A stretch of 64,000 nucleotides of DNA. Origin: Anaerolineae bacterium. GTDB taxonomy: Bacteria > Chloroflexota > Anaerolineae > Aggregatilineales > Phototrophicaceae. The first letter of the stretch is position 1, and each line of letters opens with the position of its first letter. The DNA lies in assembly GCA_014879665.1 (NCBI GenBank), contig JACSRP010000114.1, positions 18,486-82,485 on the forward strand, given 5' to 3'. This document shows, one piece after another, positions 1 through 64,000 of this stretch. Made by a program: the position numbers and the translations under genes. A model generated the notes under the pieces. That model saw nothing but the letters and a program-made list of their open reading frames with translations, was not told the DNA's origin and did not search any database.

Positions 1-2
1 GA

Positions 3-764
3 GTACACAATCAGCTTGCGTTGAAGCAGCTTAATGACGCCTATAAGTTGAAAATTGAAGAACTGCACGAAGCGAAAGAAATGCAGGAACGCTTTTTGCG
101 AATTGTTTCGCACGACCTGAAAGGGCCGTTGACCAACTTGCGCATGGCGCAGTACCTGCTGCGCGAAATTGCAGGGGATCGTCCTCAGGTTTCCTCGATT
201 CTAGATAATATTGATACGACCTTGAACGATATGCATGAGTTGATACGCATTTTTCTGGATGCTTCTGCCTATCAACCGACCCGGCTCACACCGGCGCTGC
301 AAACATTTGACGCTTCACAGGTTCTCCATAAAGTCGTAGAACAGTATTCACTAGCGGCAAATAACAAGGGAACGCAAATCCAGTACGATGATTCACCGCT
401 GCCTGTTTACGCCGATCCACGATTCTTCTCGCAAATTGCCAGCAACCTGATCAGCAATGCTATTAAGTACGGCCCGGTGCGTTCAACCGTGACGGTATGG
501 TGCGAATTAAAAGATGAATTCGCGCAGTTATGTGTTGCCGATCAGGGGCCGGGCATACCGGCGTCCGAGCGGGGCCGCCTGTTCCAGATGTTTAGCCGCC
601 TGAGCACGAGGCCAACGGCGGGAGAAAACAGCTCAGGATTAGGCCTGTGGATTGTGAAGATGTTGGCTGAAGCACAGGGCGGTACCGTCGGTGTAGATTG
701 CCCGCCAGAGGGCGGCTCTATCTTCTATGCCAGAGTGCTGCGCGAGGTCGCGCGTGGGGCATAA
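3..764 (+). CDS. Sensor histidine kinase, C-terminal part (5' end outside window)
   Basis: The frame is open from base 3, so the gene begins before the window and the TTG at 21 is only an ORF-track start. What remains is a charged helical linker, the dimerisation/phosphoacceptor H-box (RIVSHDLKGPL, with the phosphorylated His) and an ATP-binding HATPase_c domain with N-box (NLISNAIKYG), G1 (DQGPGIP) and G2 (GLGLWIV). By family knowledge it autophosphorylates on His and passes the phosphate to a response regulator; the sensor part is unseen and no partner regulator lies beside it. It converges on the ferredoxin gene with a 26-bp gap. Confidence 0.93.
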   Translation, partial: VHNQLALKQLNDAYKLKIEELHEAKEMQERFLRIVSHDLKGPLTNLRMAQYLLREIAGDRPQVSSILDNIDTTLNDMHELIRIFLDASAYQPTRLTPALQTFDASQVLHKVVEQYSLAANNKGTQIQYDDSPLPVYADPRFFSQIASNLISNAIKYGPVRSTVTVWCELKDEFAQLCVADQGPGIPASERGRLFQMFSRLSTRPTAGENSSGLGLWIVKMLAEAQGGTVGVDCPPEGGSIFYARVLREVARGA

Positions 765-790
765 AACAATGGCTGTCCTATAGTGCGTAT

Positions 791-1180
791 CTATTTTCCG
801 CCGGTATCAGAATCAACTGGCGGCGGTGCATCAATCCAAATAGGTGTAGGCGTGATCGTATCTGCAGGGCGGGGGCCGGCATCTTCAACATCGCTGTTTG
901 AGATGCGGTTGACCGGCACAACAGTCATATCGTGGTCGCACAGAATCTGGCAGCTTAAGCGTACTTCACCAAGCAGCCCCCGCGCTTCCAGCCGTTCTTT
1001 TTCGGCTTCAGTCATGCGGGTTGGCTCGCCACGAATAAACTGAACCCGGCAGGTGGTGCATTTTGCGTTCCCCCCGCAGCGATGCAGAATATCAATCCCG
1101 TTGTCTTCAAGCGCCAGTACCAGCCGCCTGCCTTCAGGCACGCGAAAACTGCCATCATCTTTGAGCGTAATTTCCGGCAT
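791..1180 (-). CDS. 2Fe-2S plant-type ferredoxin
   Basis: A 129-residue soluble electron carrier. The plant-type [2Fe-2S] signature is visible as Cys-GGNAK-Cys-TT-Cys followed by the fourth Cys in LSCQILC. The ferredoxin fold fills about the first 95 residues; the last ~30 (rich in Pro, Asp and Thr) form a tail of unknown role. It follows the MaoC-like gene on the same strand with a 25-bp gap, so the two are probably co-transcribed. Which oxidoreductase it serves cannot be told from the sequence. Confidence 0.9.
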   Translation of the reverse strand: MPEITLKDDGSFRVPEGRRLVLALEDNGIDILHRCGGNAKCTTCRVQFIRGEPTRMTEAEKERLEARGLLGEVRLSCQILCDHDMTVVPVNRISNSDVEDAGPRPADTITPTPIWIDAPPPVDSDTGGK

Positions 1181-1205
1181 TTAGCAGAATCTCTTTTTTG
1201 ATAAT

Positions 1206-1667
1206 TCAGGATGTCATGTTTGGGCGTTTAAGAAACAGCGCTGTGCGCGTCACCTCAATGACTACTTCGCCATGCTGGTTGCGTCCGGTATGCTTGATCG
1301 TCACAATGCCCGCCTTCGGCCTTGAACGGCTGTCCCGTTTAGAGATAACTTCGCTCTCTACATAGACCGTGTCGCCGTGAAACACTGGGCGTGGGTGGGT
1401 GACATGTTCATAAGATAGATTGCCGACAATCGTCCCCTGCGTCAAATCGTTGACGCTGATTCCGACAACTACGCCCAGCGTGAAAATACCATTCACGATG
1501 CGCTGTCCAAATTCAGTTTTTGCCGCAAAATCCTCGTTTAAATGCAATGGTTGGTTGTTCATCGTCAAAGTGCTGAATAGCACATTGTCGGTTTCGGTAA
1601 TCGTCCGCCCGATTTCGTGCTTATAAACGGCTCCAATGACAAGATCTTCGAAGAATTTTCCAGCCAT
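1206..1667 (-). CDS. MaoC-like hotdog-fold protein (dehydratase family)
   Basis: A 153-residue single-hotdog protein of the MaoC-like dehydratase family, whose members hydrate or dehydrate acyl-CoA esters. The hydratase signature is recognisable but altered: where R-specific enoyl-CoA hydratases have an Asp and an HG pair, this protein reads NNQPLHLNEDFA and RIVNGIFT, with Asn at both catalytic positions. From memory, a MaoC subfamily near mesaconyl-CoA hydratases carries a similar QPLH and RIVN pattern, so the enzyme may still be active on another acyl-CoA. It is upstream of the ferredoxin gene in the same probable operon. Confidence 0.85.
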   Translation of the reverse strand: MAGKFFEDLVIGAVYKHEIGRTITETDNVLFSTLTMNNQPLHLNEDFAAKTEFGQRIVNGIFTLGVVVGISVNDLTQGTIVGNLSYEHVTHPRPVFHGDTVYVESEVISKRDSRSRPKAGIVTIKHTGRNQHGEVVIEVTRTALFLKRPNMTS

Positions 1668-1985
1668 GCCGTACCCCGCTATGGAAAGCCAAATGACTGC
1701 GCGCGTCAGGTTGGATTGTATCGCCTATAGAATGAATCACGAAACTGCCTGATATGAGGGGGGCATATCAGGCAGTTCGTGGGGAAAGGGCACAGGATTC
1801 AATGTCCTACGCCTAAGAGCCTATCCGTTGAATTGACAGTAAATCGCGGTCTTGTTTTTACAGTACCCGTTTGGATAGACAGGCTCACTATCCTAAATTT
1901 AACGGGCTGCCCTGAATTTATGGTTAAGCACAAATAAGCAGTGGATGAGAGGCGCAACATTTTGGCGAATAGCAAATGCGTAATC
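1668..1985. other. Intergenic region with hairpin and interrupted inverted repeat
   Basis: 318 bases without a convincing gene. It holds the 14-bp perfect hairpin described separately, and an interrupted inverted repeat in which GAGCCTATCC near 1816 faces GGATAGACAGGCTC near 1872. This might be the end of an old dispersed element. The 71-residue minus-strand ORF at 1799-2014 runs into the 3' end of the next gene in another frame, has no recognisable domain, and is not supported. Confidence 0.5.
1743..1777 (-). terminator. Perfect 14-bp hairpin downstream of the TPR protein gene
   Basis: AACTGCCTGATATG and CATATCAGGCAGTT form a perfect 14-bp stem around a 7-base G-rich loop. On the minus strand it lies after the TPR gene (which ends at 1986) and before the MaoC gene, where a terminator would be expected. 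Only a weak T run follows (TTTCG), so termination is plausible but unproven; a dispersed palindrome is the alternative. Confidence 0.45.
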
Positions 1986-3128
1986 TTACGTCCCCGGCAC
2001 GCCAATGGGCGCAACGCCCTCGATGGTGGCCGCTGGATCGCCGCCCTGCGGCGTCGCTTGCGCGCACATCATCTCAGCCTGGCTCAACTTGCTGCTGGCT
2101 TCACCGCCGCCGCTTAAACGCAGCGCGTTCTGATATTGCGCCACCGCCGGGCAGTAACCATAATTCGGGTCAAAAGCCAGCGCATCGCCATAGCCAACAT
2201 ACTGCCGGTAAAGCAGATCTACAGCCTGCTGGTAGTAGCGCCCCTGCCCGAATGCTAGCAGGCGTTCCAGCGCGCTGATCGCTTGTGGGAAGCTGATGCC
2301 GATGTTGCTCATCGCATTCAAATAGACTTCGCCAACTGTGCGCTCATAGCCAAGCTCGCCCGTTGGGATGCCCAGCGCCTCCATTTGTCCGACGATCCGG
2401 CTGCCGGCTGCCGGCTGCATGGCGTTGTAATAGTTGCGCGCTTGTGCCGCCAGCGAATCACCCAGAATCGTGCGTATGGTCACGCCCTCGAAACCCGGAT
2501 CGATGGCATTGATGGCTTCAGCAAGTTCGGCTGCGTCGTTGTAATTGCCACTGGCGTATGCTGCCTGCGCCTCGCCAAGCAGCGCCGCCAGATCATAGGC
2601 CGCCCCCGGCGTTGGTGAAGGCTGTGCTGGATCAAGGGTCGCGGTAGGCGGCGGAGTTTCTGTTGCCGTGGCTGTTTGGGTTGCGGTAGCTGTCGCTGTC
2701 GGCTGGTTGGTCATATATAACGCTGTTGCTGTTTGCGCATATTCGCCAATGCCGGGAATACCGGGTGTGATCGTCGCCAGAAATTGCAGCCGTGCATTTA
2801 ATAACACCAGATTACCGGTGGCGACATCGTTAGGAATGCGAGAAATTTGATCGCTAATCGCTGCGTTTTGCGTGGCCGTCTCGTTCACGCCAGCTTGCCG
2901 CTGCCCGCTGACCCAACCCGCTGCTCCCGAAAGGGTGACAATCATCAGCGAGAAAAAGACTAGCACTGCAAAAATTAGCGTGGTTATGCCGCAGCCACCC
3001 TTTTCCTGCCTTTGCAGAAATGGCGGATCGTCGTCATCCGGCATGATTTCCTTTGCCGCTGAAATCGGGCGATCATCATACGGGGTGCGTGGCGAGGTAT
3101 CGTCCAGCATATTTTCAGGTTCAATCAT
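1986..3128 (-). CDS. Membrane-anchored TPR protein with Thr/Pro linker
   Basis: 380 residues of unknown specific function. Order: an acidic, Pro-rich cytoplasmic N-terminus (~1-45); one transmembrane helix (~47-72, TTLIFAVLVFFSLMIV); an extracytoplasmic helical stretch; a low-complexity Thr/Ala/Pro linker (~145-175, PTATATATQT type); and a helical C-terminal part that reads as tetratricopeptide-like repeats (AAYASGNYNDAAELAEAINAIDP). Such Thr/Pro linkers are frequent in Anaerolineae surface proteins and suggest a protein standing off the membrane for protein-protein contact. It lies 88 bp from coaBC on the same strand. Confidence 0.8.
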   Translation of the reverse strand: MIEPENMLDDTSPRTPYDDRPISAAKEIMPDDDDPPFLQRQEKGGCGITTLIFAVLVFFSLMIVTLSGAAGWVSGQRQAGVNETATQNAAISDQISRIPNDVATGNLVLLNARLQFLATITPGIPGIGEYAQTATALYMTNQPTATATATQTATATETPPPTATLDPAQPSPTPGAAYDLAALLGEAQAAYASGNYNDAAELAEAINAIDPGFEGVTIRTILGDSLAAQARNYYNAMQPAAGSRIVGQMEALGIPTGELGYERTVGEVYLNAMSNIGISFPQAISALERLLAFGQGRYYQQAVDLLYRQYVGYGDALAFDPNYGYCPAVAQYQNALRLSGGGEASSKLSQAEMMCAQATPQGGDPAATIEGVAPIGVPGT

Positions 3129-3216
3129 CGCAAAATCATCGTGATTATGAGCAGTTTACCCGGCTGATTATACAGGCGGCGGCGAAAGCCTGTACAGCGC
3201 CGCTTCCCCTACGGCC

Positions 3217-4461
3217 TTACCCTGAAACGATCATCCCTGCCGCCCGTTCAACCACAATTTCGGCAACTTGCGCCTTGCTCATCAGGTCAAGCTGCTCATC
3301 GCTATCTTTAGTGAGCAGCGTCACGCGGTTGGTGTCCACGCTAAAGCCGGCATCGCTGGCGCTAATATCATTCGCAACCAGCAGGTCTACGCCTTTGCGT
3401 TCTAGCTTCGCGCGGGCGTTCGCCAGTAAATTCTCACTCTCAGCCGCAAACCCGATCACGACACGCGGAAACCCGCTTTTCTGCCGTGCCACTTTCACCG
3501 CTTCCAGAATATCTTCGTTATGCGTCAAAGGGAGCGAAAGGCTGTCCACATTGGCTGCCGTTTTTTTGATCTTCTGATCGGCAGTTGTTTGCGGGCGAAA
3601 GTCTGCTACCGCTGCCGCCATAATCAGTAAATCTGCATCGGCGCTGGCGGCCATTACCGCATCCAGCAGGCCGCGCATGGTTTCAATAGGTATAATTTTC
3701 GCACCATAGGGCGGCGGCAGGTGAACCGAGCTGATCAGCGTCACTTCCGCGCCCGCGTCCAGCGCTGCCTGCGCCAGCGCATAACCCTGCTTGCCGCTGG
3801 AGCGATTGCCGATATAACGCACCGGATCAATCGGTTCGCGGGTGCCGCCAGCAGTGATCACCACTCTCTTGCCGGCCAGTCCTCCATTTTTGCTAAATGC
3901 CCACCTGATCGCACCGATGATCGTGCCCGTTTCTGGCAGTCGCCCGCGTCCGCTAAGCCCGCTGGCAAAGCGGCCTTCTTCCGGCTCGATGATGATCGCC
4001 CCGCGCTGCCTTAGCTTTTCGACATTTTCCTGTGTGGCAGGATGTTCATACATGCCCCCATCCATCGCCGGGGCAATCACCAGAGGGCAGCGCGCTGCCA
4101 GCGCCGTGATCGCCACCAGATCGCTGGCAAAGCCGCCGGCCAGACGCGCCAGTGTATCCGCAGTTGCCGGGGCAATCACCACCAGATCGGCGGCTTCAGC
4201 CAACCCCACATGGGCGATATGTGTGGCTAATCCTAACGTGTTTGCTGCCCATAGATCGGTATAAACCGGACGCCCCGTGATCGCTTGAAAGGTGAGCGGC
4301 GTCACAAATTTTTGAGCGGCTTCCGTCATGATCGTATTTACTTCCGCGCCGTTCTGGGTCAGCTTGCTGGCAAGGTCTACCGCTTTATAGGCGGCCACGC
4401 TGCCAGTAACGCCAAGCACCACCCGTTTGTTCCTAAGCAGCGCAATCGCTTCCACGCTCAT
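3217..4461 (-). CDS. coaBC: Bifunctional phosphopantothenoylcysteine decarboxylase / phosphopantothenate-cysteine ligase CoaBC
   Basis: 414 residues with the full two-domain layout of coenzyme A biosynthesis. The N-terminal flavodoxin-like CoaC domain (~1-190) shows VVLGVTGSVAAYKAVDL, the active-site His region (ATHIAHVGLA), the PXMNxxMW-equivalent loop here reading APAMDGGMYEHPA, and the substrate-recognition loop ASGLSGRGRLPE. The C-terminal CoaB ligase domain (~200-410) starts at KRVVITAGGTREPIDPVRYIGNRSSGKQG and contains AAAVADFRP. It couples Cys to 4'-phosphopantothenate and then decarboxylates the product to phosphopantetheine in the cytoplasm. It is divergent from the SDR gene, with 93 bp between the two starts. 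Confidence 0.97.
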   Translation of the reverse strand: MSVEAIALLRNKRVVLGVTGSVAAYKAVDLASKLTQNGAEVNTIMTEAAQKFVTPLTFQAITGRPVYTDLWAANTLGLATHIAHVGLAEAADLVVIAPATADTLARLAGGFASDLVAITALAARCPLVIAPAMDGGMYEHPATQENVEKLRQRGAIIIEPEEGRFASGLSGRGRLPETGTIIGAIRWAFSKNGGLAGKRVVITAGGTREPIDPVRYIGNRSSGKQGYALAQAALDAGAEVTLISSVHLPPPYGAKIIPIETMRGLLDAVMAASADADLLIMAAAVADFRPQTTADQKIKKTAANVDSLSLPLTHNEDILEAVKVARQKSGFPRVVIGFAAESENLLANARAKLERKGVDLLVANDISASDAGFSVDTNRVTLLTKDSDEQLDLMSKAQVAEIVVERAAGMIVSG

Positions 4462-4526
4462 GTTCTATTCCCATTTCACAGGCAAAACACATTCGCACAG
4501 TATACTATTAGCCAGTCTGTAAATGA

Positions 4527-4543
4527 ACAGAATGCCATTCTGT
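4527..4543. promoter_or_regulatory. Operator-like palindrome between coaBC and SDR gene
   Basis: ACAGAATG-C-CATTCTGT is a perfect 8-bp inverted repeat with a one-base centre. It sits just upstream of the SDR ribosome-binding site (GGAG, ~4544) in the 93-bp divergent spacer. Size and position fit a dimeric repressor site, but no regulator is known; a chance palindrome cannot be excluded. Confidence 0.3.
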
Positions 4544-4554
4544 GGAGCGGAAAG

Positions 4555-5337
4555 ATGACATTTCGTGAAGATGCTTTAGCCGGGCAGCATATCGTGATCA
4601 GCGGTGGCGCCGGCGCTATCGGCGTAGCGGTGACTAAAGCGCTGAGTGATCACGGTGCGCGAGTGACCGTGAATGATATTCTGCCACGTGAAGAAGCAGT
4701 TCTCCGTTTAGAAGCAGCTGGCGTTCTGAAAGATCGTGTTCAGTATATACACGCTGATTTGACGAATCATGAGAACGTAGATCAACTGCTGGAACAAGCA
4801 CGGGTAAATTTTGGCCCCGCGCATACCCTATGCTGCCATGCAGGCATGGTGCAGGCCGCGCCGATTATCGAATTTGACGATGGTCTATGGGATCAAATTA
4901 TGGATGTGAACCTGAAAGCTGCCTATTTACTGGCGAAGGCCGGCGCGCGGGCCATGTTGAGTGACAGCGTGCGGGGGCAGATCATCTTTACTACGTCATG
5001 GGTCGGCGCTGTGCCGTGGCCGGATATTGCCGCCTACAGCGCCAGCAAAGCTGCCATGAACATGCTCATGCGCTCGTTTTCCCGTGAGCTTGCGGCGCAA
5101 GGTATCCGCGCAAATGCTGTTGCCCCCGGCATCGTCGGCGCGGGGATGGCGCTGCGTCAGTGGGAAACTGAACCCGATTATCGCGCCCGTGCGAGTAAGG
5201 CAATCCCGCTGGGCTACTTGCAGCCCGTTGAATCAGTCGCGGACGCCTTTCTATTCTTATGCAGCCCTGCCGCCAGCTATATGACCGGTTCAATTCTGCT
5301 GGTAGACGGCGGATGCAGCCTCTATCCGATGGATTAA
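4555..5337 (+). CDS. Short-chain dehydrogenase/reductase (SDR family)
   Basis: 260 residues from the ATG at 4555, which follows a GGAG; the longer ORF-track start at 4285 would run backwards through coaBC. It is a classical SDR: NAD(P)-binding glycine motif GGAGAIG (~residues 16-22), the acidic DLTNHE loop, the catalytic Ser region (FTTSWVGAV), Tyr-x-x-x-Lys as YSASK, and a C-terminal substrate end GSILLVDGG. These enzymes oxidise alcohols or reduce carbonyls with NAD(P)(H); the substrate is unknown. The motif usually written NAG reads CHAG here. It converges on the luciferase-like gene. Confidence 0.92.
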   Translation: MTFREDALAGQHIVISGGAGAIGVAVTKALSDHGARVTVNDILPREEAVLRLEAAGVLKDRVQYIHADLTNHENVDQLLEQARVNFGPAHTLCCHAGMVQAAPIIEFDDGLWDQIMDVNLKAAYLLAKAGARAMLSDSVRGQIIFTTSWVGAVPWPDIAAYSASKAAMNMLMRSFSRELAAQGIRANAVAPGIVGAGMALRQWETEPDYRARASKAIPLGYLQPVESVADAFLFLCSPAASYMTGSILLVDGGCSLYPMD

Positions 5338-5440
5338 GATAATCCCTCACCCGCTGTACTTCGGCTAACCATCCTCTCCAGTTTAGTTAGGAGCGGGCAC
5401 GCCCGTTAGGTGCGGGTGGCGGTCAAAAATGCTATCACTT

Positions 5441-6373
5441 TTAACGAAGCTGATGGAAATGCGGCAGAACTTCTTTTGCCAGAAGTTCAATGCCCGCTAA
5501 ATCTTCCTGATCCTGCCACATCAGTATCAGTCGGTACGCGCCGGCTTCCTGATACTTGCTGATATGCTCGACTATCTGTGAAGGCGTGCCGATGATCTTT
5601 TTCCGCTCTAGCAGCGAATCGCTTGGTGCCATCTCGCCGCCCGACCTTGTTCGTAGATCGGCATCATCTTTGCCGATGATGCACGGCAGCATCACCGAAC
5701 GTTTAACCGCCGCTTTGTCGCGTCCATTTTTCTCTAGAAGCTCGTCTAGCAGTGCGCCCCGTTCTTTGAACATATTGACGTTGATGTGTACGCCATTCCA
5801 TTCATCGGCATATTTCGCGGCCAGCGGTAGAGTGCGTTTTGGCCCGTTCCCGCCGATCAAAATAGGCGGCCCGCCAGCGCGAGAGGGACGAGGTAGTAAT
5901 ACTGCGCCGTCCAGCGAGTAATGCGTGCCTCCGTAGTTCACCGGCTCATCAGCGTGGTACAGCCTCGTGGTAATTTCCAGCGCGTCTTCCAGCATCTCAT
6001 AGCGCGCCAGCTGATCGTAGAAAGGGATACCAAACTGTTTGTGTTCACGTTCGTGCCAGCCTGTGCCCAATCCTAATACCATTCGCCCGCCGCTCAGGTC
6101 ATCAATTTGTGAGGCCATACGCGCAGTCAGCGCCGGATGCCGGAATGTGGTTGGCGCAACCAGCGGGCCAAATTCAATATGTTTTGTATGGTCTGCCGCA
6201 TAGGTGAGCGAAATGAAGGTTTCCAGCGAGTCATCATCCGGCGGGCCGATGGTATAGTGATCCGAGCGAAACACACATTGATAGCCCATCGTGTCAGCGG
6301 CCTCAATCAGCCTGCGCCAGCGCTCCCATGTCAGTCCCCATTGGCCTTCGATCATCAATCCGATGAAAGTCAT
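5441..6373 (-). CDS. Luciferase-like (LLM class) flavin/F420-dependent oxidoreductase
   Basis: 310 residues with the bacterial-luciferase TIM-barrel pattern: GLMIEGQWGLTWERW at the N-terminus, FGPLVAPTTFRHPALTARMAS, GRMVLGLGTGWHEREH (the cofactor-phosphate region) and PPILIGGNGPKRTLPLAAKYADEWN. The pattern fits the F420-dependent branch more than FMN alkanal monooxygenases, but the cofactor cannot be decided from sequence alone. The protein is cytoplasmic and its substrate is unknown. It is monocistronic in appearance, convergent with the SDR gene and ~69 bp downstream of the glycan cluster. Confidence 0.88.
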   Translation of the reverse strand: MTFIGLMIEGQWGLTWERWRRLIEAADTMGYQCVFRSDHYTIGPPDDDSLETFISLTYAADHTKHIEFGPLVAPTTFRHPALTARMASQIDDLSGGRMVLGLGTGWHEREHKQFGIPFYDQLARYEMLEDALEITTRLYHADEPVNYGGTHYSLDGAVLLPRPSRAGGPPILIGGNGPKRTLPLAAKYADEWNGVHINVNMFKERGALLDELLEKNGRDKAAVKRSVMLPCIIGKDDADLRTRSGGEMAPSDSLLERKKIIGTPSQIVEHISKYQEAGAYRLILMWQDQEDLAGIELLAKEVLPHFHQLR

Positions 6374-6442
6374 GCCTTATGCCCTTTAACTAAACGTCGT
6401 ATCGTTTGGGAATTGTAGCCCGATGCAAAATTCGCACCGCGT

Positions 6443-7282
6443 TCACCCCGCCGGCTTTCGCAACCGCCAGCGAATCGCCCATTCCAGCGGGCGCGAAAGC
6501 AGCCATATCAACGCCGCTCGAATCCGTCCGTGATGCAGCGTGCAGTAGGTGATCAGATCGCGGAAATAGAGACGTGTGGCGGCGGCGCTGCGCGTCACTG
6601 ATTTTTCCCGGTGTTCTATGGGTGGGGCTGCCAGAAAACGAAACTTGCGACCTCTAAATCGCCGCGCTAAATCATCTTCATTGAAATACAGCAGCAGATG
6701 ATCGCTCAATCGCAAATCTTCTCGCCGCATCAGCGTACAAGACCCCGGAATCGCCTCAACATCAAAATCTGTTGTGCGATCCCATCCCTCGTCATAGTAC
6801 CAGTGATGGTTTTCGGCCCTTTTCCGCGCAGATTGAAACATAAATTGCAGCACGGTTTGCGTGAGCAGCAGATAGGTGTAGGTTGGAATCCGCGAGCAGG
6901 TGCGCTGAATATCGCCGTTCGGGTAACGCAGCTGCATCGTTGCGCCCGCGTAATCCGGGTGACTGTCCATGAAATTGACCAGCGTTTCCAGCGCATCGGG
7001 CGGTGGCACTGTATCCGGGTTCAGCAGCAGCGCATATTCTCCGCTGGCTTTCTCCACACCGTAATTATTTCCGGCACAGAAATATAGATTTTTGCCGGGT
7101 TCCAGCAGCGTTATTTCGGAAAATTCGGCGCTCACCATACCCGCACTGCCATCGCTGGAGGCATTATCTACGACGATCACTTCAGCAAGGATTGTTGCCG
7201 CCCGTAATGCGGTCAAACATCGGCGCAGATCATCTCTGCCGTTGTAGTTCACAATGATCACGGAAATTCGTGCGGCGGTCAC
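6443..7282 (-). CDS. Glycosyltransferase family 2
   Basis: A GT-A fold glycosyltransferase (rhamnosyltransferase-like GT2): RISVIIVNYNGRDDL at the N-terminus binds the nucleotide sugar, LLLNPDT is the DxD-type metal site, and FDVEAIPGSCTLMRRE with YFNEDDLARRF form the acceptor part. I place the start at the GTG at 7282, giving 279 residues, because it makes a 4-bp GTGA overlap with the stop of the upstream methyltransferase; the ORF-track ATG at 7321 would overlap by 43 bp. It is the last gene of a four-gene minus-strand cluster that probably makes a surface polysaccharide or glycolipid. Confidence 0.9.
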   Translation of the reverse strand: MTAARISVIIVNYNGRDDLRRCLTALRAATILAEVIVVDNASSDGSAGMVSAEFSEITLLEPGKNLYFCAGNNYGVEKASGEYALLLNPDTVPPPDALETLVNFMDSHPDYAGATMQLRYPNGDIQRTCSRIPTYTYLLLTQTVLQFMFQSARKRAENHHWYYDEGWDRTTDFDVEAIPGSCTLMRREDLRLSDHLLLYFNEDDLARRFRGRKFRFLAAPPIEHREKSVTRSAAATRLYFRDLITYCTLHHGRIRAALIWLLSRPLEWAIRWRLRKPAG

Positions 7283-8037
7283 TTCCGGGCAACGACCAGC
7301 GTCATATAGTTGAACGCCCATGGCGCAGCAATTTTCACCACCCGCCCCATGCCCTCTGCCAGTGCGCTGGTCTTGTAATATCCCGGCGACTGAAAAACGC
7401 CGCCCAACCCGCGCAGTGTGAAAGCATGGCTCGTGGGTGAGACATGCTCAACCGTGAACCCAGCCGCTTTGACATTGCCCGCCAGCGCGCCGCGCGTGTA
7501 CGTACTTTCATAAAACGAGTCGTCGGTGAGGGAGCTTTTCCCGCTTGAGCGCCGCTTCCACGCCACCGCTTTATTCACAATATTCGGGTAGGGAATGGTC
7601 AGCACCAGCACGCCTTCAGGCTGTAACACGCGATACGCTTCATCTAGCGCGGGCATCATGCCCTGCTCAAAGTGCTCCAGCACGCCGAAGCTGAGATATG
7701 CGCCGAGGCTGTTTTCAGCAAAGGGTAGTTTATGCACATCTCCGCCAATCAGCGGCAGGGATGGGTCGTAGCGCCGCGAAATTTCCAGCGCGTTGACCGC
7801 ATAATCCAGCCCGTAAACCGGATAACCCATCTGACGCAGGGTGATCACCACCGCGCTTAAGCCGCTGCCAGCTTCGATGATCGGCTTATCTTTGGGCAGA
7901 AATGGAATATATTTGTGAATGGTTTCCATCGAACGTGCTGAAGCCACCGCCTCAAGCTCAATTTCGACGGATGCGCCGTCCCAGATATTTTCCCATGTTT
8001 CGCGAGTGCTGTCGTAGCGGGTAGGTTCGCTCGTCAT
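7279..8037 (-). CDS. Class I SAM-dependent methyltransferase
   Basis: 252 residues with a Rossmann-type methyltransferase core: motif I IIEAGSGLSAVVITLRQMG binds S-adenosylmethionine, YGLDYAVNALEIS is the acidic post-I strand, and GAYLSFGVLEHFEQG is motif IV. The C-terminal part may contact the acceptor. It overlaps the downstream glycosyltransferase by GTGA and follows the second methyltransferase with a 7-bp gap, which implies translational coupling. Its place between glycosyltransferases suggests methylation of a sugar or a glycan end, by inference. Confidence 0.9.
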   Translation of the reverse strand: MTSEPTRYDSTRETWENIWDGASVEIELEAVASARSMETIHKYIPFLPKDKPIIEAGSGLSAVVITLRQMGYPVYGLDYAVNALEISRRYDPSLPLIGGDVHKLPFAENSLGAYLSFGVLEHFEQGMMPALDEAYRVLQPEGVLVLTIPYPNIVNKAVAWKRRSSGKSSLTDDSFYESTYTRGALAGNVKAAGFTVEHVSPTSHAFTLRGLGGVFQSPGYYKTSALAEGMGRVVKIAAPWAFNYMTLVVARK

Positions 8038-8044
8038 TTTAGGT

Positions 8045-8749
8045 TCAATGTGTAGTTATCTTGGGCCGGGCGATAAAAATCAATTCATAAGCCGATAAAT
8101 TTGGCATGATAGCCGGTGGCGGGTTGCGATGCAGCTTTCGAGCTGCCGCATTGGCAATATTTTGAAAAAGACTACCCGCAGTGAAAAGTTTTTCTACCCG
8201 GTATCCTGCTGATTCAAGCAGCTCACGTCCAGTTTTGACAGTGTATAAGTGCAGGTGCGTCCTGTCCATCACGCCGTAATCCACATAATCGAATTTACCC
8301 GCGAGATGTTTTAGTCTAAACGCCCAATACGCAATGTTGGGCAGTGAAACTATAACGATTGCATTTGGCGCAAGCAATGTGTGGGCTTGCTTAAGTAAAT
8401 TTTCTGGATACTTAAGGTGCTCTAAAACGGCCGCTGCAAGTAAAACATCATACGGGGCGCCAGATTCTGCGATCTTTAGCGCATCCAGCATATCCAAATC
8501 TACATGATGAACTTCTTTACAACGCGTTTGCGCTATGGCTACTGCCGTGGAATCTGCCTCAAGGCCGGTGACTGTGCAGCCAAGCATTTTTTCCATGTAC
8601 CCCGAAAGGTAGCCACTGGCACAACCTAATTCCAGTACGCGGCTTTTTTCAGGGATCAGGCGCATCAATACGCTGTGTGCTTCATCAGGGTGCGCATGTT
8701 CAGGATTATAGATTTGCTCAAGGTGATATTTGGGTGCACTATCGGTCAT
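8045..8749 (-). CDS. Class I SAM-dependent methyltransferase
   Basis: 234 residues. Motif I is SRVLELGCASGYLSGYM, the acidic strand is TGLEADSTAV, and motif IV is DVLLAAAVLEHLKYPENLL; later segments (DRTHLHLYTVKTGRELLESAGY) match UbiE/COQ5-like and glycan methyltransferases. It is second in the cluster, 23 bp after the glycosyltransferase gene. The two adjacent methyltransferases are not close copies, so they likely act on different positions or sugars. Confidence 0.9.
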   Translation of the reverse strand: MTDSAPKYHLEQIYNPEHAHPDEAHSVLMRLIPEKSRVLELGCASGYLSGYMEKMLGCTVTGLEADSTAVAIAQTRCKEVHHVDLDMLDALKIAESGAPYDVLLAAAVLEHLKYPENLLKQAHTLLAPNAIVIVSLPNIAYWAFRLKHLAGKFDYVDYGVMDRTHLHLYTVKTGRELLESAGYRVEKLFTAGSLFQNIANAAARKLHRNPPPAIMPNLSAYELIFIARPKITTH

Positions 8750-8772
8750 CTATGGGTCATTTCCGGCGCTTG

Positions 8773-9918
8773 TCAGCGGATAATCTTAGCGATCAGCGTT
8801 TCAACTTGCTCCACGCGCTGATCATACGTGTGATAGGTATAAGCATGGCGCTGCCCGTTTGCGGCAATCGCCTCGCGTTCAGTGTCGTGAGCGAGATAAT
8901 AGGCGACTTTTTCCTTCAATTCAGCCTCTGTATTGTACGTTACCAGCGCCGGCTTGCCATCTACTTCTGGAAACCACAGCCGCGTGCCCGGCAGATCGTC
9001 AGTAATCTGGAACACTTTTGCCCCCGCTGCCTCGAAAAGCCGCAAATTCCCCCCGTAGCGCATGAAATCGCCATGCGTATTCACGCTAATTTTCGCCGCC
9101 GAAACGATCCGTTCCATCTCTTCGCCCAATGCCTGCCCGCGCACGAAACGGCGCAAACTGGCAGGCACATCATGTACGCTCCAGATGCCGAGATCAAAAT
9201 CGCTCAGGGCTTCTAATGCTTTCACCCGCCGGTTGTATAGGTGATTCGGCACCAGCGTTCCCACAAATGCGATATCGCAGGTGAGTTTTTTTTGCTCTGC
9301 TTCAGTCAGCAGGTAGGGATGATGAAATTCCGGATCACACGCGGAAATAGGCAGGCATTCCATGTGCTTTGCGCCAAGCTCCAGCCATTGAATTCCGTGA
9401 TAATAATCATTGACCAGTACCAGATCATAGAGTGGCATCGCCTGACGATCAATGGCCTTTGAAAACACAATCGGAGATGTGCCGGAGGCGTAAACGAGCA
9501 GTGCGCCAGTTTCGCGCTGAATCTGTTTTAGCGTTTCAGGAAAGATAACCGTGTTATCACCCGTCATCCACAGAATGTCGGGATGAAATGCCCGCGTTTT
9601 TGCCAGTAGTTCGGCATTCCGCTTGCGTAAATCTGGCCGGATTGCCGCCGGAATCCGGTGGTTGATGGCCGCCACCACTTTTGCCGGAGTGATGCCTTCG
9701 CTGTGTTTTTCCCGATGTGCCGACTCGTTCAGTATTCCGTCCGGCAAATTTCGGTAGAACACATCCAGCGTATATCCGCGCTTACGCATCGCCTTCTCCC
9801 AGAAGTGCTGTGACATGCTCGGCGGGAACAGCGGCGGGTTTTCCGGTGTTTGCGTCTGCGCCGCGCGCAGCGCTTCCGGGTGATGCAGCGAACTTACGAA
9901 GAGAATATGATGTGGCAT
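8773..9918 (-). CDS. CgeB-like / GT-B glycosyltransferase
   Basis: 381 residues. The N-terminal half (HHILFVSSLHHPEALRAAQ, then FHPDILWMTGDNTVIFPETL) and the C-terminal half (DIAFVGTLVPNHLYNRRVKALEAL, KISVNTHGDFMRYGGNLRLFEAAGAKVFQITDDLPG) match the two lobes of GT-B enzymes of the CgeB/Glyco_trans_1_2 type. The C-terminal GGNLRLFEA segment is the usual nucleotide-sugar site. It is the first gene of the four-gene cluster and so close to any promoter; the cluster lacks flippase or polymerase genes. Confidence 0.85.
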   Translation of the reverse strand: MPHHILFVSSLHHPEALRAAQTQTPENPPLFPPSMSQHFWEKAMRKRGYTLDVFYRNLPDGILNESAHREKHSEGITPAKVVAAINHRIPAAIRPDLRKRNAELLAKTRAFHPDILWMTGDNTVIFPETLKQIQRETGALLVYASGTSPIVFSKAIDRQAMPLYDLVLVNDYYHGIQWLELGAKHMECLPISACDPEFHHPYLLTEAEQKKLTCDIAFVGTLVPNHLYNRRVKALEALSDFDLGIWSVHDVPASLRRFVRGQALGEEMERIVSAAKISVNTHGDFMRYGGNLRLFEAAGAKVFQITDDLPGTRLWFPEVDGKPALVTYNTEAELKEKVAYYLAHDTEREAIAANGQRHAYTYHTYDQRVEQVETLIAKIIR

Positions 9919-9992
9919 AAGAATTTTCGCAGGCTACTTTAGCGTGCCAGATAATTTACGGTTCGGTAACGGCCGTAAACCTGTTATACCGC

Positions 9993-11372
9993 TTAACAGG
10001 CCGTCAGTTCCGTCAGATCAACCAACCACAGCCCGCTGTTTGTGCCAGTAGCTGCAATAGCTATAATGCTGCCATCCGGCGAAAGCCACATGCCAGATCG
10101 ATCCCCGTCGGCAAGCGCCAGCGGCACTGATGTCAGATCAACCAGCCTGCCTTCGCCCCGGTTGAAGCATTGTAACCGGTTTTCGCCGTTGACCGGGCGC
10201 AATATATAGATATATGAAACAACGTCCTCTTCAGCGTCCACAATCGGTATAGGCTGAGGGTAATTCAAGCCCGGCGGCGCGGCCTCGAATAAAAGTTCAA
10301 AGAAGCCGTTCGTCAGTACGTGAATATAGTAACCGGTAATGTCTTCGCCTGCTTCAGTGTCAAATGCCCCCGCAATGATCACCCGCCGTCCATCACGCGA
10401 TGCGCCGGGCAGGATAACCGACGGCGGATTATTGGCTGGCGCCGGGCTGATCGCGAGGCCTTCAGCATTGGCGGTGAAATACAGCACCGGATCGCCAAAT
10501 GCCCCGAAATAGCGCGCGATGAAGCGATCATCATCCAGCCACTCAATCGTTTGCAGGGAGCGGTTATTCAGACTGCCGTGAATTTGCCGCTGAAAACGAC
10601 CATCAGTCGCTGCCGTGTAAAAACGGTTGACGCGATCCTGATAGACCAGTCGAGTTCCACTTGGCGCGAAAGATAGCCGCGAATTTTGATAGATCAGTGG
10701 CTCGCTCAAATCGAGTATTTCCAGCAGTTCCGGTGTCACCACCTCCGCCGACGCATATGCAACCGCCTGATCGCGCTGGTTCATCCGGTTGTAGCGATGC
10801 CACGCCCACTCACTTTCCATATCCCGCGGGCATCCAACAGCATAATCCAGTGAGCGCGGGCCATTCCAGATCACATCAACCACTTCAGCTTCGCTAATGC
10901 GTGTGATGCCCGCGATTTCTGCAGCGGTTTCCTCAATGGATACTTGCTGCCCCTCAGCGGCCACTTGAACAGTCTCAATTTCGAGTCCAGCTTCATATAA
11001 TTCCAGCGGAATATAGAATCGCTGGGCGCGTGCAGGCAGCAGCACATAATCGGGCAGCAGCCCCGCGTCGCAAATATCCACTAGATACCCGTAACCTTCG
11101 CCGATTTGCTCGCCCTCAGCATCAAAGACCTGCGCCGAAAGGGATATATTGGCATAGGGTAATTCGCTGTTATTTAGAACCTCACCAACCGCAACCTGAA
11201 TATTTTGCCCGTAAATATCCTGCTGTTCATGCGAGGTGATATTGATCGCCTGCAAGCCCTCAGGCAGTGGTTCCGGCGCCGCTTCCTGTGCCATGACCGC
11301 ATAGCTCATGAGTAGCATCAGGAATAAATACGGCAAGCCACGAAGAGTATTCAAAGATCTCATGCTGCTCAC
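9993..11372 (-). CDS. Secreted protein with FxLYD-like domain and WD40-type repeats
   Basis: 459 residues with an N-terminal signal peptide (LRGLPYLFLMLLMSYAVMAQ, cleavage near residue 29). Next is a beta-sandwich resembling FxLYD domains (VAVGEVLNNSELPYANISL, VFDAEGEQIGEGYGYL; ~40-150), then PD40/TolB-like propeller blades (SRLSFAPSGTRLVYQDRV; ILPGASRDGRRVIIAGAF; GMWLSPDGSIIAIAATG). No catalytic motif was seen. It lies 9 bp from the C39-like gene on the same strand, so both exported proteins are probably made together. Confidence 0.75.
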   Translation of the reverse strand: MSSMRSLNTLRGLPYLFLMLLMSYAVMAQEAAPEPLPEGLQAINITSHEQQDIYGQNIQVAVGEVLNNSELPYANISLSAQVFDAEGEQIGEGYGYLVDICDAGLLPDYVLLPARAQRFYIPLELYEAGLEIETVQVAAEGQQVSIEETAAEIAGITRISEAEVVDVIWNGPRSLDYAVGCPRDMESEWAWHRYNRMNQRDQAVAYASAEVVTPELLEILDLSEPLIYQNSRLSFAPSGTRLVYQDRVNRFYTAATDGRFQRQIHGSLNNRSLQTIEWLDDDRFIARYFGAFGDPVLYFTANAEGLAISPAPANNPPSVILPGASRDGRRVIIAGAFDTEAGEDITGYYIHVLTNGFFELLFEAAPPGLNYPQPIPIVDAEEDVVSYIYILRPVNGENRLQCFNRGEGRLVDLTSVPLALADGDRSGMWLSPDGSIIAIAATGTNSGLWLVDLTELTAC

Positions 11373-11381
11373 TTATCGGTA

Positions 11382-12488
11382 TTATGGGGCTGGCGTGCCC
11401 ATAGCTTCACGTATCCGCGCCAATGCTTCGACGGCGTCGGGATAGCTCGTATTACGAAAAACGGCAACCTCAAGGTTGGCTTCCGCGCGCTGCATGTCCC
11501 CCATGCCTTCGGCGGCCATCGCCACATAGTAATAGGCTTCTTCCACACCGGGCGTTGTGCTGATTACCCGCGCGGCTTCTGCGATCACATCCTCATAGCG
11601 CCCCACACGCAGAAATGCTTCCAACGGCCCGTACTGATACCACAGCATGCGCCACGGCAGCCCGTTGGCAATCGCCGTATCGAACGCTTCGGCAGCTTCT
11701 TCGTTACGATTCAGCAGCAGCAGCGCCGTGCCGATATTGAACCATGTGAAACTGTCTTCTTGAGGAGTGTTTAGCTCAGCCTGCGAAAGTTCCAGTGCTG
11801 TTTCGGCATTAGCCGCCACATCCCACTGGTTGCCCATCACCTGCTGAAGCAGAACTTCCTGCTCTGGGCGATAAAGTATCAGAAAGTCGCGGTTGAACGG
11901 CTTCCACCGTTCATCAATGTCTGCATAAGGGATCGGACGGCCAGTATTGTCCGGCCCGTTGCCCAACAGCGAGTCAAATGTGAGCAGTACACCCTGAGCA
12001 TCGTCATAGCCCATGACCACCCGATTATGACCCATCCAATCATTGAAGCCGCCCGGGCCGTCGTAGTAAGAGTTCTCAATCAGCACCGGAAAACCCGCCG
12101 CGACCAGCCGCTTCAACAGGTCAAGCGTCCCACCGATGCGTTCGATGCCCTCCAACCCGTAGCCATTCGCAAACCGGATCATCTCGTCAAGCCGTACCGC
12201 CACATCTTCAGCATGGGGGTTCAACCCGTGAATCGTATCTGTATACGTACCGCCCCAGTCGTAATACGATAACTGAATGCTCAAAGCCGCCGCTGAGCAG
12301 CGATTTACATCCTGATAAACTGGCGTCAGCCCTTCCAGTCGCACCAGCGGGGGTAGGGTGTCCAGCGCAGCAATTGAAATAGATTCAGGAGTGCTTTCCG
12401 GCGTCGTTTCTGCATCCTGCGCAAGGGTGAGATGGCTTGTGACCAGCGCGCATAGCAGGCCAGCGGCGAAAAGGATTCTCAATTTCAT
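11382..12488 (-). CDS. Secreted C39-like papain-fold protein with TPR repeats
   Basis: 368 residues with a signal peptide (MKLRILFAAGLLCALVTSHLTLAQ). The segment ~45-210 matches the C39_2 papain-like fold: Cys in QDVNRCSAAALSIQL, His in DWMGHNRVVMGYDD, and an Asp in LLTFDSLLG. After it (~235-365) come TPR helices (FNIGTALLLLNRNEEAAEAFDTAI; AMAAEGMGDMQRAEANLEVA). It is probably an exported cysteine peptidase or peptide-binding protein; the substrate is unknown. The spacer upstream is shared with the divergent FHA-receiver gene. Confidence 0.8.
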   Translation of the reverse strand: MKLRILFAAGLLCALVTSHLTLAQDAETTPESTPESISIAALDTLPPLVRLEGLTPVYQDVNRCSAAALSIQLSYYDWGGTYTDTIHGLNPHAEDVAVRLDEMIRFANGYGLEGIERIGGTLDLLKRLVAAGFPVLIENSYYDGPGGFNDWMGHNRVVMGYDDAQGVLLTFDSLLGNGPDNTGRPIPYADIDERWKPFNRDFLILYRPEQEVLLQQVMGNQWDVAANAETALELSQAELNTPQEDSFTWFNIGTALLLLNRNEEAAEAFDTAIANGLPWRMLWYQYGPLEAFLRVGRYEDVIAEAARVISTTPGVEEAYYYVAMAAEGMGDMQRAEANLEVAVFRNTSYPDAVEALARIREAMGTPAP

Positions 12489-12721
12489 AGGTTATTTCAC
12501 CAGATTGCAGAACAGCATTTCGTAGGATAACCGGAGTGAATTTTATCGTAAAAGATGATAGCAAGATGAGAATAGAGGGAAATCGTCGGCGGGACGTATG
12601 TACTGTATACTTAAGTATCGCGTTTCTATTTAAATCTCTGTATGCACGAAACCGTGAAAACAGTGTAAGGTTATACGTAAATAGACGCAAAGTTTAACTG
12701 TTCAGCTAACAAGGTTTCTTG

Positions 12722-13612
12722 ATGATGCCCGAAGGCGCTCTCAATCACACTGGCAACATCGGCACCAGACATCTCAAAATGAGCGTTCCGGCAGATAAGC
12801 GGGTTGGGGTCACTGGCCCACTAGATCGCAAACTGCCATATGTCATTGAATTACGGGTCGTGGGTACGGCTTCCACTATTCAAAAGCAGGTTCAGACCGA
12901 AATGGTTTTGGGACGGCTGGATACAGAGAAGAAAATTACCCCCGAAATCGATCTTTCGCCCTATGATGGTTTCCAGACCGGCGTTTCCCGCAAACATGCC
13001 ATCATTCTTGTGCGTGATGAACGGCTGTTTCTCAAAGATTTGAACAGCACGAACGGCACGCGCTTAAACGGCCTGATTTGTGAACCAGATAAGGAGTACC
13101 GCCTGCGCCATGGCGATGAGATCTTGCTTGGTCGCCTGCGCTTGCAGCTCTTGTTCGCGGTCACCCCTATGGTTGAAGGCGGCACGCCGCTTCATGGCAC
13201 GCTTGAACCAGTGAATATCCCCCGTGTGGGCAAAGGCCAGCATATTCTGGTGGTTGAAGACGATAAAGAAGTTGGCTCAGTCTTTCGCATGGCATTGGAG
13301 TTGGGTGGCTACAAAGTGACGCTGGTGGATACTGTCACCAAGGCGCTCAACATCGTTTTCCAGATCATGCCGGATGCAATCGTGATGGATTTAATGCTCC
13401 CGGACATGAATGGCATTGACCTGCTGCATTATCTGAAGAAGCAAACTATCCCCCGCCGCATCCCGATTCTCGTGGTCAGCGGCGCAACCGGCGGCTTCCA
13501 GATGAATCAGGCATTAGAGGCCGGCGCAGAGCGCTTTTTGGGCAAGCCTATCGCCGTAGATAAGCTGGTTGGCGCGGTTTCAGAAGTATTGAAACTGAAC
13601 GTTGCTACCTGA
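12722..13612 (+). CDS. FHA domain - response regulator receiver fusion protein
   Basis: About 296 residues. I use the ATG at 12722 (another ATG follows at 12725) rather than the track's TTG, because AAGG lies at a good distance. An FHA phosphothreonine-binding domain (~55-130) shows VLGRLDTEKK, SRKHAIILVRDERLFLKDLNSTNGTRLNG and GDEILLGRL. After a short linker comes a complete CheY-like receiver (~160-290): ILVVEDDKE, phosphorylated Asp in VMDLMLPDMNG, Ser/Thr switch LVVSGATGG and the KP pair GKPIAV. It has no output domain, so it probably joins Ser/Thr kinase signalling to two-component signalling through binding. Confidence 0.93.
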   Translation: MMPEGALNHTGNIGTRHLKMSVPADKRVGVTGPLDRKLPYVIELRVVGTASTIQKQVQTEMVLGRLDTEKKITPEIDLSPYDGFQTGVSRKHAIILVRDERLFLKDLNSTNGTRLNGLICEPDKEYRLRHGDEILLGRLRLQLLFAVTPMVEGGTPLHGTLEPVNIPRVGKGQHILVVEDDKEVGSVFRMALELGGYKVTLVDTVTKALNIVFQIMPDAIVMDLMLPDMNGIDLLHYLKKQTIPRRIPILVVSGATGGFQMNQALEAGAERFLGKPIAVDKLVGAVSEVLKLNVAT

Positions 13613-13632
13613 GAATATAGAGAAAAACTAAA

Positions 13633-13657
13633 AGCAGCCGCCCGGCTGCTTTTTTAT
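13633..13657 (+). terminator. Intrinsic terminator after FHA-receiver gene
   Basis: AGCAGCCG and CGGCTGCT pair around a minimal loop and are followed by TTTTTATT. It starts about 20 bp after the stop codon. The stem and T tract are both strong, so this is a convincing Rho-independent terminator. Confidence 0.9.
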
Positions 13658-13791
13658 TGCCGAATTGTCATTTTCACAACTTCTAAAACGCCACTTTATT
13701 CCCCGCATGTGCGCCCGAATCGTAGAATTATGGATTTGTTCCATATAATGTAATGGTAAGAATCATTGTTTGAGTTCTGGAAGCTGCGTGG

Positions 13792-16362
13792 ATGACTACC
13801 CCGACACACCTTACCGCATTAATCGGTAGAGATTCTGAGCTTGCTGAAATTGCTCATCTGCTTGGTATGCCTGAGTGCCGCCTGATCACCCTCACGGGCT
13901 CGGGCGGTATTGGCAAAACCCGCCTTGCGCTGGAAGCCATTCATCAAAACGCATTGCCCGATGGCGCATATTTCGTCCCGCTGCAATCGTATTCGTCCGC
14001 AGACGCGATTGTGCCAGCTATTGCAGATGAGCTGAAATTTGTGTTTTTCGGAGAACACGACGCTAGGACCCAGTTGTTGTATTACTTACGTGAAAAACAA
14101 CTACTGTTGGTGCTGGATAATTTCGAACACTTACTCGATGGCGCTGATTTTCTGCCTGAAATTCTGGATGCTGCGCCGGGTATCAAAATATTAGTGACAT
14201 CACGCGAACGCCTGAACCTGCTTGAAGAGTGGGTATTGGATATTCGCGGTTTACGCTTTCCAGAACAGGAGCCGAACCAACCGCTCAGCAGCTATTCTTC
14301 TGTACTGCTGTTCACACAAAGCGCAAGGCGTGCGGGATACATGCCGCAGGAAAAAGATGCTGCCGCCATCATTCGCATTTGCCAATCTTTAGAAGGTGTT
14401 CCGCTGGCGATTGAGCTTGCCGCTGGTTGGGCGCGCGCCATGCCCTGCCAGCAGATTGCCGATGAGATTGAACATAACCTTGATATTTTGAGCAGCAATT
14501 TGCGCAACATGCCTGAACGTCACCGCAGTATGCGTGCCGCTTTTGATCACTCGTGGACGCTGCTTTCAGATGACGAGAAAAATGCATTCATGAAATTATC
14601 AGTGTTTCGTGGTGGTTTTACGCGGGAAGCTGCCGAAGCAGTTGCCAGCGCTTCACTGCCTGTACTGGTTTCGCTGGTGAATAAGTCGCTGGCGCGTGTG
14701 ACTATGAATGGGCGCTATGATCTTCATGAACTGCTGCGGCAATTTGGGGCAGAGCAGCTTGAGGGAGCAGGCGTTATGGCACTCACGCAGGATGGCCACA
14801 ACGCCTATTACGCCGATTTTATTGCTGAACGCGAAAGTGACCTGAAGGGACGCAGGCAGCTTGAAGCAGTGGCTGAAATCAATGCTGACTTCGAGAATAT
14901 AAGAACCGCGTGGAACCAACAAGCCGCGCGTCGACAAGAAGAATTTATTGCAAAAATGATTGAAGGGCTTCATGTATTTGGCTGGATCAGCCATCAAGAA
15001 GAGAAGCGCTATCTATTATTCAGAGATGCTGAACCTTACTTTGCGCCGATACAAGATGAACCCGACAGTCAATTATGGGGACGACTATTGGCACGTGCAT
15101 GGGATGAAAGAATCCCGGGTGACTTTACAGCTCAGATTGAGCGCGCGCTTCAGATTGCGCGCCAGTATGGCGATCATGGAGAAATTGGTTACTGTCTATG
15201 GGCATTGGGTTGGTGTGAAGCTGCAGATTCTGATATTTCACGAGCATTGCTGGAGCAAAGCCTGATTTACTTTCGACAGGCACAAGATCGTTTCGCCACA
15301 GCATGGGTTCTGATTGATCTTGCGGGGCTTAACTACCCCGGTTCATGGGAAGATAGGAAAAGATACGGCGAAGAAAGCCTTCAATTGAACCGCGAAATAG
15401 GCAGTCGTATTGGCATCGCATATTCCTTGTACATCGCTGCACTTTCGAAAATACGTGAAGGGAATTTTGCAGAGGCCGAAAAATTGTGGCTAGAAAGGAT
15501 CGCAGTAGCAAGGGAGTCCGCTAATCGCGCGCTTGAGGCTGCGAGCCTAATTTATCTTTGTGAGAAGAATTATCTTATTCAGGGTGAGATAGGGAAGGCG
15601 CGCGCGGCTGTTGAAGAAGCGCTGCAAATATTTTACGTGATAGACTTCGGGCTTTATCGAGGCTTGGCATTAGCTTCTCTTGGTCTTTTAGAGTGTGTGG
15701 ATGAACATTACGAGCAGGGTTTGGCTTTGTTTAGGCAGGCTGCAAGCCATAATACTGTTACCTATAAATGGATCCCTGATTTTATCTCGTGGGGATTGGC
15801 AATTGCGGCATGTGGTCGGGGGGATTATGAGGCGGCCAGAGGCTATTTCCCGGCAGCATACAGGTATTATGAGAATGTATTTGGGAAACTTGGTATGCTG
15901 GTATGCTTGCCCGTACCCGCCATCCTTCATGCTCATTCAGGCAACCCGACCCGCGCGGTTGAACTGCTGGCTTTAGCCTACACCCATCCCCTAAACGCCA
16001 GCGGTTGGATGAAAAAATGGCCGCTGCTCACCCGCTTGAAAGCCGAACTTGAAGAGACACTGGGCAAAGAGGGTTATGCCGCCGTATGGGAGCGTGGCAA
16101 GCGGCTGGATGCTGAAACCATGATGACAGGGTTGCTGGCTGAATTGGAAAAGCCTTCAGGTAATGCGCAGCTCCTGAACAGCGATTTACTCAGCAATCGC
16201 GAGCAGGAAATCGTTCGGCTTGCTGTAAATGGATTATCCAACCGTGAAATCGCGGATAAGCTTTTCCTGAGTCTTGAGACCATTCGCTGGTATCTGAAAG
16301 AGATTTACAGCAAACTTGATATACACAGCAGGGAAGAATTGATTAGTCGTTTCGGGTTATGA
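13792..16362 (+). CDS. STAND ATPase transcriptional regulator with LuxR-type HTH
   Basis: 856 residues. The N-terminal NB-ARC/AAA-like NTPase (~1-330) has Walker A LTGSGGIGKTRL, Walker B LLLVLDNFEHL, sensor KILVTSRERL and the GVPLAIELAAGWA motif. A long helical TPR-like region (~340-780) would sense a ligand or partner. The C-terminus (~795-856) is a LuxR/GerE helix-turn-helix (LSNREQEIVRLAVNGLSNREIADKLFLSLETIRWYLKEIYSKL, abridged reading). The family resembles MalT/AfsR: ATP-driven oligomers that bind DNA. A TATAAT at 13744-13749 may be its -10. Target genes are unknown. Confidence 0.93.
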   Translation: MTTPTHLTALIGRDSELAEIAHLLGMPECRLITLTGSGGIGKTRLALEAIHQNALPDGAYFVPLQSYSSADAIVPAIADELKFVFFGEHDARTQLLYYLREKQLLLVLDNFEHLLDGADFLPEILDAAPGIKILVTSRERLNLLEEWVLDIRGLRFPEQEPNQPLSSYSSVLLFTQSARRAGYMPQEKDAAAIIRICQSLEGVPLAIELAAGWARAMPCQQIADEIEHNLDILSSNLRNMPERHRSMRAAFDHSWTLLSDDEKNAFMKLSVFRGGFTREAAEAVASASLPVLVSLVNKSLARVTMNGRYDLHELLRQFGAEQLEGAGVMALTQDGHNAYYADFIAERESDLKGRRQLEAVAEINADFENIRTAWNQQAARRQEEFIAKMIEGLHVFGWISHQEEKRYLLFRDAEPYFAPIQDEPDSQLWGRLLARAWDERIPGDFTAQIERALQIARQYGDHGEIGYCLWALGWCEAADSDISRALLEQSLIYFRQAQDRFATAWVLIDLAGLNYPGSWEDRKRYGEESLQLNREIGSRIGIAYSLYIAALSKIREGNFAEAEKLWLERIAVARESANRALEAASLIYLCEKNYLIQGEIGKARAAVEEALQIFYVIDFGLYRGLALASLGLLECVDEHYEQGLALFRQAASHNTVTYKWIPDFISWGLAIAACGRGDYEAARGYFPAAYRYYENVFGKLGMLVCLPVPAILHAHSGNPTRAVELLALAYTHPLNASGWMKKWPLLTRLKAELEETLGKEGYAAVWERGKRLDAETMMTGLLAELEKPSGNAQLLNSDLLSNREQEIVRLAVNGLSNREIADKLFLSLETIRWYLKEIYSKLDIHSREELISRFGL

Positions 16363-16436
16363 ATACTCATGTGATGCTTATCACAATCGTCTATGATCCG
16401 CCTAATTAAGCGATGTAGAGAAGATGGATAAGACAG

Positions 16437-16931
16437 ATGACCCAGACACAGGCACAAACAGAACGCAAAATGCTGGTTGGCGCTGGCGAAACTGCACCGG
16501 ATTTTGCGCTCAAAGATCAGGAAGGTAAGACCACCCGCTTGAGCGATTTTCACGGTAAAACACTGGTGTTGTATTTTTATCCACAATCGTTCACGGGTGG
16601 TTGCACCAAAGAAGCCTGCCAGTTCCGCGATAGCTATGAAGATTTCAAACAGGTGGGCGCAGAGGTGATTGGCGTCAGCAGCGATTCCGTAGAAACCCAA
16701 AATGAGTTCGCATCTCAATACAAACTACCATTTGTTTTGCTGAGTGATCCCGGTGATGAAGTTGGCAAAATGTATGGCGTGAAAAATAAGCTGATCGTTT
16801 TTAAGGGCAGGGCGACCTTTATTATTGATTCCGAAGGGATTGTCCGCCATTCTTTTGAGAGTATCAATTACAACGCGCATATGGCTGAAGCCTTGCGTAT
16901 TGTCAGGAAATTAGCCGCTAAAGGCGGTTGA
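16437..16931 (+). CDS. Peroxiredoxin (Bcp/AhpC-TSA family)
   Basis: 164 residues of thioredoxin fold. The peroxidatic site reads FYPQSFTGGCTKEACQFRD, with the peroxidatic Cys and a resolving Cys five residues on, as in atypical 2-Cys Bcp enzymes. Downstream elements VIGVSSDSVETQNEFASQYKLPFVLLSDP and ATFIIDSEGIVRHSF fit the family. It reduces hydroperoxides in the cytoplasm using thioredoxin. The usual Pro in the active-site loop (NTPGC) is Gly (FTGGC), a mild departure. It sits 74 bp after the STAND regulator on the same strand, which may or may not control it. Confidence 0.95.
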   Translation: MTQTQAQTERKMLVGAGETAPDFALKDQEGKTTRLSDFHGKTLVLYFYPQSFTGGCTKEACQFRDSYEDFKQVGAEVIGVSSDSVETQNEFASQYKLPFVLLSDPGDEVGKMYGVKNKLIVFKGRATFIIDSEGIVRHSFESINYNAHMAEALRIVRKLAAKGG

Positions 16932-17000
16932 TCCCCTGTTTCAATCTTTTGGGTAATTTATACGAATCTTGAAAATTACGATTCTATAGGCCTCCTACCC

Positions 17001-17029
17001 TTGACGTAGAGTAATCCCTCCTGTAGTAT
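17001..17029 (+). promoter_or_regulatory. Sigma-70-type promoter of the str operon
   Basis: TTGACG (-35, 17001-17006), an exact 17-bp spacer, and TAGTAT (-10, 17024-17029). It lies ~200 bp upstream of rpsL in an intergenic region of 306 bases, so transcription likely begins near 17036 and makes a ~200-nt leader. Confidence 0.8.
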
Positions 17030-17144
17030 TTTCCGACGCATAGCCAGCACAGTAATCCTCTACGGAGGCAAGGCGGTGCTGAACTGAGCGAGGTGGCGAT
17101 AGCGTTCCGCACGGCGGATTGGCTCGTCACGGTCAGCATCATAT

Positions 17145-17178
17145 GGCGTTCCTTCGCATAATCGAAGTGCGCCTTTTT
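17145..17178 (+). promoter_or_regulatory. Terminator-like hairpin in the rpsL leader (candidate attenuator)
   Basis: GGCG with CGCC and CTTCG with CGAAG form an interrupted stem closing on CATAAT, followed at once by TTTTT (17174-17178). It lies inside the untranslated leader, between the promoter and rpsL. A similar string GCGTTCCGCA just upstream (~17102) repeats part of the 5' arm and could compete for pairing. Attenuation is an inference. The rest of the 16932-17237 region holds nothing else recognisable. Confidence 0.5.
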
Positions 17179-17237
17179 GCATGCCTGTACCGAGAGACCG
17201 CGAAAGATTTTGCGAGCAGCGTTGTTTGGAGAAGTTT

Positions 17238-17684
17238 ATGCCAACCATTAATCAGTTGGTGCGCAAGGGTCGCAAGGCGAAAAAGAGCAAAAGTAAATCG
17301 CCGGCGCTTCAGTATTCGCTGAACGTCTATGACCAGAAACGTACCCGCACTAGGAAGGGTTCGCCGCAGAAACGCGGCGTGTGCACCGTCGTTAAGACGA
17401 TGACCCCCAAGAAACCGAATTCGGCGCTGCGTAAAGTGGCGCGTGTGCGTTTGTCCAACCAGATCGAAGTGACAGCGTACATCCCCGGTGAGGGGCACAG
17501 CCTTCAAGAACATAGCGTGGTGTTGGTGCGCGGCGGTCGTGTTAAAGACCTTCCCGGTGTTCGCTACCACATCGTGCGCGGCACGCTGGATACCGATGGC
17601 GTGAAGAATCGTATGCAGTCTCGCAGCAAGTATGGCGCTAAAGTGCCTAAGGCAGGCGCTCCTGCTGCCAAAGGTAAGAGGTAA
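17238..17684 (+). CDS. rpsL: 30S ribosomal protein uS12
   Basis: 148 residues starting at [13 protein letters not shown]; the ATG at 17238 follows GGAGAAG, so the ORF-track start at 17181 is too early. The decoding-site loops are intact: [11 protein letters not shown] and [18 protein letters not shown]. It is longer than the ~124-residue E. coli protein because of an insertion between the N-terminal helix and the KRGVCT strand ([19 protein letters not shown] region) and a Lys/Ala-rich tail. From memory such insertions occur in Chloroflexota. It is the first gene of rpsL-rpsG-fusA-tuf. Confidence 0.98.
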
Positions 17685-17696
17685 AGGTAGAGACCA

Positions 17697-18164
17697 ATGC
17701 CGAGAAGAAAAAGCCCTCCGAAGCGCCAGACGCCACCGGATAACAAGTACAACAGCTTGTATGTGTCCATGATCATCAATCGCATGATGTACGGCGGTAA
17801 GAAAAGCACCGCCCAGCACATTATGTACACCGCGATGGATCTCATGGAAGAGAAAACCAAGCGTAGCCCGCTGGAAGTGCTGGAGCAGGCGCTGCGTAAT
17901 GTGACCCCCGCTATCGAAGTGAAGCCAATGCGTGTTGGTGGTGCAACTTATCAGGTTCCTGTAGAAGTTGCCCATGAGCGCGGCGTGACACTGGCGATGC
18001 GCTGGTTGTTGGAAAATTCTCGTTCGCGCGGTGGTCGTAACATGGCCGAAAAACTGGCGAATGAATTGATGGACGCTGCCAACGGGCAGGGGAATTCCAT
18101 CAAGAAGAAAGATGATACTCATCGTATGGCGGAAGCGAACCGCGCATTCGCTCACTTCCGCTAA
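17697..18164 (+). CDS. rpsG: 30S ribosomal protein uS7
   Basis: 155 residues, the normal length. It binds the 3' major domain of 16S rRNA and helps form the E site. Family segments are clear: [38 protein letters not shown] and [16 protein letters not shown]. It follows rpsL by 12 bp and precedes fusA by 24 bp in the usual str order. In E. coli S7 represses its own operon; no matching mRNA target could be identified here. Confidence 0.98.
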
Positions 18165-18188
18165 CCATAAGCGAGTTAAACGAGACTC

Positions 18189-20291
<2,103 letters not shown>

Positions 20292-20392
20292 TAGTTGGGT
20301 TTGGTCCCGAACGTCAGTGGGGTTCCCGCCTCGCTGATGACGAAATTTCGTAGGGATAGTGAACTAGCGATAAGCAAGAGGAACTAAGGGAA

Positions 20393-21592
20393 ATGGCTAA
20401 ACAAAAGTTTGAGCGCAGCAAGCCTCACGTAAATATTGGCACTATCGGCCACGTAGACCATGGCAAGACCACCCTCACCGCCGCGATCACCAAGACGCTG
20501 GCGCTCAAGGGTAAGGCTGAAGCGATGGCTTACGGCGACATTGATAACGCGCCTGAAGAACGCGCGCGCGGTATCACCATCAACATCCGTCACGTGGAAT
20601 ACGAAACTGATGCGCGTCACTATGCGCACGTGGACTGTCCCGGACATCGTGACTATATCAAGAACATGATCACCGGTGCGGCGCAGATGGACGGCGCTAT
20701 TCTCGTCGTCAGCGCGCCCGATGGCCCCATGCCCCAGACCCGTGAGCACGTGCTGCTTGCCCGTCAGGTGGAAGTGCCTGCCATGGTCGTGTTCCTCAAT
20801 AAGGTTGATCAGCTCGATGACCCCGAACTGCTTGAACTGGTAGAGATGGAACTTCACGAGCTGCTGTCTGGTTACAGCTTCTCAGAAGATACCCCTATCG
20901 TTCGTGGTTCTGCGCTGGCTGCCAATGAAAGCACTAGCAAAGACATTGACGCGCCTGAATACGCGCCAATTCTTCAGTTGATGGACGCCGTTGACGCATG
21001 GATCCCCACGCCTACCCGTGAAAAGGACAAGCCGTTCTTGATGCCCGTGGAAGACGTGTTCTCGATCAAGGGTCGTGGCACTGTCGTGACTGGTCGCGTT
21101 GAGCGTGGCGCCCTGAAGAAGGGTGAAGATATCGAAATCATCGGCCTGCGCGAAGAAACTGCGCGCACCACCGTGACCGGTATCGAAATGTTCCACAAGG
21201 AACTGGACAACGCTGAAGCTGGTGACAACGCAGGTATTCTGCTGCGCGGTACCACGCGCGAAGAAGTGGAACGTGGTATGGTGCTTGCCAAGCCCGGCAG
21301 CATCAAGCCGCAGAAGAAGTTCCGCGCTCAGGTCTACATCCTCAAGAAGGATGAAGGCGGCCGTCACAAGGCATTCTTCAACGGCTATCGCCCGCAGTTC
21401 TACATCCGTACCATGGACGTTACCGGTACGGTGCAGCTGCCCGAAGGCGTTGAGATGGTGATGCCTGGCGACGACGTTAATCTGGAAGTGGAACTGATCA
21501 CTCCAGTGGCGCTGGAAAAGGGTTCGAAGTTCGCTATTCGTGAAGGCGGCCTGACCGTCGGCGCGGGTTCAATCACTGAGATCCTCGGCTAA
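20393..21592 (+). CDS. tuf: Translation elongation factor Tu
   Basis: 399 residues, the usual size. It delivers aminoacyl-tRNA to the ribosome as a GTP complex. G1 is [14 protein letters not shown], the switch I Thr is in [13 protein letters not shown]3 is [11 protein letters not shown], and G4 is NKVDQLD (Val for the usual Cys). Domains II and III are intact, ending [10 protein letters not shown]. Residues after the switch (IRHVEY, CPGHRD) differ from E. coli, as I recall for other Chloroflexota. It is the last gene of the str operon and is followed by a hairpin before rpsJ. Confidence 0.99.
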
Positions 21593-21630
21593 TTTCTGCC
21601 CCGGATTCCGTAAGGTAGTGCTTTTCCGCG

Positions 21631-21666
21631 ATGCCGGGAGTGCGTAATAAAACTCCCGGCATTGTT
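21631..21666 (+). terminator. Hairpin between tuf and rpsJ
   Basis: ATGCCGGGAG pairs with CTCCCGGCAT (10 bp, perfect) around a 12-base A-rich loop, followed by TGTTT. It lies ~40 bp after tuf and separates the str operon from the S10 operon. The T tract is short, so it may reduce rather than stop read-through. No clear separate promoter for rpsJ was seen. Confidence 0.6.
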
Positions 21667-21708
21667 TCCCTCGCAAATTTGTGAGGTTAGCGCGACGAAG
21701 GAACGTAT

Positions 21709-22017
21709 ATGTTCAAGAGTAAGATACGCATCCGCCTGAAGGCGTATGATCACCGCGTACTTGACCAGTCTGCTCAGCGGATTGTCGAGACGGCGGAACG
21801 TACCGGTGCGCGGGTGGTAGGGCCAGTGCCGCTGCCGACCCGGATTGAAAAATTCACCGTGATTCGCTCGTCGTTTATTGACAAAGACTCGCAGGAACAC
21901 TTCGAGATCCGCACCCATAAGCGTCTGATCGATGTGTTAGACCCGGATAGCAAAACCATTGACACCTTGATGCGCCTGAACCTCCCGGCCGGTGTTGATA
22001 TCGAAATCAAGATTTAG
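21709..22017 (+). CDS. rpsJ: 30S ribosomal protein uS10
   Basis: 102 residues, the normal length. It assembles into the 30S head and, in NusE form, can join antitermination complexes. Recognisable segments: [35 protein letters not shown] and [15 protein letters not shown]. The ATG follows GAAGGAA. It opens the S10 operon. Confidence 0.98.
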
Positions 22018-22103
22018 TTGAAGGGCGTATGCGGGCAAATGCCGTCCGCCGCTGCGTAGAGAAATAGAGGAAAGGCGTTTGAAGCGTCTTTCGGGAGTAA
22101 AGA

Positions 22104-22739
22104 ATGAAGGGCATTATCGGTAAGAAGGTAGGCATGACTCAGGTCTTTGACGAGCACGGGAACGTAGTTCCTGTGACCGTTCTGCAGGCCGGGCCGTGCT
22201 ATGTCACCCAGATTCGTACAGCCGACAAGGATGGCTACAGCGCCATTCAGCTCGGTTTCGGGGAAATCAAGCCGCAGCGCCTCACAAAAGGCCAGCTTGG
22301 TCATCTCCAGAAAAATAACCTGCCTGCGGTGCGTCACCTGCGCGAATTTCGTATTCAGGGCGACGTTGATCTTTCCGAAGGCTCAACCATTAAGGCTGAT
22401 GTGTTTGCTAAGGGCGAACGTGTTGATGTCATCGGCGTCAGCAAGGGTCGTGGTTTTGCCGGCACCATCAAGCGCCATAATTTTCACCGGCAGCCAAAGA
22501 CCCACGGTCAGTCGGACCGCGAACGCGCACCCGGTTCAGTTGGTGGCACCACCAATCCCGGTCGTACGTTTAAGGGCCAGCGTATGGCGGGACGTATGGG
22601 CAACGACCGTGTAACGGCTCAGAACCTTGAAGTCGTCGTGGTTGATGCTGATCGCAACCTGCTCGCCGTCAGAGGTTCCGTTCCCGGCGCAAACGGCGGC
22701 ATCGTCGTCGTTAAGCCGACTACGCGGGTACGCCGCTAA
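22104..22739 (+). CDS. rplC: 50S ribosomal protein uL3
   Basis: 211 residues. uL3 starts 50S assembly and reaches the peptidyl transferase centre. It opens with KGIIGKKVGMTQVFDEHG and has the conserved loop HGQSDRERAPGSVGGTTNPGRTFKGQRMAGRMG (read in part), whose Gln is often methylated in Proteobacteria. The ATG follows GGGAGTAAAG. A hairpin GAAAGGCG-CGTCTTTC lies just upstream (~22071-22093) and could influence initiation. Confidence 0.98.
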   Translation: MKGIIGKKVGMTQVFDEHGNVVPVTVLQAGPCYVTQIRTADKDGYSAIQLGFGEIKPQRLTKGQLGHLQKNNLPAVRHLREFRIQGDVDLSEGSTIKADVFAKGERVDVIGVSKGRGFAGTIKRHNFHRQPKTHGQSDRERAPGSVGGTTNPGRTFKGQRMAGRMGNDRVTAQNLEVVVVDADRNLLAVRGSVPGANGGIVVVKPTTRVRR

Positions 22740-22760
22740 AAGCGAGAGGGAGTTGACGTC

Positions 22761-23387
22761 ATGCAAGTTCCAGTGCTGGATATAAACGGTAAGCAGATTA
22801 AGACGATTGATCTGCCCGCCGATATTTTTGAAGCCAGGATTAACAAGCCTTTGATGCATCAGGCTTACGTTCGCCAGATGGCGAATGCCCGTCTTGGAAC
22901 GCATAAAGTGCAGCGCCGTGCCGATGTTAGCCGCACGACTGCCAAGATGTACCGCCAGAAGGGCACCGGTCGCGCCCGTCACGGTTCGCGCTCCGCCACT
23001 CAGTTTATCGGCGGCGGCCGCCCGATGGGCCCTCAGCCGCGGGATTATTCGCTCGCTATGCCGAAGAAAATGCGTCAGGGTGCCATTCGCAGCGCGTTAA
23101 GCGCGCTGGCAGCAGATGGACAGCTCGTATTCGTGGATACGCTGTCAGTTAAAGATGCCAAAACCAAGGAAGCCGGTCGTATTCTCAAGGCCCTTGCTGG
23201 TGAGAATAAGAAGCTCGTTTTGGTGACTGGCACGGAAGAAGATGTCAAACGCAGCGTCAACAACCTGCCGGATGCTAAGACGCTCAATTGTCGCTATCTG
23301 AATGTGCGCGATTTGCTCACCTTTGATCGCGTGATTGTGCCGCTGGCTGCCCTAGACATCATCACCGAAATCTGGGGTAAGGAGTAA
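22761..23387 (+). CDS. rplD: 50S ribosomal protein uL4
   Basis: 208 residues. uL4 binds 23S rRNA domain I, and its loop lines the exit tunnel. The loop is visible as TAKMYRQKGTGRARHGSRSATQFIGGG followed by GPQPRDYS. In E. coli L4 represses its own operon, but here no leader target was identified. It follows rplC with a 21-bp gap and GAGAGGGAG as ribosome-binding site. Confidence 0.98.
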   Translation: MQVPVLDINGKQIKTIDLPADIFEARINKPLMHQAYVRQMANARLGTHKVQRRADVSRTTAKMYRQKGTGRARHGSRSATQFIGGGRPMGPQPRDYSLAMPKKMRQGAIRSALSALAADGQLVFVDTLSVKDAKTKEAGRILKALAGENKKLVLVTGTEEDVKRSVNNLPDAKTLNCRYLNVRDLLTFDRVIVPLAALDIITEIWGKE

Positions 23388-23392
23388 CAACA

Positions 23393-23689
23393 ATGGCAGA
23401 TTTGCATCTATACGACATCATCATGCGCCCGGTTGTAACTGAACACTCTACTCGCCTGGTCGAAGGCAAGAATCAGTATGTGTTTGAAGTGCACCGCGAT
23501 GCGACTAAGCCGCAAATCAAGACGGCAGTCGAGACCATCTTCGATAAGAAAGTGGTCAAAGTAAACACGATGATCATGCCTGCCAAGCGCGGGCTGCGTG
23601 GCCGACGTGCCTACTGGCGCTCAAAAGAGTGGAAGAAGGCGATTGTTACCCTTTCGCCCGGCGACAAAATCGATCTTTTTGAAGTATAA
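23393..23689 (+). CDS. rplW: 50S ribosomal protein uL23
   Basis: 98 residues, normal length. uL23 sits at the tunnel exit and docks the signal recognition particle and trigger factor. Typical segments are YDIIMRPVVTEHSTRLVEGKN and VVKVNTMIMPAKRGLRGRRAYW. It lies 5 bp after rplD, so translation is probably coupled. Confidence 0.98.
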   Translation: MADLHLYDIIMRPVVTEHSTRLVEGKNQYVFEVHRDATKPQIKTAVETIFDKKVVKVNTMIMPAKRGLRGRRAYWRSKEWKKAIVTLSPGDKIDLFEV

Positions 23690-23704
23690 CGGGGCGAGAG
23701 AAAC

Positions 23705-24538
23705 ATGCCGGTCAAAGCATATAAGCCCACCTCGGCAGGTCGTCGTGGCATGACGGGCTTTACATTTTCAGAAATTACCCGCTCGAAGCCGGAACGGTCC
23801 CTGACCGAAGCCCTTCGCAAGCGGGGCGGGCGCAACAACGTTGGGCGCATTACGGTGCGTCATCGCGGTGGTGGCCACAAACGTCGCTATCGTCTGATTG
23901 ACTTCCGTCGCAACAAGTTTGATTGCGCAGCATCGGTCGTCTCAATCGAGTACGATCCCAATCGCTCGGCTCGTATTGCCCTGTTGGAATATGCGGACGG
24001 CGAGAAGCGCTACATCATTGCGCCGCTGGGACTGAAGGTCGGAGATCGCGTCGCTAATGGCGAGCTTGCCGAACTTCGCCCCGGTAATGCAATGTTCATT
24101 CGTGACATTCCGGTGGGTACGCAGATTCACAATATCGAACTGCTGCCCGGCGATGGTGGGCAGCTAGCACGTTCCGCTGGTGTCTCAGCGCAGCTGCTGG
24201 CAAAAGAAGGCATCTATGCTCAGGTTCGCTTGCCAAGCGGTGAAGTTCGCCTGATCCATGAGCGCTGTATGGCCACCATCGGGCAGGTGGGTAATACCGA
24301 ACATGGCAACATCAAGTTGGGTAAAGCCGGTCGTAATCGCTGGTTGGGCTGGCGCCCGTCCGTTCGCGGTATCGCAATGGACCCCGGCGGTCACCCTCAT
24401 GGTGGTGGTGAAGGCCGTTCTGGTATCGGTATGCCCGGGCCGAAAACGCCATGGGGTAAGCCAGCTTTAGGTAAGCGTACGCGCAACAATAAGCGTACTA
24501 ATCGCTTCATTGTGCGCCGTCGTGGTACGGGCCGTTAG
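23705..24538 (+). CDS. rplB: 50S ribosomal protein uL2
   Basis: 277 residues, normal length. uL2 is needed for subunit joining and peptidyl transfer. It shows [12 protein letters not shown], the C-terminal loop [27 protein letters not shown] (the key His is present) and a basic tail. The usual AMNPVDHPHGGG reads [12 protein letters not shown], a small change next to the His. It follows rplW by 15 bp. Confidence 0.98.
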
Positions 24539-24558
24539 TCGGTGAGGGAAAACAAATT

Positions 24559-24831
24559 ATGAGTCGTTCACTGAAAAAGGGCCCATTCATAAGCCCGAAG
24601 CTGCTCAAGAAAATTGAGAAGCTGAATACCGAAAATAAGAAGACTGTAGTGCGGACTTGGAGCCGCGCCAGCACCATCTTCCCGCAAATGGTCGGTCACA
24701 CCATCGCTGTACATGATGGCCGTCGCCATGTTCCAATTTATGTTACTGAGAACATGGTCGGCCATAAGTTGGGCGAATTTGCGCCCACCCGCACTTATCG
24801 CGGACATCTGGTCGAGAAGAAGAAGAAATAG
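24559..24831 (+). CDS. rpsS: 30S ribosomal protein uS19
   Basis: 90 residues. It pairs with uS13 in the 30S head near the A site. [23 protein letters not shown] and the C-terminal [22 protein letters not shown] are the family hallmarks. It lies 20 bp after rplB and 11 bp before rplV, in the standard order. Confidence 0.98.
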
Positions 24832-24842
24832 GAAGCGCAGAC

Positions 24843-25184
24843 ATGGAAGTGAAAGCAAGCACCACTTACGCGTCGATCAGCGCCCAGAAACTGCGACTGG
24901 TTTGCGATACAGTCCGTGGTATGAGTGCCGACAAGGCATTGGCGGTTCTGGAGTTCACGCCGAAGAAGGGCGCGGGCATCATTCATAAGACGCTGATCAG
25001 CGCCATTGCCAACGCGGTGAATAATTTCGACCTTGATCGTGAAACGCTGGTGATCAAGACGATCTATGCCGATGGTGGGCCAATGCTGAAGCGTTTCAAA
25101 GCTGGAGCGCGTGGCCGTTATAAGCCGCGTCTGCGCCGCACAGCGCACCTGACTATCGTTCTGTCAGACAGCACGGCGCAGTAG
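24843..25184 (+). CDS. rplV: 50S ribosomal protein uL22
   Basis: 113 residues, the normal size. Its beta-hairpin lines the nascent-chain tunnel. Markers are SAQKLRLVCDTVRGMSADKALAVLEFTPKKGA and the hairpin end GARGRYKPRLRRTAHLTIVLS. Changes in this loop can give macrolide resistance in other bacteria; none can be judged here. Confidence 0.98.
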   Translation: MEVKASTTYASISAQKLRLVCDTVRGMSADKALAVLEFTPKKGAGIIHKTLISAIANAVNNFDLDRETLVIKTIYADGGPMLKRFKAGARGRYKPRLRRTAHLTIVLSDSTAQ

Positions 25185-25197
25185 GAGAGGAAAGAGC

Positions 25198-25899
25198 ATG
25201 GGTCGTAAAGTACATCCAGTCGGTTTCCGCCTGAAGGTAAATCGTGATTGGGATGCACGTTGGTTCGCTACTGGCGAACAATATGTGCAGCAGCTTCAGC
25301 AAGATTTCGCTATTCGCCGTCTGGTCAAAAAAGAAGGCGCAAAGGCAGGGGTTTCTCGCATCGAAGTTGAGCGTTTCCCCAATCTGCTGCAGGTGACCAT
25401 TCACACCGCGCGCCCCGGCATCCTGATCGGGCAAAAGGGTGCTGCGGTCAAGAAAATTCGTACTGCGCTCGAAGAGCTGTATGGCGCAACTAAAGATAAT
25501 GGCCGTAAGGTCAAAGTCGAAGTCGCCGAAATTGAGAAGCCAGATACCGATGCGCTGCTGATCGCAGAAAATATCGCCGGTCAGTTGGAGCGCCGCATTG
25601 GCCACAGTCGTGCCATGAAGCGCGCCGTCAGTCAGGCGATGCGCCAGGGCGCACAGGGTATCAAGATTGAAGTAAGCGGCCGCCTTGCAGGTTCCGATAT
25701 GGCACGCCGTGAGTGGGTAGCAGAAGGTCGCATCCCGCGCAATACGTTGCGTGCCAACATTGACTTCAACCGCGCGGAAGCGCTGACCACCTTTGGCCGA
25801 ATCGGGATCAAGGTGTGGGTCTACAAGGGCGAAGTTTATGGCGTCGAGCAGAAGCCGGAACAGCAGCAGAACAAGTCGGACGTGTACGTAACGCCCTAA
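25198..25899 (+). CDS. rpsC: 30S ribosomal protein uS3
   Basis: 233 residues. uS3 lines the mRNA entry tunnel. It opens with MGRKVHPVGFRLKVNRDWDARWFA, has a KH RNA-binding domain (GILIGQKGAAVKKIRTALEELY, ~residues 61-90) and the C-terminal domain GIKIEVSGRLAGSDMAR with NTLRANIDF. A short Gln-rich tail (QKPEQQQNKS) is the only irregularity. Confidence 0.98.
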   Translation: MGRKVHPVGFRLKVNRDWDARWFATGEQYVQQLQQDFAIRRLVKKEGAKAGVSRIEVERFPNLLQVTIHTARPGILIGQKGAAVKKIRTALEELYGATKDNGRKVKVEVAEIEKPDTDALLIAENIAGQLERRIGHSRAMKRAVSQAMRQGAQGIKIEVSGRLAGSDMARREWVAEGRIPRNTLRANIDFNRAEALTTFGRIGIKVWVYKGEVYGVEQKPEQQQNKSDVYVTP

Positions 25900-25937
25900 G
25901 GCGTTCGGCGCGAATCGGTTGAGGAGTATCGAAAAAG

Positions 25938-26372
25938 ATGTTAATGCCGAAGCGTGTGAAATACCGCAAGCAAATGCGCGGGCGCATGACGGGTAAATCG
26001 TATCGCGGTTCGACGGTTTCATTTGGCGAATTTGGTTTGCAGGCGCTGGAGCCAATCTGGTTGACCAGCCGGCAAATCGAAGCAGCACGTCGAACGATGG
26101 TGCGCTATATCAAGCGTCGTGGCAAAGTGTGGATTCGCGTGTTCCCTGATAAACCGTTCACCAAACGTGCTGCTGAAACACGTATGGGTACCGGTAAGGG
26201 GCCTGTCGAATATTGGGTAGCAGTTGTTCGCCCCGGTCGTGTGCTCTTCGAAATGGGTGGCATTCCTGAAGAGGAAGCCAAAGAAGCCCTTCGTCTTGCC
26301 GCGATGAAGCTGCCCATCAAAACCAAGATCGTCAAGCGTATTGACCCGATTTCCGGGCAGGAGCTTGTCTGA
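25938..26372 (+). CDS. rplP: 50S ribosomal protein uL16
   Basis: 144 residues starting [17 protein letters not shown]. uL16 organises the A-site region of 23S rRNA and supports tRNA accommodation. The conserved [25 protein letters not shown] loop is intact. Its stop overlaps the rpmC start by one base (TGATG), so L16 and L29 are translationally coupled. Confidence 0.98.
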
Positions 26373-26581
26373 TGGACATTCGCGAAATTCGTGGACTATC
26401 CGACGAAAAGCTGCGCGATCAGCTTGAAGATCTGAAGGAAGCGTTATTTAATCTCCGCTTCCAGAAGGCATTCGGTCAGCTTGAAGACCCGAATGCAATC
26501 CGTAGGGCACGCAAAGATGTAGCCCGTGTAGAAACGGTGCTGCGCGAGCGTCAGACACAGAAGGAAGGCACCAATGGCTAA
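26372..26581 (+). CDS. rpmC: 50S ribosomal protein uL29
   Basis: 69 residues, a helical hairpin next to the tunnel exit. It shows DIREIRGLSDEKLRDQLEDLKEALFNLRFQKAFGQLEDP and RIxxxRKDVARVETVLRER. It overlaps rplP by 1 bp and rpsQ by 8 bp, making a tightly coupled trio. Confidence 0.97.
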   Translation: MDIREIRGLSDEKLRDQLEDLKEALFNLRFQKAFGQLEDPNAIRRARKDVARVETVLRERQTQKEGTNG

Positions 26582-26906
26582 TAAACGCCGCCGTCTGGTC
26601 GGGCGCGTGGTCAGCGACAAGATGGAAAAGACGGTTGTCGTCGCCATCGAACGCCAGAAACTGCACCCGATCTACAAGAAGGTCATCAAGACCACCAAGA
26701 AGGTGATGGCACACGACGAAAGCAATGCCGTTCAGGTAGGCGCGTTGGTTCGTGTGGTCGAAAGCCAGCCGATGAGCAAGAACAAGCGCTGGGTCGTTGA
26801 AGAAGTTCTGGAAACAATGGGCAAGGAAGAGCTGCAAACTTTGCCGGATGAGAAGATCCTTCAGAACGATGAAGCGGGTGAAGTTGTTGAGGAGGCCGCA
26901 GAATGA
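26574..26906 (+). CDS. rpsQ: 30S ribosomal protein uS17 with C-terminal extension
   Basis: 110 residues. The OB-fold core (~1-80) matches uS17: [34 protein letters not shown] and [21 protein letters not shown]. Most bacterial uS17 proteins are 80-90 residues; here about 25 extra residues form an acidic tail ending [11 protein letters not shown]. The tail is not a separate domain I recognise. Its stop overlaps the rplN start by 4 bp (ATGA). Confidence 0.97.
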
Positions 26907-27274
26907 TTCAAACTGAATCACGCATCAAGGTGGCTGATAACACCGGTGCTCAGGAACTACTCGTCATCCGCGTTCTGGGAGGCTCATTCCGTCGCTACGG
27001 GGGCATTGGCGATATCGTCGTCGGTACCGTCAAGCAGGCGCAGCCGCAGGGCAGCGTCAAGAAAAGCGACGTCGTGAAAGCCGTCATCGTGCGTGTGGCG
27101 AAAGAATACCGCCGTGACGATGGCTCCTATATCCGCTTTGACGATAATGCAGCAGTCATCCTCGCGGACGACCTGCAAAACCCGCGTGGTACACGCGTGT
27201 TTGGGCCAGTAGCGCGTGAACTGCGCGATAAAGGCTTTCTCAAGATCGTTTCGCTCGCCCCAGAAACTCTGTAG
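26903..27274 (+). CDS. rplN: 50S ribosomal protein uL14
   Basis: 123 residues, normal length. uL14 sits at the subunit interface and is the target of the silencing factor RsfS. It begins [28 protein letters not shown] and ends with [26 protein letters not shown], as expected. Confidence 0.98.
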
Positions 27275-27291
27275 GGAGAGGAAGATCGAAG

Positions 27292-27621
27292 ATGCAGCGT
27301 GTGAAAACGGGCGATACCGTTGAAGTGAAAGCAGGGAAGGACCTCGGCGAACGCGGCGAAGTTCTGGCGGTATACCCCAGGGAAGATCGCGTGGTCGTTC
27401 AGGGCGTGAACATGCTCAAGCGCCATCGTAAGGCGCAGCAAGCGGGAGATCGTCAGGTTCCGGCTCAGATTGTGGACTTTGAAGGTAAACTTCACCTGTC
27501 CAATGTGATGGTTGTGTGTCCCTCTTGCGACAAGGCCACCCGTGTGGGTTACCGCGTTCGTGATGATGGCAGCAAAGTGCGCTTCTGCAAGAAGTGCAAT
27601 GCTGAGATTGATAAGGTTTAG
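27292..27621 (+). CDS. rplX: 50S ribosomal protein uL24
   Basis: 109 residues. The KOW motif (VKTGDTVEVKAGKDLGERGEVLAVYPREDRVVVQGVN) binds the 5' end of 23S rRNA in early assembly. The C-terminus keeps a paired Cys-x-x-Cys arrangement (CPSCDKATRV and FCKKC), which suggests a bound zinc, as in many uL24 proteins. Confidence 0.98.
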   Translation: MQRVKTGDTVEVKAGKDLGERGEVLAVYPREDRVVVQGVNMLKRHRKAQQAGDRQVPAQIVDFEGKLHLSNVMVVCPSCDKATRVGYRVRDDGSKVRFCKKCNAEIDKV

Positions 27622-27638
27622 GTCGAGGACGATAAGCA

Positions 27639-28187
27639 ATGGCGAATTACGCTATTCAAGAACGCTATAAAGAAAAGGTCGTCCCGGCGCTGATGCAGGA
27701 GTTTCAATTCAAGAACATCATGCAAGTGCCCCGTATCGAGAAGATTGTTCTCAATATTGGTGCTGGTGATGCCGTTGACAACCCGAAAACGCTGGACGGT
27801 GCCGTAACTGATGTGCGCACAATTACCGGGCAGCAGCCCGTAATTACCAAGGCGCGCAAAAGCATCGCCACCTTCAAACTGCGTGAAGGCCGCGCCATCG
27901 GCGTGAAGGTGACTCTTCGCGGCGAGCGTATGTGGGCGCTGCTGGATCGGTTGATGAATGTTGCCCTGCCGCGTATTCGTGACTTCCGGGGTGTTTCACC
28001 GGATACCTTTGATGGTCGTGGAAACTACACCATCGGTTTGCGGGAACAATTGATGTTCCCTGAGATTCAGTACGACAAGATTGACAAGGTGCGTGGGATG
28101 GAGATTACCATCGTCACCACCGCGAAGAACGACGAAGAAGGGCGTCGTCTTCTGAAGCTGCTGGGAATGCCCTTCCGTGAGCGTTAG
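27639..28187 (+). CDS. rplE: 50S ribosomal protein uL5
   Basis: 182 residues. uL5 holds 5S rRNA in the central protuberance and touches P-site tRNA. Clear segments: [53 protein letters not shown] and [16 protein letters not shown]. It is 17 bp after rplX and 19 bp before rpsN. Confidence 0.98.
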
Positions 28188-28206
28188 CTAAAGGTGGAAT
28201 AGAGCA

Positions 28207-28413
28207 ATGGCGAAACGATCAGTTACTGCCCGCGAGGGCCGCCGTAAATTCAAGGTGCGTGTACACAATCGCTGCCAGTTTGTGGACGTTAATTCGGGCA
28301 AGATTTGTGGCCGCCCACGCGGTTACATTCGGCGTTTTGGTCTATGCCGTATCCATTTCCGCGAACTTGCGCTTGAGGGAAAAATTCCCGGCGTGGTGAA
28401 GTCGAGTTGGTAA
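28207..28413 (+). CDS. rpsN: 30S ribosomal protein uS14, type Z with altered zinc knuckle
   Basis: 68 residues, longer than the usual 61 of zinc-binding uS14. Ends match the family: [23 protein letters not shown] and [25 protein letters not shown]. Usual type Z proteins have Cys-x-x-Cys twice. Here the first pair is split by a seven-residue insertion ([16 protein letters not shown]) and the last ligand is His (LCRIHF). The set Cys, Cys, Cys, His could still bind zinc. It lies in the normal place between rplE and rpsH. Confidence 0.95.
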
Positions 28414-28435
28414 GCTACCAGAGGACTACCGAGCC

Positions 28436-28840
28436 ATGATGAGTGATCCCATCGCAGATATGCTGACGCGTGTTCGAAATGCGCTGATGGCGGGAAAAGC
28501 GACGGTTGATATTCCGTCGAGCAAAATTAAGGTCGAGATTGCCCGTATTCTCAAGGAAGAGGGCTACATCGAAGCGTTTGAGGTGCTAGAGCAAAAGCCA
28601 TACCCGGTTTTGCAAGTCACCCTCAAGTATCATGGTGCGCGTCGTGAACGCCGCCCCGTGATCACTAATATTACGCGCATCAGCAAGCCCGGTCGCCGCG
28701 TTTATCGTGGCCGCATGGACCTGCCTCGCGTAATGAGTGGTATCGGAATCGCCATCGTCACCACTCCAAAAGGTGTGATGACGGCTGCTCAGGCTCGTCG
28801 CGAACGTGTTGGCGGCGAAGTCCTGTGCTACGTGTGGTAA
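28436..28840 (+). CDS. rpsH: 30S ribosomal protein uS8
   Basis: 134 residues. uS8 binds the central domain of 16S rRNA and in E. coli represses the spc operon. It reads [36 protein letters not shown] and the C-terminal [31 protein letters not shown]. Two ATGs (28436, 28439) are possible starts; either gives nearly the same protein. Confidence 0.98.
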
Positions 28841-28855
28841 ACGGGAGTTGATGAT

Positions 28856-29404
28856 ATGTCTCGTATTGGCAAAATGCCGATCAATATTCCCGCAAAAGTG
28901 ACAGTTGCGGTGGATGGTCAAACCGTGACCGTAAAAGGTCCCAAAGGGGAGCTGTCACAGGTTGTTAGCCCTGTCATTGATATTGCGCAGGAAGATGGCA
29001 TCATCAATGTCTCCCGGCAGAACGAAGAACGCCAGTCACGTGCTTTGCACGGCCTTACTCGCTCACTCATCAATAACATGGTGATGGGCGTATCCACAGG
29101 TTTTCAGAAAAGCCTGACGGTTGAAGGCGTTGGCTATTCGGGTGAGCTTCGTGGCAAAGACCTGGTGATGAAGCTAGGCTATTCGCATGAGATCGTCGTG
29201 CACCCTCCCGAAAACGTCTCGTTTGAGGTTGAGGGTAAGAACCCGACAACTGTGCGCGTGAATGGCATTGACAAGCAGGTCGTTGGGCAGGTCGCTGCTG
29301 AAATTCGTCGCCTGCGTCCGCCGGAACCCTATCTGGGCAAGGGCGTTCGCTACTCCAATGAAGTGATTCGCCGTAAAGCTGGTAAAGCGGGCAAGAGCAA
29401 GTAA
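28856..29404 (+). CDS. rplF: 50S ribosomal protein uL6
   Basis: 182 residues, normal length, made of two related alpha/beta domains. uL6 lies near the sarcin-ricin loop and factor-binding site. It begins [33 protein letters not shown] and carries the C-terminal signature [27 protein letters not shown]. Confidence 0.98.
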
Positions 29405-29413
29405 GGGACGGCT

Positions 29414-29785
29414 ATGACTAAGAAAGCAATTCAGAAGCGCGAATCGCGCATTCGCCGTCACCTGCGCGTGCGTGGTACAGTAAACGGCACGCAGGAACGC
29501 CCGCGTTTGAACGTGTTCCGCAGCCTGACCAATATCTATGTTCAGGTGATTGACGATACGGCTGGCCGGACGTTGGTTTCAGCGTCCACCATTGATAACG
29601 AAGTTGCCAGCCAGATCGAAGGCAAGAACAAGACGGAAGCTGCCAAAATTGTCGGGCAGGTCGTGGCGCAGCGCGCTAAAGCCGCCGGCATCGAAAAAGT
29701 GGTGTTTGACCGGGGTGGCTATCGCTATCAAGGGCGTGTCGCGGCAGTTGCCGAAGGCGCCCGTGAAGGCGGGTTGGAATTCTAA
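29414..29785 (+). CDS. rplR: 50S ribosomal protein uL18
   Basis: 123 residues. uL18 binds 5S rRNA. The basic N-terminus ([40 protein letters not shown]) and the helix [48 protein letters not shown] match the family. It is 9 bp from rplF and 14 bp from rpsE. Confidence 0.98.
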
Positions 29786-29799
29786 GATCGGGGTGAAGC

Positions 29800-30429
29800 A
29801 TGCCAGGAAAACCAGACAACCGCGAGAAGAGCGACAACCGCGACGAGCGTCAGCCACGCAATCGGCGTGACCGCGGTGATCGTGATAATCGCGACAATCG
29901 CGACCGCGAAGAGCGTGAACCGCTCGAAGAGCGTGTCGTTGATATCAAGCGTGTTGCCAAAGTGATCAAGGGTGGTCGGCGCTTCGCCTTCCGTACCGTG
30001 GTCGTCGTTGGTGATACAAACGGACGTGTTGGCATTGGCATCGGCAAGGCGCGCGGCGTTCCAGATAGTATCCGCAAGGGTACGGATCGCGCCCGCCGTG
30101 TCATGGTCAAGGTCAATCTCTCAGGGACAACCATCCCGCATCCAGTCGTTGCCCGCTATGGCGGCGCGCAGGTTTTGCTGCGCCCTGCTGCCCCCGGTAC
30201 TGGCGTCATTGCCGGTGGTGGTGTGCGTGCTGTATTGGAAGCCGCTGGCGTCCGCGACATTGTGACCAAGAGCCAGGGCAGCTCAAACCTGTTGAACGTG
30301 GCAATGGCAACGTTGCTCGCGCTTCAGCAGCTACGAAGCGGCGAAGAAATCGCCACCATGCGTGGCAAGCCGATTGAAACGGTGCGTCCGTTCTTCGAAC
30401 GTAAAAAGATAGTGACGGAGGCGCAGTAG
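29800..30429 (+). CDS. rpsE: 30S ribosomal protein uS5 with charged N-terminal extension
   Basis: 209 residues. The core from ~residue 45 ([39 protein letters not shown]) matches uS5, which controls decoding fidelity; the helicase-like mRNA-contact region and [20 protein letters not shown] end are normal. The first ~45 residues are a low-complexity Arg/Asp/Asn string ([16 protein letters not shown]), absent from E. coli. It is probably disordered and solvent or RNA facing. Confidence 0.97.
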
Positions 30430-30433
30430 GGCC

Positions 30434-30634
30434 ATGGCTAACGATACAGCCAAAGCAAAGACAATTCGCATAACGCTGGTGAAAAGCCCGATTGGTTATG
30501 AAAAAAGTCAGGGTGCTACCGCGCGTGCGTTAGGTCTCACCAAACTGCACAAGTCGGTTGAAAAGCCAGACAATGACGCTGTACGTGGAATGATCTACAA
30601 GATCAACCACCTCGTGCGCGTGGAAGAGGCATAA
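30434..30634 (+). CDS. rpmD: 50S ribosomal protein uL30
   Basis: 66 residues. After a short hydrophilic start, [55 protein letters not shown] matches bacterial uL30. It sits 4 bp after rpsE and 2 bp before rplO, so all three are probably translated together. Confidence 0.97.
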
Positions 30635-30636
30635 GT

Positions 30637-31161
30637 ATGAAGCTAAATGATCTTCAACCCGCTGAGGGATCAAAGACCAAGAAGACCCGCGTTGGCCGTG
30701 GTATCTCCGCTGGCAAAGGTAAAACTGCCGGTCGCGGTACCAAAGGCGCCGGTGCCCGTGGTCGTCATGCTCGCAAAGGCCCGTTCTTTGAAGGCGGTCA
30801 GCTTCCCCTCATTCGGCGTTTGCCATTCAAGCGTGGTTTCACTAATATCTTCCGTGTTGAATATCAGGAAGTGAACGTCGCAGATCTCGATGTCTTTGAT
30901 GCCGGCACAGTGATCACCGCTGCTTTGCTGGCCGACAAGGGCTTCATCCGTGATGCTAAGGATCCGGTGGTGGTACTCGGCAATGGCGATCTCACCAAGA
31001 AATTCACGGTGAAAGCCCACCGCTTTACCAAGACCGCGCAGAGCAAAATCGAAGCCGCCGGCGGCAGCATTGAAAAACTGGAACTGCTGGTGACTGGTGC
31101 TCGCGCAACGGTCAAGAAGCTTCCACAGGAGCAGCTTGCCAAACTGCAAGGCAAACAATAG
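30637..31161 (+). CDS. rplO: 50S ribosomal protein uL15
   Basis: 174 residues, somewhat longer than the ~145 of E. coli. The N-terminal part MKLNDLQPAEGSKTKKTRVGRGISAGKGKTAGRGTKGAGARG is the glycine-rich rRNA-binding extension. The C-terminal domain contains VNVADLDVFDAGTVITAALLADKGFI and VKAHRFTKTAQSKIEAAGGSIE. It is followed by the structured gap before secY. Confidence 0.97.
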   Translation: MKLNDLQPAEGSKTKKTRVGRGISAGKGKTAGRGTKGAGARGRHARKGPFFEGGQLPLIRRLPFKRGFTNIFRVEYQEVNVADLDVFDAGTVITAALLADKGFIRDAKDPVVVLGNGDLTKKFTVKAHRFTKTAQSKIEAAGGSIEKLELLVTGARATVKKLPQEQLAKLQGKQ

Positions 31162-31176
31162 CATGATTTCTTTAGA

Positions 31177-31263
31177 GCGAGGGTTTCGGCTTGGCTAACG
31201 CAGCCAGTCGAAAGTGAGAGGGGTAATTTTGCCTCACATCACGCCCTCGCGCTTTGCTTTTTT
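31177..31263 (+). promoter_or_regulatory. Three-way-junction RNA element with T tract before secY
   Basis: In the 128-bp rplO-secY gap, GCGAGGG (31177-31183) pairs with CCCTCGC (31244-31250). It encloses two hairpins: TTTCG with CGAAA plus GGCT with AGCC (loop AACGC), and GTGAG with CTCAC. Directly after lie CGCTTTGC and T6 (31258-31263), then the AAGGA ribosome-binding site. A branched fold ending in a T tract suggests termination or attenuation that would lower secY-adk-map expression relative to ribosomal proteins. It was read by eye; no covariation evidence is available. Confidence 0.5.
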
Positions 31264-31289
31264 CTGACGTTAGCACTAAGGACTCTGGC

Positions 31290-32603
31290 ATGATTGAAGG
31301 GCTTCGTAACGCCTTCCGCCTACCGGACTTGCGCAATAAACTGTTATTTACAGGGCTAATCCTGATTATCTACCAGTTTGCAGCGCATGTTCCCGTGGTC
31401 GGCGTTGATCGTAACGCACTTTCCTCGCTGATCGAAGGCCAAAGTGGCGGCATCATTGGCGTTCTCAACCTGCTTTCCGGCGGCGCAGTTTCCAACTTCT
31501 CCGTCATCGCCAACGGGGTATACCCGTATATCACGGCCAACATCATCATCACCGTGTTGACCCCCGTTATTCCCCGGCTGGAAGAACTCAGCAAGGAACC
31601 GGGTGGCCGCGAAACCATTGAACGCTACACCTATTATCTGGCTGTGCCGATGGCGATTATTCAATCCGTCAGCCAGATCCAGATTTTTAACTCCCTTGGG
31701 GGTCGCCCCATCATCCCCGGTTTCGGAACCGATCTGCTGCTGACGATTACCGTCATCGCAACCATGACCGCCGGCACATTGTTCGCCGTCTGGATGGGTA
31801 ATTTGATCACCGAACAGGGTATCGGTAACGGCGTCTCCATCATCATCTTCGCCGGTATCGTGGCACGCGCACCCACTGGCATCGCCCAACTGCTCGGCAG
31901 CTCCACGCAGCCCGCGTTTAACCTGATCCAGTTCATCTTGATCACCTTGATCAGTATTGTCGTGATCGTGATCATTCAAGAGGGCATCAGGCGAATACCC
32001 GTCCAGTATGGCAAGCGGGTTAGGGGGCGCAAACAATACGGCGGCGCCAGCACGCATATACCGCTCAAGGTCAATCCGGTAGGCATGATCCCGCTAATTT
32101 TCGCGCAGAGCATCATTACCTTCCCGGCCTTGATCGTCAGCCTTTTCCCTGATGGCGGCTTAAAAGACACCATCAATATAACTTTCGGCTCGCAGTCCGG
32201 GTTCATCTACTGGGCGACGCTCTTTGCGCTGGTGTTCGGGTTTACCTTCATTTACTCGGATATTCTGGTCAGTAATCAGAATCTCGCCGAAAACCTACAG
32301 CGTAACGGCGGGTTTATCCCCGGCATCCGTCCCGGTAAGAAGACGCAGGAATATATCCTGAGGGTAACGCGGCGTATCACGCTGATCGGCGCGGTATTCC
32401 TCGGCATGATCGCGGTATTCCCCGGCGTCATCGAGTTTATCAATCGTCTGCTCTTCCCCAGCGAGGTGATCAGCGGTAGCAATAATCCGGCGCTTGTGCT
32501 GGGCGGTTCCGCTTTGATCATCGTGGTTGGTGTGGTCATTGATACGATGCGCCAGCTTGAAGCGCAGTTGGTCATGCGCAATTACGACCGTTTCATCCGC
32601 TAA
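31290..32603 (+). CDS. secY: Preprotein translocase subunit SecY
   Basis: 437 residues from the ATG at 31290, which follows AAGGA; the ORF-track start at 31254 would begin inside the leader T tract. It is the ten-helix core channel of the Sec translocon. It begins MIEGLRNAFRLPDLRNKLLFTGLILIIYQ, has the plug-side segment GVDRNALSSL, the SIIIFAGIVAR region, EGIRRIPVQYGKR (cytoplasmic loop) and GGFIPGIRPGKKTQEYI. A 26-bp palindrome follows the stop. Confidence 0.98.
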   Translation: MIEGLRNAFRLPDLRNKLLFTGLILIIYQFAAHVPVVGVDRNALSSLIEGQSGGIIGVLNLLSGGAVSNFSVIANGVYPYITANIIITVLTPVIPRLEELSKEPGGRETIERYTYYLAVPMAIIQSVSQIQIFNSLGGRPIIPGFGTDLLLTITVIATMTAGTLFAVWMGNLITEQGIGNGVSIIIFAGIVARAPTGIAQLLGSSTQPAFNLIQFILITLISIVVIVIIQEGIRRIPVQYGKRVRGRKQYGGASTHIPLKVNPVGMIPLIFAQSIITFPALIVSLFPDGGLKDTINITFGSQSGFIYWATLFALVFGFTFIYSDILVSNQNLAENLQRNGGFIPGIRPGKKTQEYILRVTRRITLIGAVFLGMIAVFPGVIEFINRLLFPSEVISGSNNPALVLGGSALIIVVGVVIDTMRQLEAQLVMRNYDRFIR

Positions 32604-32642
32604 GCGGAGAGGGTCGTTCATAGGGTCATCGTTGTACTATTT

Positions 32643-32675
32643 CAAGAGCGCAGCATGCTGCGCTCTTGCTATTAT
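32643..32675 (+). terminator. Palindromic terminator after secY
   Basis: CAAGAGCGCAGCA and TGCTGCGCTCTTG make a perfect 26-bp palindrome (32643-32668), followed by CTATTATTT. It sits between secY and adk. The T content after the stem is moderate, so some read-through into adk is likely. Confidence 0.65.
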
Positions 32676-32709
32676 TTACACTGTTACAAGCTAACTTATG
32701 GAGTGCGCA

Positions 32710-33408
32710 ATGAGTTTGTTTGTTCTCTTAATGGGTGTTCAAGGCGCGGGCAAGGGTGAGCAGGCTCGCTTTATTACGCAAAAATATGGTATCCCGCAGC
32801 TTTCAACTGGTGATTTGTTCAGGGCGATGAAAACCCGTCAGGATGAATTTGCCCGTAAAATTCAGCAGCTTATGGCTGAAGGTCACTTGATTGATGATGC
32901 CACCACCTGTGAAGTCGTGCGTGAACGGCTGGCAATGCCCGATGCCCGGAACGGTGTGATTTTCGACGGCTTCCCCCGCACGCCCGCACAGGCCGAATGG
33001 CTGGATAATTACCTGAGCAATCATGATGCTGGCCTGAAGGCGGTTATCCTCCTAAAACTTGATCTCTATACAGCATTCAAACGTGCATTTGGGCGCGTAT
33101 CCGCAAAAGACGGCAAAACCTATAATCTTTATTCCAATAATGAAGGTGTCGAATTCGTCTTTGAGCCGCACCCTGAAGGGCAGTACCCTCCGCGCTTAAA
33201 AGCTGTCGTGAAAGTGACCGGTGACGAGTTGATCCGTCGCCCAGATGATGCTCACGCCCACGCTATCATCAAGCGTATTGATACTTACGTTGCTGAAACT
33301 GAGCCGTTAATCGAGTATTATGAACGTGAAGGCTTGCTGCGACGAATTGAAGCTTCAAAATCTATCGCGGCGGTAAGCAGTGAAATCGAGTCTATTCTCG
33401 ACTCTTAA
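32710..33408 (+). CDS. adk: Adenylate kinase, atypical P-loop and LID
   Basis: 232 residues from the ATG at 32710; the ATG at 32698 would add MECA. It converts ATP plus AMP into two ADP. The P-loop reads GVQGAGKGEQA, where nearly all adenylate kinases have GxPGxGKGT: Pro is Gln and Thr is Glu. The NMP-binding region (LSTGDLFRAM) and FDGFPRTPAQAEWLD are normal. The LID has no zinc Cys, is lengthened (LYSNNEGVEFVFEPHPEGQY), and ends RRPDD with KRIDTY. The usual LID GRR is GRV. It lies in the usual secY-adk-map order. Confidence 0.9.
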   Translation: MSLFVLLMGVQGAGKGEQARFITQKYGIPQLSTGDLFRAMKTRQDEFARKIQQLMAEGHLIDDATTCEVVRERLAMPDARNGVIFDGFPRTPAQAEWLDNYLSNHDAGLKAVILLKLDLYTAFKRAFGRVSAKDGKTYNLYSNNEGVEFVFEPHPEGQYPPRLKAVVKVTGDELIRRPDDAHAHAIIKRIDTYVAETEPLIEYYEREGLLRRIEASKSIAAVSSEIESILDS

Positions 33409-33551
33409 GCCATAAATGCGGAAGTTGTGACTATCGAGGATGTTTTTCGCAGGGACTCTGCATGTTGGGTTTGCTAGCAAAAACACTCTTTATGCTAATC
33501 TGCCGGTCATTCGCAATTTCCGCATCTAGACTATAGAAATGGGTGATATAG

Positions 33552-34364
33552 GTGTCTAACACAGCAGCGCGAAGCCGTGAAGCGCCCATTCTCAAAACCG
33601 CTGATGAAATCGCCATCATGCGTGAGGCTGGCCGAATCGTCGCTAGAGCTCATCAAGCGATGCGCGAAGCCGTCAAACCCGGCATTTCGACGGCCTTGCT
33701 CGATGAGATTGCCGAATCAGTTCTGCGCGATCACGGCGCGATCCCTGTTTTTAAGGGCTATCCCAAACCTGATTCGCCTGATTACCCCGCCACCATCAAT
33801 GCATCCATCAATAGCGAATTAGTGCATGGCATCCCCACCCCGAATCGCATTCTGAAAGAGGGCGACATCATCAGCTTGGATGTCGGCTGCACCTATAACG
33901 GCTTTGTTGGTGACGCCGCCTTTACCATGGGCGTAGGCGAGATCAAGCCCGCCGTTCAGCGGCTTCTGGATGTGACCGAGCAATCGTTATATATAGGCAT
34001 CAATGCTTCTATTGTCGGCAACGAGACCGCAGACGTAGCCATTGCCATCCAAACATTCGTCATGAAACATGGCTACAGCGTTGCCCGTGAATATACCGGG
34101 CATGGGGTAGGCCGTGACATGCACGAAGAGCCGCAGATTCCCAATTGGTGGCCGCGGGGTAAATTGCAGCGCGGATGGAAAAGTTACCCTGTCGTCGCCG
34201 GCATGACCTATGCCATCGAGCCGATGGTCATTGCTGGCCGCCCTGATCTGGTGGAACTCGATGACCACTGGACCGTCGCCACCAAAGATCGCTCCCTTTG
34301 CGCGCACTTTGAACATACCATCGCCGTCACCGATGGCGCACCAATTATCCTAACGCTGCCATGA
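33552..34364 (+). CDS. map: Type I methionine aminopeptidase
   Basis: 270 residues from the GTG at 33552. It removes the initiator Met from new proteins. All five metal ligands of the pita-bread fold are visible: two Asp in ISLDVGCTYNGFVGDAAF, His in TGHGVGRDMHEEP, Glu in YAIEPMV, and Glu in HFEHTIAVT. The upstream gap of 143 bp contains a long-range inverted repeat ATGCGGAA/TTCCGCAT (33416 and 33518). Two hairpins follow the stop. Confidence 0.96.
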   Translation: MSNTAARSREAPILKTADEIAIMREAGRIVARAHQAMREAVKPGISTALLDEIAESVLRDHGAIPVFKGYPKPDSPDYPATINASINSELVHGIPTPNRILKEGDIISLDVGCTYNGFVGDAAFTMGVGEIKPAVQRLLDVTEQSLYIGINASIVGNETADVAIAIQTFVMKHGYSVAREYTGHGVGRDMHEEPQIPNWWPRGKLQRGWKSYPVVAGMTYAIEPMVIAGRPDLVELDDHWTVATKDRSLCAHFEHTIAVTDGAPIILTLP

Positions 34365-34375
34365 TGAGGTACCAT

Positions 34376-34414
34376 ACAGGTTGTCAACCTGTGCTGAGGA
34401 TTAATCCGGCTCAG
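34376..34414 (+). other. Tandem hairpins after map
   Basis: ACAGGTTG-T-CAACCTGT (34376-34392) is followed by CTGAG-CTCAG enclosing the palindrome GGATTAATCC (34394-34414). They lie between the map stop and the rpmJ promoter. No T tract follows, so they could be transcript 3'-end stabilisers or weak terminators. Confidence 0.4.
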
Positions 34415-34443
34415 TTGGCGAACTAATCATCGAAAACTCACCG

Positions 34444-34472
34444 TAGACGGGGAAACATTTGGCATTTATAAT
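34444..34472 (+). promoter_or_regulatory. Promoter of the alpha operon (rpmJ-rpsM-...)
   Basis: A consensus TATAAT (-10, 34467-34472) lies 17 bp after TAGACG (-35, 34444-34449, four of six matches). It is 45 bp upstream of rpmJ, so transcription would start near 34479 with a short leader. Confidence 0.75.
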
Positions 34473-34516
34473 GCCTCCTCTGTTATTTGGAAACCAAAGT
34501 AAGTTAGGAACTGGTT

Positions 34517-34630
34517 ATGCGCGTGAGAGCATCTGTCAAGCGGCGCTGCCCGAAGTGCCGCGTGATCAAGCGCCATGGTAACGTCATGGTGATCTGCGAT
34601 AACCCCAAGCACAAACAGCGTCAGGGTTAA
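34517..34630 (+). CDS. rpmJ: 50S ribosomal protein bL36
   Basis: 37 residues, too short for the ORF track. The ATG at 34517 gives [21 protein letters not shown], then [15 protein letters not shown] and a TAA. The zinc knuckle is Cys-x2-Cys, a later Cys and a His, so this is the zinc-binding form. It opens the alpha operon, 22 bp before rpsM, with no infA gene ahead of it. Confidence 0.97.
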
Positions 34631-34652
34631 AATCGGGCGGAGAGAAGAACCA

Positions 34653-35039
34653 ATGGCACGTATTGAAGGGGTAGACCTGCCCCGTGATAAACGAATTGAA
34701 ATTGCGCTGACGTACATTTACGGCGTTGGTCGCCCTACGAGCCGCAATCTGCTGGCTCAAACCGGCGTCAACCCGAATACGCGCGTCAAAGACCTGACCG
34801 AAGCTGAGCTTCAGTCACTGCGCGATGCGCTGAACCCGTTTACGCTTGAAGGCGATCTGCGCCGTGAAGTGCAGCTCAATATTAAGCGTCTTTCGGAAAT
34901 CGGCGCGTATCGTGGCCTGCGTCACCGTCGTAATCTGCCGGTGCGTGGCCAACGTACTCGTACCAACGCCCGTACCCGCAAGGGGCCGAAAAAGACGGTA
35001 CCAGGGCGTGGTCGTCGTCGTGGCGCAACGAAGAAGTAA
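34653..35039 (+). CDS. rpsM: 30S ribosomal protein uS13
   Basis: 128 residues. uS13 contacts the P-site tRNA and the 50S subunit through bridges. The sequence [33 protein letters not shown] and the C-terminal [30 protein letters not shown] are typical. It is followed by a 150-bp gap with a nested hairpin before rpsK. Confidence 0.98.
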
Positions 35040-35118
35040 TTCATCTCGTATCGCGCTGTTTTGATGGCTGGCGAGCGCCTCCCGGCACCGCCGCCGTGAT
35101 CATCTCATTGTCGGAAAC

Positions 35119-35155
35119 GAAGGCGCCCTCTCTCAATTTTGAGATTGGGCGCTTC
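35119..35155 (+). terminator. Nested hairpin between rpsM and rpsK
   Basis: GCGCCC pairs with GGGCGC around an inner TCTCAA/TTGAGA stem, and GAA/TTC extends the base past a bulged G. TTCTT follows. Placed inside a ribosomal operon, it could be a partial terminator or a regulatory site for a ribosomal protein. The remaining rpsM-rpsK gap shows no gene. Confidence 0.45.
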
Positions 35156-35189
35156 TTACCGCAAGGAAGTCAGAGAGGACAACTGAGGA

Positions 35190-35603
35190 ATGCCACGTAC
35201 ACCGGCAAAAAAGGGTGGTACCGCGCGCCGCGCAACCACCAAGAAGATAACAAAGAACATCCCTTACGGGCAGGCGCACATTTTTGCAACCTTCAATAAC
35301 ACCATCGTTTCCTTAACGGATCAGTCCGGTAATGTCGTTTCGTGGGCCAGCGCGGGCACGAGCGGTTTCAAGGGCAGCCGTAAAAGCACCCCCTATGCAG
35401 CGCGCGTTGCGGCACAAACCGCTTCTGAAACTGCGCAGCAGCACGGTATGCAGGAAGTGGATGTGTTTGTGAAGGGGCCGGGGCCCGGTCGTGAAGCGGC
35501 CATTCGTGCCATCCAGTCCAGCGGCGTAAAAGTGCGTTCCATCACCGATGTGACGCCAATCCCGCACAATGGCGTGCGTCCGCCGAAGAAACGCCGCGTC
35601 TAA
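35190..35603 (+). CDS. rpsK: 30S ribosomal protein uS11
   Basis: 137 residues. uS11 lines the mRNA exit on the platform. [25 protein letters not shown] (approximate), [25 protein letters not shown] and [44 protein letters not shown] mark the family. rpsD, which often comes next, is absent; rpoA follows after 58 bp. Confidence 0.98.
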
Positions 35604-35661
35604 TAGATGAACAGTTTTCGGACGATAGTATTGATCCGATGGTCGGAATTGGAGGCGCGGA

Positions 35662-36645
35662 TTGTCAATGAATAATATGGTGCTGCCGCACAAGGTTGAA
35701 AGCGACGCCACGACTCGTAGTTATGGCCGTTTTGTCATTAGTCCGCTGGAAAGCGGCTATGGCCTAACGCTGGGTACGGCGCTTCGCCGCGTGCTGCTTT
35801 CGTCACTTTCCGGCGCGGCTGTGACGAGTATACGTATTTCTGACGTGCATCACGAATTTAGCGCCATTCCCAACGTGCGCGAAGACATGACCCAGCTTAT
35901 TTTGCAGGTCAAGCAGCTTCGCTTGCGCGTATTTGATGTGGAACAGGGGCGGTTGCGCCTTGAACATCGTGGCGAAGGTACAGTGACGGCAGCAGATATC
36001 ATTTGCCCGCCGGAAGTGGAGATCATCAATACCGATCTCTATCTGTTCACGGCTGATTCGCCTGATGCGCACATCGAAATGGAATTTGAGGTTCAGGCTG
36101 GCCGTGGCTACAGCCCGGCAGATGAGCGTGGCCGTTTACCAATTGGTGAACTTCCGGTAGATGCTATCTTTAGCCCGATTCGCCGTGTCAACTTTGACGT
36201 AGAACGTGCTCGTGTAGCCCAGCGCACCAACTATGACAAGCTGATCATTGAAATCTGGACGGATGGCACTATTCGCCCTGAAGATGCCCTGAGCCAGTCG
36301 GCGCAGATTATGATGAAGCATCTGACGCCTATTGCCGGGGTTGACTTTACGGGCTATGCCGCGCAAATCGAAATGGGCGGCGATGAAATTGAAAATGACC
36401 GCCAGAGCCAGCTTTATGAAAAGCCGATTGAAGAACTTGACCTTAGCGTTCGAGTCTTTAATTCGCTGAAACGTACTGGGATTACCACTATTGGTGATGT
36501 CCTTGATATGTTGGATCGCGGGCCAGATGCAATGTTGGCGATTCGCAACTTTGGCGAGAAATCGCTGGATGAGCTGGTCGTTAAGTTGAAAGAAAAGGGC
36601 TATCTGCCAGAAGATGCGCAGATTCCCACAGAGATGAATGATTAA
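35662..36645 (+). CDS. rpoA: DNA-directed RNA polymerase subunit alpha
   Basis: 327 residues from the TTG at 35662, favoured because GGAGG ends 6 bp before it; ATG at 35668 is 12 bp away and is the alternative. The N-terminal assembly domain shows YGLTLGTALRRVLLSSLSGAAVTSIRI and the insert MTQLILQVKQLRLRV. The C-terminal domain (~255-320), which binds UP elements and activators, reads LDLSVRVFNSLKRTGITTIGDVLDM and NFGEKSLDELVVKLKEKGYLP. Confidence 0.97.
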   Translation: MSMNNMVLPHKVESDATTRSYGRFVISPLESGYGLTLGTALRRVLLSSLSGAAVTSIRISDVHHEFSAIPNVREDMTQLILQVKQLRLRVFDVEQGRLRLEHRGEGTVTAADIICPPEVEIINTDLYLFTADSPDAHIEMEFEVQAGRGYSPADERGRLPIGELPVDAIFSPIRRVNFDVERARVAQRTNYDKLIIEIWTDGTIRPEDALSQSAQIMMKHLTPIAGVDFTGYAAQIEMGGDEIENDRQSQLYEKPIEELDLSVRVFNSLKRTGITTIGDVLDMLDRGPDAMLAIRNFGEKSLDELVVKLKEKGYLPEDAQIPTEMND

Positions 36646-36666
36646 GGTCGAAACGAGGACGTTGCA

Positions 36667-37062
36667 ATGCGACACCGCGTAAAAGGTAAACACCTCAAAC
36701 GGTCATCGGACAATCGCCGCCAACTGCGTTTGGCGCTGGCGACTGCGCTGCTTGAACATGAGCGGATTGAAACCACTCTGGCGAAAGCGCAGTTCATCCG
36801 TGATGATGTCGAGAAGATGGTCACAACGGCAAAGCATGGTCTGGCATCTGATGACCCTGCCGACGGCGTGCACGCCCGCCGTTTGGTCGCTTCCCAGTTG
36901 AATAATAATCGTGAGCTGGTCGGCAAGCTGTTCAACACCATTGCCCCGCGCTATGCTTCCCGTCAGGGCGGCTACACCCGTATCTACAAACTGGGGCCGC
37001 GCAAGGGTGATAATGCTGAAATGGTCTTGCTTGAGTTTGTTGATCGTACCGTCGAAAGTTAG
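36667..37062 (+). CDS. rplQ: 50S ribosomal protein bL17
   Basis: 131 residues. bL17 lies near the tunnel exit. MRHRVKGKHLKRSSDNRRQLRLALATALLEHERIETTLAKAQFIRDDVEKMVTTA is the family N-terminus, and RQGGYTRIYKLGPRKGDNAEMVLLEFVD its C-terminal end. It follows rpoA by 21 bp and is 17 bp before truA. Confidence 0.98.
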   Translation: MRHRVKGKHLKRSSDNRRQLRLALATALLEHERIETTLAKAQFIRDDVEKMVTTAKHGLASDDPADGVHARRLVASQLNNNRELVGKLFNTIAPRYASRQGGYTRIYKLGPRKGDNAEMVLLEFVDRTVES

Positions 37063-37079
37063 ACGGTCTTTATCCGGGC

Positions 37080-37835
37080 ATGGCCGTCCGGCGGTTTCGC
37101 GCACGACTAGCCTATGATGGCACGGGTTACAGCGGCTTTCAGCGTCAAGCGAAAGCCATACCGACCATTCAGGCAGAAGTAGAAACCGCAATCGTGAAAG
37201 TCACCGCGCAAACGGTGACCGTGATCGGGGCCGGGCGAACCGATACCGGCGTACATGCCACCGGGCAGGTGATAGCGTTCGATGTTGAATGGGCGCATTC
37301 CGATCAGGCGCTGCTTGCAGCTCTGAACCAGGCGCTTCCTGAAGACATCGCGCTTCAAGATATCCGGCAGCAAGAAGGGTTTCATCCACGCTTCGATGCT
37401 GTCTCGCGCATTTACAAATACTCGCTCTGCCAATCGCCGGTCAGGCAGCCGCTGCTGCGAAACCGCGCGTGGCATATTTATCACCCACTGAACGGTGACA
37501 TCATGGCGTGCTGCGCCGCGCTGCTCATCGGACGGCAGAATTTTGCCGCATTAGGCAAGCCATCGCAGGGTGATAACACGGTACGCACGATCCATCGCGC
37601 CCAATGGGAGCGTTCTGCTGCTGCGAATGTAGAAAGCTGGACGTTTACTGTTGAGGCTGATGGTTTTTTGCAGCACATGGTTCGGCGTATGGTCAGCTGG
37701 ATGGTTGCGGCAGGGTTGGGCAGACTTTCAGTCGAGCGATTTGCTGAAGCCGTGCAACAAAAAACGATGCTGCACATTGCGCTCGCGCCCCCGCAGGGGC
37801 TGGCGCTGGCGCAGGTCAAATATGTGGATGAATAG
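37080..37835 (+). CDS. truA: tRNA pseudouridine(38-40) synthase TruA
   Basis: 251 residues. TruA isomerises uridines 38-40 in the tRNA anticodon stem. The catalytic Asp is in GAGRTDTGVHATGQV; RLAYDGTGYSGFQRQ at the start and RIYKYSLC plus GFLQHMVRRMVSWMV complete the fold. It lies in the common rplQ-truA-rplM-rpsI order. Confidence 0.96.
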   Translation: MAVRRFRARLAYDGTGYSGFQRQAKAIPTIQAEVETAIVKVTAQTVTVIGAGRTDTGVHATGQVIAFDVEWAHSDQALLAALNQALPEDIALQDIRQQEGFHPRFDAVSRIYKYSLCQSPVRQPLLRNRAWHIYHPLNGDIMACCAALLIGRQNFAALGKPSQGDNTVRTIHRAQWERSAAANVESWTFTVEADGFLQHMVRRMVSWMVAAGLGRLSVERFAEAVQQKTMLHIALAPPQGLALAQVKYVDE

Positions 37836-37910
37836 AATAACGGTCGCTGGCGATCTTGCGCTGGCTGACATATTGAAATGCGGGAGAGACGCCCGCGGAG
37901 GTTTGTGAGA

Positions 37911-38351
37911 ATGTATAAGACATACACACCCAGTCCAACCGAGATTAACCGTAAGTGGTGGATTGTGGATGCTGAGGGTCAAACCTTGGGGCGTCTCGCC
38001 TCTCAAGTGGCATTGATCCTGCGTGGCAAACACAAGCCCAGCTATACGCCTAATCTCGATACTGGCGACTTCGTCGTCATAGTGAACGCCGAAAAGATTT
38101 TGGTCACCGGCAGCCGCATGGACTCCAAAATCTATTACCGGCATTCAAAGTATCAGGGCGGTTTGACCGAAATCACGCTGCGCAGGCAGCTTGAAAGGTT
38201 CCCGACTCGCCCGATTGAAGCTGCGATCAAGGGTATGCTTCCGAAGAATGCGCTAGGACGCCAGGTATTTTCAAAGCTGAAGGTCTATGCTGGCCCCGCG
38301 CACCCGCACGAAGCGCAAAAACCGCAGCCGCTGGAATTTAAAGGGGAGTAA
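37911..38351 (+). CDS. rplM: 50S ribosomal protein uL13
   Basis: 146 residues from the ATG at 37911, which follows GGAGG by 9 bp; the track start at 37878 is too early. uL13 is an early 23S assembly protein. Family segments are KWWIVDAEGQTLGRLASQVALILRGK, YTPNLDTGDFVVIVNAEKILVTG and KGMLPKNALGRQVFSKLKVYAGPAHPHEAQKP. It is 4 bp before rpsI. Confidence 0.98.
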   Translation: MYKTYTPSPTEINRKWWIVDAEGQTLGRLASQVALILRGKHKPSYTPNLDTGDFVVIVNAEKILVTGSRMDSKIYYRHSKYQGGLTEITLRRQLERFPTRPIEAAIKGMLPKNALGRQVFSKLKVYAGPAHPHEAQKPQPLEFKGE

Positions 38352-38355
38352 TTAG

Positions 38356-38751
38356 ATGTCTGCACAGTATTACGAAGGTATCGGACGCCGCAAAGAAGCT
38401 TCAGCGCGCGTTCGCATATTTGCCGGCGGCACCGGGCGCGTGGTCATCAATGACCGTGAAGGCGCTGAATACATGAGCCGCGCGGGCGATCTGGAAATTC
38501 TGCTTCAGCCCTTGACCGTGCTCGGTCAGGAACGCAGCTTTGATGTCTCGGTGCATGTCTACGGCGGCGGCATAAGCGGCCAACGCGATGCCATCCGCCT
38601 CGGTCTGGCGCGTGCTCTGCTGAAGCTCGATCCTGAAAACAAGCCCACGCTGCGCACCAACGGGCTGGTTTCGCGCGATAATCGCGTCAAGGAACGTAAA
38701 AAGCCAGGTCTCAAGCGCGCGCGCAAGGCACCAACCTACACCAAGCGTTAA
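38356..38751 (+). CDS. rpsI: 30S ribosomal protein uS9
   Basis: 131 residues. The C-terminal tail ends TYTKR, whose last Arg reaches the P-site tRNA. YEGIGRRKEASARVRIFAGGTGRVVIND and GGISGQRDAIRLGLARALLKLDPENK mark the family. It closes the ribosomal block and is followed by a clear terminator. Confidence 0.98.
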   Translation: MSAQYYEGIGRRKEASARVRIFAGGTGRVVINDREGAEYMSRAGDLEILLQPLTVLGQERSFDVSVHVYGGGISGQRDAIRLGLARALLKLDPENKPTLRTNGLVSRDNRVKERKKPGLKRARKAPTYTKR

Positions 38752-38779
38752 TCGCTTCGGGCAATATTTGTAACTTTTT

Positions 38780-38810
38780 AAGGCAAGACCATCCGCGTCT
38801 TGCCTTTGCT
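38780..38810 (+). terminator. Intrinsic terminator after rpsI
   Basis: AAGGCAAGAC pairs with GTCTTGCCTT (10 bp, perfect) around CATCCGC, followed by TGCTGTT. It ends the rplM-rpsI transcript. Confidence 0.8.
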
Positions 38811-38861
38811 GTTATACGGTGATGTCACCGCTAATCCAGCCAATTTCAACAGGGCGCTTCA

Positions 38862-39548
38862 ATGGGCACAATCGTCTATATGCTGTTCGATTTTGATAAT
38901 TTGCGATTAGCAGATCGTGGGCGTATTCTTTCCCTCATGGGCGCGCTTGCCGAAAACGACCAATATCGCTTCCTTAAAAAAGCTATTGTCTGCGACGATA
39001 TGCCCGGCGAAATCTACGTCCCCAACACGCCTGAACTGCTAGATCGCGCATGGTCAAATGCTGTTCGTGCTGCCCCGCGCTATAACGGCCAGTATTGGAT
39101 GGAATTTGAAAATAGTTCCGGTCTGAAAATCAGCTTTGGCTTCGATCCGCGTAAGCTCAAGCGCCTGCATCTCAACATGGATAAAGATGCCTTGAAATTG
39201 CCGGGAAGTGCGCCTAATGCCGCTGAACTGGTGAAGGTGATCAGGATCATTAATAATACGCTTGCGCCATCTTACGGTTACGGCCTTTTTAACTATGACG
39301 TCCATGATCTACAGCCTGTTGGCGCTGGCCCACAGGGTATCTGGGATTACAATTTGTTCGGGGCAAAACTGGTGGAGCAGTGGAACCATGCTTTAGACGG
39401 CTTACCTGCTGCCGTCACCCGTTTTCAGAATGGCGGCGCGCTGGTAGCCCTATCTGATGAGCCATTTGCAGGCTACCGCGAAGCCGCGCCACACTATAAA
39501 CAGGCCGCCGAATCACTAGGGTTAAGCGCCGTCTTTCACGATGGGTAA
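38862..39548 (+). CDS. Conserved-looking protein of unknown function
   Basis: 228 residues; I do not recognise the family. It has no signal peptide or membrane segment and begins MGTIVYMLFDFDNLRLADRG. The middle is beta-rich (YNGQYWMEFENSSGLKISFGFDPRKLKRLHLNMD), and SYGYGLFNYDVHD with GIWDYNLFGAKLVEQW look like conserved aromatic motifs. The composition is that of a normal soluble protein with good codon structure, so it is probably real. It stands alone between the rpsI terminator and the MazG fusion. Confidence 0.7.
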   Translation: MGTIVYMLFDFDNLRLADRGRILSLMGALAENDQYRFLKKAIVCDDMPGEIYVPNTPELLDRAWSNAVRAAPRYNGQYWMEFENSSGLKISFGFDPRKLKRLHLNMDKDALKLPGSAPNAAELVKVIRIINNTLAPSYGYGLFNYDVHDLQPVGAGPQGIWDYNLFGAKLVEQWNHALDGLPAAVTRFQNGGALVALSDEPFAGYREAAPHYKQAAESLGLSAVFHDG

Positions 39549-39656
39549 TTGAGAGGTGGCAATCGGACGCCCCATAGGGCATCCCTGCAAAAGGCTTCTT
39601 CAAGAGGCGCAATTTTAGCCGGGCGGCTTCAACCTCTGGCGAGATGAGGTTAATTC

Positions 39657-41105
39657 ATGACATTAACAATCGTTGGTTTAGGGCCGGGACGCGCGCAGGA
39701 TTTAACCCGCCGCGCATGGTCAGCGCTGGAAAATGCGCCCCGCGTCATTTTGCGCACTAAAGAACATCCCTGTGTACCCGAACTTCCCAACCGCGAAAAT
39801 ACCGAATCTTGCGATGACGTATACGAATCCAGCGGCGATTTTGCCCTGATTTACAGCGCCATCGTCAATCGGGTGATGTCCGCGCTGGAGCAGGGCGATG
39901 TGGTTTACGCTGTTCCCGGCGATCCGCTGGTTGGCGAAGCGACTGTGCAAAGCCTGATTGCGCGTTGTGCGGAGGCGAATATCCCCTGCGAAATCGTCAT
40001 GGGTATCAGCTTCATTGAGCCGATGCTTAAGGCTGTCAGGCTGGATGCGCTGGACGGCGTGCAAATTTTCGATGCGCTCACCATCGCCATGATGTATCAC
40101 CCGCCGCTTAACCCCGATCTTCCGGCGCTGCTAGCACAGGTTTACAGCCGGCAGGCTGCCTCTGAACTCAAACTTACCTTGATGAACCAGTATCCCGACG
40201 AGTTTGATGCTGCCCTCATTCACGCTGCCGGTACCGATGATGAGCGGGTTGAGTGGGTGAAACTCTATGAAATTGACCGCAGCCCGCATATTCAGCATCT
40301 CACCTCGCTCTATCTGCCGCCGTTAGGGACGCAGAACAGTTTTGAGACGCTTCAAGACAATATCGCGCATTTGCGTGCGCCTGAGGGCTGCCCCTGGGAT
40401 CGCAAGCAGACCCATCTTTCCCTGCGTAAATATCTCATTGAAGAAACCTATGAGGTGCTGGAGACGCTGGATCGTGAAGATCCTGCCGCGCTTCAGGAAG
40501 AAATGGGCGATCTGCTGCTGCAAATTATGCTGCACACGCAGATCGGCATTGATGACGGTGAATTTCGCATGGCCGATGTCATCCGAACGCTCAATGAAAA
40601 GCTGATTCGCCGCCATCCCCACGTGTGGGGGGAAGTTTCGGTGAACGGCGCGGATCAGGTTGTGACCAATTGGGACGCTATCAAGCGGCAGGAAAAGGCC
40701 GGCAAACTAGAGAAACCGGCTTCACTGCTTGATGGTGTGCCGCTGGAACTGCCCGCCCTGATGCGCGCCTATGAATACACCTCTCGCGCCGCTAAACCCG
40801 GCTTTGACTGGGAGCGCGTTGAAGATGTGATCGCCAAAGTACGCGAAGAAATTGAAGAAGTGCAGGCGGCATCCACGCCAGATGAGCAGGCATCTGAAAT
40901 TGGCGATCTGCTGTTTGTCGTTGTTAATTGGGCGCGCTGGCTGAAGGTAGACCCTGAAACCGCGCTCCGTGAGTCCAGTCAGCGTTTTTATGGCCGCTTT
41001 AGCTATATCGAAGCGGAGCTGGCGAAGCAGGGCAAAGCGCTGGCCGACAGTCATTTACAGGAAATGGACGCATTGTGGAATCAGGCGAAGGCGCACGGCC
41101 TCTAA
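39657..41105 (+). CDS. mazG: Tetrapyrrole methylase-MazG nucleotide pyrophosphohydrolase fusion
   Basis: 482 residues of the YabN type. The N-terminal ~215 residues are a tetrapyrrole (SAM) methylase-like domain ([42 protein letters not shown]). The C-terminal part holds two MazG repeats with the acidic metal sites: [33 protein letters not shown] with [13 protein letters not shown], and VREEIEEVQ with [16 protein letters not shown]. It hydrolyses (d)NTPs to NMPs and is thought to clean aberrant nucleotides. The 3' end may overlap the next gene by 31 bp. Confidence 0.95.
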
Positions 41106-41839
41106 ACCCTGAAATCATGCTCGAAGGCGTGATTTCAATTCAAGCGGCGCTGGAGAGTGGCAGTCGCCCGATTCACGAAATTCTCGTGCGCAGTCACCGC
41201 CGTGAGCGCGATCTTGATCGCTTGATTCGCCTTGCTCGTTCTCAGCAAATCCCGACTCGCGAGGTCAGCGCCGCCGATCTGGATGCGCTGGCTTCCGGGC
41301 GCAGTCATGGCGGGGTAATCGCCCGCGTAGGCGAGCGCCATTACGCTTCGTTGGATGCCTTGATGGCTGGCATAGATGCGCCTTTCATTGCCATGCTTGA
41401 TGGCGTAGAAGACCCGTTCAACTTCGGGCAGGCGATACGCGCTTTGTACGCCGCGGGCGTGAATGGGCTGGTCTTGCGCCCGCGTTCGTGGGAGAATGCG
41501 GCTTCGGTGGTGGCGCGCGCATCGGCAGGCGCCAGCGAGCGCATCATAACCGCCATCGCTGAAACTGCCGAAGAAGCGGCTGAATTTTTCCGGAAAAATC
41601 GCTTCACTATTGCCGTCACCGACAAAGACCGCGCGGTGAGTATTTACGATGCCGACTTGAGCGGTAAACTCTTCCTGCTGATCGGCGGAGAACGGCGCGG
41701 CGTCACCCGTTCCTTTGCAGATGCTGCTGATATTCGGCTGAAAATTCCGTATGGGCGGGGATTTCCGATGTCTTTAGGCACAACATCGGCGGCGGCAGTG
41801 CTGGCATTTGAGGTCTTTCGTCAGCGGCAGGGGAAATAA
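41075..41839 (+). CDS. SpoU/TrmH-family RNA 2'-O-methyltransferase
   Basis: 254 residues from GTG 41075, or 240 from ATG 41117 (MLEGVISIQAALE). The start is undecided because no clear ribosome-binding site favours either. The N-terminal substrate-binding domain (LASGRSHGGVIARV) resembles RlmB. The SPOUT knot domain shows motif 1 LDGVEDPFNFGQAIRALYAAG, motif 2 LLIGGERRGVT and motif 3 MSLGTTSAAAVLAFEVF. Motif 3 usually reads SLNVSVA; here Asn is Gly, so activity or target may differ. It probably methylates a ribose in rRNA or tRNA. Confidence 0.88.
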   Translation: MESGEGARPLNPEIMLEGVISIQAALESGSRPIHEILVRSHRRERDLDRLIRLARSQQIPTREVSAADLDALASGRSHGGVIARVGERHYASLDALMAGIDAPFIAMLDGVEDPFNFGQAIRALYAAGVNGLVLRPRSWENAASVVARASAGASERIITAIAETAEEAAEFFRKNRFTIAVTDKDRAVSIYDADLSGKLFLLIGGERRGVTRSFADAADIRLKIPYGRGFPMSLGTTSAAAVLAFEVFRQRQGK

Positions 41840-41868
41840 AAAACGGCCAGTCATTGACCAGCCGTTTT
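41840..41868. terminator. Bidirectional terminator between methyltransferase and tRNA-Pro
   Basis: AAAACGGC and GCCGTTTT flank an inner GTCA/TGAC, giving a ~14-bp stem with two G-U pairs when read on the minus strand. TTTTTTATTT follows on the minus strand and TTTTG on the plus, so it can end both the plus-strand methyltransferase and the minus-strand tRNA. Confidence 0.8.
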
Positions 41869-41869
41869 G

Positions 41870-41943
41870 TCGGGGTGGCGGGATTCGAACCCACGACCTC
41901 AGCGTCCCGATCGCTGCGCGCTACCAAGCTGCGCCACACCCCG
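41870..41943 (-). tRNA. tRNA-Pro (anticodon CGG)
   Basis: On the minus strand the cloverleaf folds fully: acceptor CGGGGTG/CACCCCG, D arm GCGC-AGCTTGGTA-GCGC, anticodon arm CAGCG-ATCGGGA-CGCTG, and T arm GTGGG-TTCGAAT-CCCGC. The anticodon is CGG with G37, reading CCG proline codons; the C1-G72 pair is typical for bacterial tRNA-Pro. The discriminator base is A and CCA is not encoded, so it must be added by the CCA-adding enzyme. Confidence 0.97.
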
Positions 41944-42017
41944 TAAACTGCTGCGAACTATACTGGAACTAATCTTGAACTGCAAGAGTAGACTTACGTA
42001 AACTGGAGCGATGCGCT

Positions 42018-42644
42018 ATGCCTGAACAAACGCCTTCATCCCCCTCACAACCCGTCCTTTCTGACCGCCTGCGGGCGATATTTGCTGGCGTTACCTCACG
42101 CGCTGGCGAAACCGTACATGGTTGGGGTGTGCATCCCGACTGGATTACGATTGCTGGCCTGATCGTGGTCGGCGTCGGCGCGTTCTTCATCGCTCGCGGT
42201 GAATTTTTGCCCGCCGCCATCCTCTTGCTGATCAGCCTGCCGCTGGATGCGCTGGATGGCGCGGTTGCCCGTGCAATGAAGCGTAAAGATCGGCGTGGCG
42301 CGGTGCTAGATTCGACGCTGGATCGTTATGCGGACAGCCTGATCTTCATCGGCTTTGCTTACTATTTCGCCTCAATTGGCAATCTGGGCTATATGATCGT
42401 GGCACTGGTCTCCCTGACCGGCACTTTTGCCGTCAGCTATACCCGCGCCCGCGCCGGTGAAGCTGACTTGAGCGTGAAGATCGGTATCTTTTCCCGTTTC
42501 GAGCGTATCGTCACCCTGCTGGTGATTTTATTCATTCCGCAGTTGATCGAATTGGGCATGTGGGTGCTGGCTATCGGCACTAATTTCACCGCTTTGCAGC
42601 GCCTCTGGTACGTTTACAAGCATCTGGATAAAGACGTGACATAA
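42018..42644 (+). CDS. CDP-alcohol phosphatidyltransferase family protein
   Basis: 208 residues with several membrane helices. The family signature D-x2-DG-x2-AR-x8-G-x3-D-x3-D is complete (DALDGAVARAMKRKDRRGAVLDSTLD). It transfers a phospho-alcohol group from CDP-diacylglycerol or a related CDP-alcohol to an acceptor in the membrane, as in phosphatidylglycerophosphate or phosphatidylinositol synthesis; the acceptor cannot be decided. It is alone, followed by an intergenic stretch with a hairpin. Confidence 0.93.
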   Translation: MPEQTPSSPSQPVLSDRLRAIFAGVTSRAGETVHGWGVHPDWITIAGLIVVGVGAFFIARGEFLPAAILLLISLPLDALDGAVARAMKRKDRRGAVLDSTLDRYADSLIFIGFAYYFASIGNLGYMIVALVSLTGTFAVSYTRARAGEADLSVKIGIFSRFERIVTLLVILFIPQLIELGMWVLAIGTNFTALQRLWYVYKHLDKDVT

Positions 42645-42865
42645 AATACATTGGCTGCGCGTCCCACTTTCGTTGTGTATATATAGGGGGCGCTCGTTTG
42701 GGTGTTCACATATAATAACCGGGTTTGTGGGGGATATAGCGCGTCTGCTGTGCTTAGCACCCACCCTCCATACATGGAGAGTGAATTGAGGATGAGGATT
42801 TTGAAGGGCGGTTCGCGAGCCGCCCTTCTCGCTTCCATTTATGTCTTGCTCAAGTGTTCTCGTGC
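42645..42865 (+). other. Intergenic region, possible small RNA gene
   Basis: 221 bases. A TATAAT at 42711-42716 has no good -35; after it come the self-complementary GTGGG/CCCAC and GTGCTTAGCAC, and then the 9-bp hairpin GAAGGGCGG/CCGCCCTTC (42803-42828), a terminator shape with a weak T run. A ~110-nt structured transcript is conceivable but poorly supported. A 31-codon ORF from ATG 42774 is probably chance. Confidence 0.25.
42803..42828 (+). terminator. GC-rich hairpin downstream of the phosphatidyltransferase
   Basis: GAAGGGCGG pairs with CCGCCCTTC around TTCGCGAG. TCTCGCTTCCATTT follows, so the T tract is poor. It may serve the plus-strand phosphatidyltransferase or the minus-strand PH-domain gene that ends at 42866. 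Confidence 0.45.
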
Positions 42866-43345
42866 CTAATTCTCGGTCGAATGTTCAACTACATGTTTAC
42901 GAAACCTATCAGCATCTGCTACCCAGTTGAAACGTTGTTTTGTACCTCCTGAGCCAGTAATTCTTAGATTTTTATACCCCATTATTCTGCCTATCAAGGA
43001 TTCCTGAACCTGGAAACTTTCAATTTTATTCAAATTTAGCTCTAGCGTTTGGCGTCGGATAAATCCAGACTTAATGAGTATTCTGCGGTTAGTCAAACCA
43101 AATTCCGAGGAAATGTAGTTCAGATAGCCCATGGCAGCAATAATTATTGCCATGACAATTCCTATGAAACCTAACAGGAAGCTTCCGCCGCCACTGCTGG
43201 TGGTACTTCCGCTAAATACACATGCTCCAATAATAAGCAGAGCCACAATGAAATTTACAGCTGGCCCCACAATCGCCCACCAATGGAGTTTCGTTATATA
43301 AATGACCTCTTCCCCTTTAACAAGGTTGTTTTCGATGTAACCCAT
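42866..43345 (-). CDS. PH-domain (bPH2/YdbT-like) membrane protein
   Basis: 159 residues. Two transmembrane helices (HWWAIVGPAVNFIVALLIIGACVF and FLLGFIGIVMAIIIAAMGYLNYI) are followed by a bacterial PH-like domain (GLTNRRILIKSGFIRRQTLELNLNKIESFQVQESLIGRIMGYKNLRITGSGGTKQRF). Such proteins sit in the membrane and are of uncertain function. The gene looks richer in A and T than its neighbours, including the gap upstream, which could mean recent arrival; base composition was not computed. Confidence 0.88.
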   Translation of the reverse strand: MGYIENNLVKGEEVIYITKLHWWAIVGPAVNFIVALLIIGACVFSGSTTSSGGGSFLLGFIGIVMAIIIAAMGYLNYISSEFGLTNRRILIKSGFIRRQTLELNLNKIESFQVQESLIGRIMGYKNLRITGSGGTKQRFNWVADADRFRKHVVEHSTEN

Positions 43346-43581
43346 TTTATCCTCGATGCCCCTATTTTAATCCGAGTCATTTGCCACAAGTCGGAAATAT
43401 TAGTGAGGTTTTTTTTTTGCAAATTTTGTCGCTAATCGTGAATAAGAAATGGGTAGTGTCGGCGATTTCCTTATACAATCTCTCCATTAAGCGGAGTCGA
43501 TCACCCAGAGGAAATATCAAATTTGTAGGTTAAAGCTGAATAAAGCGTTTTTGCCCGACCCCTAATCCCCGCGAAACAAAA

Positions 43582-43606
43582 ACCCCTCTCCATGGGGGAG
43601 AGGGGT
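43582..43606. repeat. C/G-rich palindromic intergenic repeat
   Basis: ACCCCTCTCC and GGAGAGGGGT form a 10-bp perfect stem around ATGGG, within a longer C-rich then G-rich string. Similar ccctct/gggag strings occur near 47630-47730. It lies at the 3' side of the sigma-factor remnant and 237 bp upstream of the PH-domain gene. Repeats of this kind are dispersed in many Chloroflexota genomes, as I recall. The rest of 43346-43623 shows only a T10 run near 43411. Confidence 0.5.
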
Positions 43607-43623
43607 AGGGGTGAGGGCTTTAC

Positions 43624-43838
43624 TTACTCTGGGACCGCGAAACTGAACACCCATGGCCCTCCTATGCGCGGTTGTAATTCAGCAAATAGCTCGCCAAACG
43701 CCGCATCTATATCTACACCTTCCGGCACGGATGCCGTATCGTAGTGCGCACAGCTTTTACCTGATACCGTTCTACTACAGCCGTCAGGCTGCGAATGTCC
43801 CCACGTTTCATGCGGAGAATGGCTTGGGCATCGTTCAT
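43624..43838 (-). pseudogene. Remnant of an ECF sigma-70 factor gene (internal deletion)
   Basis: From the ATG at 43838 the minus strand reads MNDAQAILRMKRGDIRSLTAVVERYQVKAVR, a clear start of an ECF sigma-70 region 2. It then leaves the frame (TTIRHPCRKV) and stops at 43713. The other frame, to a stop at 43624, ends GVDIDAAFGELFAELQPRIGGPWVFSFAVPE, which looks like the end of a different protein, perhaps a downstream anti-sigma-type gene. A deletion joining the two is the simplest reading. A GAGAG lies before the start, so the initiation site may be intact. Confidence 0.7.
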
Positions 43839-43927
43839 TCAGGCTCTCTTTGTGGAAGTCCTTCCTGATCAATATAGCATTTCACCTCCGATTCTGTTGG
43901 AATTTGGGTTTTAACCTATCATTACGC

Positions 43928-43957
43928 TTGAGAGGTTGCCTGTTTCAGCGGTATACT
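43928..43957 (+). promoter_or_regulatory. Sigma-70-type promoter upstream of lgt
   Basis: TTGAGA (-35, 43928-43933), an 18-bp spacer and TATACT (-10, 43952-43957). The start of transcription would be near 43964, about 55 bp before the lgt ATG, which is preceded by GAGGAAG. Confidence 0.7.
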
Positions 43958-44019
43958 AATGCCCGTTTGTGACCAGCCCCGCTTGATGGGGATACAAAGA
44001 ATTAGAGGAAGTACCCATT

Positions 44020-44883
44020 ATGGAGTTTCAGGCAGAATATATCGTCCTGTTTGACCGCCTTCAGATTCGCTATTACGGCATCATCATCGTCGCCGCCATG
44101 CTGATCGCCGCCTATATGGCCTCGCGCCTGGCGAAACGGGCTGGAATGAATTCTGAACATGTTTGGGGCGCCCTGACGTGGGCAATTATCCCCGCGATTA
44201 TCGGTGCGCGTTTGTGGTACATCTTGTTTCCCCCGCAGTCAGCAGTTGCGCTGGGTCAGGATACAGCATGGTATTTCGAGAATTTCTTCAATCTGCAAAA
44301 TGGCGCGATTGCTATTTGGAGCGGCGGGCTGCATATCTTCGGCGCAGTGCTCGGCGGTTTCCTTGGCGCTTACATCTACATTCGCAAGAATAAGCTGCCG
44401 CTGCTGCCGTGGCTGGATATCGCCGGTATTGCGCTGCCGTTGGGGCAGGCGATTGGCCGTCTGGCAAATTTCGTGAATCAGGAATTGTACGGTGTGCCAA
44501 CGTCGCTGCCTTGGGGCATCCCCATTGACGCCCGCCATCGGGTTGAGCCGTTCACCAGCATGGTGGACTATCCGGCAAATTCAACGCTGTTTCACCCGAT
44601 GTTTCTTTATGAAGCGGTCTGGAATTTCGGCGCGTTCCTGATCTTGTCCTATCTATTTACCCGCAAGCGTGGCTCGTTCCTGAGCGGCGATTTCTTCCTG
44701 CTGTACGTGGCGCAGTATGCGTTCATCCGCTTCATGATGGAATTTATCCGCGTGGATGTGGCGCTGGTTGCCGGAATCAATCTGGTGCAGGTGTTATGCG
44801 CTGTGGGCTTCGTGGTCTGCGTCGTGATTTTCATCATGCGCCACCGCGCGACAACTTCCACCAGCCAGCCTGCGGCTGCCTAA
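44020..44883 (+). CDS. lgt: Prolipoprotein diacylglyceryl transferase
   Basis: 287 residues with about seven membrane helices. Lgt adds diacylglycerol from phosphatidylglycerol to the lipobox Cys of prolipoproteins. The family signature is GQAIGRLANFVNQELYG (the GRxxNFxNxE core), and SLPWGIPIDARHR, HPMFLYEAVWN and FIRFMMEFIR complete the usual set. No lspA is nearby. The gene is followed by two GC-rich palindromes rather than a clear terminator. Confidence 0.96.
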   Translation: MEFQAEYIVLFDRLQIRYYGIIIVAAMLIAAYMASRLAKRAGMNSEHVWGALTWAIIPAIIGARLWYILFPPQSAVALGQDTAWYFENFFNLQNGAIAIWSGGLHIFGAVLGGFLGAYIYIRKNKLPLLPWLDIAGIALPLGQAIGRLANFVNQELYGVPTSLPWGIPIDARHRVEPFTSMVDYPANSTLFHPMFLYEAVWNFGAFLILSYLFTRKRGSFLSGDFFLLYVAQYAFIRFMMEFIRVDVALVAGINLVQVLCAVGFVVCVVIFIMRHRATTSTSQPAAA

Positions 44884-44907
44884 ACTTCCTCGTATTTAAC
44901 CTCATCC

Positions 44908-44927
44908 GGACGCCGCATGCGGCGTCC
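44908..44927. repeat. Perfect 20-bp palindrome (REP-like)
   Basis: GGACGCCGCATGCGGCGTCC is its own reverse complement and is followed by TAC. It lies 25 bp after lgt, in a 227-bp gap with no gene. Confidence 0.6.
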
Positions 44928-44969
44928 TACGGCTTTCCCTTCAGTGTATTAAAGAGGGGATTGAGAGAC

Positions 44970-44989
44970 GGGCGCGCCGCGGCGCGCCC
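44970..44989. repeat. Perfect 20-bp palindrome (REP-like)
   Basis: GGGCGCGCCGCGGCGCGCCC is its own reverse complement and is followed by CTAC, as its neighbour 42 bp before is followed by TAC. The shared 3' context suggests two members of one mobile repeat family; the arms differ. Confidence 0.6.
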
Positions 44990-45110
44990 CTACAGGCACA
45001 GTGCGTAGTTTCTAATCAAAACGCCATCCGCCCATTCATGATTTATTCACGCCATTCAATTGTAGGTTCGTGCGATAATCATAGGACGTTTGCTTACAGA
45101 GTAAGACGCT

Positions 45111-46061
45111 ATGATTGAAGCGCATGAGCTGACGAAAGATTTTGATGGCTTTCGTGCGGTAGATACTGTTACTTTAGATGTCCCTGCGGGATCGGTGTTA
45201 GCAGTGCTTGGCCCTAACGGCGCTGGTAAAACGACGACCGTGCGGATGTTGACCTCGATTCTTCAACCCACTTCTGGCTGGGCAAAGGTCGCCGGTTATG
45301 ATGTCGCTACACACCCCGAAGCCGTTCGCGCCAATGTGGGTGTCTTAACCGAACAGCACGGCCTTTACGAACGGATGAAAGCCATCGAATACCTCGATTT
45401 TTTCGGTCAGGTATATCATCTTCCTGCAAGCGTGCGCCGTCAGCGCGCTTATGAACTGATGGAGCGTTTTGGCCTAACCTTTGCGCTCAGTAAGCAGCTT
45501 GGCGAATATTCCAAAGGCATGAAGCAGAAGCTGGCGCTGGTTCGCGCTATGCTTCACGATCCGCCGGTTCTGCTGTTGGACGAGCCGACCAGCGCGATGG
45601 ACCCGCAAAGCGCCAAACTGGTACGTGATGCCATTATCGAGCTTCAGCGCGATAAACGTACTTTCCTCATCACCACGCATAATCTAGCCGAAGCGCAGGT
45701 GCTGGCAGACCGCATCGCCATCATTCGCGGCGGGCGCATTATCGCCAATGGTCGTTTTGAAGAACTGGCGCGCCAGTTTGTAGGTGAGCCAATCGTTGAG
45801 CTTAAGGTTCAGGGCGAATTGAATGGGCTTGTTCATGACATTGAAGATCTCGTACAGGTTGAAGAAAGCGGTATCAATTGGCTGCGCTATCGTGTGGCCG
45901 AGCCATCAATTACCAACCCGATCCTCGTTCGGCGTCTGGTAGAACTGGGCGTTGAGTTGATCGCGCTTTCGCCCACCACTCAAACGCTCGAAGATATCTA
46001 TCTACAAGTGGTCAAGGAAGACGAGATGAATGGGGGCGCAGCGCATGAACACCTCCACTAA
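45111..46061 (+). CDS. ABC transporter ATP-binding protein (NatA-like)
   Basis: 316 residues. The nucleotide-binding domain has Walker A LGPNGAGKTTTVRML, Q-loop VLTEQHGLYE, signature YSKGMKQKLAL, Walker B VLLLDEPTSAMDPQS and the switch His in LITTHNLAEA. A ~75-residue C-terminal part follows, as in Na+ or drug exporter ATPases of the NatA family. It drives export by the permease encoded next, which overlaps it. An extended -10-like TGCGATAAT lies at 45071-45079. Confidence 0.95.
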   Translation: MIEAHELTKDFDGFRAVDTVTLDVPAGSVLAVLGPNGAGKTTTVRMLTSILQPTSGWAKVAGYDVATHPEAVRANVGVLTEQHGLYERMKAIEYLDFFGQVYHLPASVRRQRAYELMERFGLTFALSKQLGEYSKGMKQKLALVRAMLHDPPVLLLDEPTSAMDPQSAKLVRDAIIELQRDKRTFLITTHNLAEAQVLADRIAIIRGGRIIANGRFEELARQFVGEPIVELKVQGELNGLVHDIEDLVQVEESGINWLRYRVAEPSITNPILVRRLVELGVELIALSPTTQTLEDIYLQVVKEDEMNGGAAHEHLH

Positions 46062-47580
46062 TCCCGAAGTGATGCCGGCTAGCGCCTATCTAAGCGGCAA
46101 TCAAAGCCGCGCGTCATCTGGCCGTATGTTGAACAACGCGCTGATCATCACCCGCCGCGAAGTGCGGGACAGCCTGCGAGACTGGCGCATTATGGGGCCA
46201 ATTATCATTCTGACCCTGCTGTTTCCGCTGCTGGCGCAGTTTGTCGCTGGCCAGTTTTCGACCTTTTTACAAGGGTTCGGCGCTGAAGTCATTGGCGGGC
46301 GCACTATTCCCTTCCTGCTGATGATCGTCGGCTTCTTCCCGATCTCCATTTCTCTAGTGATCGCGCTGGAAACGTTTGTTGGCGAAAAAGAGCGCCGCAG
46401 CCTTGAGCCGCTGCTCAGTACGCCGCTTTCGAACACCGAGCTTTATGTGGGTAAAACGCTGTCTGCCATCCTGCCGCCGCTAGTTGCCAGCTTTATCGGC
46501 ATGTCTATTTATCTATTTGGGCTGTTCAACAGCGTAGAAACGGCGTGGCGCCCTCCCGCCGCGCTGGTGATCCAAATTTTCCTGCTCACTACCGTTCAGG
46601 GACTGGTTATGATCACCGGAGCGGTGGTCGTCTCCAGCCAGACCACCAGCACCCGCGCGGCAAACTTACTTGCCAGCTTCATCATCATTCCCATCACCAT
46701 GTTGATCTGGATTGAGAGCGCGATCATGTTCCTCGCGCCAGATGCGGAGTCGCCTAACGGAATTGGCTCTCTATGGGCGATCATCATAGGAATGGGCGTG
46801 GTGGTGGCGCTGCTGCTGCGGGTGGGCAACAGCATTTTCAACCGTGAAGAACTGCTGGGGCGCACGCTTGACAAAATAGATATCAAAGGCTTCTTTCGGG
46901 GCGTTTGGAGCCGCGTGCTGGCAGTAGACGATCAGGGGACGAAAGCCAGCAATATCTTCGTATGGTATCGCCGCAGCATCCCTCTCAGCCTGCGGAATCT
47001 TGGCTTTGCTGTTCCTATCACCACTCTGTTTTTCATATTGGCAGTAGTGGGCGGTTACATATTTGGCATGATTGGCAGTTACCAGCTTCGGCTGCCTGAA
47101 GGCTTATCTTTGCAAGATGCGGCACAGTACGTAGATGCAGGGCTGCTGTTTACAGGGAACGCGGTTTTTGAGGTTCTTATGCAGAATTGGCGTATTCTTG
47201 CATTGGCGACCTTGTTCGGCGTGTTTACTTTTGGCTCGATGGCCTTTGTGCTTACGCCAACGGTCTATTTCATCATCGGTTATCTTGCTAGCCAGCTTTT
47301 GCTCAGTGGCTACAGCCCCACATTCCTCATCCCTGCGCTGCTTACGCATGGCATTATCGAAATTCCGGTGATCATCATTGCCACGGCTGCCGCGCTAAAA
47401 CTTGGCGCCGTGGTCACCCGCCCCCCACGCGGTAAAACAGTCGGGCAGGCATGGTCGGCGGCTTTTTCCGATACCGTCAAGTTATGGTTGGGCATCCTGC
47501 TGCCCGGCCTGCTGCTGGCGGCCATCATTGAGGTTTATATTACGCCTGCTGTTGTCGCCGCTTTCCTCAGCGCCCCCTAA
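46045..47580 (+). CDS. ABC-2 type transporter permease (NatB-like)
   Basis: 511 residues from ATG 46045 (a Gly-rich string precedes it); ATG 46030 is equally possible. ABC-2 permease pattern: EVRDSLRDWRIMGPIIILTLLFPLLAQFV, a periplasmic stretch, the ETFVGEKERRSLEPLLSTPLSNTELYVGKTL elbow motif, and more helices; a second helical block (~325-510) makes it longer than a basic half permease. It overlaps the ATPase gene by ~17 bp. It exports an unknown substrate (Na+, drug or lipid). Confidence 0.9.
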   Translation: MNTSTNPEVMPASAYLSGNQSRASSGRMLNNALIITRREVRDSLRDWRIMGPIIILTLLFPLLAQFVAGQFSTFLQGFGAEVIGGRTIPFLLMIVGFFPISISLVIALETFVGEKERRSLEPLLSTPLSNTELYVGKTLSAILPPLVASFIGMSIYLFGLFNSVETAWRPPAALVIQIFLLTTVQGLVMITGAVVVSSQTTSTRAANLLASFIIIPITMLIWIESAIMFLAPDAESPNGIGSLWAIIIGMGVVVALLLRVGNSIFNREELLGRTLDKIDIKGFFRGVWSRVLAVDDQGTKASNIFVWYRRSIPLSLRNLGFAVPITTLFFILAVVGGYIFGMIGSYQLRLPEGLSLQDAAQYVDAGLLFTGNAVFEVLMQNWRILALATLFGVFTFGSMAFVLTPTVYFIIGYLASQLLLSGYSPTFLIPALLTHGIIEIPVIIIATAAALKLGAVVTRPPRGKTVGQAWSAAFSDTVKLWLGILLPGLLLAAIIEVYITPAVVAAFLSAP

Positions 47581-47874
47581 AGCAGGGTATTGGGATGCGC
47601 GCTGTGGGAAATCGGCTTTCCCCAATCCCCCCGTCCCGTTTACGTGGATGAGGGGGATATGTTTGAACGGGGCTGAAAAAATGCTCGCATCCCCGAAAGG
47701 ATTAAGGGGAGAGGCTTCCCTTTTAACTTTTAACGCATCACCCGTTACTTCTTTTCACTCATTACTCAACACTTCTTTCGCTTTCTAAGCGAATATCTAA
47801 CGTGGATTTTATATAGAAACGGTATCATTTGAGGATAGTTAAACCCCGAGACTGGCAACTTGAGGCAATTTTCA
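47581..47874. other. Intergenic region with repeat-like strings and an operator-like palindrome
   Basis: 294 bases without a gene. The first half is C-rich then G-rich repeat debris (CAATCCCCCC, GGGGAGAGGC), and a pyrimidine-rich stretch follows. At 47777-47793, TTCGCTT-TCT-AAGCGAA is a perfect 7-bp inverted repeat about 80 bp before hsp20. It could be a heat-shock repressor site or a terminator for the permease. No CIRCE element was seen. Confidence 0.4.
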
Positions 47875-48288
47875 ATGGAAAACAACCGTATACCCGCTGC
47901 GCGTGATCGGCGTGTCATACAAAGATATATGGTCTGGTGGCCGAACAGCACCTTTGTGCCTCCCACCGATGTACTGGAACTGTCAGATAGATTTGTTGTG
48001 CGAGTAGAAATTGCTGGAATGCGCGCTGCTGATATTAACGTCTCTTTGATTGGGCGTGAACTCAGCATTAGCGGCAGCCGCGAGCGACCGGCTATAGGCA
48101 CTACGGCCTATCATCAGGTGGAAATTGGTTGTGGAGACTTTCGAGTTGAAGTACAGCTCCCCCAGCCAGTCTCACGGAACTCGGTTTCTGCGTCCTACCG
48201 TGATGGCCTTCTGGTCGTTGAACTTTCAAAGGCTGCTGATGGGCAGCATGTAATAATACCCGTGAACAGCGAGGATGATGAAGCTTGA
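47875..48288 (+). CDS. Small heat shock protein (Hsp20/alpha-crystallin family)
   Basis: 137 residues from ATG 47875, which follows GAGG by 9 bp. The alpha-crystallin domain (~25-125) reads [46 protein letters not shown] and ends [12 protein letters not shown], where many Hsp20 proteins have GVLTI. It is an ATP-independent holdase. The stop overlaps the lon start (TGATG), so chaperone and protease are made from one message. Confidence 0.9.
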
Positions 48289-50849
48289 TGACTACTAAAA
48301 AGAAAATACAGGCGAAAACGCCCGTTCAAGAAGTGCATGACGAGGCGGAACTGAATATTCCGGTGGAAGTGGAAGCCGCAGACAATCAGGAACTTGGCGC
48401 GGAAATTCCAGAGGAACTCGCCATTCTTCCGCTGCGTGGGGTGACCGTTTACCCGCAAACGGTGATTCCCCTCACGGTAGGTCAGCCGCGCAGTATCAAG
48501 CTGGTAGATGATGTCGTCAGTGGGGATCGGCTGGTTGGGCTGTTCACCTCCAAAGACCCGGAATTAGAAATGCCCGGGCCTGAGGATGTTTACCCAATTG
48601 GCACGCTGGCATCCATTCATCGCCTGTTTCGGGCGCCGGATGGCACTATTCGCATGCTGGTACAGGGGATCTCCCGCATCGAGCTTGGCGAATTTCTAGA
48701 ATCTGAGCCTTATCTGAAGGCGCGGGTACGTGCCCTTCCTGAAGTTATCGAAACCTCACTTGAAGTAGAGGCGCTCACCCGGAACGTTGTGCAGCAGTTC
48801 AGCCGTCTTGCTGAGTTGGTGCCCAGTATTCCCGGCGATTTGATCACCTCCGCGCTGAATGTGGATGATCCACTTCAACTGGTCTACACCATCTCCACAT
48901 ATATTCGCATGGATCTCGGTGAAGAGCAGGCTATTCTGGAGTTGGAAAGCACTGAGGCGAAGCTGCGCCGCTTGATGACTATTCTCGGTAAAGAACTGGA
49001 AGTGCTGGAACTTGGTCGTAAAATTCAGACTGAAGCCCAGACTGAAATGGAGAAGGTTCAGCGCGAATATTATCTGCGTGAACAGCTGAAAGCTATTCAG
49101 CGAGAACTGGGCGAGGCCGACGAACAGACGATTGAGGTCGAAGAATTTCGGCAGAAAATCGCTGAAGCGGGCATGCCTGAAGAGGCTGAGAAGGAAGCCA
49201 CTCGCGAGCTGGATCGCCTTAGCAAGCTGCCGATTGCTGCTGCTGAATACGGCGTCATTCGTACTTATCTCGATTGGCTGACCACGCTGCCATGGAACAA
49301 ACGCACAGAAGATAACCTCAACATCGCCCATGCGCGCGGGGTTCTGGAAGCCGATCATTACGGCCTTGAAGATATCAAGGAACGTATTTTGGAATTCCTT
49401 GCGGTGCGTAAGCTGCGTCTGGAGCGTTCTGATGAGCTTGAAAAAGCCGAACGCAAAGATTTAGTTCGCCGCGAGCGCGTTGGCGCTATTCTATGCTTTG
49501 TTGGCCCTCCCGGTGTGGGGAAGACCTCGCTGGGCGCTTCTATAGCCCGTGCCATGAACCGCGAGTTCATTCGCATGAGTCTTGGCGGCGTGCGTGACGA
49601 GGCCGAGATTCGCGGCTTCCGCCGTACCTATATCGGGGCGATGCCGGGGCGTATTATTCAGACGATTCGCCGCGTTGAAACTCGCAATCCGATCATCATG
49701 CTGGATGAGATTGATAAGCTGGGGCGTGATTTTCGGGGTGACCCGGCCAGCGCCTTGCTAGAAGTGCTGGATCCTGAACAGAACAACGAATTCCGCGATC
49801 ACTATCTGGACGTGGCCTTTGATCTAAGCGAGGTGATCTTCATCACCACTGCTAACGAACTGGATACCATCCCCGGCCCGCTGCTGGATCGTATGGAAGT
49901 GATTCAACTGAGCGGCTACACCGAACAGGAAAAAGCCGCGATTGCCGAGCGTTATCTCGTGCCACGCCAGATTCGTGAGAACGGCCTGCGCGAAGATGAA
50001 GTTGAATTAACCCGCGCCGCGCTGCTGGAATTGATCCGTGATTACACCCGTGAGGCCGGCGTGCGAACGCTGGAGCGCGAAATTGGCCGCGTCATGCGTA
50101 AGGTCGTCACCCGCGTTGCTGAGGGCAAAGAGGGCGAGTTGGTGATTGATGGTAAAAACCTGCGTGAGTTGCTTGGCAAGCCGCGCTATGGCTACCGCGA
50201 AGAACTTGAAGAACGTACAGATCGACCTGGTGTGGCAACCGGCCTGGCATGGACGCCCGTAGGGGGAGATGTGCTGTTTGTAGAGGCTACACGCTACCCC
50301 GGCGGCAAAGGTTTCCAGTACACGGGGCATCTAGGCGAAGTGATGCAAGAAAGCGCGCGGTTGGCCTTGAGCTATGTTCGCAGCCGCGCCGAAGACCTCG
50401 GCATTTCAAGCGATTTCTTCGAGAAACACGATATCCATTTGCACGTTCCTTCTGGCGCAACCCCCAAAGATGGGCCGTCGGCTGGCGTGACAATGGCGGT
50501 GGCGCTTACATCCCTCTTGACCGGGCGGCCTGTGAAAGCTAACGTCGCCATGACCGGCGAAATTACGCTGCGCGGGCAGGTTTTGCCAGTGGGTGGCGTC
50601 AAAGATAAAGTATTGGCGGCGCACCGGCTTGGCGTGGATACTATCATCCTGCCGAAGAAGAATGTTAATGATCTGGATGATCTGCCGGACGAAGTTCGCG
50701 ATCAGCTGACTTTTGAACTGGTCGAACGTATTGAGGAAGCTATTCAAGCCGCGCTGGTGGACCCGAACGCAAACGGGCATGGCGCCAAACCCACAAAGCG
50801 CCCGGTTGCACAGCGTAGTAAGAAACAGGTACACTCAATAGCTAATTAG
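48288..50849 (+). CDS. lon: ATP-dependent protease Lon (LonA)
   Basis: 853 residues from ATG 48288. The N-terminal LAN domain ([22 protein letters not shown], ~45-240), a coiled-coil ([24 protein letters not shown]), the AAA+ module (Walker [12 protein letters not shown], Walker [10 protein letters not shown]) and the peptidase domain with catalytic Ser in PKDGPSAGV (~residue 731) and Lys in [12 protein letters not shown] (~774) are complete. Lon degrades misfolded and regulatory proteins. A ~35-residue basic tail ends the protein. Coupled to hsp20 by a one-base overlap. Confidence 0.98.
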
Positions 50850-50905
50850 ACTGAATAGGGCGGTAGGCTCTGGCTTACCGCCATTTCCACCGAGCGAGGC
50901 CATAA

Positions 50906-51262
50906 GTGTCGAAAGTATTGATTGTTGATGATGACCGGACCACGGTGAAACTGCTGCAAACGCTGCTGGAGTTGGACGGCTTTGAAGTGAGTTCAGCGCT
51001 TAAAGGCGGGGATGTGCTTTCAACGCTGGAACAGGCGAAGCCAGATATTATGTTAATTGATTTTCACCTCTCCGATATGGATGGGGTGGAGGTGATTCGC
51101 CAGCTTCGTAAAAATGAAAACTATGCTTCCATGCCGATCATCATGGCTTCCGGCCTTGACGTGCAGGAAGAAGCCATCGGTGCTGGCGCATCCCTCTTTC
51201 TGGTGAAACCTTTTGAGCCGGGCGAACTTCCGCGCCTGTTCAATAAGCTGCTCAACGGTTAG
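50906..51262 (+). CDS. Single-domain response regulator (CheY-like)
   Basis: 118 residues from the GTG at 50906. It is a receiver domain only: SKVLIVDDDRTTVKLLQTLLE, phosphorylated Asp in IMLIDFHLSDMDG, switch residue IIMASGLDV and KP in LVKPFEPGE. With no output domain, it would act by protein binding or as a phosphate relay. It follows lon by 56 bp; its cognate kinase is not evident. Confidence 0.95.
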   Translation: MSKVLIVDDDRTTVKLLQTLLELDGFEVSSALKGGDVLSTLEQAKPDIMLIDFHLSDMDGVEVIRQLRKNENYASMPIIMASGLDVQEEAIGAGASLFLVKPFEPGELPRLFNKLLNG

Positions 51263-51267
51263 TTAAA

Positions 51268-51317
51268 AGTTAAAAAGGGAGCGTCAAAATGGACAGAAAA
51301 ACCTGCTCCTTTTAACT
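51268..51317. terminator. Hairpin between convergent response regulator and acyl-CoA dehydrogenase
   Basis: AGTTAAAAAGGGAGC pairs with GCTCCTTTTAACT with small bulges, and overlaps the dehydrogenase stop codon. The A- and T-rich ends would act as T tracts in both directions, so it may end both convergent genes. Confidence 0.55.
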
Positions 51318-52463
51318 GAATTCTTCCATCACCCGCCGTGCAATCACCAATCGTTGAATTTCGCTGGTACCTTCGCCAATAGACATCAGACGCTGATCGC
51401 GGTAGATGCGCTCAACCGGGTACTCGCGGCTGTAACCATAACTGCCGTGAATCTGGATCGAGTCGTGGCATACTTTTTCGGCCACTTCAGTCGCTTTTAA
51501 TTTCCCCATCGCTGCCAGCTTACTAAACGGCCTGCCATTGGCGCGCAGCCACGCCGACTGATGCACCAGCAGTCGTGCGGCTTCAATTTCAACTGTCGCG
51601 TCGGCAATCATCCATTGAATTGCCTGATGCGCGATAATCGGTTTGCCAAAAGCCCGCCGCTGGCTGGCATAGCGGATCGCTTCTTCATAGGCTGCCTGCG
51701 CTAGTCCTATGCTCAGCGCGCCGATACCGATACGCCCGCCATCCAGAATTTCCATCGTCTGCCGGAAGCCGTCACCTGGTGTGCCAAGCAGCGCATCTTT
51801 CGGCACGCGCACATTATCAAAGCCGATCATCACCGTGGGCGAGCCTTTGAGACCCATCTTCTTCTCTGGCTTGCCAATGCTCACACCGGGCGTATTCGGC
51901 TCTACCAGTATCATGCTGAAGCCGCTGGTGCCTGCATCTCTATCGGTACGCAGCAGCACTGTAATCACGGGAGAAATGCCTGCATTGGTGATCCATGCCT
52001 TGCTGCCGTTAATCACCCATGCATCACCGTCATCCTGAGCGAACGTTTGCACGCCGCCGGCAAGGTCGCTGCCTGCGCCCGGTTCGGTTAGTGCCAGCGC
52101 ACCTAGATAGTTCCCGCTCACCAGCAGGGGAAGATATTTGTCTTTTTGCGCTTGTGTGCCCCAGCGTACAATTGGCGAACAGCCCAGCCCGTTATGCGCC
52201 GCCAGCGAAAGTGCAGTAGAACCGCAGGCACGCCCCAGTTCCTCCATCGCAATTGCGACGCCTATGGCGTCTATCTCAATACCACCATAAACTTCCGGAA
52301 CATCCAGCCCCAGCAGTCCAACGTCTTTCATTTTGCGGATGCTGTCCCAATGCAGGCTGTTATTTTCGTCTACTTCCGCGGCAAAAGGCTTCACTTCGGC
52401 TTCGCAAAATTCGCGCAGCAGCCGCTGCCACGCCGCATGTTCGGGAGAAAGATCAAAATCCAT
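51312..52463 (-). CDS. Acyl-CoA dehydrogenase
   Basis: 383 residues, normal length. FAD-dependent enzyme that makes trans-2-enoyl-CoA. It has ALTEPGAGSDLAG and the INGSKAWITNAG region, FDNVRVPKDALLG, RRAFGKPIIAHQAIQWMIADA, and the C-terminal IYRDQRLMSIGEGTSEIQRLVIARRV with the catalytic Glu expected in the GEGTSEI loop. Chain-length preference (short, medium, isovaleryl) cannot be fixed. No electron-transfer flavoprotein genes are nearby. It is divergent from a TPR gene with a 240-bp spacer that contains TATACT at 52669. Confidence 0.96.
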   Translation of the reverse strand: MDFDLSPEHAAWQRLLREFCEAEVKPFAAEVDENNSLHWDSIRKMKDVGLLGLDVPEVYGGIEIDAIGVAIAMEELGRACGSTALSLAAHNGLGCSPIVRWGTQAQKDKYLPLLVSGNYLGALALTEPGAGSDLAGGVQTFAQDDGDAWVINGSKAWITNAGISPVITVLLRTDRDAGTSGFSMILVEPNTPGVSIGKPEKKMGLKGSPTVMIGFDNVRVPKDALLGTPGDGFRQTMEILDGGRIGIGALSIGLAQAAYEEAIRYASQRRAFGKPIIAHQAIQWMIADATVEIEAARLLVHQSAWLRANGRPFSKLAAMGKLKATEVAEKVCHDSIQIHGSYGYSREYPVERIYRDQRLMSIGEGTSEIQRLVIARRVMEEFS

Positions 52464-52703
52464 TCTATTTTCCTCAAATACTCTTCAAAATAGTGATATG
52501 CCACATTCGACGTTAAATTTCCACGTTTCATCTATGAAAGAGGACTTTAGCGGCGAGGACACTGTAAGGCAGCCTTCAGGTTGTCGTTCTTAGCCGAAGG
52601 GTTTTGAGCATTCAGCAAGCGCCAGCTTCATCGTCACTTTTCGCCGCAGCAGGCGCGAGCAAATGTACTATACTACACGCCGTGAGAAGGATGCGATATT
52701 TGA

Positions 52704-53300
52704 ATGCCTGACTTTAACCAGCGTTTTGGATTAAATCGTTACGCCGCTGATGAATCCTATCATCGGGCGCTTGCGGCCATTGCCCGCCGTGATTATGACC
52801 GCGCGATTGCCGCTTTGAATGATGCCATTGCCGAATTACCACGTAATGCCGAATACATTGCTGCGCGTGGGCTGATACATCTTGAAGAAGCCGAATATGA
52901 CGAAGCCGAAGCTGATTTTGAGGCGGCGTTGAAGATTGATAAATTTGAGATGCTTGCCAACTACGGGCTGGGACTCATCGCGCATAAGCGGCAGGAATAC
53001 CCGGCTGCGGTGAAGTATTTTCAGTCCGCCTATTACATTGACCAGAATCGCCCTGAAACGCTGTATGCGTTGGGGGTGGCTTTCTACCAGCAGGGCGATG
53101 TTGTGAACGCAACCCAGTTTATGGGTAAGGCCAATGAGATATTCGAGAAAGCCAACGATAAGCGTAAATCCGAGTCTGGCCGCTGGCTGCGAGAGCTGAC
53201 CAAACACGTTGCCAAACCCGCACGCCCGGCCAACCCGTCACTGCCCGATTCTCAACAGCAGGCGCTGCCTTTGGGTGATAAAATTCCGCCTAAACCCTGA
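52704..53300 (+). CDS. TPR-repeat protein
   Basis: 198 residues. Three or four TPR units are visible between ~20 and 150 (HRALAAIARRDYDRAIAALNDAIAELP; YIAARGLIHLEEAEYDEAEADFEAAL; ALGVAFYQQGDVVNATQFMGKA), followed by a short Pro-rich tail. It has no signal peptide and is probably a cytoplasmic scaffold with an unknown partner. A TATACT box lies 30 bp before the start, without a good -35. Confidence 0.85.
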   Translation: MPDFNQRFGLNRYAADESYHRALAAIARRDYDRAIAALNDAIAELPRNAEYIAARGLIHLEEAEYDEAEADFEAALKIDKFEMLANYGLGLIAHKRQEYPAAVKYFQSAYYIDQNRPETLYALGVAFYQQGDVVNATQFMGKANEIFEKANDKRKSESGRWLRELTKHVAKPARPANPSLPDSQQQALPLGDKIPPKP

Positions 53301-53326
53301 CAATGTGGGGGGTGAAAATAAAAACC

Positions 53327-53746
53327 CTACGCCTTCCAGACGATCCAGACCGCGCCAATTCCCAGGCCGATCAATGCGCCGCCCAACGCCCAGATAGGCG
53401 CAAGCGCAAGCATTCCGGAAATCATGCCAAAGGGAAATTCGGGAAATACATGTGCGTGTAGGCCATTTTTGATCAACATCAATAATGCAGCGCTGACCGC
53501 CGTTCCCAAACCGATCAGCCCGCCTAACGCGGTATAGGCTGCCAGCAGCCAGCGCCACGTATATTCGCGTCCGCCGGTTTTTCGCCATGTCCAGCCAATT
53601 ACGATCAAGCAGGTGATAAGCAGGCCGCCAATCGCTGCGGCGATCACGTTATCATCTTCAAGGCGCAGCCATAAAAAGATGCTGCCTCCGACAAGCAGCG
53701 CCGCCAGCCGGAACCAGCTTGTATTGAAGAGAGGCAGGAAAATCAT
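53327..53746 (-). CDS. Small integral membrane protein, function unknown
   Basis: 139 residues with about four hydrophobic helices: WFRLAALLVGGSIFLWLRL, AAAIGGLLITCLIVIGWTW, WLLAAYTALGGLIGLGTAVSAALLMLI and GMLALAPIWALGGALIGLGIGAVW. The Gly/Ala-rich helices suggest packing or a transport role. I do not recognise the family. It ends 26 bp from the convergent TPR gene and lies 25 bp downstream of the glycosyltransferase gene, so it may be the last gene of that transcript. Confidence 0.75.
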   Translation of the reverse strand: MIFLPLFNTSWFRLAALLVGGSIFLWLRLEDDNVIAAAIGGLLITCLIVIGWTWRKTGGREYTWRWLLAAYTALGGLIGLGTAVSAALLMLIKNGLHAHVFPEFPFGMISGMLALAPIWALGGALIGLGIGAVWIVWKA

Positions 53747-53771
53747 GCGTGGGGATACTTGATGAACACGT

Positions 53772-54908
53772 TTAATCTTTCGCGGTCATCAGCGCCAATG
53801 CTTGCTCACAAATCTCGTCCGCAGCGTGTGGACGACCGACTTTGCGAGCATTTTCAGCAAGAGTCTGTAAACGCTTTCCGCTGCCGCTTACCCAGTGAAA
53901 TAAAGCTTCGAGCATTTCGAGCGGTTTTCTGGCAACTTCACCGGCATCGTTGTTGACCACGAATTCGGCATTGCCGGTTTCTTGCCCCTCAATCACATCA
54001 ATGAGCAGTATGGGCAAACCACAGGCCAGCGCCTCAGTCACAACCAGCCCTCCTGCTTTGCACACGATGAAATCAGCTGCATGCATTAGCGTGGGCATGT
54101 TATTCACAAAATTGTAGATCGCAACTGGTAAATGCCATTCCATTTTCTGTAACGCGGCATATACTGCGTCATCACCGCCAGCAACGACAATTAGCTGAAT
54201 GGGCTGGTTGCTATAGTTCAGCACTTGTACTGCATCTAGCAAGTTGTTGACGCGGGAACTGCCCACCACCAGTGCCGTCATACGTGCTGGATCCAGCGCT
54301 AAGGATGATCGGATTTCGGCAGGGGTGCGCTTTTCATCGTTAATCTGTGGATGAACCGGAATACCGGTGATTTTGACGGTTGAGGCGGGCAGTTTAGCCT
54401 GTAATGCTAAATCGTAGACTCGCTCAGTGGGGACGAAGGTGATATTGGAGACATCGTTGAACCATATTTTCTGCACCGTACCCAGATCGGTCACAATGGT
54501 GATGATAGGAATTGTGCGGCCAGTTACGTGGAAAATGGTGTTCAATGGCTCCAGATACATTGGATGGGTGACGATAATCAAATCTGGCGTGATTTGCTTG
54601 AGAATATCACTCAATGCTTGAAATAGGAGCGCAGTCAGGCCAATTTCAAGCAAGCTGGTGGATACCGACCAGTCCATTGCCTGATAGCTGGCCTGATAAA
54701 GCTGCGGCGATTCTCTAACTCGACGATCATATTCAGTCTGTTGATCACGCACAACGGAAGGGATGCTCTTGTGGTCAAATGCATTGATCACCTCAACATG
54801 CACGGCTTCCCCGTAACGAGACTCAAACGCTGCGGTCATAGCGTTCGCAGTGCTGCGATGCCCGAACCCCATATCCGATGTCAGGATCAGGATTTGTTTT
54901 GGCTTCAT
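53772..54908 (-). CDS. MGDG synthase/UgtP-like diacylglycerol glycosyltransferase
   Basis: 378 residues of GT-B fold (GT28). The N-terminal MGDG-synthase domain shows ILTSDMGFGHRSTANAMTAAFE and TPDLIIVTHPMYLEPLNTIFH; the C-terminal sugar-nucleotide lobe has VVGSSRVNNLLDAV, AADFIVCKAGGLVVTEALACGLPILLID and GQETGNAEFV. Such enzymes put glucose or galactose on diacylglycerol at the inner membrane face to make glycolipids. It is the second gene of a minus-strand trio after the GH13 enzyme. Confidence 0.9.
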   Translation of the reverse strand: MKPKQILILTSDMGFGHRSTANAMTAAFESRYGEAVHVEVINAFDHKSIPSVVRDQQTEYDRRVRESPQLYQASYQAMDWSVSTSLLEIGLTALLFQALSDILKQITPDLIIVTHPMYLEPLNTIFHVTGRTIPIITIVTDLGTVQKIWFNDVSNITFVPTERVYDLALQAKLPASTVKITGIPVHPQINDEKRTPAEIRSSLALDPARMTALVVGSSRVNNLLDAVQVLNYSNQPIQLIVVAGGDDAVYAALQKMEWHLPVAIYNFVNNMPTLMHAADFIVCKAGGLVVTEALACGLPILLIDVIEGQETGNAEFVVNNDAGEVARKPLEMLEALFHWVSGSGKRLQTLAENARKVGRPHAADEICEQALALMTAKD

Positions 54909-54951
54909 GGATTCCGTCCGGTCTTAGCATTCATGGGCAGTCCGGTTAATT

Positions 54952-56496
54952 TTAGAATACTTCACCCCGATAGCCGCCAGCATGAACAGGTTTCGGCGCG
55001 TCTTCTAGTTCAAAGCGGAAGATGAACGATTCGTAGGGATCAAGATCGACCAGCATGCCATCCTTAGAGAGCGCGCCGCCCTGACGTGAAAATTCCTCGT
55101 TATCCAGCACGTTGAATAATCGCCAGCGCCGCCCTTCCAGCCATGTCCATGCAGACATGTCAACCCGCCCCTGCGCCCGTTGATCAGTCAGATTTACGAC
55201 GATCAGCCGATAATCAAACTCCGCCTCATTATACCAACCATAGGCCAGCAGGTGCTGGTAACTGGTATTGTTTTTCGCCGCCGGGTTCACGTGAAATAGA
55301 TAGAATGAGCCGTTGTGATAAACCGGATGCTCAATTTCTCGCAGCAGCCCCTCATAGAAGGTTTTCAGCTTGCGATGTTCGCGCTCGTGGGGGGCGCGGT
55401 TGATTTGAACGGGAAGTTTTACTCGCCTGCCGGTCAACTGTCCATCATGCAGCAGGGTGCCGCCGGGCAGTGTACAAAGCAGGGTAGCCGCAGGGTAGCT
55501 GCGTAAGACTCCCAGCGTTTCGTAAGCCCGTGGTTCATCGTGATTTTCAAGGAAGCGCACCAGCCGCTGCTGGTAGGCTAGTTCGGCCACTAGATGCTGG
55601 CGAAGCTGCTGCACATGCCCTTCTATCACGCGGTCATAAAAGACTTTGTCGTAGCAGTAATCGAAGCCTTGCAGCAGTAATTCATACTCTTTGTGCCAGT
55701 AAACCTCGGCCATGAACAGGAAGTCGGGGTGAAACTGCCGCACTGCTTTAGTCATCTCCATCCAGTATTCTTTGGCGGGCGGCGCTGGCACGTAGCCTTT
55801 CCATGTATGCGCGAAAATTTCTTTGAGCATCAGCATCGCCATGTCGCAGCGCAGGCCATCGCACTGACTCGCAATATCCAGCAGCAAATTACGTACTGCT
55901 TTACGCAGCGCAGGGTTGAAGATATTGAGCTGCGCGGTGTCGCTCCAACCGGGGTAGTAGGGGTCGCGCCCGTGAGCAAAGACCTGTAAAACATCCCCAG
56001 AATTTTTATAACTGAAGAAATCATTTGGACGGTTCAGCACATCTTCGCTGCTGCCCTGTACGATGTATTCAGGGTGGGTTTCCAACCATGGATGATCAGC
56101 GGCGACGTGATTTGGCACAAAATCGAGGATCAGCTTCAACCCGCGCTGGCGTAAGCGACCGCGCAGGCTGGCAAGCGCCTCACGCCCACCGAAGGCATCG
56201 GCCACGCGATAATCGCTAATTGCATAAGCCGAGCCAATGATGTCATTGTCGGTTAAGTCGGGCAGGGCGGGCTGATATTCATGCTTCCATTTTAAGGCGA
56301 TCTGGATGCCGTACTGGCTGCGCTGCCAGACTCCCATCAACCAGATGTAATCTATTCCCGGCCTTGCAATGGCATCCAATGCTTCATCGGGGATGTTACT
56401 CAGGGTGACGGGTTGGTGATATCGTTCTGAAAGTTCGGTCAACCAGACAGCGGTATTGATTTCGTAAATGAACTGTTTTTCTGCAAAGTTGCGCAT
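54952..56496 (-). CDS. Alpha-amylase family glycoside hydrolase (GH13)
   Basis: 514 residues from ATG 56496, which has AGAGGAA upstream; the ORF-track start at 56520 adds eight unlikely residues. The TIM barrel keeps all four GH13 regions: DFVPNHVAADHPW, GLRCDMAMLM (nucleophile Asp), FMAEVYW (acid/base Glu) and FLENHDEPR. The C-terminal beta domain includes LLAYGWYNEAEFDYRLIVVNLTDQ. No signal peptide is visible, so it probably acts on cytoplasmic alpha-glucans or trehalose-type substrates. It is upstream of the glycolipid glycosyltransferase, 43 bp away. Confidence 0.93.
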   Translation of the reverse strand: MRNFAEKQFIYEINTAVWLTELSERYHQPVTLSNIPDEALDAIARPGIDYIWLMGVWQRSQYGIQIALKWKHEYQPALPDLTDNDIIGSAYAISDYRVADAFGGREALASLRGRLRQRGLKLILDFVPNHVAADHPWLETHPEYIVQGSSEDVLNRPNDFFSYKNSGDVLQVFAHGRDPYYPGWSDTAQLNIFNPALRKAVRNLLLDIASQCDGLRCDMAMLMLKEIFAHTWKGYVPAPPAKEYWMEMTKAVRQFHPDFLFMAEVYWHKEYELLLQGFDYCYDKVFYDRVIEGHVQQLRQHLVAELAYQQRLVRFLENHDEPRAYETLGVLRSYPAATLLCTLPGGTLLHDGQLTGRRVKLPVQINRAPHEREHRKLKTFYEGLLREIEHPVYHNGSFYLFHVNPAAKNNTSYQHLLAYGWYNEAEFDYRLIVVNLTDQRAQGRVDMSAWTWLEGRRWRLFNVLDNEEFSRQGGALSKDGMLVDLDPYESFIFRFELEDAPKPVHAGGYRGEVF

Positions 56497-56748
56497 TCTA
56501 TTCCTCTGCGCCCGGCACAAGGGTATTGTTTCTGTCCGCTATGCTAACGGTATTGGCGCGATTTTTCTAGAACGTTTAAGTTGAAGTATAGGGCGAAAAC
56601 AGCTATTGAGTCGTTGAAATTCAAGAATCGCCGGCGTTTGATTAGGATTTGTTGAGAAGTTTGCCACAGCATGGGGCGCAGATTGAGCATTGTTCGCCTG
56701 AAAACGGCGCTGCCCTGAACCACCGCGCTAGATGGTCTGCATTGGCGT

Positions 56749-56777
56749 TTGTGAATTGATACTACGATTTGCATAAT
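56749..56777 (+). promoter_or_regulatory. Promoter of the cupin gene
   Basis: TTGTGA (-35, 56749-56754), exactly 17 bp, then CATAAT (-10, 56772-56777, five of six matches). It gives a ~30-nt leader before the cupin ATG. Confidence 0.6.
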
Positions 56778-56798
56778 AACGTTACGATTCGCGATAAC
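56763..56798 (+). promoter_or_regulatory. Operator-like direct repeat overlapping the cupin promoter
   Basis: TACGATTTGCATAATAAC (56763) and TACGATTCGCGATAAC (56783) repeat with a 20-bp period, two helical turns, overlapping the -10 and the start of transcription. A repressor binding one face of the DNA would fit; no regulator gene is adjacent. Confidence 0.35.
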
Positions 56799-56814
56799 AA
56801 GCAAGGTCGTGACA

Positions 56815-57159
56815 ATGGCAGATGGATACTATATCACTCCAAAAGACGCTGAACAGGTAGAGATGCGGCCCGGGGTGCACCGGAGAACGATGGGCACTAC
56901 CGATGAGGCGATGTTGTGCGAGTTCTTTCTGGAACGCGCCGCCATCGTTAGTGCCCACAGCCATCTAAACGATCAAGTGGGCTATATTGTTCGGGGCAAA
57001 ATTGAAATCACCATCGGCGATATTGTAAAGACACTATATCCCGGAGACAGCTATGCCATTCCCGGTGGTATCATACATAGTGTTATTGCATTAGAAGATT
57101 CTCTGGTTGTTGATGCTTTTTCCCCTCCGCGGGATGATTATCGTGTGGAAGCGCGTTGA
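56815..57159 (+). CDS. Cupin-domain protein
   Basis: 114 residues from ATG 56815, preceded by AAGG; GTG 56809 is the alternative. Single cupin barrel with the two metal motifs: SAHSHLNDQVGYIVRGKIEITIG (two His and a Gln/Glu-like position) and DSYAIPGGIIHSVIAL (His). It may be a metal-dependent enzyme or sensor; the substrate is unknown. It stands alone on the plus strand, 91 bp before the L,D-transpeptidase. Confidence 0.9.
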   Translation: MADGYYITPKDAEQVEMRPGVHRRTMGTTDEAMLCEFFLERAAIVSAHSHLNDQVGYIVRGKIEITIGDIVKTLYPGDSYAIPGGIIHSVIALEDSLVVDAFSPPRDDYRVEAR

Positions 57160-57250
57160 ATTTTCGCGCTGGACTGGTCTGAAAACACTAAAATTCGCAT
57201 ACAATAGTCAATGTCAGGGTTGGTTAAGTTTGGGACAATCTTAGGCGCAT

Positions 57251-59077
57251 ATGGAAATTTATCAGCCTGATCGTAAGAAAACTGGGCGTACCCGTGAGCG
57301 GGTTGCGGCGCGCCAGCGTAAACAGATGGCAACACCAATGGCGACGCCTGCCGCCGCGCCGCCAACTGGCACGCCGGTAGATACCCGCCCTGCCATGCAG
57401 CGCAGCGAAGTTTCTAGCGGCTATCAGGAAGCACCGCGCGTTCGCGAGCCAAAACAAACTAGCGGCGCAAAGACATTCGGCATGCTGGCTGGTATCGCTG
57501 CCGGGGCGGCTATGGTTGGCCGTGATACGCTCTGGCATATTCGTTCTAGCAAGCGCGTGGGCTATGGAATCGCCGCCACGATTGCCGGATTTGTCTTAAT
57601 TTATTTGCTGATGCACCTGACGCAGAGCCGGATTTTCCCGAATGTGTGGGCGTTAGGCGTGAACTTAGCTGATATGAACATGGATGAGGCGACGGCAGCC
57701 TTACAGCAGGCGTGGAATCAGCAGATCAGGCTGCAATTGACCGATGAAGATCGAAGCTGGGAAGTGACTCCGGCGGAACTTGGTATGGTGCTGAACAGCC
57801 GGCAAATGGCCGAAGCTGCGCGGGGCGCCGGGCTGGCAGGAATACCATTAGGCGTGAATATCATGCCTGTGGCTGAGATCAATATTTTGACCGCGCAAAC
57901 GATGCTGTTGAACCTGACGCAGGAAACAGATATCGCGCCATATAACGCCGGCTACAGCTGGAGTGGAGATCGCCTCGTAGGGCTTCCCGGCGCGAATGGG
58001 CGTTTTCTGGACGTGGCGATGACGCTGGAACTGCTTCAGGAAGACCTTTCGGAGGCGATCAATCAGCGTGAAATTCAGCTGAATATGAGCATTGCGCGGC
58101 CGGATATTTTAGATCCGTCGCCTTATTTTGATGAGGCGCAGGCGCTGACCAACCGTACGTTCTTCATTCGCGGCTACGATCCGTTTACCAATGAAACGCT
58201 GGTCTGGATGCCTGACCGGGAGATGTTCACCAGCTGGCTTGAAGCTGGCGAGGATACGCTTTCACTGCGCGAGACGCCATTTGCGACTTATCTGGATGAA
58301 CAAACCCGCGCGCTGGAAGAGGCCAATCCGCTGCGCTTCCTTGAGCCGATGGACGCGATCTCTAAAGTGCGCGCTGCTATTGAGCAGGGCAGCTCGGAAG
58401 TTTACGTGCGCGTTCATTATCGCAATTCAATTCACACGGTTGAAGGTGGAGACAGCGGCTATCGTATTGCACGGCGGAACGGCGTGTCTTTCTACCTGTT
58501 ACAGCAGGCGAACCCGAACCGCGATTGGGATCAGATGCTGACGGTTGGCGAGCAGATTGTGGTGCCATCGCGGGATTCGATGATTCCGCTGGAGCCGGTG
58601 CCGAATAAGCGCATCGTCATTGATTTACAAACACAGCAGATGTGGGCGTTTGAGAATGGCAACCTGGTGTTTAGCTGGTTGATTTCTTCAGGGATGGATC
58701 ATGCGCCGACTTCACCGGGAACCTACCAGATTTTGAGCCATGAAGAAGAGGCCATCGGCAGCAGCATTGAATTGTGCGGCGATAACTCTTGCGGCACTTG
58801 GACGATGTACTGGTTCATGGGTATTTATGAAGCGGTGCCGGGGCTGGTGAACGGTTTTCATGGCGCGGTGCTGCTGCCGGGCGGAACCTATCTGGGCGGC
58901 GGCAATGTGGGCAGCCCGTATACCTATGGCTGCATCATGTCTGAGAACAGCAATGCCGAGCAGCTTTATCACTGGGCGGATCAAGGCACGATTGTGGAAA
59001 TTTTATCCAGTGAATATGCGCCCATGAGCGATCTGGGCCGTCAGGCGTTGCAAATGGCGACTGGTCAAGCTGCATAA
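57251..59077 (+). CDS. L,D-transpeptidase (YkuD) with PGBD/VanW-like and LysM domains
   Basis: 608 residues. A cytoplasmic basic, Ala/Pro-rich N-terminus (~1-70); one transmembrane segment (GYGIAATIAGFVLIYLLMHL, ~98-117); peptidoglycan-binding-4/VanW-like repeats (~125-380, each with MNMDEATAALQQAW-type helices); a LysM-like domain (YRIARRNGVSFYLLQQANPNRDWDQMLTVGEQIVVPS, ~398-440); and the YkuD catalytic domain (~455-595) with His in VNGFHGAV and Cys in TYGCIMSENS. It would form 3-3 crosslinks or anchor proteins to peptidoglycan outside the membrane. The usual HGC reads YGC. Confidence 0.92.
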   Translation: MEIYQPDRKKTGRTRERVAARQRKQMATPMATPAAAPPTGTPVDTRPAMQRSEVSSGYQEAPRVREPKQTSGAKTFGMLAGIAAGAAMVGRDTLWHIRSSKRVGYGIAATIAGFVLIYLLMHLTQSRIFPNVWALGVNLADMNMDEATAALQQAWNQQIRLQLTDEDRSWEVTPAELGMVLNSRQMAEAARGAGLAGIPLGVNIMPVAEINILTAQTMLLNLTQETDIAPYNAGYSWSGDRLVGLPGANGRFLDVAMTLELLQEDLSEAINQREIQLNMSIARPDILDPSPYFDEAQALTNRTFFIRGYDPFTNETLVWMPDREMFTSWLEAGEDTLSLRETPFATYLDEQTRALEEANPLRFLEPMDAISKVRAAIEQGSSEVYVRVHYRNSIHTVEGGDSGYRIARRNGVSFYLLQQANPNRDWDQMLTVGEQIVVPSRDSMIPLEPVPNKRIVIDLQTQQMWAFENGNLVFSWLISSGMDHAPTSPGTYQILSHEEEAIGSSIELCGDNSCGTWTMYWFMGIYEAVPGLVNGFHGAVLLPGGTYLGGGNVGSPYTYGCIMSENSNAEQLYHWADQGTIVEILSSEYAPMSDLGRQALQMATGQAA

Positions 59078-59382
59078 ATATCAGCGGGGCAATGGCCGGC
59101 AAAAAACCGGCCTTTACCTGTACATTCTGCACAAATTTAATCCGGCTAACCCGACAGTTCGTTCATTGATATATCGGATATAAACAATTCTAATTTAACT
59201 GTTCGTTAATTATCTACGGCATGTGCGGATCTGTGATTTCAGGTGTACCTCCGCGTATCGCGCAAATTAGACGCCGCTGTAAATTAAACAATTGGCTGTT
59301 GAGCAGGGCGCAGCTAGCATATTGTGAACGTAAGCACTATCGTTAGTTTATTATTTCGCAAGCGAGGCATCGCTTTTCGGGT
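59078..59382. other. Intergenic region before the small RNA gene
   Basis: 305 of the 534 bases between the transpeptidase and the S9 peptidase. It begins with the transpeptidase terminator and ends with a small hairpin AAGCGA-GGCA-TCGCTT (59360-59375). Nothing else was recognised; no ORF with family features. Confidence 0.4.
59094..59115 (+). terminator. Terminator after the L,D-transpeptidase gene
   Basis: GGCCGG pairs with CCGGCC around CAAAAAA, followed by TTT, 17 bp after the stop. Stem is short but GC-rich. Confidence 0.7.
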
Positions 59383-59411
59383 TTGACGCTCCCGCCCCCG
59401 CCTTCTATACT
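59383..59411 (+). promoter_or_regulatory. Promoter of the candidate small RNA
   Basis: TTGACG (-35, 59383-59388), an exact 17-bp spacer, and TATACT (-10, 59406-59411). Five of six bases match consensus in each box. It has no protein gene directly downstream; the next one begins at 59612, past a terminator. Confidence 0.8.
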
Positions 59412-59417
59412 CCCGAT

Positions 59418-59521
59418 TGTAAATTGAACGTGTGAGACACCCTAAAAAGACCTTATTAGAAAAAATTCTTTGGTCTCACACAACTTTAAAAACGCCCCAC
59501 ACCCGTGGGGCGTTTTCTTTT
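59418..59521 (+). ncRNA. Candidate small RNA, ~100 nt, between L,D-transpeptidase and S9 peptidase
   Basis: A compact transcription unit with no ORF: promoter, hairpin, terminator. GTGTGAGAC (59430-59438) pairs with GTCTCACAC (59473-59481); an internal AAAGA/TCTTT (59446-59471) extends the fold across an asymmetric bulge, leaving a loop rich in A (AGAAAAAATT). A single-stranded AACTTTAA leads into the terminator hairpin. The start is estimated as 7 bases after the -10. It is not 6S (too short) and does not resemble SRP RNA or tmRNA. Function is unknown. Confidence 0.65.
59489..59521 (+). terminator. Strong intrinsic terminator of the small RNA
   Basis: AAAACGCCCCAC pairs with GTGGGGCGTTTT (12 bp, perfect) around ACCC, followed by CTTTT. 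It is the best terminator in the window. Confidence 0.92.
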
Positions 59522-59611
59522 CCCCGTTCACCCACTTGCGGTATGCTTCAGCGGTATTGTATGTTTGAGCAGGCATAGAAATTTAATACTGGCCACATTA
59601 GGAGAAGGAAC

Positions 59612-61504
59612 GTGACGCAGAAGCAGCGTCGTGCCTTTGGCACATGGAGCAGCTTGATTTCGGCGAAGTCGCTGGCCGCTAACAACCGCTTTCTGGATGT
59701 GATGTGGAACCGTGACGGCACAACGCTGGCCTGGCTTGAAAGCCGGAGCGGGCAAACATCGCTGGTGATTAAGCGTGACGGTGACAGCCTACGAGAAATT
59801 ACCGAGCCGGATGAGAGTATTCGCGGGCGGATCGGTTATGGCGGCGGGGAGCTGGCAGTCGGGCAGGACTTTGCGGTTTACAGCGGGCGGGATGGGCGGC
59901 TGTTCCGGCGCTCTCTGGATGGCGGCGGCGCGCGCCCGATTACGCCGGGCTACGGCGCGGCGGCGGCGGCGGCGATATCGCCTGATGGTCGCTGGCTGGT
60001 TTATGTACAGTCTTATGAGGATGCGGATGGCCTGCTGCTGGTGGATGCTGGCGGAGAAATGCTGCCGCGCCGATTGTTCGGGGCTACCGATTTTGTGATG
60101 CAGCCGGTATGGCATCCAGCGGGAACGGCGGCAGCGTTCGTTGGTTGGGATTTTCCGGCGATGCCGTGGGACAGCGCGACGCTGTATCTGGCGCAGGTTG
60201 AGCAAGATCAGTCGGGCGTGCCTACTTTTGGCGAGGTGAAAGCGATTGCTGGCGGGAATGATGTTTCGTGCATGCAGCCGCAGTTTTCGCCGGATGGGCA
60301 AAAGCTGGCTTTTGTGAGCGATGAGGCTGGTTGGTGGCAGCTATATGTGTTGGCGCTGGCAAGCGGTGAAATAACACAGATCACCGGTGACGCGGCGGAA
60401 TACGGGCAGCCGGCATGGGTGCAGGGTCAGCGGATGTATGGGTGGCATGATAACCAGACAATTTATGCGCTGCGCAGCGAGGAGTCGCACACCACACTGC
60501 GGCGCATTGATGTGAACAGCCATGAGAATATGACGGTTAAAGGGTTGGGGGCTTATACGCATCTGCGGCAGCTAAGCCTTACACCGGGGAGCCAGATTGC
60601 GCTGCTGGCCTCATCATCGGTGATTCCTGAACGAGTCATTACGTTTGATCCGGTCAGCGGAGAGATGATGGTTCAGCGGCGGAGTGCCACTGAAAACCAG
60701 CCGCCAGAAACGCTGTCTCGCGCGCAAAACGTGACATGGACGGATGAAGATGGCGGGGAAGCTCACGGGCTGTTCTATGCGCCGGCAAGCATGCGCTTTG
60801 AGGGAATCGGGCTGCCGCCGCTGATCGTGTATGTGCATGGCGGGCCAACCTCGCATGTGCGGGCGGATTACCACCCTGAGGCGCAGTTTTACGCGACGCG
60901 GGGCTATGCTGTGCTGTATGTGAACCATCGCGGCGGCACAGGCTACGGCAAGGCTTACAAGGATATGCATCGCGGCGCGTGGGGGGTGTGGGATGTGCGC
61001 GATGCGGCTTCTGGCGCGGAATATCTGGCGGCGGCGGGGCTGGTTGACCCGGAAAAGCGAGTGATCTATGGCGGCAGCGCGGGCGGTTACACGGTGCTGC
61101 AATCGCTGGTGGATATGCCGGGCTTCTGGAGCGCGGGGGTGTGCCTGTACGGGGTTAGCAATCAATTCACACTGGTGAGCGCGTCTGAGTTCAAATTTGA
61201 GTCGCAGTACAGCTATACGCTGCTCGGTCATTTGCCGGAAGCGGCTGCGGTTTACCGGGATCGCTCGCCAGTATTTCACGCTGATAAGATCGTTGATCCG
61301 GTGATCCTGTTTCAAGGCGATGAAGATAACGTCGTGCCGCAGGCGCAGAGCGATATGATTGTGGAGGTGTTGAAGGCGCGCGGCGTCCCCTATGAATATC
61401 ATGTATACGTGGGAGAGGGGCATGGTTGGCGCAAGCCGGATACGATCGAGCATTTTTATCGGGCGGCGCTGGGCTTCATGGAAACTTATGTGCTCTATCG
61501 CTAG
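59612..61504 (+). CDS. S9 family serine peptidase (prolyl oligopeptidase / acylaminoacyl peptidase type)
   Basis: 630 residues from GTG 59612, with AGGAGAAGGAA upstream. The N-terminal ~370 residues form a TolB/WD40-like propeller (PQFSPDGQKLAFVSDEAGWWQLYV). The alpha/beta-hydrolase domain has Ser in YGGSAGGYTVLQSL, Asp in LFQGDEDNVVP and His in GEGHGWRKPD, with IVYVHGGPTSHV as oxyanion segment. No signal peptide is seen, so it is likely a cytoplasmic oligopeptidase. Codon choice in this and the next gene looks more G-rich (gcg, ggg, ctg) than upstream genes; not measured. Confidence 0.95.
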   Translation: MTQKQRRAFGTWSSLISAKSLAANNRFLDVMWNRDGTTLAWLESRSGQTSLVIKRDGDSLREITEPDESIRGRIGYGGGELAVGQDFAVYSGRDGRLFRRSLDGGGARPITPGYGAAAAAAISPDGRWLVYVQSYEDADGLLLVDAGGEMLPRRLFGATDFVMQPVWHPAGTAAAFVGWDFPAMPWDSATLYLAQVEQDQSGVPTFGEVKAIAGGNDVSCMQPQFSPDGQKLAFVSDEAGWWQLYVLALASGEITQITGDAAEYGQPAWVQGQRMYGWHDNQTIYALRSEESHTTLRRIDVNSHENMTVKGLGAYTHLRQLSLTPGSQIALLASSSVIPERVITFDPVSGEMMVQRRSATENQPPETLSRAQNVTWTDEDGGEAHGLFYAPASMRFEGIGLPPLIVYVHGGPTSHVRADYHPEAQFYATRGYAVLYVNHRGGTGYGKAYKDMHRGAWGVWDVRDAASGAEYLAAAGLVDPEKRVIYGGSAGGYTVLQSLVDMPGFWSAGVCLYGVSNQFTLVSASEFKFESQYSYTLLGHLPEAAAVYRDRSPVFHADKIVDPVILFQGDEDNVVPQAQSDMIVEVLKARGVPYEYHVYVGEGHGWRKPDTIEHFYRAALGFMETYVLYR

Positions 61505-61522
61505 TAGGCTGGAGATGAGAGG

Positions 61523-62014
61523 ATGACTTCTGATCATGACTACCCGCCAGCATTTCTAGCGGTGACACAGCAAGTAGATACAGGCAAACGCCTACAAGAC
61601 GAAAGCCGCCTGCTTGCCGCCAGCATGGATGACCTGCCAGCCCTGCGGCAGATGGCAGTGACGCAGGGGGGCGATCTGGAGAGCCGATGGCGGGCGGCGA
61701 TTGCGCTAGGCAAACTGCATGATCTGGAGGCGGTAGGCGCGTTGATCAGCCTGACCCATGATCCAGCGTGGGAGATGCGGCACAGCGCGGTATGGTCATT
61801 GTGTTTGCTGGCGGATGCGGCAGCGATGGAGATACTAGCGGCAATTTGCAGCAGCGAGAAGCTGGACGAACAGATCAACTATATTGCGGCGATGGGGCTG
61901 GCATCAGATTTTAGCGAGCAGGGCAAGCAGATTTTGGAGGCGAACCTACGGCATCATGACGCATCGGTGCGGGCGTGGGCGCGGTGTTCGCTGGCGAATG
62001 TGGCGTACCGGTAG
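61523..62014 (+). CDS. HEAT-repeat protein
   Basis: 163 residues. Repeating helix pairs with HEAT/PBS-lyase character: RWRAAIALGKLHDLEAVGALISLTHDPAWEMRHSAVWSLCLLADAAAMEIL (read in part), then NYIAAMGLASDFSEQGKQILEANLRHHDASVRAWARCSLANVAYR. Such modules hold partner proteins. It follows the S9 peptidase by 18 bp in the same operon; their relation is unknown. Confidence 0.85.
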   Translation: MTSDHDYPPAFLAVTQQVDTGKRLQDESRLLAASMDDLPALRQMAVTQGGDLESRWRAAIALGKLHDLEAVGALISLTHDPAWEMRHSAVWSLCLLADAAAMEILAAICSSEKLDEQINYIAAMGLASDFSEQGKQILEANLRHHDASVRAWARCSLANVAYR

Positions 62015-62030
62015 ATAAACCCCTCATCCT

Positions 62031-62068
62031 AAATCTCTCGCCCCACATGCGTGGAGCGAGAGATTTTT
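62031..62068. terminator. Bidirectional terminator between HEAT gene and serS
   Basis: AAATCTCTCG pairs with CGAGAGATTT (10 bp, perfect) and encloses CCAC-ATGC-GTGG; TTT follows on the plus strand. It lies between convergent genes and could serve both. Confidence 0.8.
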
Positions 62069-62098
62069 AGATATATAGGATGATCGCCATAGATTTGT

Positions 62099-63505
62099 TT
62101 ACGGCGTGGCGATGATGTCTGCGCCAAGATAGGGGCGCAAGGCTTCGGGCACGATCACGCTGCCATCGGCCTGCTGGTAATTTTCAAGGATGGCGATGAG
62201 CACGCGGGGGGTGGCTAAGCCGCTGCCATTGAGCGTATGCACGAAGCGAGTCTTTTTGCCTTCTGCGCTTCGATACTTGATGTTGGCGCGGCGGGCTTGA
62301 AACTCTTCGGTGTTGCTGCAACTGCTGACTTCTAGCCACTCTTTGCAGCCGGGCGACCAGACTTCGAGATCATATTTTTTGCTGGCGCTGAAGCCAAGAT
62401 CGCCGGTCACAATTTCCAGACGGCGGAAGGGAAGCTGAAGTTCACGCAGCAGGCCGCTGGCGGCTTCAACCAGCGATTCGAGTTCGGCATAGCTGGTTTC
62501 CGGGGAGGTGAACTTGTACATCTCAACTTTTTCGAATTGATGCACACGCTTGATGCCGCGCACATCACGCCCGGCGCTTATTTTCTCGCGGCGGAAACAG
62601 GGGGTGTGTGCCACGTAATTCAAGGGAAGCTGCGATTCATCCAGAATTTCGTCACGGTGGAGATTGGTAATCGCAACTTCGGCGGTGGGCAGCATGTAAA
62701 CATTAGCATCAGGATCGAAATACACGGTATCGCGAAATTTAGGAAATTGACCTGCGCCATACATCATCTCTTCTTTGACCAGATATGGCACATAGAGTTC
62801 GGTGAAACCCTTTTCGTGCGCACGATCAAGGAAGAAACTGATCAATGCCCGCTGTAAACGCGCGCCCATGCCAACCAGCGCGTAACCACGTGTTCCGGCG
62901 ATTTTTACGCCGCGCTCAAAATCAATGATGCCCAGTGCCGGGCCGAGATCCCAGTGAGCTTTCGGCTCGAAATCGAACTCGCGGAGCGCGCCTTCGGGCG
63001 GCCAGGCGATATTGTGTTCTTCGCTGTCGAAAACCGGCACGCTTTCATGGGGCAGATTTGGCAGCCACAACATTTGCTCATTCAGGCGTTCTTCGACAAT
63101 CTTGATTTCTTCGTTGAGGCGTTCAACGCTGGCGCCGATGCTGCCGAGCGAGGCCATGAGTTTGCCCAGCGCATCAGCTTCGGCTTCGGGCGCTTCGTCG
63201 GGCGGGCCACTTAGGGCGGCGGCGGCGCGTTCGTAGTCGCCAGCGGTGATGGCTTGAGCGGCGGCGGCGGCCAATTTCCCTTTTTGGGTATCGTCTAACT
63301 GTTTATTGCCGCGCAGCATACCGACGGCTTTGTTGAGCTTGTTGCGCGCTGATTGAACTGATTCAGCTTGACCGAGCAGGGTACGGCGGCGCTGATCCAG
63401 AGTGGCGATGGTATCCACACGTTCCAATGCGGCGGGATCGTTCAGTTTGGCGATCTGCTGCTTGACCCATTCGGGATTATCACGAATCAGGGCAATATCA
63501 ATCAT
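62099..63505 (-). CDS. serS: Seryl-tRNA synthetase
   Basis: 468 residues, somewhat longer than the ~425-430 usual. It charges tRNA-Ser in two steps. The N-terminal coiled-coil arm (~1-160, ALERVDTIATLDQRRRTLLGQAESVQ) is lengthened by an Ala/Glu-rich stretch (SGPPDEAPEAEADAL). Class II motif 2 is PCFRREKISAGRDVRGIKRVHQFEKVEM (read in part), and motif 3 is GSGLATPRVLIAILENYQ. Its ATG overlaps the stop of the upstream 55-residue membrane protein (ATGA). Confidence 0.97.
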   Translation of the reverse strand: MIDIALIRDNPEWVKQQIAKLNDPAALERVDTIATLDQRRRTLLGQAESVQSARNKLNKAVGMLRGNKQLDDTQKGKLAAAAAQAITAGDYERAAAALSGPPDEAPEAEADALGKLMASLGSIGASVERLNEEIKIVEERLNEQMLWLPNLPHESVPVFDSEEHNIAWPPEGALREFDFEPKAHWDLGPALGIIDFERGVKIAGTRGYALVGMGARLQRALISFFLDRAHEKGFTELYVPYLVKEEMMYGAGQFPKFRDTVYFDPDANVYMLPTAEVAITNLHRDEILDESQLPLNYVAHTPCFRREKISAGRDVRGIKRVHQFEKVEMYKFTSPETSYAELESLVEAASGLLRELQLPFRRLEIVTGDLGFSASKKYDLEVWSPGCKEWLEVSSCSNTEEFQARRANIKYRSAEGKKTRFVHTLNGSGLATPRVLIAILENYQQADGSVIVPEALRPYLGADIIATP

Positions 63506-63669
63506 GGTCTGGCATCCTTCTGCGGCGGCGGGGTGGGGCGTTGATCGGGCAGCGGGCGAGTGAAATCTTGATACAGGCGAACCGCCGCCATAGCGCCGCC
63601 GATGATTATGACCCCTATGATCACAGCGTTGAAAAATTCAGGGGTTAGCGATTGTAGAAATTCAGTCAT
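63502..63669 (-). CDS. Small single-span membrane protein upstream of serS
   Basis: 55 residues, missed by the ORF track. It reads MTEFLQSLTPEFFNAVIIGV..., with one transmembrane helix (AVIIGVIIIGGAMAAVRLY, ~15-33) and a Pro-rich hydrophilic tail (RPLPDQRPTPPPQKDARP). An AGGAT lies 8 bp before the ATG, and its TGA overlaps the serS ATG by 4 bp. The coding frame, ribosome-binding site and overlap argue that it is real. Function unknown. Confidence 0.75.
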   Translation of the reverse strand: MTEFLQSLTPEFFNAVIIGVIIIGGAMAAVRLYQDFTRPLPDQRPTPPPQKDARP

Positions 63670-63789
63670 GGTGTTTATCCTAAATTCAGATTATGTGGCT
63701 TTAGGTGACGAGTGTATCGAGGCACGCCCCCAGACAAACAGCATTTTCCGACTCAAGTATAAGTCTGCTCTATGATAAGCGATCTGGAA

Positions 63790-63824
63790 ACAAAAGCGCC
63801 TCTCCCAAAACCGGCGAGAGGCGC
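63790..63824 (-). terminator. Terminator of the minus-strand histidine kinase gene
   Basis: On the minus strand GCGCCTCTC and GAGAGGCGC pair (9 bp, perfect) around an 11-base loop, and TTTTGTTT follows. It lies just after the kinase stop at 63845 and upstream of the serS unit. Confidence 0.85.
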
Positions 63825-63844
63825 AGAAATGACATCAGCTGGTT

Positions 63845-64000
63845 TCAAGAGGAAGCGTCTTCGCTATGAGAGGAAACAGAGTCGTCTGCCCACAGGGGTA
63901 GTTTTATGCTAAAGGTGGTCCCTACACCTTCATCGCTTTCAAACCACAGACGGCCATTCATCGCTTCTACCTCGTGCTTGCATAAGTATAGGCTTAAACC
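63845..64000 (-). CDS. Sensor histidine kinase, C-terminal end (gene continues beyond window)
   Basis: 51 residues in frame to the window edge, too short for the ORF track. [37 protein letters not shown] is the last part of a HATPase_c domain: the G2-type GLSLYLCK, the NG-R-W strand and the [11 protein letters not shown] end. A ~15-residue Ser/Asp-rich tail follows. It is the downstream end of a two-component kinase. Confidence 0.9.

Follow-up and report, generated by a model that had tools for sequence, protein, structure and literature searches.

A structured small-RNA gene family with a conserved promoter and terminator in one family of Chloroflexota

The locus described here lies in a 64,000-nucleotide stretch of an Anaerolineae bacterium contig (the window, to which all plain coordinates refer), between two plus-strand genes. 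Upstream is the gene for a YkuD L,D-transpeptidase with LysM and PG_binding_4 domains (57251–59077; Pfam PF03734, PF12229 and PF01476), which has a hairpin of its own at its 3′ side (59094–59112), and downstream that for an S9 peptidase of the prolyl-oligopeptidase family (59612–61504; PF00326 and PF07676). The intergenic region holds a sigma-70-type promoter on the plus strand (59383–59411, 10 of 12 matches), made up of TTGACG (59383–59388), a 17-bp spacer and TATACT (59406–59411), with a predicted transcription start near 59418; it is the sole plus-strand promoter-like site within 2 kb. It is followed on the same strand by the two arms of a conserved 9-bp stem, GTGTGAGAC (59430–59438) and GTCTCACAC (59473–59481), which enclose an AU-rich loop of 34 nt (59439–59472), and by an intrinsic terminator, AAAACGCCCCAC-ACCC-GTGGGGCGTTTT then CTTTT (59489–59521), with a 12-bp stem, a 4-nt loop and a T-rich tail. 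Promoter, stem and terminator hairpin are present exactly as given in a preliminary description of this DNA, as is the distance of 90 bp from the terminator to the start of the S9 gene. The predicted fold of the transcript has a free energy of −35 kcal/mol, compared with −15.8 ± 3 kcal/mol for dinucleotide shuffles (z = −6.4).

Within the genus, promoter, stem and terminator are alike in 13 of 15 genomes, in intergenic regions adjoining YkuD or S9. A first covariance model was built from ten sequences of the genus aligned by sequence alone, leaving out those of three genomes (G001, G007 and G004) that the aligner had shifted; the model nevertheless recovered all three. When 98 genomes from the same taxonomic family were searched with it, 69 gave a hit at E ≤ 0.001; among the weaker hits many are probably background, and the E-values of the models built in this analysis are rough. 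The final model, built from 44 sequences and with a score of at least 42 bits taken to define a copy, places the RNA in about 48 genomes, mostly draft assemblies like the other genomes compared, from at least 17 of the 24 genera of a single Chloroflexota family. Chloroflexi bacterium OLB15 is the nearest named relative found. Outside the family there was no convincing match, the best reaching 38 bits in other genomes of the order and, with the first model, 37 bits in a sample of the class, both at background level. Matches of 28–38 bits outside the family were rejected as copies, since their scores overlap those of antisense matches at true loci and of evident false positives. The match in G005 (L144, 1494–1608) resembles a tRNA followed by a terminator and is a false positive.

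Across the 44 sequences, pairing in the stem reaches 97.4% and both sides have changed at all nine pairs. The covariation score is 0.559, whereas shuffles give 0.237 and sliding the stem along the alignment yields no more than 0.19; on every measure all 500 shuffles stay below what was observed, and the slid versions fall far below it. These figures should be read knowing that the alignment was fitted to the structure and hence favours pairing, and that the shuffles leave shared ancestry uncorrected. In the ten members of the first model, aligned by sequence alone, the stem is 100% paired with six doubly changed pairs. The terminator helix is likewise conserved across the 44 sequences (97.2% paired, compensatory changes at 7 of 10 modelled pairs). 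Judged by their recurrence in about 48 related genomes and by the compensatory changes at all nine stem pairs, the predicted stem, promoter and terminator are far beyond chance. The preliminary description had read the locus as a stand-alone, lineage-specific regulatory or structural RNA, and the stem covariation together with the conserved promoter and terminator supports that reading. The search of relatives by covariance model that it proposed has now found the compensating changes, and a check for the loss of stem pairs and promoter in close relatives, which it named as evidence to the contrary, did not contradict the reading.

The promoter is conserved along with the transcribed region, a site scoring at least 10 of 12 preceding 40 of the 48 copies compared with 1.5% of shuffles. 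Further upstream, two operator-like sequences recur. The hexamer CGATAA, found in 37 of 48 upstream regions where 5.9 would be expected, is part of a palindrome, GGAATTAnCGATAATTCC, whose centre lies either 40–43 bp (16 copies) or 51–55 bp (14 copies) before the −35 hexamer and, among these 30 good matches, never between 43 and 51 bp, so that the two spacings are one helical turn apart. A spacing that shifts by one helix turn is typical of an activator that needs to face RNA polymerase. The window's own version, AGCACTATCGTTAGTTTA (59333–59350, centred 41 bp before the −35), is weak, matching the family consensus at 11 of 18 positions. A second box, usually 194–233 bp before the −35, contains TTGTGC, which is present upstream of 41 of the 48 copies where chance would give 8.5; its family consensus is TTGTGCAnnTTGTACGAA and in the window it reads on the minus strand at 59117–59134. 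We take these upstream sites to be candidate sites, probably for an activator. The regulator was sought through other operator sites in the genomes. The exact palindrome, found in nine genomes of g13, a different genus of this family, is confined there to the RNA locus, with no other exact site; the second box has few other genomic sites, and the regulator was not found by that route. A TTGTGCAGCTTGTACGAA box without mismatch is also found upstream of genes resembling rpsL, rpsG and fusA in one genome (L197, 1500–1518; G010:C190), so this box may serve other promoters.

The conserved region is unlikely to encode a peptide. No ATG occurs in the leader plus stem-loop of 24 of the 48 copies and the frames of the other 24 share nothing beyond close relatives, which led us to reject a conserved peptide and agrees with the earlier observation that no ORF lies here. 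At the gathering score, Rfam reports only a tRNA in the window and no family at the RNA locus. The locus represents a predicted small-RNA gene family that is absent from Rfam.

The placement between a YkuD-type and an S9 peptidase gene, suggested from the window alone, recurs in 25 of the 48 copies; the other 23 do not have the full pair (YkuD only in 5, S9 only in 11, neither in 7), although some missing neighbours may reflect contig ends. Three genomes (G002, G012 and G013) keep the RNA and have no close S9 orthologue, and in G003 the RNA stands at another place, on contig L143, together with its upstream box. Conversely, at least eight genomes from four other genus-level groups carry the YkuD–S9 pair without a recognisable RNA between them, the two genes being only about 50 bp apart in two of these. 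As the RNA is kept where either neighbour is missing and the gene pair is kept without the RNA, comparison of the genomes indicates that it is tied to neither YkuD nor S9 and stands as a gene in its own right, not simply as a peptidase leader.

Several other features of these neighbourhoods were observed. On L143 the G003 RNA lies near a gene for a LacI-like sugar-binding protein, and the sequence upstream of S9 in the same genome (L073, G003:C11, 500–900) resembles an inserted element. A record titled Pleurocapsa minor GSE-CHR-MK-17-07R, the name of a cyanobacterium, carries a Chloroflexota YkuD gene (L116; G011:C10), and the name looks wrong. Several genomes of the g17 group have another short promoter-plus-terminator unit, in which TTGACA is followed by GATAGATTTATTGAAAGCAAATTTATTG and a terminator (L145 of G133, 1440–1595). 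This unit, which has no GC stem, is found at the same place in L146, L149 and L150, lies near genes resembling M20-type peptidases and may be another small RNA.

The loop is AU-rich and, across the family, about 62% unpaired in predicted ensembles. No common inner fold was found across the family: the inner AAAGA/TCTTT stem of the preliminary description is predicted for the window sequence, but has no counterpart as a conserved helix in the relatives. What recurs instead is a pair of A-run/U-run modules about 14 nt apart, seen as a peak in the match of the loop to itself at an offset of 14 (334, compared with 223 ± 11 for shuffles; z = 10, a value that overstates the independent evidence because the sequences are related). 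The loop conserves a pattern of purines and pyrimidines and not an exact sequence, a behaviour compatible with protein binding and with pairing alike. When loops are matched to S9 start regions, the true combinations (−8.5 kcal/mol) barely surpass swapped ones (−8.0 kcal/mol). Self-pairing of the loop is somewhat stronger than that between species (−7.2 and −5.7 kcal/mol), base composition being uncontrolled in this comparison.

Taken together, we consider the best reading to be an Hfq-independent, trans-acting small RNA with a dedicated regulator that acts through its AU-rich loop, and give this a probability of roughly 55%. Comparison between genomes establishes the gene, its structure, its promoter and terminator and its independence from the neighbours; we infer its transcription, the role of the upstream sites as activator sites and the trans action through the loop. 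RNA polymerase would start near 59418 at the RNA's own promoter and continue as far as the intrinsic terminator. In the resulting transcript, about 100 nt long, the GC-rich 9-bp stem would hold open a loop of about 33 nt with its two A-run/U-run modules. The palindrome lies about 78 or 88 bp upstream of the start point, and a regulator bound there, on one face of the DNA, would probably activate the promoter. Hfq (PF17209) was detected in none of the 15 genomes of the genus, which speaks against an Hfq-dependent small RNA, and the RNA would most likely act in trans through the loop and without Hfq, by base-pairing with AU-rich mRNA segments, for example those where translation is initiated. 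The step held least firmly in this explanation is that the loop pairs with RNA rather than binding a protein.

The loop could instead serve a protein-binding RNA, its two modules binding and titrating an AU-binding protein, for example of the cold-shock or KH-domain type, in the manner of CsrB or 6S RNA. The two similar modules, a pattern kept while the sequence drifts, the mostly single-stranded loop on a rigid closing stem and a genus in which Hfq was not detected would all suit such a role. Against this, the partner protein is only putative, and the modules are of low complexity, so that part of their similarity may come from base composition and common ancestry; we regard this alternative as tentative and the less probable use of the loop. 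A more elaborate version, which we hold to be doubtful, sees a dedicated regulatory circuit whose chief or sole product is the RNA and in which the regulator has perhaps one palindromic site per genome and the paired AU modules trap a protein. If true, this would be a new type of 6S/CsrB-like titration device in bacteria without detected Hfq.

Other explanations deny the RNA a trans role or a gene of its own. It could be a cis-acting leader of S9, a transcription attenuator or riboswitch-like element whose terminator is controlled to set read-through. S9 is directly downstream in 36 of 48 copies, and in about 11 genomes its start codon is 15–35 nt from the terminator, which leaves no room for a promoter and makes some read-through or cis role likely in those genomes. 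The association is not constant, however, since 12 copies have no S9 downstream, S9 is kept without a recognisable RNA in the genomes mentioned above and the gene that follows the RNA in G045 is convergent. Moreover, the stem and terminator form together in the predicted fold, where no competing structure was seen, and about 10 of the 21 genomes with a long gap have a −10-like hexamer 13–15 nt beyond the RNA, a weakly significant excess. As an account of the family this reading is unlikely; a cis role for S9 in some lineages is possible and does not explain the family. Finally, the locus might hold no gene of its own, being part of the YkuD transcript at its 3′ end, or a coincidence of promoter, hairpin and terminator. 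The position downstream of YkuD, seen in 30 of 48 copies, would be in keeping with the former, yet YkuD is followed by its own hairpin, 18 copies have no adjoining YkuD, and neither stem covariation nor promoter conservation would be anticipated from such an arrangement, which makes it very improbable.

Bacteria of the Anaerolineae and Chloroflexota are abundant in sludge and sediment, and a search of one open-access library gave no paper on their regulatory small RNAs. A family with strong covariation and a conserved, apparently regulated promoter in about 48 species offers a handle on how small RNAs act in the Chloroflexota, and on which regulator controls this one.

Comparison with known RNAs brings out what is particular to the family. 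At relaxed thresholds the best Rfam match is to Burkholderia ncS54 (RF02871), rejected at 26.2 bits against a gathering score of 43; the likeness is in the terminator hairpin, which makes up most of the match. Chloroflexi-1 RNA (RF01698), another structured-RNA candidate of this phylum, is listed solely for Chloroflexus aggregans (PMC2864571), and there is no Rfam match to it at the locus. With 6S RNA (RF00013) the new RNA shares a stand-alone gene and a large open loop closed by a stem, although 6S RNA is about 180 nt long compared with about 100 nt here, and with bacterial small SRP RNA (RF00169) it shares a length of about 100 nt. Neither matches at the locus and both are located elsewhere in the genus, 6S RNA in 13 of 15 genomes (in G000 at C123) and SRP RNA in 14 of 15 (in G000 at C231), bearing out the earlier view that the RNA is neither of them. 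Firmicute small RNAs such as SR1 and RoxS are intrinsically terminated and trans-acting, and work without Hfq. While the loop of the new RNA is AU-rich rather than C-rich, and the locus reaches no Rfam family at threshold, it resembles these Hfq-independent RNAs in having its own, apparently regulated promoter, in its size of about 100 nt, in the intrinsic terminator that follows the stem-loop and in being present as a single copy.
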